Virus record (IMG/VR): IMGVR_UViG_3300046450_001731
Location: 1-27,037 of that record
Reading direction: 5' to 3' (one strand)
Source of the DNA: a virus
Length of the DNA stretch: 27,037 bases
Positions 1 to 27,037 of the stretch are shown in pieces; position 1 is the stretch's first letter; each line of letters begins with the position of its first letter. Under the pieces are notes generated by a model. The model was not told the DNA's origin. It saw nothing but the letters and a program-made list of their open reading frames with translations, and searched no databases. The translations under genes and the position numbers were made by a program.

Positions 1-155
1 CTTGTATTCTCGCGGACGTGGTCTATGTACCGGGAACCCAACCCGCCAGCGGCACTGCTGAGCGATTCTTTGAACTGGGAACCCCGGCTGGCAAGTCTTG
101 TCCTAATCGTGCTCTCGTTCTCGACCGTGTGTTCCTTAGCAATCGTCTCTGCCAT
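1..155 (-). CDS. Partial virion-operon gene at left edge, unknown
   Basis: An open frame starts at an ATG at 155-153 and runs off the left edge with no stop, so only about 51 codons are visible. The start is supported by a strong AAAGGAG site a few bases upstream. The protein begins MAETIAKEHTVENESTIRTR and is hydrophilic, with a Gly/Ser-rich stretch near residues 30-42. It follows the GNAT-like gene by one base, so it belongs to the same minus-strand virion operon. By position it could be an internal virion or ejection protein, but nothing visible shows this. Function is unknown. Confidence 0.7.
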   Translation of the reverse strand, partial: MAETIAKEHTVENESTIRTRLASRGSQFKESLSSAAGGLGSRYIDHVRENT

Positions 156-156
156 G

Positions 157-579
157 TCAAAGCTCCTTTATCCAGCGAGAATCTTTCTGCTGGGTGAATC
201 CGCATCGGCGGATGAACATCCTTGCTGCTCGCATTGGAGCCTCCGCCGAAATCCGCGTATAGCCGAGATCAACAGAAAAGTCCAACAAAAGCTCCATCGC
301 TCGCCTGAGTTGTTGGGGCGGCACCTTGCGAAAGAACGCGAGGTGACCACGTAGTTCGGGTGGGGGTCCTTCTCCAAAAACCAGGCCGACAGCTTTGCCG
401 TCAATGACCGGAACCACAAACGGGTCACCGCCATCAAGCAGCGAACAGATGCGGTGATAGCCACCAGCTCCCTGCCAGGGAGCATAGAGCGCAGCCTGGA
501 TGTGTGGCAGGGTGCAGCACATGTGTATGAAGCTATAACTCTCATCATCATCAGCCTTGAGTTGAATAATTTCATTCAT
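157..579 (-). CDS. GNAT-like acetyltransferase-fold protein
   Basis: This 140-aa protein resembles the small GNAT-fold proteins found among the late genes of podoviruses. Residues 55-80 (PVIDGKAVGLVFGEG, then GHLAFFRKVP) look like the central strands. Residues 90-128 (RAMELLLDFSVDLGYTRISA, then a helix ending RRCGF) look like the cofactor-binding half; a closing cGF segment is typical of GNATs. No acetyl-CoA loop of the R/Q-x-x-G-x-G/A type is clear, so enzymatic activity is uncertain. The ATG abuts the stop of the upstream gene (TAG then ATG), implying coupled translation. Substrate unknown; the fold call is by eye. Confidence 0.55.
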   Translation of the reverse strand: MNEIIQLKADDDESYSFIHMCCTLPHIQAALYAPWQGAGGYHRICSLLDGGDPFVVPVIDGKAVGLVFGEGPPPELRGHLAFFRKVPPQQLRRAMELLLDFSVDLGYTRISAEAPMRAARMFIRRCGFTQQKDSRWIKEL

Positions 580-1041
580 CTACCAGATGTGAGCTTCTAC
601 ACTGGATGACTTTTGCTTCTGCCCCTGCCCTGGAGCAGAGGTGGGCTGCGGTGCCCAGCGTTGCGCTAATTCAAATAGACCCATACGAGTATTCTGCTGC
701 TGCGCTGCCGCCTGCTGCGTCAGCGCAGCCCTGCTGGAGGCTTCACTGGCGCGCTGGTTCTGGCGCAACAGGTGACCGACACCGCTGTCCTGGACGCCAC
801 GCTGGGCAAGGTTCTGGTTCTGGCCCCTCGTATTATTCTGGGCAGCTGTTGAAAAATTTGACAGGATGCCCTGCATGAACCGACTTCGCATCCCATCACC
901 AGTGTCCTTTAGATCGTTAACGAACTTCGGCCAGACGATCTCCTGGTGCTGCCGCTCGCGGTTGTTTAGGATCTTGACCTGGGACTTGGACATCGGGGTC
1001 TCAGTTGTCCTTCCTTTTGATTTTGATACGCCTGCACCCAT
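580..1041 (-). CDS. Q/N-rich late protein, possible internal virion protein
   Basis: A 153-aa polar protein. Residues 22-65 form a predicted amphipathic helix region (VKILNNRERQHQEIVWPKFV). Residues 66-115 are rich in Gln, Asn, Ala and Arg, and the tail is Pro/Gln/Ser-rich. There is no signal peptide or membrane segment. It lies directly after the nozzle-like gene and abuts the GNAT-like gene. In podoviruses this position often holds ejection or internal core proteins, and such proteins are commonly Q- and A-rich. That role is an inference from place and composition only. Confidence 0.65.
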   Translation of the reverse strand: MGAGVSKSKGRTTETPMSKSQVKILNNRERQHQEIVWPKFVNDLKDTGDGMRSRFMQGILSNFSTAAQNNTRGQNQNLAQRGVQDSGVGHLLRQNQRASEASSRAALTQQAAAQQQNTRMGLFELAQRWAPQPTSAPGQGQKQKSSSVEAHIW

Positions 1042-1050
1042 GTGAGTCTC

Positions 1051-2928
1051 CTATAATTGTCGAAAGTCGATAGTGATTGATCGCATCGTGCCCTTACTGC
1101 GCAGTTGCAACTGCACGTCGGTGCCGATTAGACCGCGTGCGACATAGCTCTGTAGGTCGCGTCGCCGATGACGTCGCGTCAACGTCTTCGACCAAGCCGC
1201 CTTGCCGTCGAGAATGACCTCCACGTAGACATCTTCGTCCGCGTCGATGTACAGTCTGCGCAACTGTAGCGGCTGGCGACCTTCGGTCAAGTGCATACGG
1301 GGCGTGACATACGTCCACCTCTGCCCAGGACCGCCAGCTATATCTTCCCACCCACCACCCGATGAGAGCAAGTGCAGGCGATCGTTGTTCTCGTCCCACC
1401 ATGCCCACCGATAGCCGGTCAGCGCCAGGCGCGTGATATTCATCCCATGTTTAAAGTCAATCGCCACAGCGTGGTCATCATAGAATAGGTAGTACACGTC
1501 GTTGGCGACGACGGCGAAGTTAGCGACACCGTCGAACACGTACCGATCGGCAGTGACCAAGGTCGTCCGGTCACCCTCAAGTTCGGGCTGCTTACCAAAC
1601 GTCACGATACCGTCGTTGCTCTGCCATACCAGGTTGTTGCCGAGCGACGCGACCGTCCTCCAGTTCGGGCACCCTTGCCTGGTGGGCAGCTCGATTCGGG
1701 CCAGGTCCGCGAAGTTGGTGCCGGTGACGACGTATCGCTTGTTCAAGGTGAACACGATCACCGACGCATTGCCTGCAACCAGTGCTGTGATCTCTTCGTC
1801 GAATTGCAGATACTTCAACGGGTCCCAGGAATGCGGGTTGCTCTGCTCGCTAACGAACAGCTGGGCACCGGCGGCGAGGTAGAAAGTCTCGTTCAACTCG
1901 GTGAGATACTTACCACCAGTCAGGGTTGCTACATCCTGCCCGACCGATGTATACAGCGGCTCATTTCCTTTTGTCATGTCAATGCTCTCGCTCAGCATTA
2001 ACGTCTCGTCCGAGACACTGTCAGCAAACGATGTCGTGCCGTTCGGCACTTCCCCCACTACATAGAACACCCCGGCATCCCGAAGCGTGCGCAGGATAAC
2101 GACGTTGCCAATAAAGCTGTCTGTCGACACCGGGAGGTTTTTTATATTGATTTTATCCAGGCCACCGACATTGGTCGTGAACAGCGTGATGTCCTGCCAG
2201 TATTTAAGGTTCGGGGGACGCTGGTCTGGGCTCAGTGGATGTGATTGTTCTAAGACGCCATTTTTGCGGGGATTCCACCCCCACTTGGTTGGGGTAACGG
2301 TTATATTCCAGATGTCCTGCTTCGCTTTGTAATATCTACCACGGTCGCTGACTACAGTTCCTGCGCGATAGCCATACCTAAAAGTCCTCGGTTGGTACTG
2401 GTGCTCGTTGGTGGAGAGAACCGCAATTATCCTAGGTACTTGTTGGCTGGTGCGGTATGGCGTCGCGTCCTGGGACTGAAGGCTCACCGTTTCCCGGTCA
2501 GCAGAAAAAGAAACAGACCGCGGCGATCCAGGGGGTGCCGTAGCCGACAGAAACCCCTCTCTCGACCGGAAGGCGAAGGCATATTGATACATGCCCTCAA
2601 AGCGGTCCCCGCGAAAGCCGTCTTCGAAGTGCACATGCGCCGACGGCGCAGGCACTCCCATGTACCCAAGAGAGGAGCTCAGCTCCCCCGTTGCATTGTC
2701 GGACCAGAATATCGTCTTACCGAAGCGCGCCAGGCTACGTTGGCCTGTCGGATTATACAAAGTAAAATCACTCTTCGGCACGATCGATGTTGCGGCTCCC
2801 GGCAGCGGCACGATACTGCCGTTCGACACCGTTGCATCAACGACGTCAACGGCAAACTCAGCCGGGAGGTTCTGTGCATCAATGAAGTTATTGATGCCGC
2901 CAGTGAACTGATTGTATGTTGCCTTCAT
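1051..2928 (-). CDS. Tail nozzle / stabilization-like protein
   Basis: A 625-aa protein whose start (NQFTGGINNFIDAQNLPAEF, then a stretch that sets up counts and default values) matches the style of podovirus nozzle proteins such as T7 gp12 and P22 gp10, where a GG-I motif opens the protein. The body is repetitive beta structure: many short strands with aromatic ends, for example residues 335-360 and 390-460 (KRYVVTGTNF, NNLVWQSNDGIVTFG), as in a beta-propeller. The C-terminal strand region reads DVYVEVILDGKAAWS. It would sit below the adaptor and close the tail. It is 5 bp from the preceding gene in one operon. Assignment is by pattern, not alignment. Confidence 0.65.
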   Translation of the reverse strand: MKATYNQFTGGINNFIDAQNLPAEFAVDVVDATVSNGSIVPLPGAATSIVPKSDFTLYNPTGQRSLARFGKTIFWSDNATGELSSSLGYMGVPAPSAHVHFEDGFRGDRFEGMYQYAFAFRSREGFLSATAPPGSPRSVSFSADRETVSLQSQDATPYRTSQQVPRIIAVLSTNEHQYQPRTFRYGYRAGTVVSDRGRYYKAKQDIWNITVTPTKWGWNPRKNGVLEQSHPLSPDQRPPNLKYWQDITLFTTNVGGLDKINIKNLPVSTDSFIGNVVILRTLRDAGVFYVVGEVPNGTTSFADSVSDETLMLSESIDMTKGNEPLYTSVGQDVATLTGGKYLTELNETFYLAAGAQLFVSEQSNPHSWDPLKYLQFDEEITALVAGNASVIVFTLNKRYVVTGTNFADLARIELPTRQGCPNWRTVASLGNNLVWQSNDGIVTFGKQPELEGDRTTLVTADRYVFDGVANFAVVANDVYYLFYDDHAVAIDFKHGMNITRLALTGYRWAWWDENNDRLHLLSSGGGWEDIAGGPGQRWTYVTPRMHLTEGRQPLQLRRLYIDADEDVYVEVILDGKAAWSKTLTRRHRRRDLQSYVARGLIGTDVQLQLRSKGTMRSITIDFRQL

Positions 2929-2933
2929 TCGCC

Positions 2934-3767
2934 TTACGTGGTGACAGCTCGCAGGACCAGGAAGTTAATAATGGAAACGCCTGGGTCCGTCAGGAATGTG
3001 ATGATGGCAGTGCCTGATGAGTTGTCCGCGACGACCTTCAGCTCGTAGCCGGACCCGGCGATGTTATTTGCCCTCGTCTGGTATGTCAGTAACACGGTGT
3101 CGGTGTCTGCAATGCCCGCTACGCTGATCGCCGATGTCCCGCCGCCTCCGCCATAGTTGTGGGTGCCTGCCAAAAAGATGAAGTGGCTGAATCCGGTTCC
3201 CGAGGTGTCCATGTCGAGCGACACACCTTTAACGGAATCAGTCGCCAGCTTTTCTGCCGAAATCGTGCCATCAAGGATCTGCAGTGCTTCGATCGCCCCG
3301 TCTGCGATGTCGGGCGTGTCAATACTCTTGGCAAGCACTACATTCGTCCCCGTGCCTGAACCTGCAATTGCGCCTACAGCGAGATGCTCGTTGTCGATTG
3401 ACCCGTTGACATACTGGTCGGAGTCGATGCTATTATCAGCCATCTCATTTTCGCGAATCGAGTCTGCTTTGATCTGCAGTGTCCCGGCGAGTTCCTCAAT
3501 TCGGAGACCATCGGGGATGCCTATCTGCTCCAGCTCTGCACCCAACTCCGCGATAGCAGCGTCGACGTCGGTCGCTGTGAATTTTGCGTCTTCCGCAGTC
3601 TTCTGCTCCCGCGTCGCTGCCGACAAGGGAATATCTTTTGCATTAACTCGCTTCACACTGCGCGTCGAACCAGTGGAAGTTGGTACAGCCATCCTGGTGT
3701 CGGTGCCGTCCTCGTCGAATGCGACGTCCTCTGTGCCGATCAGGCGCTTAACGATTGAAGTAGCCAT
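2934..3767 (-). CDS. Tail-fibre-like structural protein
   Basis: A 277-aa protein. Residues 95-185 contain repeated segments of the type seen in phage fibre shafts (ADNSIDSDQYVNGSIDNEHL, DTPDIADGAIEALQILDGTI). The last 80 residues form a Gly/Thr/Ala beta-rich unit (GGGGGTSAISVAGIADTDTV to the end FLVLRAVTT), a type of terminal domain common on virion surface proteins. The ATG overlaps the stop of the adaptor gene (TAATG) and AAAGGAA lies about 9 bases upstream, so translation is coupled. Likely a fibre or a fibre-attachment protein; no receptor-binding tip or enzymatic domain is visible. Confidence 0.65.
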   Translation of the reverse strand: MATSIVKRLIGTEDVAFDEDGTDTRMAVPTSTGSTRSVKRVNAKDIPLSAATREQKTAEDAKFTATDVDAAIAELGAELEQIGIPDGLRIEELAGTLQIKADSIRENEMADNSIDSDQYVNGSIDNEHLAVGAIAGSGTGTNVVLAKSIDTPDIADGAIEALQILDGTISAEKLATDSVKGVSLDMDTSGTGFSHFIFLAGTHNYGGGGGTSAISVAGIADTDTVLLTYQTRANNIAGSGYELKVVADNSSGTAIITFLTDPGVSIINFLVLRAVTT

Positions 3768-5581
3768 TACATGTACGTTCCTTTAGTGTGACGCGATCGC
3801 GTCGTTGTCCAGTTTTTGACGCTGCCTTCACGGGCAAGGGCAAGCCGGTTGATGTACCGTGCCTCCCATATCCGTGCTGCAGCAACATCCATCTGCTCGT
3901 CGTCAAGTTGGTAGCAGCGAGCTGCCGCGTAAAAAACCATTGCGTCCTCGTCAGCGACCAACAGGCAGTCCATGGGCGGATCGGCGACGTACCACAGGAT
4001 GTATGCGTCGGCGTCATTGGTGATCGATGCCACCACCCCAGCCTCGCCATCGATGTACACCGGAGCTTCGGTGTCGATGTAGTCGACGATCGCGCCGGTC
4101 TCCTGGTCAGCTAAAACACTATCGATTGAGGAGACTGCGCCAGTGTCGGGGTCGAATTGATGGATGTATGGGGTCGTGCCGTTCTGCGCTTCGATAATGG
4201 CGAGCCTCCCCTGGAAAACGGCACTTGTCGGCCCATCGATCGCCCACAGCTCGCCGAATGCGTTAATCCAGGTCTCGGCGATAAATTCAGGGCCTCTGGG
4301 GTAATCAGAGATGTCGATGCGGACAATCTCATTACCACGGGTCGCGTATATATCCAACCCGCACTCTCTCAGCGGACCTGCATCTAAGCCAGTGACGGCA
4401 GTGGCTGTAATTGTGTCGGTGTCAGTAGTGAGGCGCTTCAGTGTGCCACCAACATTGATGTACGACACCGTTGGTGTGATGTTCACGATACCACGGACAT
4501 CGTCGGTCGTAATCTGGGTGCCAGCCCCAGGCGTAATTTCAGGCCACTTATATAAGCCACCTGCGCCAACCGCGATGTAGATATTGCCGGTCTGCACTGT
4601 CGAACCTGGAACCGCAACCCCTTGATACCACACCTCGGAGGCTAATGCGGAATCAACCCCAGAGAAGGTCGAGCCATGGTATCTGATCATGCCAGACGTA
4701 GTGCTCCCATAGAAGAGATTGTATCCACCTGGGCCGATCAGAATCTTGTTATAGAAGGTTCCAGTACCTGGGCCGATGGTGGTGCTGGTGGTGCCGGGGG
4801 TGCCGTCAGGAGGAAATTTTCTCTTTTGGCTTCCGCCAGCCCCCCCCGTGCACGCAATGCAGTAAGCGGTCAGCGGTGCGATGTAGTCATTCCAAGGACC
4901 ATTGTAGACAGTGACGTCTGTAGGCTCTGCATCAAGGGCGGTTGTGTACGTCGAAAAAACTTGTTGGCCATCCTCGTCGACGCGAACTATTGCATTGATA
5001 CCCGTCGCCAACCACCACAAGTGACCATTAGCGCAGGCGAGCGAGTCATTTGCAGTTGGCGATGAGATAGTGGCGCGGACACTTGACTTAAACGACAGCG
5101 GCGACGGTCCACCACTGAACGCTACCGGCGCCGTCTCGATGGTCGGAGATGCTCGCGGGTAAAGTCTAAATTGCGTTCGGCCATCCAGGTCCTGGAACCA
5201 GTGCGTTGGGGTGCCGGTCTTATTGAGCCAGTCAGCACCAGATCGCGTCGAGAGCCAGGTGCCGCGTGAACTCATCCCACGGTTACTGCCGCCGATCAAA
5301 CCTTCCAGCTCGCGAGACGTCGTAGGCTCAAGCAGCCGTCCATCAGCCGCCTCAATGCGGAGGATCTCATAGCAGTCAGGAGGAGCAGTGTAAACCTCGA
5401 TATTTTCCTTTAGCTGAAGCGGCGCACGCTTGCGCAGAACCCTGCCTTCGCGGCAGTAGTTCAACTGTCCTTCGTTAATCCAGGCATCGAGCACATCGTC
5501 GGGCCAGTAATCCCCATCGAGGTCACGGGTGATCTCTTCCCTGACGCGCTTCCTAATCTTACTATACGCTGATGTACTCAT
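3767..5581 (-). CDS. Head-tail adaptor with large inserted domain
   Basis: The start chosen is the ATG at 5581-5579 (GGAAAAAGC upstream), giving 604 aa; an earlier in-frame ATG lacks support. Residues 1-142 look like a podovirus adaptor: a helical opening (KIRKRVREEITRDL, then WPDDVLDAWINEGQ), a strand with YTAPPDCYEILRI and a FRLYPRAS strand. Residues about 520-604 look like the matching end: ILWYVADPP, then helices MVFYAAARCYQL and AARIWEARYINRL. Typical adaptors are near 200 aa, so about 370 residues appear inserted between the two halves. The insert is Gly/Thr-rich beta structure with propeller-like repeats (HLWWLATGINAIVRVD, GLDIYATRGNEIVRID). It would join portal to nozzle. Confidence 0.6.
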   Translation of the reverse strand: MSTSAYSKIRKRVREEITRDLDGDYWPDDVLDAWINEGQLNYCREGRVLRKRAPLQLKENIEVYTAPPDCYEILRIEAADGRLLEPTTSRELEGLIGGSNRGMSSRGTWLSTRSGADWLNKTGTPTHWFQDLDGRTQFRLYPRASPTIETAPVAFSGGPSPLSFKSSVRATISSPTANDSLACANGHLWWLATGINAIVRVDEDGQQVFSTYTTALDAEPTDVTVYNGPWNDYIAPLTAYCIACTGGAGGSQKRKFPPDGTPGTTSTTIGPGTGTFYNKILIGPGGYNLFYGSTTSGMIRYHGSTFSGVDSALASEVWYQGVAVPGSTVQTGNIYIAVGAGGLYKWPEITPGAGTQITTDDVRGIVNITPTVSYINVGGTLKRLTTDTDTITATAVTGLDAGPLRECGLDIYATRGNEIVRIDISDYPRGPEFIAETWINAFGELWAIDGPTSAVFQGRLAIIEAQNGTTPYIHQFDPDTGAVSSIDSVLADQETGAIVDYIDTEAPVYIDGEAGVVASITNDADAYILWYVADPPMDCLLVADEDAMVFYAAARCYQLDDEQMDVAAARIWEARYINRLALAREGSVKNWTTTRSRHTKGTYM

Positions 5582-5753
5582 GCTTTTTCCTGCAGTGGTA
5601 CAGGTGGGCTTTGTAGTTCTTCCAGGTCGACTGCGGCTTGTCGCAGCATTCACACACTGGTTCCGTCACGGTGCATTGAAGCGACCGAAGCGCATTGCGC
5701 GCACGCGCCTTCTTCCGCCGTGCTTCTGCTATTGGATCTCGTTGTCCTGCCAT
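5562..5753 (-). CDS. Small zinc-finger-like protein
   Basis: A 63-aa basic protein with C34-x2-C37-x12-H50 followed by H53 and C54, spacing like a single C2H2 or C2HC zinc finger (VCECCDKPQSTWKNYKAHLY). The N-terminal half is rich in Arg and Lys. It overlaps the start of the adaptor gene by 20 nt. No Shine-Dalgarno is seen: the ATG follows a run of eight T on the minus strand, directly after a terminator-like hairpin. It may be poorly translated, leaderless, or not expressed. The finger geometry is the main reason to keep it. Role unknown. Confidence 0.45.
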   Translation of the reverse strand: MAGQRDPIAEARRKKARARNALRSLQCTVTEPVCECCDKPQSTWKNYKAHLYHCRKKHEYISV

Positions 5754-5804
5754 AAAAAAAAGGGCGATACCCAGGCTGAGGAGGCCACAACAGCTCCCCC
5801 AGCC
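5754..5804 (-). terminator. Terminator-like hairpin within virion operon
   Basis: Read on the minus strand, GGCTG and CAGCC (5800-5804 and 5774-5778) close a stem extended inward by GGGAG/CTCC pairs with a wobble and a bulge, around a loop of about 10 nt. A second weak GGG/CCC hairpin follows at 5762-5772, and then eight T at 5761-5754. It lies between the capsid genes and the adaptor/tail genes. It may act as a partial terminator that lowers tail-gene expression. The T-run is 12 nt past the main stem, which weakens the call. Confidence 0.5.
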
Positions 5805-5821
5805 AGGTATCTAGTTAATCG

Positions 5822-6310
5822 TTAGGCGACTGTCCCGCCGTTCAGTAACGCTGTTGCGTCGCAGAACTCACAGATCAGAACACCAACGCCAGCAGTCAGC
5901 GCGGCTGTCCCCGCAAGCTCAACCTGGACGGTTGCGGCGGTCGTGTGTGAATAGCCACGGACCGTTGTCGTGTCGACGCTGAAGTCGTTTGTATGAAGCG
6001 ACAGAACATCACCCGCAATAAGGTTTGCTTGGGGGATTGCCCCCGTCAAAACATTCCCACCGCCACCGGAAACATGGAACTTGACGGTCAGGTCGGTCGC
6101 GAGGTTAGAGAAGCCAGTGGTCACGATGAATCTCGCGCCCAAGAATGCTTCACCGATCGCGATCGGAACGATGTCGTGTTTTGCGAGTGTGCCGATGTCG
6201 CCATCGGTCGTGTCAAGGAAGTCGAGTTTGTACGTCCGATAGATGTACCCATTCGACCGCTTCGAACTCATGCCACGCTGTTCTTTGATGGCACTTGAGA
6301 TATCAGCCAT
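5822..6310 (-). CDS. Small virion protein, beta-rich
   Basis: A 162-aa protein encoded two genes after the capsid protein. From residue 25 on it is mostly beta strands with Gly and Thr turns (YRTYKLDFLDTTDGDIGTLA, FLGARFIVTTGFSN, VGVLICEFCDATAL). A possible head decoration or head-completion protein, judging from position, size and composition; I do not recognise the family. AAGGAAAAAC precedes its ATG in a T/A-rich spacer. Confidence 0.6.
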   Translation of the reverse strand: MADISSAIKEQRGMSSKRSNGYIYRTYKLDFLDTTDGDIGTLAKHDIVPIAIGEAFLGARFIVTTGFSNLATDLTVKFHVSGGGGNVLTGAIPQANLIAGDVLSLHTNDFSVDTTTVRGYSHTTAATVQVELAGTAALTAGVGVLICEFCDATALLNGGTVA

Positions 6311-6343
6311 GATGTTTTTCCTTTTTTGTTGTTGTTTGGTTGT

Positions 6344-6646
6344 TTAGCTAACCCAGAAAAGCATGGAATGAACTTCATCCACACCGTCTGCGGGAGCACT
6401 TGTATCCTTTCTCAGCGCGATCGAGGCGACTCCACCTGCCACATAGGGCGTCTCGGTGCAGATCACCTCTGGCACGCCAGCGGCAGCATCCCACGCACCC
6501 CCGGCAAAACCGAGGATGAGGTTTGCTTCCAACTGCCCAGCAGTTACGGTCGCGTCGCCGTCAACGAATGTGACGTCAGCGGTGACGAACCGAGGGCTGA
6601 GTTTTGTTCCCACGACCTTCACGCGGGTTGGTGTTGATGCGGACAT
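6344..6646 (-). CDS. Small virion protein following the capsid gene
   Basis: A 100-aa beta-rich protein (VKVVGTKLSPRFVTADVTFV, LILGFAGGAWDAA, HSMLFWVS). It is 11 bp downstream of the capsid gene, where many phages encode decoration proteins. It shares a general style with the next gene, but no clear sequence repeat between them is seen. The site GGAGGTGAC just upstream of its ATG is a strong ribosome-binding site, fitting abundant expression. Decoration function is inferred. Confidence 0.6.
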   Translation of the reverse strand: MSASTPTRVKVVGTKLSPRFVTADVTFVDGDATVTAGQLEANLILGFAGGAWDAAAGVPEVICTETPYVAGGVASIALRKDTSAPADGVDEVHSMLFWVS

Positions 6647-6657
6647 GAGTCACCTCC

Positions 6658-7773
6658 TTACGCGAGTGCCGGTGTGGCGCTGATGATCTGAGCAACGCCC
6701 AGGTCTTGATCGTCAGTACCAGCCGACGGGTTGGTGTCAGGATCGATCGACATACGGATCTTGCCTTCGCCGCGAATCTGGTAACCGTTCTGACCCTGCT
6801 CACGACCGTAGTCGTCCGTGTCGCTGTCGAAGCCGAGCGTCACTGCCCAAGCTGCGTACAACGCATCCGAACCGATCAACACGTTGCGAGCATAGGTATC
6901 AGTGCCAGTGACGTTGAACGTCTTGATCCGGTTGTTGTACCGAACGAGCACATTGTTGTACACACCGAGGAACCCAGTCGCGAACGAGTCGCCCAGGCCA
7001 GCTTCCAGCCGACTCAGGTGCAGGTTCTGCCAGTCGGGATCAGCACGCAACTGATTCGCAGCAATAGGACTGAGGAACAGGTGATAGAACTCCTGGTCGC
7101 CCTGACCCGTGCGCTTCACACAGTTCAGCCGGTAATCGTTCGCACGCTTCGCCGAGACATGCGCGACGATGTCATCGATCGCCTTCATATTCATCAGGTC
7201 AGTCTGCGCCATGCTGCTGTCGAGCAGGGTTTCTGTGCTGTTCGCAGCAGTCACCAGCGAAACGCCAGACGTCCCTGTGCAACTAAAGCAACGGTTCGCC
7301 CCATTAACGCGAGGTGTGGTGGCCGAGGTGTCGCCCGGACCTGTGTAGCCAGAGAGCTGACGGAAAATCTGATCGTTGTTGTACTGCTCGATCAGGTTAC
7401 CGATTTGCTTCTTAGCTTCAGTCTGCCAGTTCACCAACGAGCGCTGATCTGTCATGCGACCACGGGTCGCGATCGGCCAGTTGCGCTCGTCAATCACAAC
7501 GTCGAACACGGCTTCCGTGATGCTGGACTCGTTGCCTTTCAGCGTAACGTCCTGGCCTTCGATCGGATCGACATCGATCCAGGGTGTGAGGTGGATGGTT
7601 TTGGTATCGCCAGCTTGTGCAGCGAGTTCAAAGTCAGTAACGATCGGGGCACCCGATCCTGCACTGCCCATGAGTTCGCCGATAACACTGCCGAGTACGG
7701 TGTCGCGGAAAATCTGCTTGTTGTGAACAATTGGATTTGCCGCATGTCCTGTAGCTCTTACAAAAGATGCCAT
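6658..7773 (-). CDS. Major capsid protein, N4-gp56 type
   Basis: A 371-aa protein matching the pattern of the N4-gp56 (DUF4043) capsid family. Residues 17-40 read HNKQIFRDTVLGSVIGELMG; residues 45-85 hold a beta strand pair ending LKGNES; residues 95-115 read VIDERNWPIATRGRM; residues 340-365 hold YGREQGQNGYQIRGEG and KIRMS. These stretches are the usual family landmarks. It would form the icosahedral shell. It follows the scaffold gene by 9 bp and precedes two small virion genes. Length is close to the family norm, and no truncation is seen. Confidence 0.85.
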   Translation of the reverse strand: MASFVRATGHAANPIVHNKQIFRDTVLGSVIGELMGSAGSGAPIVTDFELAAQAGDTKTIHLTPWIDVDPIEGQDVTLKGNESSITEAVFDVVIDERNWPIATRGRMTDQRSLVNWQTEAKKQIGNLIEQYNNDQIFRQLSGYTGPGDTSATTPRVNGANRCFSCTGTSGVSLVTAANSTETLLDSSMAQTDLMNMKAIDDIVAHVSAKRANDYRLNCVKRTGQGDQEFYHLFLSPIAANQLRADPDWQNLHLSRLEAGLGDSFATGFLGVYNNVLVRYNNRIKTFNVTGTDTYARNVLIGSDALYAAWAVTLGFDSDTDDYGREQGQNGYQIRGEGKIRMSIDPDTNPSAGTDDQDLGVAQIISATPALA

Positions 7774-7782
7774 GATCTATTC

Positions 7783-8595
7783 CTATTTCTTTGCCCTCCC
7801 CAACTCATTAAACATGAAAGCATTCATGCCTGAGCCTGCCGATGGTTCTGCTTCAGAACCTGGCGGGGGAGGTTGCGATGGTTGACTGCCTGTGTCGAAG
7901 CGTTCGTCACCCTCATTCACGGCATCACCGACATAGCCATCAGGATTAGTGAGCATTGCCTGCACACCTTCCCAGCGCTTTGCCAGATCGTATAGCGCGG
8001 GTGGGTTACCACCTCGATCGCGCCATGCTTTGTACCATGAGGAGTCCGCCTGCAGGAACTCAACGAAGTTGTCGTTGACCTTCTCCAGGTAATCAGGCGT
8101 GTCGACCATAAAGGTCTGCTCGGCCTGAGTGAATTGTGCTTCGGCAACTTTACGTGAGACGATGTCATCGAGATCCATTACTGGGCTTTCGCCTGGGATG
8201 ATCTTGATCAGCTCCTCGATAGCAGCAGCAACTGCAGCCTGGGGGTCTTCGAAGTAGGCGTCATCCTTCAAGTGCGCCAGGGCTTTTACCTTGCGCTCCT
8301 CATTGACCTTTGATCGCTCCTCTTCTGCTTTCCCATCCCGTAACTCAGCCAAAGATTTCGTTGCCTCGGCTAGCTTCTGACTACTCTCGTTACCCCATCG
8401 CTGCGTGTCCGCGAGCTGCTTCTGCAATGAAGCTGCGTCGGGTGCGGGTTCTTCCTTTTTCTCTTCAGGAATTACCGGTACAGCCTCTTCTTCTGCAGGT
8501 GCAGTGCCAGCTCTGAAGTTCAGCATCTCTTCTGTTGTGACTGCTGGAGCTTCTACTGGCGGGGCTTCGATTGTCGCTGTCTCTTCTGTCATCAT
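7783..8595 (-). CDS. Capsid scaffold-like protein
   Basis: A 270-aa acidic protein placed between portal and capsid genes, the usual place for a scaffold. Residues 1-55 are Glu/Pro/Ala-rich, residues 55-110 form a likely coiled coil (LQKQLADTQRWGNESSQKLA, then KSLAELRDGKAEEE), residues 140-210 are helical, and residues 220-250 are Pro/Gly-rich and disordered. The short end (NAFMFNELGRAKK) is basic and hydrophobic, as in scaffolds that bind capsid protein by a C-terminal helix. Two adjacent ATG codons (8595 and 8592) follow AGGTGAG; the second has better spacing. No protease domain is seen. Confidence 0.75.
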   Translation of the reverse strand: MMTEETATIEAPPVEAPAVTTEEMLNFRAGTAPAEEEAVPVIPEEKKEEPAPDAASLQKQLADTQRWGNESSQKLAEATKSLAELRDGKAEEERSKVNEERKVKALAHLKDDAYFEDPQAAVAAAIEELIKIIPGESPVMDLDDIVSRKVAEAQFTQAEQTFMVDTPDYLEKVNDNFVEFLQADSSWYKAWRDRGGNPPALYDLAKRWEGVQAMLTNPDGYVGDAVNEGDERFDTGSQPSQPPPPGSEAEPSAGSGMNAFMFNELGRAKK

Positions 8596-8640
8596 CTCAC
8601 CTATCGGTGTAATTACCTCCAGAGTCGCTAAGGCCTGAAT

Positions 8641-8672
8641 GACCGTCGCCCCTGCAGGGGTCGCAGCCGGTC
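8641..8672 (-). promoter_or_regulatory. Strong hairpin between portal and scaffold genes
   Basis: The palindrome CCCCTGCAGGGG (8649-8660) is enclosed by GACCG/CGGTC at 8641-8645 and 8668-8672. It lies between the portal stop and the scaffold start. No T-run follows on either strand, so it is not a simple terminator. It could stabilise or process the transcript so that scaffold and capsid are made in larger amounts than portal. Confidence 0.5.
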
Positions 8673-8674
8673 AG

Positions 8675-10417
8675 CTATATGCCCTGTGGGGCTTGAGCTG
8701 CCGCTTGCTGCTGTTGTTCAAATCGTTCCTTGAGAATACGAAGGATCTCGCCCTTGTTCTGGAGTGCATCCATATTCTCAATCAGGATGCGAGCTGCGAT
8801 GTCGGGCGGGAATGCGCCTGACGGTACGAGCGTCTTGAATACCTCGCCCAGGACCTGCATCTGCTGCTCGCGGATAGTGTCAAATTGCGGTACGCGTTTG
8901 AAGATCACGTCGTACTTAAGGACGTCCTTGATCGACCGCTTGATACCCTCGCCTGGGCCGAGGACGTCGCCGGTATCTTTGTCGACCAGGATGGACGGTC
9001 GCGTGCCATCGAACGAGACAAATTCAGTGGTGCCCTCTGGCGCAAGAATGCGCACCTTGGTATCGTCGGGGTAGAACTGGGCGACCATCTTGAGCATACG
9101 CTCAGCGATCTCAACATTAGTGTGGGCAAAACTTTCGAAGATTGTCGTCTGCATGACGGCACCCTTCTCGCTGCGGCCAGCTTCCTGAGCTGCGCTGCGT
9201 GCGTTTGTTCCACCGAGACCCGACAGTGAATCGTTGACACCGGACACGCGCTGGAAAAGCGAGATGTACATCATCACCATCTCGCGCAGGTGAACCAGCT
9301 CTGGGAATTGCTTGTTGATCTCGATACGCTTGCTCTGCAGCGCACCATCCTCAACCATAATCACCGTGTCGGGCTGCGCGAGCTGCTCGATCAACGCCTG
9401 CTCATCCTTGACCGCACCCTGCTCGTAGATAGCCTGGTAGCTCGACAGCGTATGGATGTACTTGCTGTTCGCCTTGTTGATCATTTCCTGCAGCGAAACG
9501 AAAAAGTTGATCACGCCCTGCGGGTTGCCATGCCGGTCACGGAACGCGCAGAACGGAACGAAGGGGATCATGTCCTCCTTGTCGTTGAACGGCGTGACGT
9601 TTTTCGAATCGTCGTGGATATCACCCTCAAGAGCGACGTCACAAGTGAAGACGATTCTGCGAATCACTTCCTGGGCATCTCGGTAATACATCTCGATGAT
9701 GCGTACACGCCTGCCGTTCGGTCCTTGCAATCCAATCAGCGGTTGATTGGCGAGGACGATTTGTACGTCTTGCTCCTGAGAGTGATAGTCATCCATTCCC
9801 CCAGGGTCGCTACCGAACATCGAGTCATCCAGGTTCTCGATCTCCGACTTCTTATCTGGCCACTTCTTCATCGCGGCGTCGCGATCCATCCAGTAGGACC
9901 TGGCAATGAATCGGGCGTCGCTCATGCAGGGCTCGACCGCATAGGGGTCCCAATAGAACTCATGCCACGGTCGGCGCTTACCCCAAACTGAAGCCTTCTT
10001 TCCCTTGCCGGTCACTCCGAGGTGTATCCAGCCGATGCCACCCTTCAGCCCATCGAGGATCGCGGCGTTGCGATGGAAGCGAAACTTACTGGAGTCCTCG
10101 ACTTGGCGCAGCAGAGCTGTGTATTCACCCGCGACATCTTCGTCCGACGGCTCGCGACCGGCGAGCACCACGTCGTCGCCGCCTGAGATCAGTAACGCTG
10201 CGATCATATCCACGGTCGGCCTGGTCAAATTGATGACGGTCGGGTGCTGGCGTCGATCAGCAAGGATCTGCAGGTCATCGGCAGTCCACTGGTCGCCATC
10301 ATAGAATGCGAAGTGGCGGGAGTTCTCTTGCCGCCACGTCCTCTGGTAGTCGACGCTCTGCTGCAGCATCGATTCAAAGCGGTGAGGGTCGTCTCGTCTT
10401 GGTTCAAGCGACGGCAC
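8675..10417 (-). CDS. Portal protein, P22 type
   Basis: A 580-aa protein with the landmarks of P22-like portals: residues 24-75 (YQRTWRQENSRHFAFYDGDQ, then TVINLTRPTVDMIAALL), the wing region with WHEFYWDPYAV near residue 150, the helical stem around residues 300-420 (FFVSLQEMINKANSKYIHTL) and a Gln/Ala-rich C-terminal barrel (LKERFEQQQQAAAQAP). It forms the dodecamer through which DNA is packaged. The start is GTG at 10417 with GAGAGG upstream, overlapping the end of the preceding gene by 14 nt. It is followed by the scaffold gene after a hairpin. Length is somewhat shorter than P22 portal. Confidence 0.85.
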   Translation of the reverse strand: MPSLEPRRDDPHRFESMLQQSVDYQRTWRQENSRHFAFYDGDQWTADDLQILADRRQHPTVINLTRPTVDMIAALLISGGDDVVLAGREPSDEDVAGEYTALLRQVEDSSKFRFHRNAAILDGLKGGIGWIHLGVTGKGKKASVWGKRRPWHEFYWDPYAVEPCMSDARFIARSYWMDRDAAMKKWPDKKSEIENLDDSMFGSDPGGMDDYHSQEQDVQIVLANQPLIGLQGPNGRRVRIIEMYYRDAQEVIRRIVFTCDVALEGDIHDDSKNVTPFNDKEDMIPFVPFCAFRDRHGNPQGVINFFVSLQEMINKANSKYIHTLSSYQAIYEQGAVKDEQALIEQLAQPDTVIMVEDGALQSKRIEINKQFPELVHLREMVMMYISLFQRVSGVNDSLSGLGGTNARSAAQEAGRSEKGAVMQTTIFESFAHTNVEIAERMLKMVAQFYPDDTKVRILAPEGTTEFVSFDGTRPSILVDKDTGDVLGPGEGIKRSIKDVLKYDVIFKRVPQFDTIREQQMQVLGEVFKTLVPSGAFPPDIAARILIENMDALQNKGEILRILKERFEQQQQAAAQAPQGI

Positions 10418-11018
10418 TGGGCAACCTCTCGATCGTTCGGTTGATCACTAGCTCGATTCGGGCGGCTACGTCAGCGGGGGCTGGGGCACCTGGCCCGGTG
10501 ACGATGTGGAGGTAGTCGTCGAACAGTCCACGGATCGAGGTCATATCGTTGCGGAATTGCTTCAGCCCCTGATTCTCGATCGTGCCCTGGCTGGCCTGAT
10601 GCCAGATACCCCGCTCAGCCTCTAAACTTCCAAGCTCAATGCGAGTTCTAACGAGCGCAGCGCGTAGCTGTGAATTTTCTGCAGAGACCTGGGGGATATC
10701 CGGTAGCTTCTCTAAGGCAGCATCGAGGGACGCGACGCCGCGCTCCAACTCCTCGTCAGTAGCCTTCCGTTGCGGTATGTAACGCGCAAGGCCCGACTGG
10801 AACTCTCGCCCCGCCAGTGTGGCAACGAACTTGTCCGCCCCATTCGCACTGTCGCCGTCCACGTAGTCCTGGTAGTCACCATCCGCCATAACCAGGCGGC
10901 GATGATAGGCAGCTGACATCGTATCGTCGATCTCCTGCTGCTGCTTACGCTTGTCGTCCGTGTTAGTCTTGCTCGCCACTTTCGTACAAATCCTTGAGAC
11001 TCTGGTTATTTCCGCCAT
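10404..11018 (-). CDS. First gene of virion operon, unknown
   Basis: A 204-aa mostly helical protein. Residues 60-85 include DKFVATLAGREFQSGLARYI; residues 88-150 form helices with a probable coiled coil (SAENSQLRAALVRTRIELGS); residues 180-204 form a helix (AARIELVINRTIERLPS). No helix-turn-helix is evident, so a small-terminase role is not supported although its place beside portal and terminase would allow it. The start at 11018 has only GGAAAA upstream; the ATG at 10919 has AGGAG at a long spacing and is an alternative. It opens the minus-strand operon next to two operator-like repeats. Confidence 0.65.
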   Translation of the reverse strand: MAEITRVSRICTKVASKTNTDDKRKQQQEIDDTMSAAYHRRLVMADGDYQDYVDGDSANGADKFVATLAGREFQSGLARYIPQRKATDEELERGVASLDAALEKLPDIPQVSAENSQLRAALVRTRIELGSLEAERGIWHQASQGTIENQGLKQFRNDMTSIRGLFDDYLHIVTGPGAPAPADVAARIELVINRTIERLPSAVA

Positions 11019-11043
11019 TTTTCCGCCACTTTAGTACGGGTAG

Positions 11044-11090
11044 TGTACATATTTGAACATTACAAGGACATTGCTGTACATTTTTGAACA
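11044..11090. promoter_or_regulatory. Two 16-bp operator-like repeats between divergent operons
   Basis: TGTACATATTTGAACA (11044-11059) and TGTACATTTTTGAACA (11075-11090) match at 15 of 16 positions, with starts 31 bp apart, or about three helical turns. Each is nearly palindromic (TGTnCA, four A/T, TGnACA). They sit in the 90-bp gap between the terminase and the virion operon. The arrangement suits a dimeric regulator or a phage-specific activator that controls both directions. No other copy was found in the window by eye. No convincing sigma70 promoter was seen here. Confidence 0.6.
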
Positions 11091-11108
11091 ATAGGATATC
11101 TTACTGGC

Positions 11109-12683
11109 ATGGTAACGAAAGAGCATCTAAATAGGTCGCTGCGGAAGATGGCTTTCTATATCGGTCGCTGGCGCCAAGATCCCCTGGCCTTTGTTATCGA
11201 AGCGATGCAGGCTGATAAGTACGGCTACCCCACCCACCAGCAGGCTGAGGTCCTAAAGGCTCTGCCGTTCCACCGGTACATCGCAATTAAGTCCGGTCAT
11301 GGTGTAGGGAAGACTCGCCTGGAAAGCTGGATTCATTGGTGGCACCTGGTCTGCAACAAGGATCTGAGCCAGCCTATGAAATGCCTCCTTACCGGTCCCA
11401 CTAAGCAGACGGTAGCTGATCGCCTTTGGGGCGAATGTAAGCTAACCAGAGGGCACCTGGTTCCCTGGCTGCGCGACCAATTTATTGTCAACGAGGAGCG
11501 CGGGGTCTACAACGACGCGACGTTCCACCCCTGGGAGTCCACCCACCAGACAGCATCAAAGGAAAACACCGAAGCTCTGGCTGGCGTACATGGGACACCG
11601 CTATTCATTATCGAAGAGCCTAGTGGCGTGGAGGAGATCGTCTTTGAAACCCTGGGTGGCGGCATGTCTGACGAGGATGCCCGATCAGTGATGTTCGGGA
11701 ACCCGACCAGGAACCACGGCTACTTCTACAACGCCTTCAGCAGCCGCGAGTCAGTCTGGAGGTGTTTCACGTTCAGCTGCCGCGAGTGCCTCGCAACCGA
11801 GGCCTACAGCTACGCCTACACCGACCCGCTCGGCAGAGAGAAGGTCATCCAGGTTAAGGGGCGCGTCACTCCTATGTATATCACTGAGCGTGAGCGAGAT
11901 CACGGACAGGACAGCAATGTGGTGCGGGTGCGTGTCGACGGGGAGTTCCCCACCGAGGCAAAGGACCAGCTTATCTCCAGGGCAGACGTCATGCGATGCT
12001 TTGAGCGATCCATGCCAGAAAGCCAGCCACAAATGGCTATCATGGGGGTCGACGTCGCTGATCAGGGTGACGACTACTCTGCCTACGCAGTGCGTCAAGG
12101 CCGGGCTCTGATTGCCGTCGACCGATGGCACAAGCCTACTGACGAGACAGAGACCCACATCACTAACACTTATCGAGAGTTTGTGTCTCATGGGGTGAAG
12201 ATCGGGCGAATCAACATTGAGAAAAATGGTGTCGGCACGGGGGTGTTCAACAACATCCGCAAGGCACTAATTGATGAGCCAGTGATTGTCGCAGCGGTCA
12301 TCCCCCATGAGGCACCCTGGCGTGACGGCGGGGTGCGTTGTAGCCGGGTCAGGGATTACCTCTGGTGGCAGACCCGGCTATGGCTGAAGTTCAGCGAGCC
12401 TGTATTTAAGGATGACGGGGACCTGTTCCAGCGATTGATCCATGAGCTGACGATCCTGACATATGACGATGCCGACGGCCCCCTCAAGGTCGAAGGCAAG
12501 AAGAGCCTGCGCCGACGGGGCGAATCGTCCCCCGATATGGCCGATGCCGTGACGTTCACTTTCCATGGAGCTGACTCACAGAGGCTGTCAGCTGAGCCTG
12601 AGGCTGTCATTGATCGGTGGCGTGTCATTCGGAACCGACGCAAGAAGCAGCAGCAGGATGCACGTAAGTGGGTGGGCGCATGA
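11109..12683 (+). CDS. terL: Terminase large subunit
   Basis: A 524-aa ATP-driven DNA-packaging motor with nuclease. ATPase domain: Walker A SGHGVGKT (62-69), Walker B LFIIEE (165-170, catalytic Glu at 169 or 170) and a coupling motif FGNPT (196-200). Nuclease domain, RNase H fold: GVDVADQGDD (313-322), INIEKNGVGTGV (368-379) and PDMADA (475-480), giving acidic residues D315, E371 and D476/D479. The order and spacing fit full-length terminases. The gene diverges from the portal operon, an uncommon arrangement. The next gene starts in its stop codon (ATGA). No small subunit is recognised in the window. Confidence 0.93.
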   Translation: MVTKEHLNRSLRKMAFYIGRWRQDPLAFVIEAMQADKYGYPTHQQAEVLKALPFHRYIAIKSGHGVGKTRLESWIHWWHLVCNKDLSQPMKCLLTGPTKQTVADRLWGECKLTRGHLVPWLRDQFIVNEERGVYNDATFHPWESTHQTASKENTEALAGVHGTPLFIIEEPSGVEEIVFETLGGGMSDEDARSVMFGNPTRNHGYFYNAFSSRESVWRCFTFSCRECLATEAYSYAYTDPLGREKVIQVKGRVTPMYITERERDHGQDSNVVRVRVDGEFPTEAKDQLISRADVMRCFERSMPESQPQMAIMGVDVADQGDDYSAYAVRQGRALIAVDRWHKPTDETETHITNTYREFVSHGVKIGRINIEKNGVGTGVFNNIRKALIDEPVIVAAVIPHEAPWRDGGVRCSRVRDYLWWQTRLWLKFSEPVFKDDGDLFQRLIHELTILTYDDADGPLKVEGKKSLRRRGESSPDMADAVTFTFHGADSQRLSAEPEAVIDRWRVIRNRRKKQQQDARKWVGA

Positions 12684-12943
12684 AGAGGTCCTGGGTGATG
12701 GGAACGAAGTACAGGGGTGGGCTGCACGTCCTCGGCTTGAAGGGGTTCAATGTGCAGGTCCCCAGGCCTGAGCTGATGACCGCTCTCAACGTGGCCTGCA
12801 ACATCATTAACCCTGACGATCCGATCGCAGCTCTCATCGATTGCCTCAAAATAGTCAAGAAGGTCAAGCCACCAGGTCGTGATATCGGGGTAGGGCCCGA
12901 CACCCGCGACATGCTATTCAGTCACAGCAAGTACAAGGTTTGA
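12680..12943 (+). CDS. Small protein coupled to terminase, unknown
   Basis: An 87-aa basic protein. The start is the ATG at 12680, which overlaps the terminase stop as ATGA; an upstream in-frame ATG lies inside terminase and is less likely. Residues 1-30 look like short strands (GTKYRGGLHVLGLKGFNVQV) and residues 31-65 like helices with NPDDPIAALIDCLKIVKKVK. No motif is recognised. Tight coupling suggests a role in packaging or a need for a fixed ratio with terminase, but this is inference. Confidence 0.6.
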   Translation: MKRSWVMGTKYRGGLHVLGLKGFNVQVPRPELMTALNVACNIINPDDPIAALIDCLKIVKKVKPPGRDIGVGPDTRDMLFSHSKYKV

Positions 12944-12998
12944 CCTGCCAGAATTAGGCACCTACATTTTCCCCAACCCCAACCCCTGGAGGAAGAGC

Positions 12999-13226
12999 AT
13001 GGCTTTCAGAAGCGTAGCAGAGCAGGTAGAAAAGAACAGGAAGATGATCGAGCGGATCAGCCACTACGCCCAGCGCGACCTTGACGTCATGCAAGAGAAG
13101 GTAGTGACGTCAGGGCTTCTGCTGGCTGCTGTCTCATCTATCCTAATCAAAGCCAAATTGACGACCCCTGATGAGCTGGACGATATAGCCAGCAAGATCA
13201 ATGATGTCTACCAGGAGGGAGTATGA
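12999..13226 (+). CDS. Small helical protein, unknown
   Basis: A 75-aa protein with CTGGAGGA about 7 bases upstream of its ATG. Residues 5-32 form a charged amphipathic helix (AEQVEKNRKMIERISHYAQR). Residues 36-51 (VVTSGLLLAAVSSILI) are hydrophobic but short for a membrane span. Residues 55-75 form a charged helix. A two-helix hairpin or a weakly membrane-bound protein is possible. No family is recognised. Confidence 0.6.
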   Translation: MAFRSVAEQVEKNRKMIERISHYAQRDLDVMQEKVVTSGLLLAAVSSILIKAKLTTPDELDDIASKINDVYQEGV

Positions 13227-13241
13227 GTGCTCATCAGATAA

Positions 13242-13265
13242 CCTTGCAGCTCGTCAGCTGTAAGG
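13242..13265 (+). promoter_or_regulatory. Hairpin upstream of phosphoesterase gene
   Basis: CCTTGCAGCT and AGCTGTAAGG pair over ten positions (one G-U) around a CGTC loop, followed by an overlapping GGATT/AATCC inverted repeat at 13264-13275. It ends 27 nt before the next ATG. No T-run follows. It may tune translation of the phosphoesterase. Its loop and sequence differ from the hairpin family further downstream. Confidence 0.45.
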
Positions 13266-13292
13266 ATTAAAATCCACAAAAGAGGGCTGTCT

Positions 13293-14162
13293 ATGAAAGC
13301 AAGACACGCAGTTCAGCAAGTCACTCGCAACGTACACGCCGTGACCTTCGACCTGACCAGTGTTGACCAAGAGCAGTGGTTTTTGCTATCGAGCGATCGA
13401 CACCACGATAATGCACACACTGATTGGGAGTTGGAAAACAAGCACCTGAAACAAGCCGTCGAGCGCCAGGCAGGCATCATCGACATAGGCGACATGCATT
13501 GTGCTATGCAGGGTAAGTGGGATAAGCGCGCCGACCGATCCGCACTACGCGAGAAGTACAGGGATGGCGAATATCTCGATTCCTTAGTCAAGTATGCAGC
13601 CGAGTTCTACTCACCCTATGCAGAGAACTTCGTTATCGTGGGCCGAGGGAACCATGAAACGGCCATCACTAAACGGCATGAGACGGACATTACCGAACGC
13701 ACCTGTGATCTGATGTCCCACATGTCCGGTGGAAAGGTGCATGCTGGCGGATATGGGGGGTGGATCATTCTCCGCGCTCACCTCGGTGGGGAGAAGAAAC
13801 ACGTCATCCGAATGAAGTACTTTCACGGCTCCGGTGGCGGTGGGCCTGTTACTCGCGGCGTGATACAGACTAATCGAATGTCAGTTTTCTTGCCCGACGC
13901 AGACCTGGTCGTCACCGGCCATACGCATGACAACTGGATACTGCCGATTGCTCGGGAACGAATCAACAGAAGTGGAAAAATTTACATGGACGAGCAAACC
14001 CATGTACGCTGTGGCACATACAAAGATGAATACGGAGATGGCTTCGGGGGATGGCACATCGAGCGAGGAGGCCCACCAAAGCCATTAGGTGCAGTTTGGA
14101 TGCGTATCTGGCAGGAAGGGCGAGACAGGACGGTCAAGTATTCCGTAACCCGTGCTCAATAA
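13293..14162 (+). CDS. Calcineurin-like metallophosphoesterase
   Basis: A 289-aa protein carrying the standard metal-binding motifs in order: SDRHHDN (34-40), GDMHC (66-70), GRGNHE (117-122), an isolated His in KYFHGSGGGG (H178) and GHTHDN (209-214). The family hydrolyses phosphomonoester or phosphodiester bonds using a two-metal centre, and includes Mre11/SbcD nucleases and lambda-type phosphatases. The substrate cannot be told from sequence. No capping domain or membrane segment is seen, so it is probably cytoplasmic. It ends the terminase cluster, just before a 600-bp noncoding region. Confidence 0.85.
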   Translation: MKARHAVQQVTRNVHAVTFDLTSVDQEQWFLLSSDRHHDNAHTDWELENKHLKQAVERQAGIIDIGDMHCAMQGKWDKRADRSALREKYRDGEYLDSLVKYAAEFYSPYAENFVIVGRGNHETAITKRHETDITERTCDLMSHMSGGKVHAGGYGGWIILRAHLGGEKKHVIRMKYFHGSGGGGPVTRGVIQTNRMSVFLPDADLVVTGHTHDNWILPIARERINRSGKIYMDEQTHVRCGTYKDEYGDGFGGWHIERGGPPKPLGAVWMRIWQEGRDRTVKYSVTRAQ

Positions 14163-14199
14163 CTGAACTGGCTTGGATTCGCTAAACCACACCCCGTAC

Positions 14200-14228
14200 T
14201 TGACAACGGCGATCGAGGTTGTTACCTT
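14200..14228 (+). promoter_or_regulatory. Sigma70-like promoter candidate
   Basis: TTGACA at 14200-14205, a 17-nt spacer and TACCTT at 14223-14228. The -35 box is perfect and the -10 box is weak. A 9-bp inverted repeat brackets the site and could be an operator. Any transcript would read into the structured part of the noncoding region. Confidence 0.4.
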
Positions 14229-14494
14229 GGGCGGAGGGGGGCTAAAAAAGCCAGTACGGGGCGGGTTAAGTTTTTATTAGTATTTTGTAGGTGGGAAATT
14301 ATTTCCCTGGGAAAAAAAATAGGGTAGCGGGGTCAGGGGGAGATATCTGTATATGGGCGGGGGCCGAGGGTCCAACCCCCCCCCGGCACCCAAGGGGTCA
14401 GGGGGGCAGCGGTGAGAGCAGCGAGCGAACGGCGGGTCGACCATGACCTATTGCATGACCAGCATGCTGCTGCTCGTATACAGTATGACATCAG

Positions 14495-14551
14495 CGCCAC
14501 ACAGTAGATGTGGCGGGATGCTGGACTATCCCAGTAGTGGGAGGGGTCCAG
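14495..14551 (+). ncRNA. Adjacent hairpins, possible structured RNA
   Basis: CGCCACA and TGTGGCG pair perfectly around a 7-nt loop (14495-14515). Five bases later CTGGAC/GTCCAG (14521-14526, 14546-14551) encloses CCCA-GTAG-TGGG (14530-14541). GGGGTCCA is then directly repeated at 14544-14558. The stems are on the transcript side of the upstream promoter candidate. This is a structural prediction by eye, and the region may equally act as DNA. Confidence 0.35.
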
Positions 14552-14686
14552 GGGTCCAGCAGCCACAGCTGCGCAGCACCAGCCTAAGCACGGCGGGATA
14601 GGCCTCCACCAGGCTCTGGCCCGCATTCCGCCGTCGTCCACTGCCCCGCCACACCTTAGGGGCGCATGTTATCCTATAAGGGCGAC

Positions 14687-14715
14687 TTGACAAGTGGCTG
14701 GTACTGCATTACATT
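14687..14715 (+). promoter_or_regulatory. Promoter for the accessory gene array
   Basis: TTGACA at 14687-14692, 17-nt spacer, TACATT at 14710-14715 (four of six -10 matches). It ends 46 nt upstream of the first accessory gene. The -35 box lies inside the palindrome ACTTGACAAGT (14685-14695), so a repressor could cover it. It is the best promoter in the window and probably starts the array transcript. Confidence 0.65.
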
Positions 14716-14761
14716 GTGGGTTCATTCTGTTTGTTATTCACCCATCACCCTGGAGAGCACC

Positions 14762-15064
14762 ATGAACACCAGCATCACCACCCGCACCATGACCAACGGG
14801 TTCGTCAACACCGCGAGCACGGAGCTGGTGCAGCTCGACTGCCAGACCCTGGTCGAGATGATCGACCCGCAGAGTGAGACCGTCTACATCGACGCAGTCC
14901 ACCGGCTGCAGGTCAACAGCGTGTTCAAGTTCGAAGGCCAGTGGCTGAACGTCGGTGGCCTGGTCGATATCGAGCAGGGGTTCAGCACCTGCAGCAGTTG
15001 CGGGTGCCCCCTGGGTCACACCTCGCAAGATCCCGACACCTGCAACGACGCAGACTGTCAGTAA
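14762..15064 (+). CDS. First array gene, C-terminal zinc-binding motif
   Basis: A 100-aa protein. The start is the ATG at 14762, preceded by CACCCTGGAGAGCACC, the same leader as the next gene; a longer in-frame extension upstream crosses the promoter and is rejected. Residues 22-72 are mixed strands and helices. The tail has C77, C80, C82, C94 and C99 (TCSSCGCPLGH and TCNDADC), a likely small zinc ribbon. The Thr-rich N-terminus is shared in style with other array genes. Function is unknown. Confidence 0.75.
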   Translation: MNTSITTRTMTNGFVNTASTELVQLDCQTLVEMIDPQSETVYIDAVHRLQVNSVFKFEGQWLNVGGLVDIEQGFSTCSSCGCPLGHTSQDPDTCNDADCQ

Positions 15065-15080
15065 TCACCACCACCACAAC

Positions 15081-15096
15081 GGGGGCTGCGACCCCC
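15081..15096 (+). repeat. Start-associated hairpin 1 (GGGGG, CTGCGA loop)
   Basis: GGGGG-CTGCGA-CCCCC lies after the first gene's stop, with 26 nt between the hairpin and the next ATG. The leader CTGGAGA follows at 15111-15117. Confidence 0.8.
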
Positions 15097-15122
15097 ATCA
15101 CAACAACACCCTGGAGAGCACC

Positions 15123-15464
15123 ATGAACACCACCACCACCACCAGCACTGCTTGGGCAGCGCACATGTGCCTGCATCGCCACATCACCCTGACCGGCGGG
15201 AGCAGGGAGCCCACTTGCCATCGCTGTGGGACCACTGGACGGGCAGAGCTGGTCGGCACAGAGAGCCTCTACCCTGGGCCGTCCCCGAGTCGGCGGTTCA
15301 TTCGCATCAACGGACAGATCGACGATCTCGTAGCCGATGCGGCGGACGCCAGTGCACGGCGGGAGCAGGGAGCAACGAGCTGGGACGCCGCAGCTCAGGC
15401 CCGGCGCAACATCACGGCCACCTGGGAACGGGCATTCTCGGGCGCCGATCTCTTCACCGTCTAA
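15123..15464 (+). CDS. Small protein with zinc-finger-like N-terminus
   Basis: A 113-aa protein starting at the ATG at 15123 with the CTGGAGA leader. It opens with five Thr encoded by ACC repeats. C16, H18, H20, C32 and C35 (MCLHRH and TCHRCG) could bind one zinc. Residues 50-105 are helical and charged (FIRINGQIDDLVADAADASA, then AAAQARRNITATWERAF). The gene carries two copies of the 16-bp GGCGGGAGCAGGGAGC repeat in two different reading frames. Function is unknown. Confidence 0.7.
   Translation: MNTTTTTSTAWAAHMCLHRHITLTGGSREPTCHRCGTTGRAELVGTESLYPGPSPSRRFIRINGQIDDLVADAADASARREQGATSWDAAAQARRNITATWERAFSGADLFTV
15195..15210 (+). repeat. 16-bp repeat, copy 1
   Basis: GGCGGGAGCAGGGAGC, here in codon phase 0 and read as GGSRE. 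The same 16-mer recurs at 15358 and 22685 in the other two codon phases. Confidence 0.7.
15358..15373 (+). repeat. 16-bp repeat, copy 2
   Basis: Identical 16-mer, read here as RREQGA. With four more bases upstream it shares 20 nt, GCACGGCGGGAGCAGGGAGC (15354-15373), with the copy at 22681-22700. Confidence 0.7.
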
Positions 15465-15481
15465 CCTACACCACCACAACC

Positions 15482-15499
15482 GGGGCGAATCACCGCCCC
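15482..15499 (+). repeat. Start-associated hairpin 2 (GGGGCG, AATCAC loop)
   Basis: GGGGCG-AATCAC-CGCCCC, 20 nt before the next ATG. It is preceded by an A/C-only stretch and followed by the CCCTGGAGA leader. Confidence 0.8.
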
Positions 15500-15519
15500 A
15501 AATAACCCTGGAGAACACC

Positions 15520-15816
15520 ATGAAGACCATGATGAAAACTATGTACATGATCACCCTGGACAACGGCACAGAGATACACGCAAATAGCGGCGGCGTCGAA
15601 CGTCTGCACGAACTCAGTACGCATTACGCCAAAGTTGCGAGGGCCGCACGGCTCCTGTGCGGGGGTCGCAATACCACCACCGCGAAACTGGCCGACGAAG
15701 CGAGCGAGAAATTGTCCGACGCGGGGTTCGATATGGAATACGGTGATCCCGACAGCAGTGCGTTGAACTTCGTCACCTGTTACACGGATATACGACAGAC
15801 CCGCGTAAGGAAGTGA
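15520..15816 (+). CDS. Small accessory protein, unknown
   Basis: A 98-aa protein starting at the ATG at 15520 with CTGGAGA six bases upstream; longer in-frame extensions run through the hairpin and the previous gene. It opens with three Met-rich short steps (MKTMMKTMYMITLDNGTEIH), then a helix (ERLHELSTHYAKVARAARLL) and a second helix (AKLADEASEKLSDAGFDMEY). No catalytic motif or membrane segment is seen. Probably a small cytoplasmic phage protein of unknown role. Confidence 0.7.
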   Translation: MKTMMKTMYMITLDNGTEIHANSGGVERLHELSTHYAKVARAARLLCGGRNTTTAKLADEASEKLSDAGFDMEYGDPDSSALNFVTCYTDIRQTRVRK

Positions 15817-15832
15817 CCAAGTAAACGGCGAA

Positions 15833-15873
15833 ACGCACCTGCGAGTGCGTCGCGGCGGGGTTGTTCCCGCCGC
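15833..15873 (+). repeat. Tandem start-associated hairpins 3
   Basis: Two hairpins in a row. The first is ACGCAC-CTGCGA-GTGCGT (15833-15850), with the same loop as hairpin 1 but a different stem. The second pairs GCGGCGGG (15852-15859) with CCCGCCGC (15866-15873) around a six-base loop. CGGCGAAAC begins at 15826 and also opens the tandem element at 20081-20129. The next ATG is 48 nt downstream. Confidence 0.75.
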
Positions 15874-15921
15874 CTGACGATGCCAGCAATGCACCAACCA
15901 AATCCCTGGAGGGAAAGCACC

Positions 15922-16896
15922 ATGAAGAAAACAAAAAAAATCCGCCGCGACCTGTACCAAGAGATCACCGACACAGTAATCGCCAGCCTGGAGCAGGGCA
16001 ACATCCCCTGGGAGCGTCCCTGGGGCGCCGATGGAGCTGGTCTGCGCGACGCCCCCCGCAGTGTATCGACGGGCAAGACCTACAGTGGCACCAATTGGTT
16101 CTGGTTGGAAATGATGCGTCAAGCCAAGGGCTACAGCAGCCAGTGGTGGCTCACGTTCAATCAGGCGAAAAAATTGGGCGGCATGGTCAAGAAAGGGGAG
16201 CGCGGCACGGTCGCGGTTTTCTGGAAGCTGCTCAGCAAGGACGAGATCGACCCGGCGACGGGCGAGAAGGCTGTCAGTTCATTCCCCGTCCTGCGGTCGT
16301 TCGTCGTGTTCAACGTGGACCAGTGCGACATGCCTGCTGAGGCCTTGGCGAAGCTGGGCAATCGCCTCGACAAGCTGGCCCCGGTGATCGATGCTGGGGA
16401 CGTCACGGAGATCGAGCCCATAGCCATTGCCGATGCGGCCCTAATGGGATTCATCGCTGATCAGAAGATCGGCTTCGCCAATGGGGGTGATCAAGCCTAC
16501 TACAGCCCCAGTGATGACCGCGTGCAAATGCCGCCGGTACAGTCGTTCAAAGACAGCGAGTCTTACTATGCTACGCTGGCCCATGAAGCTGTCCACAGCA
16601 CTGGACACAAGTCAAGGCTGGCACGGGCGTTTGAAAAGCAGGCGGCGTTTGGTTCCGCCGACTACAGCCGGGAGGAGTTGGTCGCGGAACTGGGCGCCTC
16701 CATGGTGCTGGCGGTGCTGGGCATCGACAAGCCTGCGATCGCTACGAACCGGGATGCCTACATTCAGTCCTGGATTAAAAAGTTGCAATCAGATCCCAAG
16801 GCGATTGTTTTGGCCAGCGGCAAGGCTGCTAAAGCCGCCGACTACATCCTGGACATCGACGCCGCAGGGGACCAGGCGCCGAAGGCCACCGTCTAA
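15922..16896 (+). CDS. ArdC-type antirestriction protein with zincin domain
   Basis: A 324-aa protein. The ATG at 15922 follows CCTGGAGGGAAAGCACC; the earlier ATG overlaps the leader and is rejected. Residues 10-105 match the ArdC N-terminal ssDNA-binding domain: YQEITDTVIASLEQGNIPW, TGKTYSGTNWFWL, WWLTFNQAKKLGG and VKKGERGT ending in FW. Residues 205-265 match the metallopeptidase part: LAHEAVHSTGH with ligands H221 and H225 and catalytic E222, then EELVAELGAS, which supplies the third ligand. ArdC proteins protect incoming DNA from restriction in plasmids and phages. All key residues are present and the length is usual. Protease activity is not proven for the family. Confidence 0.85.
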   Translation: MKKTKKIRRDLYQEITDTVIASLEQGNIPWERPWGADGAGLRDAPRSVSTGKTYSGTNWFWLEMMRQAKGYSSQWWLTFNQAKKLGGMVKKGERGTVAVFWKLLSKDEIDPATGEKAVSSFPVLRSFVVFNVDQCDMPAEALAKLGNRLDKLAPVIDAGDVTEIEPIAIADAALMGFIADQKIGFANGGDQAYYSPSDDRVQMPPVQSFKDSESYYATLAHEAVHSTGHKSRLARAFEKQAAFGSADYSREELVAELGASMVLAVLGIDKPAIATNRDAYIQSWIKKLQSDPKAIVLASGKAAKAADYILDIDAAGDQAPKATV

Positions 16897-16910
16897 CCAC
16901 CACAACAACC

Positions 16911-16928
16911 GGCGCGAATCACCGCGCC
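16911..16928 (+). repeat. Start-associated hairpin 4 (GGCGCG, AATCAC loop)
   Basis: GGCGCG-AATCAC-CGCGCC, 21 nt before the next start. Compared with hairpin 2 the third base pair is C-G instead of G-C. It is followed by the CCGAGAGGA leader type. Confidence 0.8.
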
Positions 16929-16949
16929 ACACAACCGAGAGGAATGAAC

Positions 16950-17189
16950 ATGACGCTCCGACACATTGCACCAAATCAAACTGAGATCACGACCGCAGGC
17001 GGCGATATTGTACTCTTCAGCTATTCGACGCCGGTCGCGGCGTTTGTGGCGCCTCGATGGCGATCTGGTGGTGGCTATATCCGAACCGAGGAAAAGTACA
17101 GTGCGACAACTACCGATCACATCAACGAATGGCTTGGGGATCGGTTCGCCAAAATCGTACCACAGGATGACATCAACGCAATCGCTTAA
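16950..17189 (+). CDS. Small phage protein with TPVA...TTDHIN pattern
   Basis: A 79-aa protein. The ATG at 16950 is chosen over the one at 16944 because GAGAGGA directly abuts 16944 but is well spaced for 16950. The pattern YSTPVAAFVAPRW, then GGYIRTEEKYSATTTDHINEW is of a kind seen in many small phage and plasmid proteins, with a strand pair followed by a helix. Function is unknown. The same leader and double ATG occur in the next gene. Confidence 0.7.
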   Translation: MTLRHIAPNQTEITTAGGDIVLFSYSTPVAAFVAPRWRSGGGYIRTEEKYSATTTDHINEWLGDRFAKIVPQDDINAIA

Positions 17190-17202
17190 CGCAACCGCAA
17201 CC

Positions 17203-17220
17203 GGCGCGAATGACCGCGCC
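17203..17220 (+). repeat. Start-associated hairpin 5 (GGCGCG, loop variant)
   Basis: GGCGCG-AATGAC-CGCGCC, 24 nt before the next start. This is the only AATCAC-class copy with a changed loop base (C to G). The CCGAGAGGAATGAATATGAC leader follows. Confidence 0.8.
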
Positions 17221-17244
17221 AGATAACAACCGAGAGGAATGAAT

Positions 17245-17463
17245 ATGACACACTACGCACAGGTAACTGATAACGGGCAGGAGCGGTTGGGGAGTTTCGC
17301 CCGAATGATACTCGACGGTCGCGATAGCTGGCTAACTATGATCGAAAACGCTTTGTGGTTGCAGGATCGCGAGGGCGGGAGCGGCGTCCGTGTTGTGAGA
17401 TCGTCAAAATTTGTGGATACAGATTTGTCCCGCAGCAGAGTGATTTTTATCTGCGGACACTAA
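17245..17463 (+). CDS. Small accessory protein, unknown
   Basis: A 72-aa protein. The ATG at 17245 is preferred to 17239 for the same ribosome-site spacing reason as its upstream neighbour. Residues 15-38 form a helix (SFARMILDGRDSWLTMIENA) and residues 50-70 form strands (VRVVRSSKFVDTDLSRSRVI, then FICGH). It contains one short GGCGGGAGC motif at 17374. No family recognised. Confidence 0.65.
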   Translation: MTHYAQVTDNGQERLGSFARMILDGRDSWLTMIENALWLQDREGGSGVRVVRSSKFVDTDLSRSRVIFICGH

Positions 17464-17471
17464 CAGCAACC

Positions 17472-17489
17472 GGGGCGAATCACCGCCCC
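17472..17489 (+). repeat. Start-associated hairpin 6 (GGGGCG, AATCAC loop)
   Basis: GGGGCG-AATCAC-CGCCCC, 20 nt before the ATG at 17510. The ribosome site here is AAGGAG (17497-17502), unlike the other two GGGGCG copies. Confidence 0.8.
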
Positions 17490-17509
17490 ATATAACAAGG
17501 AGCAAAACG

Positions 17510-17731
17510 ATGAAAGAAACCATGGAAAGCAGAGAGGATAAACTAGATGAAATCTGGGGAGAGGCGTGGTATTATGCGATAGCATGTGGACATCCTGACC
17601 CAGATGGATATGCAAATAGCAAGGTGGCGCTACGGGCTCCTCCTGTGAAAAAAACAGACACAGGGCTGAGGCAGGGTAGCAGGGCAGGCAGGCGGCAGGC
17701 AGCAGCATGTCGGGCGAGGGGTCAGGGATGA
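17510..17731 (+). CDS. Small protein with low-complexity tail
   Basis: A 73-aa protein. The first 40 residues look normal (DKLDEIWGEAWYYAIACGHP, then DPDGYANSKVALR), but the last 25 are Arg/Gly/Ala-rich and come from a G-rich GGCAGG-type simple repeat at 17668-17705. The tail may be a decayed or recently expanded end. The stop overlaps the next start as ATGA, so the two are coupled without an intervening hairpin. Function is unknown. Confidence 0.6.
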   Translation: MKETMESREDKLDEIWGEAWYYAIACGHPDPDGYANSKVALRAPPVKKTDTGLRQGSRAGRRQAAACRARGQG

Positions 17732-17940
17732 GGATTTACAGGAACAACTACACAGCAGATACGAACGACGGCGGCAGCTCCTATCACAGGACGAGAGCAG
17801 AGGCTATAGCGGCGTTTGATGAGCAGCAAGAGGAGGAAGATACCTACTCTGTTCGGGCGGAACTGATAGTCGTCCATTGCACGACAGAGGGGATACTTGC
17901 AGGGCTAAACCGCTACGCTTCGCATAATGACAACGGGTAA
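17728..17940 (+). CDS. Small accessory protein, unknown
   Basis: A 70-aa acidic protein. The ATG at 17728, overlapping the previous stop, is chosen over 17707 because it gives a normal start (MRIYRNNYTAD) and classic coupling. Residues 1-35 include a strand and a helix with SSYHRTRAEAIAAFDEQ; the rest holds strands (SVRAELIVVHCTTEGI). It resembles short phage proteins in which a repeated Y-x-x-x-A segment precedes a helix. No function assigned. Confidence 0.6.
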   Translation: MRIYRNNYTADTNDGGSSYHRTRAEAIAAFDEQQEEEDTYSVRAELIVVHCTTEGILAGLNRYASHNDNG

Positions 17941-17958
17941 TCCACAACAACCACAACC

Positions 17959-17976
17959 GGCGCGAATCACCGCGCC
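17959..17976 (+). repeat. Start-associated hairpin 7 (GGCGCG, AATCAC loop)
   Basis: GGCGCG-AATCAC-CGCGCC, 22 nt before the ATG at 17999, followed by the CCGAGAGGG leader. Confidence 0.8.
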
Positions 17977-17998
17977 ATATAACCGAGAGGGTAACATC

Positions 17999-18121
17999 AT
18001 GCCAGAAAACGACCGCAATAAAAAACAAAAACACACGATGACCGAGGCGGAATACCAGCTAAACGCAATCGCCATCCTGGCACTAGCACTGGCAGTTCTG
18101 GTTTATATTACCTGCGCCTAA
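17999..18121 (+). CDS. 40-aa single-span membrane peptide
   Basis: The start is the ATG at 17999, set by GAGAGGG eight bases upstream and by the hairpin spacing. Residues 1-20 are hydrophilic and basic (PENDRNKKQKHTMTEAEY). Residues 22-38 are a hydrophobic span (NAIAILALALAVLVYIT). The positive N-terminus suggests a cytoplasmic N-terminus. It is too small for most holins, and could be a membrane-targeted inhibitor or modulator. No family recognised. Confidence 0.7.
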   Translation: MPENDRNKKQKHTMTEAEYQLNAIAILALALAVLVYITCA

Positions 18122-18135
18122 CCCACAACCACAAC

Positions 18136-18151
18136 GGGGGCTGCGACCCCC
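18136..18151 (+). repeat. Start-associated hairpin 8 (GGGGG, CTGCGA loop)
   Basis: GGGGG-CTGCGA-CCCCC, 21 nt before the ATG at 18173. The following 32 nt (18155-18186) are identical to 19435-19466. Confidence 0.8.
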
Positions 18152-18172
18152 ATCACCCTGGAGAAAAACACC

Positions 18173-19006
18173 ATGAACAAGACCACTGAAAATGAGAACG
18201 GCGGGAGCGCCGATCAGCACTCGTTCGCCGAATCCTGTCGGGAGAATACGGGCAGTCACTTCTTGGACAGCGGAGGCGCCTACGGACGCATCTATGACCA
18301 GCCCCCGATCACCCATAACACCCCTGAGGTGACCTGGGATGATCCCGACTGCAGCGCCACGATAGAAACAGCCAAGTGGCTGGAGAATCAGTACGTGATC
18401 GACCAGGACCTGACCACTAAATTTTTGGAGTGGGACGCGGAGCAGGATGACGGCAAGCTGGCATGGGCTGACAGCCTGCATCGGTTTTTTCTGGTGGACG
18501 ACGCCCCCTACACTCTGGATCGTGGCGAGGACTACCTGCCGGTACGTTACCAGGGGCACGGCACCGACAACGTGTATAATCACGAGAACGACCTGTCGCA
18601 GGTTTTCACCTGGAACGTCCTGGTGCCCAAGGACTGCGATAGCGCCGAGCCTGGCCTGTACGCTGACGATGACACGATCATCGTGATACAAATCCACACG
18701 GGCTGCGATGTCCGTGGCGGCTACGCTGCCCCCCTGCTGTGCCGGTGCAATGCCGAGTACGCAGTACCCGTCGATGTCTGCGCCGAGTACGCGATCACCG
18801 GCAGCAATACGCTGGACGATGACGAGCGGCAGCAGGCGGATGAAGAGTGGCGCAGCGGGTACAGTAGTTGGCCCTACGGTCAGGTGCGCGACGATGTGCA
18901 ACGCTGGTTTACGTGGGCCTGCGCTGACGCCGATTCCCATATCGCCCTACTCAAGTCCGGGCACATCGTGAAAATAACAGCGGGGTTGCCCTACCTCGGA
19001 GCATAG
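18173..19006 (+). CDS. Acidic accessory protein, conserved-looking N-terminus
   Basis: A 277-aa acidic protein. Residues 16-45 (SFAESCRENTGSHFLDSGGA, then YGRIYDQP) are of a type seen near the start of many uncharacterised phage proteins. Residues 60-120 are helical and include a WLENQY segment. Residues 150-215 hold strands and C-rich turns (DTIIVIQIHTGCDVRGGYAA, then LLCRCNAEYAVPV). The end is a helix and a strand pair. No enzyme motif is seen. It may interact with host proteins, but its role is unknown. Confidence 0.75.
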   Translation: MNKTTENENGGSADQHSFAESCRENTGSHFLDSGGAYGRIYDQPPITHNTPEVTWDDPDCSATIETAKWLENQYVIDQDLTTKFLEWDAEQDDGKLAWADSLHRFFLVDDAPYTLDRGEDYLPVRYQGHGTDNVYNHENDLSQVFTWNVLVPKDCDSAEPGLYADDDTIIVIQIHTGCDVRGGYAAPLLCRCNAEYAVPVDVCAEYAITGSNTLDDDERQQADEEWRSGYSSWPYGQVRDDVQRWFTWACADADSHIALLKSGHIVKITAGLPYLGA

Positions 19007-19037
19007 CCATAACAAACCCTAACCACAAACCGCAACC

Positions 19038-19055
19038 GGCGCGAATCACCGCGCC
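19038..19055 (+). repeat. Start-associated hairpin 9 (GGCGCG, AATCAC loop)
   Basis: GGCGCG-AATCAC-CGCGCC, 21 nt before the ATG at 19077, followed by CCGAGGAGA. Confidence 0.8.
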
Positions 19056-19076
19056 AGATAACCGAGGAGAGACACC

Positions 19077-19394
19077 ATGACAACAGCAATCGGAACATTC
19101 ACGCTCGCTGAACCAAGGGTATATAGTCGGGGCTATGAAACTGCCAGTTGGTACACTGACATAGAGGTACATCCCGGAGAATATGAAGTCACCCAATCGG
19201 CAGATGGCTACTGGGCATTAGTGACAATGCCGGGAAAGATCGTTGGGAGCAACTTTGTTAATCAAATTTTTCACGCTTCTTCCCATCATAAAAATGAGGA
19301 CGTTGGCAAAGATACGACTTACACGATCCAGACTCAAATGTTCAGTTTGGACAGACTTAAGGGCTACACGCCCGTTCACAACATCACCGCCTAA
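19077..19394 (+). CDS. Small accessory protein, unknown
   Basis: A 105-aa protein with GAGGAGA seven bases before the ATG. Strand-rich N-terminal part (ASWYTDIEVHPGEYEVTQSA, then YWALVTMPGKIV), a short histidine-rich loop (FHASSHHKNED) and a C-terminal stretch of Thr/Gln. The IEVHPGEYEV segment suggests a small beta barrel. No motif for catalysis. A role in host takeover is possible but not shown. Confidence 0.65.
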   Translation: MTTAIGTFTLAEPRVYSRGYETASWYTDIEVHPGEYEVTQSADGYWALVTMPGKIVGSNFVNQIFHASSHHKNEDVGKDTTYTIQTQMFSLDRLKGYTPVHNITA

Positions 19395-19409
19395 CACCTA
19401 ACCACAACC

Positions 19410-19427
19410 GGGGCGAATCACCGCCCC
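19410..19427 (+). repeat. Start-associated hairpin 10 (GGGGCG, AATCAC loop)
   Basis: GGGGCG-AATCAC-CGCCCC, 25 nt before the ATG at 19453, followed by the CCCTGGAGA leader. Confidence 0.8.
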
Positions 19428-19452
19428 ACAACCAACCCTGGAGAAAAACACC

Positions 19453-20079
19453 ATGAACAAGACCACCACCACCACCACCACCGCTGCCCAGTGGGAAACC
19501 ACCGCCGTCACCCGGATATCGTATGACGTTGAGAAATCACCGATCACCGTGGCGGACTGGCAGCGGATGCTGGTCGACCCATATGATTACGTCATAAAAT
19601 GCTACGACATCAATGGTGCCCATCAACGCCATGGTGATTATTTCACCGACGACCATGAAGATGCCTTGGCAACCAGTGCTGAGATCATTCGGCGGAGCTG
19701 CGTAGCGCAGAACCTGGTCGACGATCGCGAGTACATGGTCGACGATTATGATCAAGGTCACCGTCGCATTTGTCATGTAGGCAGCATTTTTGCTGATGGT
19801 CGAAAAGTACAACCATCCGTCCTGGGTGGATTCACCGACATCACAGTTGACCAGATCGGGGTAGGCACGGCGAACAAGATACGTGACAGGGTCTGCGAGT
19901 ACTACGGTGGCACATCGCTGCAGATCGAGTCTATCAAAGTGACGATCGTCGACTACATCGTCACACTGATCATCGGTTGCAGGGTCATCGCCCACTGGGA
20001 CGCTGACAGGGTCGGCGATTACTACATGACGATGTTGCGTCCTGGCAGCGAGGAGTGGCTCATCGACGATGTCACCTGA
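19453..20079 (+). CDS. Accessory protein with poly-Thr start, unknown
   Basis: A 208-aa protein beginning MNKTTTTTTT, encoded by seven successive ACC codons after ATGAACAAG. The body has strands and helices: SYDVEKSPITVADWQRMLVD, then DDHEDALATSAEIIRRSCVA, and a strand segment VTIVDYIVTLIIGCRVI that is hydrophobic but flanked by charged strands. No recognised domain. The first 14 nt of the coding sequence match those of the 18173 gene as part of a 32-nt identity. Confidence 0.7.
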   Translation: MNKTTTTTTTAAQWETTAVTRISYDVEKSPITVADWQRMLVDPYDYVIKCYDINGAHQRHGDYFTDDHEDALATSAEIIRRSCVAQNLVDDREYMVDDYDQGHRRICHVGSIFADGRKVQPSVLGGFTDITVDQIGVGTANKIRDRVCEYYGGTSLQIESIKVTIVDYIVTLIIGCRVIAHWDADRVGDYYMTMLRPGSEEWLIDDVT

Positions 20080-20088
20080 TCCGGCGAA

Positions 20089-20129
20089 ACCAGGTCTGTG
20101 AACCTGGTCTGGTCGGGGCGGTTCCCCGA
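20089..20129 (+). repeat. Tandem start-associated hairpins 11
   Basis: ACCAGGT-CTGTGA-ACCTGGT (20089-20108), then TCGGGG (20113-20118) pairing with CCCCGA (20124-20129) around five bases. CGGCGAAAC precedes at 20082-20090. It parallels the tandem element at 15833-15873 in order and loop, with nearly all stem bases replaced. The recombinase ATG is 38 nt downstream. Confidence 0.75.
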
Positions 20130-20167
20130 TCACTGATGAGCCAAACCATACACCCTGGAGCAGGACA

Positions 20168-21256
20168 ATGGCACAAAAGAAGAGGACAGAAGGCACTGGA
20201 CAGATCGTTGAGCGCAGGGGCAAGTACGCCCTGCGATTTGGCGGGGCTCAGATGCTGATTAAAGACAGCGCTGGCCAGGCTGTCACCAACCTGCGTGATG
20301 CCAAGCGGCGTGCCACACACACCCGTGATGCGATTGCGGCGGGAGCAGCTCAAGTAGCTGTAGTACCGGCGAAGGTCAGCGCAGCTATCATCGGCAACCT
20401 GTACGAGGCTTTCGATTCCGCTCCGCTCCGAGACCAGGAGTTGACCGTCGATACCATGTACAACCACAAGTGCCGCCTGGGGGTCTTTGGGCGCTGGGCT
20501 ACTGCACAGGGGCTCACAGTCGACGACATCGACAGCGACCTATCAGTCTCTTATCTCAAGCAGATGACCTGCGCACCGGCAACGGTCAGGACACACAGGG
20601 CGACGCTGATGGCCGTGTGGGAGGCGCTCTTCGAAGCGCGTCGCAACCCCTGGAAGAAGACGCAAGCACCGCGCCTGGATACGGTCAATAAGGAGCCGTT
20701 CAGCCAGGCGGATCAGGAGCTGATCTTCCAGTACCACGCCGAGCTGCGTGGCCGGGAGAAGTACTGTCGGCGGGGTGGCCGCGAGTTTCACACACTGCAT
20801 GTCATCGGACGCTATACCGGCATGCGTCGGGGCGATTGCTGCCAGTTGCAGTGGAGCAGCTTGGACGGCAGCACTATTGCCGTCACCACTAGCAAGCGCG
20901 GAAGGCCGGTACGCATCCCGATGCACCCCGTACTGATCGCTGAGCTGGAGCAGTGGGGCGACCACGACGACCAGTATATCCTACCTGAACTGGCAGCATG
21001 GTACGTTTCCGACAAGAAGACCCTGAGCCAGATGCTAATGGATCACCTACGGGGGGCTGGCATTGCTACGGCAGATGCCGCCACCGGCAGGGTTGTCAGG
21101 GGGTTCCATTCCTGGCGGCACTTATTTGTCACTACTTTGATCGAAGCGGGTGTTGATCGCGACCTGATTGTGCGCATTGTTGGCACCTCGCCGATGCTGC
21201 TGCGTGACGTGTACGACCATTCTGAAACCGACGCAGTTCTTGCTGCGTTGTCCTAA
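20168..21256 (+). CDS. Tyrosine recombinase / integrase family protein
   Basis: A 362-aa protein. Residues 70-165 form a SAM-like core-binding domain (TVDTMYNHKCRLGVFGRWAT). The catalytic domain shows R220 in YTGMRRGDCCQLQW, K243 in TSKRGRP, H314 and R317 in FHSWRH, and Y349 in RDVYDHS. The usual LGH is IVGTS here, so the last His/Trp is replaced by T340. Family members cut and rejoin DNA through the tyrosine for phage integration or dimer resolution. GGAGCAGGACA precedes the ATG. Activity is likely but the missing residue leaves some doubt. No attachment site was found nearby. Confidence 0.85.
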   Translation: MAQKKRTEGTGQIVERRGKYALRFGGAQMLIKDSAGQAVTNLRDAKRRATHTRDAIAAGAAQVAVVPAKVSAAIIGNLYEAFDSAPLRDQELTVDTMYNHKCRLGVFGRWATAQGLTVDDIDSDLSVSYLKQMTCAPATVRTHRATLMAVWEALFEARRNPWKKTQAPRLDTVNKEPFSQADQELIFQYHAELRGREKYCRRGGREFHTLHVIGRYTGMRRGDCCQLQWSSLDGSTIAVTTSKRGRPVRIPMHPVLIAELEQWGDHDDQYILPELAAWYVSDKKTLSQMLMDHLRGAGIATADAATGRVVRGFHSWRHLFVTTLIEAGVDRDLIVRIVGTSPMLLRDVYDHSETDAVLAALS

Positions 21257-21264
21257 ACACAAAC

Positions 21265-21280
21265 GGGGGCCGCGACCCCC
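21265..21280 (+). repeat. Start-associated hairpin 12 (GGGGG, CCGCGA loop)
   Basis: GGGGG-CCGCGA-CCCCC, 23 nt before the ATG at 21304. The loop differs from CTGCGA by one base. This is the last copy of the series. Confidence 0.8.
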
Positions 21281-21303
21281 ATCACCCCCGGAGAAAAAAC
21301 TAT

Positions 21304-21612
21304 ATGACATTCGCACAGGCAAACGCAGAACTGGCAGCAATCGCTGCAACGCAGGGCGGCGGAGCGTTCTCCGTGCAGTACAAGCACTTCACGTATGGCG
21401 ACGAGTGCGGCGCTGAACCCGACCGGATCGAGTGCCGTCTGTATCTCGGTGCGCCCGTCAATGATGCGTGGGAGGCGCAGACGTGGGCCGAGGCATTCGA
21501 CCTGATCGAGGCCACCCTTAGCCCGTGGCGGCAGTTAGTGGACCCCGAAGAAGCACCGTTGCACGACGACACAGCAGTAACCACAACCACCAACCCCGGA
21601 GCAGTACAATGA
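21304..21612 (+). CDS. Small accessory protein with leader-derived tail
   Basis: A 102-aa protein. Residues 1-75 look like a compact fold (FAQANAELAAIAATQGGGAF, CRLYLGAPVNDAWEAQTWAE, then helix). The last 10 residues (TTTTNPGAVQ) are encoded by what looks like the A/C-rich leader and ribosome site of the next gene, so an earlier stop was probably lost. The stop overlaps the next ATG as ATGA. Function is unknown. Confidence 0.65.
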   Translation: MTFAQANAELAAIAATQGGGAFSVQYKHFTYGDECGAEPDRIECRLYLGAPVNDAWEAQTWAEAFDLIEATLSPWRQLVDPEEAPLHDDTAVTTTTNPGAVQ

Positions 21613-22385
21613 GTAACATCCACTACAGCAACGCAAGCAACGATCAGCGCAGCTTCATCGAAGACCGCATCAACAGCGCCTGTGTCGCGCATCAGGGCTC
21701 GCTGGTCGACGACTTGATGGGCAAGGACGACGAGTGGTCCTGGGACAATGTCGCAGGCCTGCGACCGGACCCCAGCGACTGGGGCCTGGCTCAGTGTCGC
21801 GAGTACCTCGACGCGCACGGGATCGACGTCCCTGAGGTGGTCGGTGAGACCGAAGACGACATCGTCGCGGACGACCTGATCGAGCAGCTTCTGGAGCAGG
21901 CAGCAGAGGTCTGGGGCCATCGTGCCCCAGGCGGCGGGAATGCGCCTGACGTCGATCGCGGCGAACTGCTTGCCTGGCTGGCAGCAGTCAAGGGGGAGGT
22001 TGACGACACCGTCTGCGAGATTGATGTGCGGGTGCGCTACCACGACGGGGGCTACGTGTTCCTTAGTGGCGACGCGAGCTACGACCAGGATCATCGCGGG
22101 TTCTGCGCGGCGGCGTCTGTTGGCTACCATGAGGAGGACACCATAGAGATGTGGCAGGAGCAGGTGGAGGATAAAGCCAGCGACACCGAGGTTCTGGAGT
22201 GGTGGTTAATCACCGACGACTGGGTGCATGGTCACCTGCGTCGGGTCGGCGAGGCGGTGCTCGACAACGCGTATGGGACCTGGTGGGGCCGGAGTTGCAG
22301 CGGTCAGGCGATCAGCCTCGACCCGACATTCTGGGGTATTTACCAGCAACGCCTCCAGGGCATGGAGGCTGGGGCAGAAGGCTGA
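21609..22385 (+). CDS. Acidic accessory protein, unknown
   Basis: A 258-aa very acidic protein (strings such as GETEDDIVADDLIEQLLEQA). The ATG at 21609 follows CCCCGGAGCAGTACA; the longer in-frame extension lies in the previous gene. Residues 60-110 include helices with WDNVAGLRPDPSDWGLAQC. Residues 135-175 hold strands and a Gly-rich turn (IDVRVRYHDGGYVFLSGDAS). The end is helical. Strong acidity is common in DNA mimics and host-interaction proteins, but no match is recognised. Confidence 0.7.
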   Translation: MSNIHYSNASNDQRSFIEDRINSACVAHQGSLVDDLMGKDDEWSWDNVAGLRPDPSDWGLAQCREYLDAHGIDVPEVVGETEDDIVADDLIEQLLEQAAEVWGHRAPGGGNAPDVDRGELLAWLAAVKGEVDDTVCEIDVRVRYHDGGYVFLSGDASYDQDHRGFCAAASVGYHEEDTIEMWQEQVEDKASDTEVLEWWLITDDWVHGHLRRVGEAVLDNAYGTWWGRSCSGQAISLDPTFWGIYQQRLQGMEAGAEG

Positions 22386-22391
22386 ATAAAG

Positions 22392-22429
22392 CGCAGCCCC
22401 GCTAGACCGTAAGGCCGAGCGGGGCTGCG
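22392..22429 (+). terminator. 12-bp hairpin after acidic gene
   Basis: CGCAGCCCCGCT (22392-22403) pairs perfectly with AGCGGGGCTGCG (22418-22429) around 14 bases. It starts seven bases after the stop codon. There is no T-run, so it may be a factor-dependent or partial terminator, or a transcript-end stabiliser. It is larger than the array hairpins and unlike them in loop. Confidence 0.45.
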
Positions 22430-22437
22430 GTGCCCTC

Positions 22438-22448
22438 CACCCTGGAGA
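22438..22448 (+). other. Orphan ribosome-binding leader
   Basis: CACCCTGGAGA repeats the leader of the 14762 and 15123 genes but no start codon follows at normal distance; the next in-frame codons soon stop. A second leader (ACCGGAGCAGTCAA) lies just before the next real gene. This looks like the remnant of a lost gene. Confidence 0.4.
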
Positions 22449-22493
22449 GGTATTAAGCGCTAATAAACTACAACCCAACACCGGAGCAGTCAA

Positions 22494-22808
22494 ATGAAAG
22501 GCGCACTTAATATTTTTGAAGAGCGGAATATAACGCGACGCGAGGCTAAGATCGCTGGCGTGCCACGGTCGACGCAGCTGGTACGCGGCGACAGCACCCT
22601 GGTGCACCTCAGGCGCATCACAAAGGGCGAGCGGCTGGAGGTCGACATCAATAGCGATCACCCGCTGGCGTGCTGGTGGCGCACGGCGGGAGCAGGGAGC
22701 GGTGCCAACACCTCGATCAGGCTCACGGATGCGCAGCGCAAGAAGGCCCTGCAGCTGGGGGACGGTCGAATCAACAAGGGCATCAAAAGAGCCCTGGATA
22801 ACGCATAG
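22494..22808 (+). CDS. Last array gene, small basic protein
   Basis: A 104-aa basic protein with GGAG 13 bases upstream of the ATG. Residues 1-25 are helical (NIFEERNITRREAKIAGV), residues 30-55 are strands (TQLVRGDSTLVHLRRITKGE), and residues 75-104 form a basic helix (RLTDAQRKKALQLGDGRINK). A nucleic-acid-binding role would fit the charge, but no motif confirms it. It contains the third copy of the 16-bp repeat, in a third codon phase. A strong terminator follows. Confidence 0.65.
   Translation: MKGALNIFEERNITRREAKIAGVPRSTQLVRGDSTLVHLRRITKGERLEVDINSDHPLACWWRTAGAGSGANTSIRLTDAQRKKALQLGDGRINKGIKRALDNA
22685..22700 (+). repeat. 16-bp repeat, copy 3
   Basis: GGCGGGAGCAGGGAGC read here as TAGAGS. 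It is part of a 20-nt exact match (22681-22700) to 15354-15373. Confidence 0.7.
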
Positions 22809-22828
22809 GCGTACGAGGAGCCACATAG

Positions 22829-22867
22829 GGCCCGATCTGCACTCAGGTGCGGGTCGGGCCTTTCTCG
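22829..22867 (+). terminator. Intrinsic terminator ending the accessory operon
   Basis: GGCCCGA (22829-22835) pairs with TCGGGCC (22854-22860), and the stem continues inward through G-U pairs to GCAC-TCAG-GTGC (22839-22850). TTTCTCG follows. It is 20 nt past the last array stop and lies where plus and minus operons converge. Confidence 0.75.
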
Positions 22868-22881
22868 TCCCCAGGGGCGTC

Positions 22882-23028
22882 ATGCTGCAGCGAATTAACA
22901 GGCATACAGGGGTCGGTGCAATCAGGGCAGCTGTACAACGCGCCTGGGAAGTCGCACAGGCTGTCAGTGGTGCCGGTGCCGTAGGTCTGGCAGGGAGCCT
23001 CGCTCTCCTCGCCCACTCACCCGCATGA
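22882..23028 (+). CDS. Possible 48-aa hydrophobic peptide
   Basis: Starts at ATG 22882 with AGGGG five bases upstream, just past the terminator. The protein has a basic amphipathic start (MLQRINRHTGVGAIRAAVQR) and a hydrophobic stretch (AVSGAGAVGLAGSLALLA). It could be a small membrane peptide. It overlaps no confident gene, but its location after a terminator and lack of a promoter make it doubtful. About 40 bp to its right has no feature. Confidence 0.3.
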   Translation: MLQRINRHTGVGAIRAAVQRAWEVAQAVSGAGAVGLAGSLALLAHSPA

Positions 23029-23066
23029 TATGCAGGCGACTATGTCCATAGTAGTCAATTCCTCGG

Positions 23067-23264
23067 CTATATCCAGTAGCCGCGTGCGCGTTGCGGTTGA
23101 TGTATCTGCAGCATGTGTAGGTGTAAGTGTAGTTCCGCTTTTGGCGTAATGAAGTCTTTGTTGTACATGCCTTCATCTACCTGCGGTGTAGCTACTGTCC
23201 CGCAGGTAGACGTTAGCACCGCGACCACCACCCAGCCAAGGATACAGTGTCGCGACCATCTCAT
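23067..23264 (-). CDS. Small exported or membrane-anchored peptide
   Basis: A 65-aa protein with AAAGGAG nine bases before its ATG, a strong site that supports expression. Residues 1-7 are basic (MRWSRHC), residues 8-19 are hydrophobic (ILGWVVVAVLTS) and C21 follows in LTSTC, a poor match to a lipoprotein box. The rest has a HLHLHMLQIH stretch. It lies 43 bp after the methyltransferase on the same strand. It could be a lipoprotein, a lysis accessory, or a signal-anchored peptide; none can be confirmed. Confidence 0.5.
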   Translation of the reverse strand: MRWSRHCILGWVVVAVLTSTCGTVATPQVDEGMYNKDFITPKAELHLHLHMLQIHQPQRARGYWI

Positions 23265-23306
23265 TTTCAGTAACTCCTTTACACGTCCGACGGTGTATTA
23301 TTTTCG

Positions 23307-24143
23307 TTAGATTTCGCCGTTGCTCAAGATATCCCATGCGAGCGCTGCCACTGCTGGAACTTGACCGTTGCCAATGGCTCGAAGTCTGTCCACCCGATCG
23401 GCCATCCCATCAGCCATTCCGACAACTCGGGGCAGTAGTCCCGACCCGTAATCATAACTTCCACCTGGCCCCTCAGCGTGACAATTCGGACATCCGTATT
23501 TGCCCAGTTCGTCGTCGTAGATATACCCGCAGCCCTGGCATGATCGAAAAGCAACATCGGCAAGCGGTCGAGGCGTGTCTTGCCGTCCTTCCGTTTCGGA
23601 TTCATGCCGAGCGTGTCCTTCCAATCCCGAGCCGTCGGTGTCGGCAGTTGCGCAGAACCATAGTCGATGTCGACGATGATTAAGTCCAACAGCGTCAGCC
23701 CCGAGAGTGATCCATCGACAAGCATACCCGATGCCGGTAAGTTCTTCGATGATCTCACAGAGTCCATTTGTTCGCAGTGCTGGTGAATTTTCACCGAATA
23801 CATAGGCCGGTCGAACCTGTTCAATAATTCTGAACATCTGCCACCATAGAGAGGATCGTACGCCCCTAATGCCCTCGCGTCCCCACATCGCTCGCGCAAC
23901 GCTGATGTCTTGACAAGGAAATCCGCCCGATACCACGTCAACAAGTCCTCGCCAGGGTCGCCCATCGAAGGTTCGCACGTCGTCCCATACTGGAAAAGGT
24001 TCGAGGATTCTGTCGTTCTGTCGTGCCAGCAGTACGTCGCGGGCATATCGCTCGATCTCAACAGCGCAAACCGTTCGCCATCCACTGAGCATGCCTCCGA
24101 GTATTCCTCCACCAGCGCCTGCGAATAGTGCCAACTCATTCAT
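23307..24143 (-). CDS. dcm: DNA C5-cytosine methyltransferase
   Basis: A 278-aa protein. The start is the ATG at 24143, with GGGAG upstream and ATGA overlap with a 40-aa gene; a longer frame lacks support. Motifs: I LFAGAGGGILGG (6-17), IV GGFPCQDIS (73-81, nucleophile C77), VI as GENSPAL (117-123, ENS in place of the usual ENV), VIII as NHRRHRLWF (155-163) and X AIGNGQVPAVA (256-266). It transfers a methyl group from S-adenosylmethionine to cytosine. The target region (about 165-250) is short and holds a CxxC...CxxC zinc ribbon (C202, C205, C218, C221). Likely protects phage DNA. No partner restriction enzyme is seen. Confidence 0.9.
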   Translation of the reverse strand: MNELALFAGAGGGILGGMLSGWRTVCAVEIERYARDVLLARQNDRILEPFPVWDDVRTFDGRPWRGLVDVVSGGFPCQDISVARAMWGREGIRGVRSSLWWQMFRIIEQVRPAYVFGENSPALRTNGLCEIIEELTGIGYACRWITLGADAVGLNHRRHRLWFCATADTDGSGLEGHARHESETEGRQDTPRPLADVAFRSCQGCGYIYDDELGKYGCPNCHAEGPGGSYDYGSGLLPRVVGMADGMADRVDRLRAIGNGQVPAVAALAWDILSNGEI

Positions 24144-24262
24144 AGCGCTCCCGCGTCGATACCGCTCACCAGGGCCATGCCGAGCAAACATAGCAGCGAC
24201 CTGAATACGGCAGACGAGCTGTCCTTCAGGTGCGCCAGGAACTTCTTGTGGTTTTCTGTCAT
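24140..24262 (-). CDS. Hidden 40-aa membrane peptide coupled to dcm
   Basis: A short frame filling the gap between two genes exactly. Its ATG shares a base with the upstream stop (TAATG at 24264-24260) and its stop overlaps the methyltransferase start (ATGA at 24143-24140). The protein has a charged N-terminus (MTENHKKFLAHLKDSSS) and a hydrophobic segment (AVFRSLLCLLGMALVSGI). Double coupling makes a real gene likely. Function is unknown; it may be a small membrane peptide or serve mainly to couple translation. Confidence 0.65.
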   Translation of the reverse strand: MTENHKKFLAHLKDSSSAVFRSLLCLLGMALVSGIDAGAL

Positions 24263-24723
24263 TAAGTATCCGCCCGCATTTGTTCTGCGAGTGCCACCCA
24301 GGGAGAGCGGTCGACGGCGCGCTGGGGCAGCTCGCGCTCCAGCTGTGCGTAGTCCTCCTCGCTGGGGATCGTGTTGGTTAAATAATTACACAAGCGCACC
24401 AAATAGCTGGCGGTGCAGTGTTGTCGAGCGCGTACCACGATGTCGATGTCCCGTCCCGTTGCATACCGACCGCGCAGTTTCGGCGTGCTATTGCTCACCG
24501 GCATCGACCGAGCGATTGCTGCTGCGCGGCAGCTGGTCAGCGCCGGGAGCAGGGGCTTGTCATGCGTGCAGTGCCCCCGCTCGACAGCGATGTCCAACAG
24601 CTGCAGCCAGAGGGTCGGACTGGTGTCAGCGCCGAAGCGCTTGATCACCGACGCACCCATGCTGGGCATGTTGCCAAATCTACCTTCCCATTCTGCTGGG
24701 AAACTCAGCTCAGAAGATGTCAT
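24262..24723 (-). CDS. Helical protein in recombination operon, unknown
   Basis: A 153-aa helical protein. Residues 38-75 are helices with LWLQLLDIAVERGHC and a short loop; residues 80-150 are helices rich in Arg and Glu (RDIDIVVRARQHCTASYLVR, then LEYAQLERELPQ-like charged stretch). It overlaps the SSB-like gene's end by 14 nt. The place in the operon suggests DNA metabolism, but no motif is recognised. It could be a replication accessory or recombination mediator; both are guesses. Confidence 0.65.
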   Translation of the reverse strand: MTSSELSFPAEWEGRFGNMPSMGASVIKRFGADTSPTLWLQLLDIAVERGHCTHDKPLLPALTSCRAAAIARSMPVSNSTPKLRGRYATGRDIDIVVRARQHCTASYLVRLCNYLTNTIPSEEDYAQLERELPQRAVDRSPWVALAEQMRADT

Positions 24724-25045
24724 TGTCTTCTATCGGCATCGCCGTTGTGCTTGCTGATGCGACACGTTCGATTGACACGCCTGACGCACCCAGCCAGTAA
24801 CGACCAGAGTTGGCACCCTTGCCGCCCTTGAGGTTGATGTACGCGACAACGTGGTCACCACGATTGATGCCTTCGCATTTGTCGCAGTCACGTCCGAAAA
24901 ACTCGACAGCGATCTCCTTGTATGTTTCACCTGCCGTGCCGATGTCGACCACGATGTGGATCTTCGGGTACGTCGTGCCTGGGTCCTTTTTGCTCTCGAT
25001 ATCTTCCGATACGATGTCGACCACTTTGCCGTCAATGTTAAACAT
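24710..25045 (-). CDS. Single-stranded DNA-binding-like protein
   Basis: A 111-aa protein with a beta-rich body compatible with an OB fold (FNIDGKVVDIVSEDI, KIHIVVDIGTAGETYKEIAV, DHVVAYINLKGGKG) and an acidic last segment MPIEDNDIF. Such an acidic, Phe-ended tail is the hallmark by which SSB proteins recruit partners. GGAGGAG six bases before the ATG marks high expression. Neighbours are nuclease and annealing genes, as expected for an SSB. Length is somewhat short, and sequence is unlike E. coli SSB, so the call rests on tail, fold pattern and context. Confidence 0.7.
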   Translation of the reverse strand: MFNIDGKVVDIVSEDIESKKDPGTTYPKIHIVVDIGTAGETYKEIAVEFFGRDCDKCEGINRGDHVVAYINLKGGKGANSGRYWLGASGVSIERVASASTTAMPIEDNDIF

Positions 25046-25046
25046 G

Positions 25047-25463
25047 CTACTCCTCCTCGATTGTTGGTTTGTCGTTAATCAAAATAACATTGCCGATGCG
25101 CGGTCGCCAGACGACCGCCTTGCCCCCTCGCTTCACTTTTACTTTACGCCAGCCCCAGAGCTGCAGCTGACCTCCGCACAGCAGCCAGTCGCGGGTCTCC
25201 TCTTCCCTCTCCTCGCAGATCGTGCGAGCATGCGCTGTCCAGCCCGTTTGCCCGAACACCTGCACCCCGATGATGCCGCGAGCATGCGCCACGTCGAGAG
25301 CGATGATGTCGATGATGCCGAACAGGTCAGTACTATGGCCGAACGGTCGACCCGGTCCTGCCTGGATGCGTCGCTCGACGATGCCAGCGCGCACACCTAA
25401 TTCCCGGAAGACTTTGAGCGTGCGTTGCGTCGGTGTTGTTTTTCTACCCACCATGACCCTCAC
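25047..25463 (-). CDS. Small PD-(D/E)XK nuclease-like protein
   Basis: A 138-aa protein if started at GTG 25463, or 135 aa from ATG 25454; the ribosome site does not decide. Residues 30-70 read E30, then HSTDLFGIIDIIALD (D46, D52) and IIGVQVF with Q68 where many nucleases have E-x-K. A C-terminal strand pair follows (LLCGGQLQLWGWRKVKVKRG). The shape fits small phage nucleases of the PD-(D/E)XK fold, including resolvase-like proteins. The Gln variant is known in the superfamily. Resolution of recombination junctions is a plausible role. Confidence 0.5.
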   Translation of the reverse strand: MRVMVGRKTTPTQRTLKVFRELGVRAGIVERRIQAGPGRPFGHSTDLFGIIDIIALDVAHARGIIGVQVFGQTGWTAHARTICEEREEETRDWLLCGGQLQLWGWRKVKVKRGGKAVVWRPRIGNVILINDKPTIEEE

Positions 25464-25647
25464 TAATTTTTTTAAGTTGGGCGACCAGGACGCTATGTCT
25501 GGTCTGCTGCCGCCGGTCCGTCCTGATCACCGATGCGTAGCGGTTGGTCACTGCCATGATTCGGCAACGCACGACCTGGCCCGACTGCGCCTTTGGATTG
25601 AGCGCTGCAAGCGTTACCTCGCAGATGTCCCCCTGTTTCCATGTCAT
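25444..25647 (-). CDS. Small basic protein, unknown
   Basis: A 67-aa basic protein with AGGGGA eight bases upstream of the ATG. It is predicted beta-rich (DICEVTLAALNPKAQSGQVV, then CRIMAVTNRYASVIRTDRRQ), which would suit a small barrel. It overlaps the next gene by 20 nt and follows the nuclease by 39 bp. No family recognised; nucleic-acid binding would fit charge and context. Confidence 0.6.
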   Translation of the reverse strand: MTWKQGDICEVTLAALNPKAQSGQVVRCRIMAVTNRYASVIRTDRRQQTRHSVLVAQLKKISEGHGG

Positions 25648-25686
25648 GCCATCATCCCCTTATGGATGTACAACTGCGCGCCTGCA

Positions 25687-26460
25687 TCACCGACGATCCA
25701 TGCCTCCGATGCCATCGACCTCGATCGCAACAGGGTCGAGCATCGCACACACGTCGCACGTCCCGCACCTCGGCAACGGTGGCGGCAGCGTGGACTGCAA
25801 CCACTCGGCCAGTTGCTCTGCGATTTCAACGAACGGCATCTGCCAGCGGTATTGCGACGCCTCATCAATGATCACCCCAGGCTCACGGATCGACACCCAC
25901 TCGACGGGCACAACTGCACCATTGCCGCGATTGACTGCGACCAGCACAGGGGTGGCCGACAGACATAACTCCACGTCCTGCTGCAGTAGGTGCTTGTACA
26001 GGCTGCACTGTAGCTCGTATGACCAGTACCAGGCCTTGTAGCGTCGAGCCGCAACGTCGTACTGGTCGCGCCAGTTACCCAGGCACTTCAGCTCGATAAA
26101 TCGATCGGCCTGCAGGACGTCTACGAATCCAAGCCAGTTGACCCCGAACAGCTCACCCTCCAGCCTGTGCTGATACGTGCCCGTGACATACGGGGCAGTG
26201 TGATCATGCCGTGCAAACTCATCGCCAGCTTGTGCAGCATCGGCAAATATTTTTTTCAATCCCTTGTCGCGATCGCCCCGGACGTACATGTTATCAGCGT
26301 CTTCGCCCTGAGTCCCGGTTGCGACCGCTTCGAACAGATTACCGGCGCGCATCTCATCGCTGGGCGGTGGCAACTGCCAGTCCTCGCGAGCATAGGCGTG
26401 CCACTTAGCAGGGCATTCAGTGAGCATGCGGAACTGGTGTAGGCTAAAGTGCTTTTTCAT
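25687..26460 (-). CDS. RecB/Cas4-like exonuclease
   Basis: A 257-aa PD-(D/E)XK nuclease. Motifs in order: GNLFE (40-44, E44), GFVD (111-114, D114), IELK (122-125, E123-x-K125) and a QCSLY pattern (Q151, Y155), which together mark the RecB family. C16 near the start and C232, C235 and C238 near the end (CGTCDVC) are positioned as in Cas4 and AddB proteins, which use four cysteines for an iron-sulfur cluster. It would resect double-stranded ends to provide tails for annealing. The start overlaps the upstream stop (ATGA). No CRISPR locus is present, so this is a phage recombination enzyme. Confidence 0.75.
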   Translation of the reverse strand: MKKHFSLHQFRMLTECPAKWHAYAREDWQLPPPSDEMRAGNLFEAVATGTQGEDADNMYVRGDRDKGLKKIFADAAQAGDEFARHDHTAPYVTGTYQHRLEGELFGVNWLGFVDVLQADRFIELKCLGNWRDQYDVAARRYKAWYWSYELQCSLYKHLLQQDVELCLSATPVLVAVNRGNGAVVPVEWVSIREPGVIIDEASQYRWQMPFVEIAEQLAEWLQSTLPPPLPRCGTCDVCAMLDPVAIEVDGIGGMDRR

Positions 26461-27037
26461 GGTGCCTCCAACTTGCTGATCGCTTGCTCAATGCGGACCT
26501 GGGACAGCTCGACAACGTCCGTCACATTCTGTGTGCCCAGCCAGTTCGTCCGCTTCGCTCCCCATTCGGCGCCATACTTCGCGCTGCCTGCTTGATTGCA
26601 TTTGATCGCTGCGATCATCCGCTCGCACTCGTCGCCCGACAGGTCGTCAATAGTGACCGTCCGCTTCTTGGTGACGGCCAGAACCATCGGCAGGCGCGCA
26701 TCTGGCCACCCCTCGCCAAACGCCGCGACACCGATTGCTGTCAGCTGCTGGGCCCGCTTAGCGGATATTGGCTTGACATCGCCGGGCTCAATTTTCGGCG
26801 GAGCGTCCTGGGTGACCACTGGGCTACTGGCCTGGCTGGCGAGGTACGGGTCGTCGTGCCCCATCCCTTTGTACACGCCCAGACCGACGCCAAGGAATGA
26901 CGACGCCTTCGACAGCATATTAGTCTGCGCCATCTTGCGAGCTTCGGGGACATTGTCACCCTGGATGCGACCGTCGCCACTGGCGTGGACGTAGTACACA
27001 GGCCAGTCGGCAATAGAGTCAGTCGCATCACTGGCGA
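26457..27037 (-). CDS. Annealing-protein candidate, N-terminus missing
   Basis: An open frame runs in from the right edge with no start visible; the GTG at 26999 is just an internal Val. At least 193 codons are seen. The visible part has a helix-rich segment (ARKMAQTNMLSKASSFLGVG, then LGVYKG), a linker rich in Pro, and a C-terminal unit (ISAKRAQQLTAIGVAAFGEG ... DDLSGDECERM) of a type often found at the end of phage annealing proteins. With a nuclease and SSB downstream it probably is a single-strand annealing protein (ERF/Rad52-like), but the defining core is outside the window. Confidence 0.45.
   Translation of the reverse strand, partial: ASDATDSIADWPVYYVHASGDGRIQGDNVPEARKMAQTNMLSKASSFLGVGLGVYKGMGHDDPYLASQASSPVVTQDAPPKIEPGDVKPISAKRAQQLTAIGVAAFGEGWPDARLPMVLAVTKKRTVTIDDLSGDECERMIAAIKCNQAGSAKYGAEWGAKRTNWLGTQNVTDVVELSQVRIEQAISKLEAP

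Follow-up and report, generated by a model that had tools for sequence, protein, structure and literature searches.

Three kinds of predicted RNA fold, including putative type II hammerheads, stand ahead of gene starts in a temperate phage operon

Hammerhead ribozyme clusters are already known in phages. Those that flank prophage genes (Perreault et al. 2011, PMC3088659) are type II hammerheads in the operon gaps of temperate phages, close to genes for an integrase and an antirestriction protein. In the Streptomyces R4-like phages Spernnie and Loofah, one sense-strand fold, a hammerhead, lies directly ahead of most gapped operon genes (8 of 10 and 10 of 13, respectively). To our knowledge, what hammerheads do in phage operons has been an open question since their discovery. 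Repeated elements of another sort are the SAS and ESAS of Cluster K mycobacteriophages (PMC3203893), which precede the starts of non-structural genes in one orientation and are exchanged together with genes. The 13-bp SAS belongs to the ribosome site and lies 3-7 bp from the start; ESAS are 17 bp repeats, for which the authors report little support for RNA base pairing (PMC3203893). Among engineered parts, the synthetic insulator RiboJ (PMC8794103) has an sTRSV-derived hammerhead and a hairpin in tandem upstream of the ribosome site, isolating that site from upstream RNA.

The window analysed here, the whole stretch of 27,037 nucleotides, comes from a temperate phage with an operon in which a folded RNA element stands about 22 nt ahead of nearly each gene start. 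The original prediction took SAS/ESAS as the nearest known idea. The SAS sequence GGGATAGGAGCCC at the ribosome site has no match in the window at up to two mismatches, and neither SAS nor ESAS is related in sequence to the array; because a hammerhead family is found in the array, the closest known system is now the hammerhead clusters of phage operons. With the prophage clusters the locus shares its setting (temperate-phage operon gaps near integrase and antirestriction genes), the same core, the open stem II and the loop I-tail pseudoknot, but ribozymes occupy only 2 of the 12 gaps here, and ten plain hairpins of two conserved families take the same place in the others. The Streptomyces phages, unrelated and from an unrelated host phylum, have ribozymes rather than plain hairpins. 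RiboJ resembles the array in its working and is not kin to it. In the literature searched, we found no earlier description of a conserved plain-hairpin array.

The operon, at about 14762-22808, would be read as a single early or moron-type transcript; a candidate promoter (TTGACA-17-TACATT, 10 of 12 consensus positions matched) lies at 14687-14715 on the + strand. Between 15065 and 21303, a structured element is present in every one of the 12 spaced junctions, as had been predicted, although at two of them the short hairpin noted earlier is part of something larger. Hairpin A, GGSGCG-AATSAC-CGCSCC, has seven copies: 15482-15499 (20 nt to the start of gene 15520), 16911-16928 (21 nt, gene 16950), 17203-17220 (loop AATGAC; 24 nt, gene 17245), 17472-17489 (20 nt, gene 17510), 17959-17976 (22 nt, gene 17999), 19038-19055 (21 nt, gene 19077) and 19410-19427 (25 nt, gene 19453). 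Hairpin B, GGGGG-CYGCGA-CCCCC, has three: 15080-15097, with its 3' end 26 nt before the ATG of gene 15123, 18135-18152 (21 nt, gene 18173) and 21264-21281 (loop CCGCGA; 23 nt, gene 21304). Both families have loops of 6 bases, and every copy is on the coding (+) strand. The ten hairpin-to-start distances given earlier (26, 20, 21, 24, 20, 22, 21, 21, 25 and 23 nt) are exact and span 20-26 nt. The flanks said to be A/C-only measure 94% A+C from stop codon to hairpin.

The remaining two hairpins (15833 and 20089) each form stem III of a predicted type II hammerhead ribozyme (Rfam RF02276, gathering score 37 bits). One, at 15826-15892 on the + strand, scores 46.7 bits, above that threshold, and precedes an ArdC-like antirestriction protein gene (15922-16896, +; PF08401, PF18818; phrog_7245). 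The other, at 20082-20146 (+), precedes a tyrosine recombinase (integrase) gene (20168-21256, +; PF00589; phrog_1) and has a full core and a score of 35.0 bits, just under the gathering score, with an E-value of 2.3e-7 for the record. Both have the core CUGANGA and GAAA, GUC at the cut site, closed stems I and III and an open stem II; the predicted cuts are at 15851/15852 and 20109/20110. Many, though not all, type II hammerheads have a pseudoknot that joins loop I to the tail. In the first ribozyme it could form as GUUGUU/AGCAAU with six possible pairs, and in the second as GGUU/AACC, joining loop I to the tail after stem II, with four. Both hammerheads are predicted to cleave themselves in the phage transcript. 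In stem III their loops read CTGCGA and CTGTGA, and the B loop sequence recurs in sense-strand hammerheads. At the ten A and B sites there is no Rfam hammerhead match, and the leaders have no hammerhead core. A RAGATH-21 match at 21244 was rejected, its score of 21.6 lying far below the gathering score of 70.3.

Several comparisons set the array apart from its surroundings. The A pattern is matched seven times with zero mismatches, against 0.10 matches expected at up to two mismatches in shuffled sequence, and the B pattern three times exactly against 0.00. A covariance model of A gives 44-48 bits at the seven sites and 14 bits at the next-best match in the window. A hairpin ending 18-28 nt ahead of the start is found for 10 of 13 array genes and for 3 of 39 others (Fisher p = 4e-6), counting the genes of a reconstructed circle from a home-made gene caller, with the leaders of genes 17510 and 21304 assigned by hand. 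Array genes also have more open start regions than other genes and first codons richer in A/C. Whether spacing is tighter to the start than to the stop is borderline in a variance test (p = 0.057 without one outlier, 0.23 with it). By energy alone, the stems of the B leaders and hammerhead gaps are no better than shuffled gap sequence, so the case for the array lies in repetition, position and conservation.

In relatives, the elements are conserved and are exchanged as units. In a syntenic relative (63% terminase identity), the gene set is shuffled, and ten hairpins of family A and one of family B keep roughly the spacing seen here; in G003 the distance is 17-23 nt with one outlier of 39. Across five contigs with 20 copies of hairpin A, 16 of 18 positions are invariant, and at the one variable base pair both sides change in every case. 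One such paired change, at 17474/17487, separates the window from the near-identical genome G002. Since no other A pair varies, the evidence for pairing is thin. In hairpin B, the loop is kept while the stem changes. Of the ten differences between the window and G002, seven fall in a single leader, that of gene 17510 (17474-17505), which has been replaced. Orthologues in G003 are reordered and paralogues carry different hairpins. A hairpin-gene unit is present in the unrelated G001, where half a hammerhead has left its stem III hairpin 23 nt ahead of an ATG. In the G003 operon, the A/C-rich leaders of several genes lack a hairpin, and there the fold is therefore dispensable. The original prediction would have been given up had position and pairing not been conserved in relatives, or had shuffled intergenic sequence scored equally well; we found conservation, and no such equality of scores.

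Searches further afield returned little. With megablast, the array had no match among annotated phages. The A pattern, run against single genomes of 84,980 bacterial and archaeal species, gave one match, apparently coding and judged to be chance. Loosening the A pattern brought in a single further IMG/VR contig, whose stem is incompletely paired and is not followed by a start. The concatenated small proteins of the array, the terminase and a terminase alignment recovered the same phages and two fragments that end short of any array. A plasmid search with one leader gave no convincing match. We sought an empty site for the G001 cassette and found none; the adjoining gene is widespread in unrelated contexts.

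The original reading, an array tied to gene starts and acting in translation or RNA processing, agrees with the spacing, the single strand, the compensatory change and the conservation in a relative; what it missed is that three element families are present, one of them a predicted self-cleaving ribozyme. We propose, at close to even confidence, that these are start-associated RNA leader modules which insulate the ribosome site of each gene, and that two of them would also cut the transcript. Each gapped gene would have its own 5' module. Behind the preceding stop codon would come unstructured, A/C-rich sequence, then a compact fold, which could be any of the three interchangeable elements, and last about 22 nt with the Shine-Dalgarno sequence and start codon. 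Lying at the 5' border of the 30S initiation footprint, the fold would guard the ribosome site against pairing with upstream sequence and against being overrun from there, and with the site so shielded each gene could start independently. In the ArdC and integrase modules the hammerhead would in addition cut the transcript, and stem I would stand first at the new 5'-OH end. The array suggests a modular way for each gene of a long transcript to get its own start. Hairpins and ribozymes would then be functionally equivalent, acting on the ribosome or on processing. Among the points against insulation, hairpin A is conserved in sequence far beyond what a pure insulator needs, part of the G003 operon does without the fold, and single upstream hairpins alone brought no gain in translation in a published test (PMC11087576).

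That near-invariance suggests that some factor also reads hairpin A. An RNA-binding protein or endoribonuclease, from the host or the phage, might bind A and B and possibly cleave them, with a protein doing what the two hammerheads do unaided. The stem and loop letters, almost fixed in 20 copies on five contigs, the interchange of hairpins with ribozymes at the same position, and the spread into unrelated phages, as suits a host factor, all fit. However, we identified no nuclease or binding protein as a candidate, and A and B differ in both loop and stem, requiring one factor that reads both or two factors; we regard this as fairly unlikely. In a combined version, phages would use a modular leader code: at gene starts, sequence-specific hairpins read or cut in trans would serve the same purpose as self-cleaving ribozymes, the two being swappable components of a single natural system for insulation or processing. 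This seems likewise rather doubtful. The remaining readings, which act through DNA, recombination or termination, are less likely than leader modules. As imperfect dyads (GGSGCG-N6-CGCSCC), the hairpins could be operators or stoperators at which a prophage repressor silences the operon, as in Cluster A mycobacteriophages. A temperate phage with many near-invariant dyads in one orientation and in short gaps would suit this, and a dyad also accounts for paired changes. But the distance to the start codon is fixed, hammerheads and B occupy the same place, the A/C flanks are strand-biased, a half-changed dyad never occurs in 20 copies, and no repressor gene was identified, which makes operators unlikely. 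It is quite unlikely that the leaders are recombination linkers, short repeats kept at gene borders that enable swaps of small genes. The leader swapped with G002, the reordering in G003 and the unit in G001 are what this would produce; the shuffling may nevertheless follow from repeats kept for another reason, and start spacing, pairing and ribozymes are left unexplained.

Short DNA hairpins also precede the early genes of phage N4, where they serve a virion RNA polymerase (PMC4496689), and this phage encodes a giant 3209-residue protein beside its virion genes, in a gene order loosely like that of N4. Transcription by an injected polymerase starting directly after each hairpin would give a leader of about 22 nt. 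The giant protein has no detectable homology to the N4 vRNAP and no polymerase match in Pfam, PHROGs or PDB; LPD38 and zincin-type motifs mark it as a polyvalent protein. Neither it nor the virion proteins showed homology to those of N4, and an AlphaFold2 model of its conserved 1181 residues was unusable (pLDDT 33). Loops of 6 bases here against 3 in N4 (PMC4496689) and the presence of hammerheads argue further against such promoters, which we consider very unlikely. No sigma-70 promoter was found in the individual leaders. The absence of a T-run noted earlier holds on the coding strand, where no array hairpin qualifies as an intrinsic terminator. On the opposite strand, the A hairpins have longer stems, through G-U pairs, and a G/T-rich tail, and the region has 20 terminator-like sites against 7.0 expected, several of them minus-strand A hairpins. 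Antisense terminators are highly improbable all the same: the tail is mixed G/T rather than a T-run, G003 leaders without a hairpin are also A/C-rich, the B loop recurs in sense-strand hammerheads, and the spacing relates to sense starts.

A mixed array of this kind is a natural comparison, with plain hairpins at places held elsewhere by ribozymes. Should hairpins be able to stand in for ribozymes, their common task would be to shape the start region or offer a processing site, and not self-cleavage alone. The array is also a start-linked RNA element, perhaps read by a factor, and may be nature's equivalent of the leader insulators built by engineers. As to the genes elsewhere in the phage, recombination genes had been listed among those lacking hairpins, and the integrase, itself a recombination gene, sits within the array. 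The lack predicted for the other genes holds for families A and B; three genes outside the array have strong hairpins of their own at -19 to -27, unrelated to A and B.

The array lies on the + strand in an operon of small genes (about 14762 to 22808 of the window), within a 27,037-base virus record that a 43,273-base IMG/VR contig (3300046532_002553, here G002) matches at 99.95-100% identity across nearly its full length. Once circularised, G002 measures about 43.29 kb; the integrase gene contains a gap of 18 bases. The phage carries portal, major head protein, internal virion protein, terminase and integrase genes, and is therefore a temperate tailed phage. The original prediction placed a structured element in each of the 12 gene gaps from 15065 to 21303, and all 12 gaps do hold one. 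Seven are copies of hairpin A (GGSGCG-AATSAC-CGCSCC) and three are copies of hairpin B (GGGGG-CYGCGA-CCCCC). The elements at 15833 and 20089 had also been described as hairpins; the stem-loops are there, not as plain hairpins but as stem III of type II hammerhead ribozymes. The hammerhead at 15826-15892 scores 46.7 bits with the Rfam model (gathering threshold 37) and has its predicted cut at 15851/15852, and the one at 20082-20146 scores 35.0 bits (same threshold) with a complete core and a predicted cut at 20109/20110. The loops that close their stems III (CTGCGA and CTGTGA) are of the same kind as the B loop. Both could also form a pseudoknot between loop I and the tail, by predicted pairing; disruption of this pseudoknot strongly slowed a related ribozyme (PMC3088659).

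Matches of this quality are not expected by chance. Shuffled windows give 0.10 matches to A at up to two mismatches, against seven exact copies in the window, and none to B at up to three mismatches, against three exact copies. A covariance model, as proposed with the original prediction but built for A, scores the seven sites at 44-48 bits and the rest of the window at 14, where the evidence is the gap to background and not the score, the A copies themselves having trained the model. Across related records, near-exact copies reach at least 42 bits, a single copy in the 18-kb contig G004 reaches 38, and everything else stays at or below 17. A hairpin ending 18-28 nt upstream of the start codon is found for 10 of 13 array genes and for 3 of 39 others, using a home-made gene call in which two array leaders were assigned by hand. 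Strong hairpins of unrelated sequence also precede three genes outside the array, by 27 nt in the 13293 leader of the window and by 19 and 22 nt for two minus-strand genes of the reconstructed circle, with starts at 27263 and 29143.

The position of the hairpins is kept in a syntenic relative, the 40-kb G003 (3300001450_000080), which has the virion block in common with the window phage (63% identity in terminase, 57% in portal and 57% in major head protein). Its own small-gene operon has ten A hairpins, whose ends lie 21-23 nt upstream of the start with a single exception at 39, and one B-like hairpin (GCCCC-CTGCGA-GGGGC) at 17-18, in which the B loop is retained although the stem differs. 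The genes of the two operons are partly orthologous but differ in order, and paralogues bear different hairpin families. Several G003 leaders are A/C-rich without a hairpin, and we found no hammerhead in G003. Over the two phages together, the median distance from hairpin to start is 22 nt (SD 1.9, excluding the outlier of 39) and the stop-to-hairpin distance has an SD of 6.8, a borderline difference in variance (p = 0.057; p = 0.23 with the outlier included). We take the hairpin to sit just outside the initiating 30S subunit, going by general ribosome footprints. Between the stop codon and the hairpin the sequence is 94% A+C, and compared with other genes the array start regions are predicted to be more open and the first codons are richer in A/C, which is consistent with selection keeping the ribosome site free of mRNA structure.

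Most likely, the array is a set of interchangeable leader modules of one transcript. Each module would put a fold at a fixed place ahead of the ribosome site, gene by gene, and two of them, the hammerheads, are predicted to cut themselves. The engineered insulator RiboJ, in which a 23-nt hairpin comes after a hammerhead (PMC8794103), resembles the array in working only, and single upstream hairpins alone gave no gain in a published test (PMC11087576). The near-invariant letters of A mean that the fold by itself does not account for everything, and our second choice is a factor that recognises those letters. A single pair varies among the A hairpins (20 in all, 17 distinct rows): it is C-G in 11 rows, G-C in the other 6 and never mispaired, and the other five pairs are invariant; because five of six pairs never vary, the evidence for RNA pairing is limited. 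Two rival readings are that the hairpins act as DNA operators or that they are promoters of the N4 type. Against the latter, sequence searches detected no polymerase homology in the 3209-residue protein encoded by the same phage outside the window (L017:2464-12093).

Exchange of leaders is suggested by the comparison of the window with G002. Over 27,019 aligned bases the two have only ten differences, of which seven, including a paired change at 17474/17487, fall within the 32 bases of the leader 17474-17505; 200,000 random placements put at most four in any such stretch. From this alignment, the leader looks to have been swapped as a unit or replaced by gene conversion, though misassembly of a repeated leader may also have produced the pattern. 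Single A copies stand ahead of genes in G004 (25 nt upstream of the ATG) and in the 235-kb contig G001, and no arrays of the A and B families were found beyond the small group of phages compared. The otherwise unrelated G001 has a hairpin-gene unit in common with G003 (L020:10679-11003), for which we looked for an empty site and found none. The unit ends in a half hammerhead that stops exactly at the cleavage position, with stem III 23 nt before an ATG, and that may represent, in this single case, a stage between ribozyme and plain hairpin. A G003 fragment (L014:2646-2820) that looks like a portion of the nearby AAA ATPase gene is followed by an apparent half A hairpin (GACCGCGCCAAATAAC). Relatives of a small G001 gene (L020:11206-11424) were matched on at least 567 viral stretches.

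Among the annotated phages searched, the hammerhead leaders match Streptomyces R4-like phages and Rhizobium phage RHph_I20. Rfam finds nine type II hammerheads in R4 (in 13 kb), where most sites overlap annotated reading frames and the counts are less telling, nine in Spernnie and 11 in Loofah, likewise Streptomyces phages, and two in RHph_I20. They occupy 8 of 10 gaps of at least 50 nt in Spernnie and 10 of 13 in Loofah, mostly 3-22 nt upstream of the next start codon, and one precedes an OCR-like antirestriction gene. Prophage hammerhead clusters, in which cleavage was demonstrated for three tandem sets, flank genes and lie near integrases and ardA (PMC3088659); in the array, one hammerhead stands ahead of an ArdC gene and the other ahead of the integrase gene.

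The 3209-residue protein contains two HExxH motifs as well as an LPD38 domain, and its middle third is absent from the G003 homologue. Near the end of the operon, a 12-bp G+C-rich hairpin at 22391-22430, about 65 nt upstream of the gene at 22494, has no T-run and differs from the A and B leaders. The operon ends in a probable terminator at 22828-22863, with arms GGCCCGA and TCGGGCC followed by TTTCTCGT.
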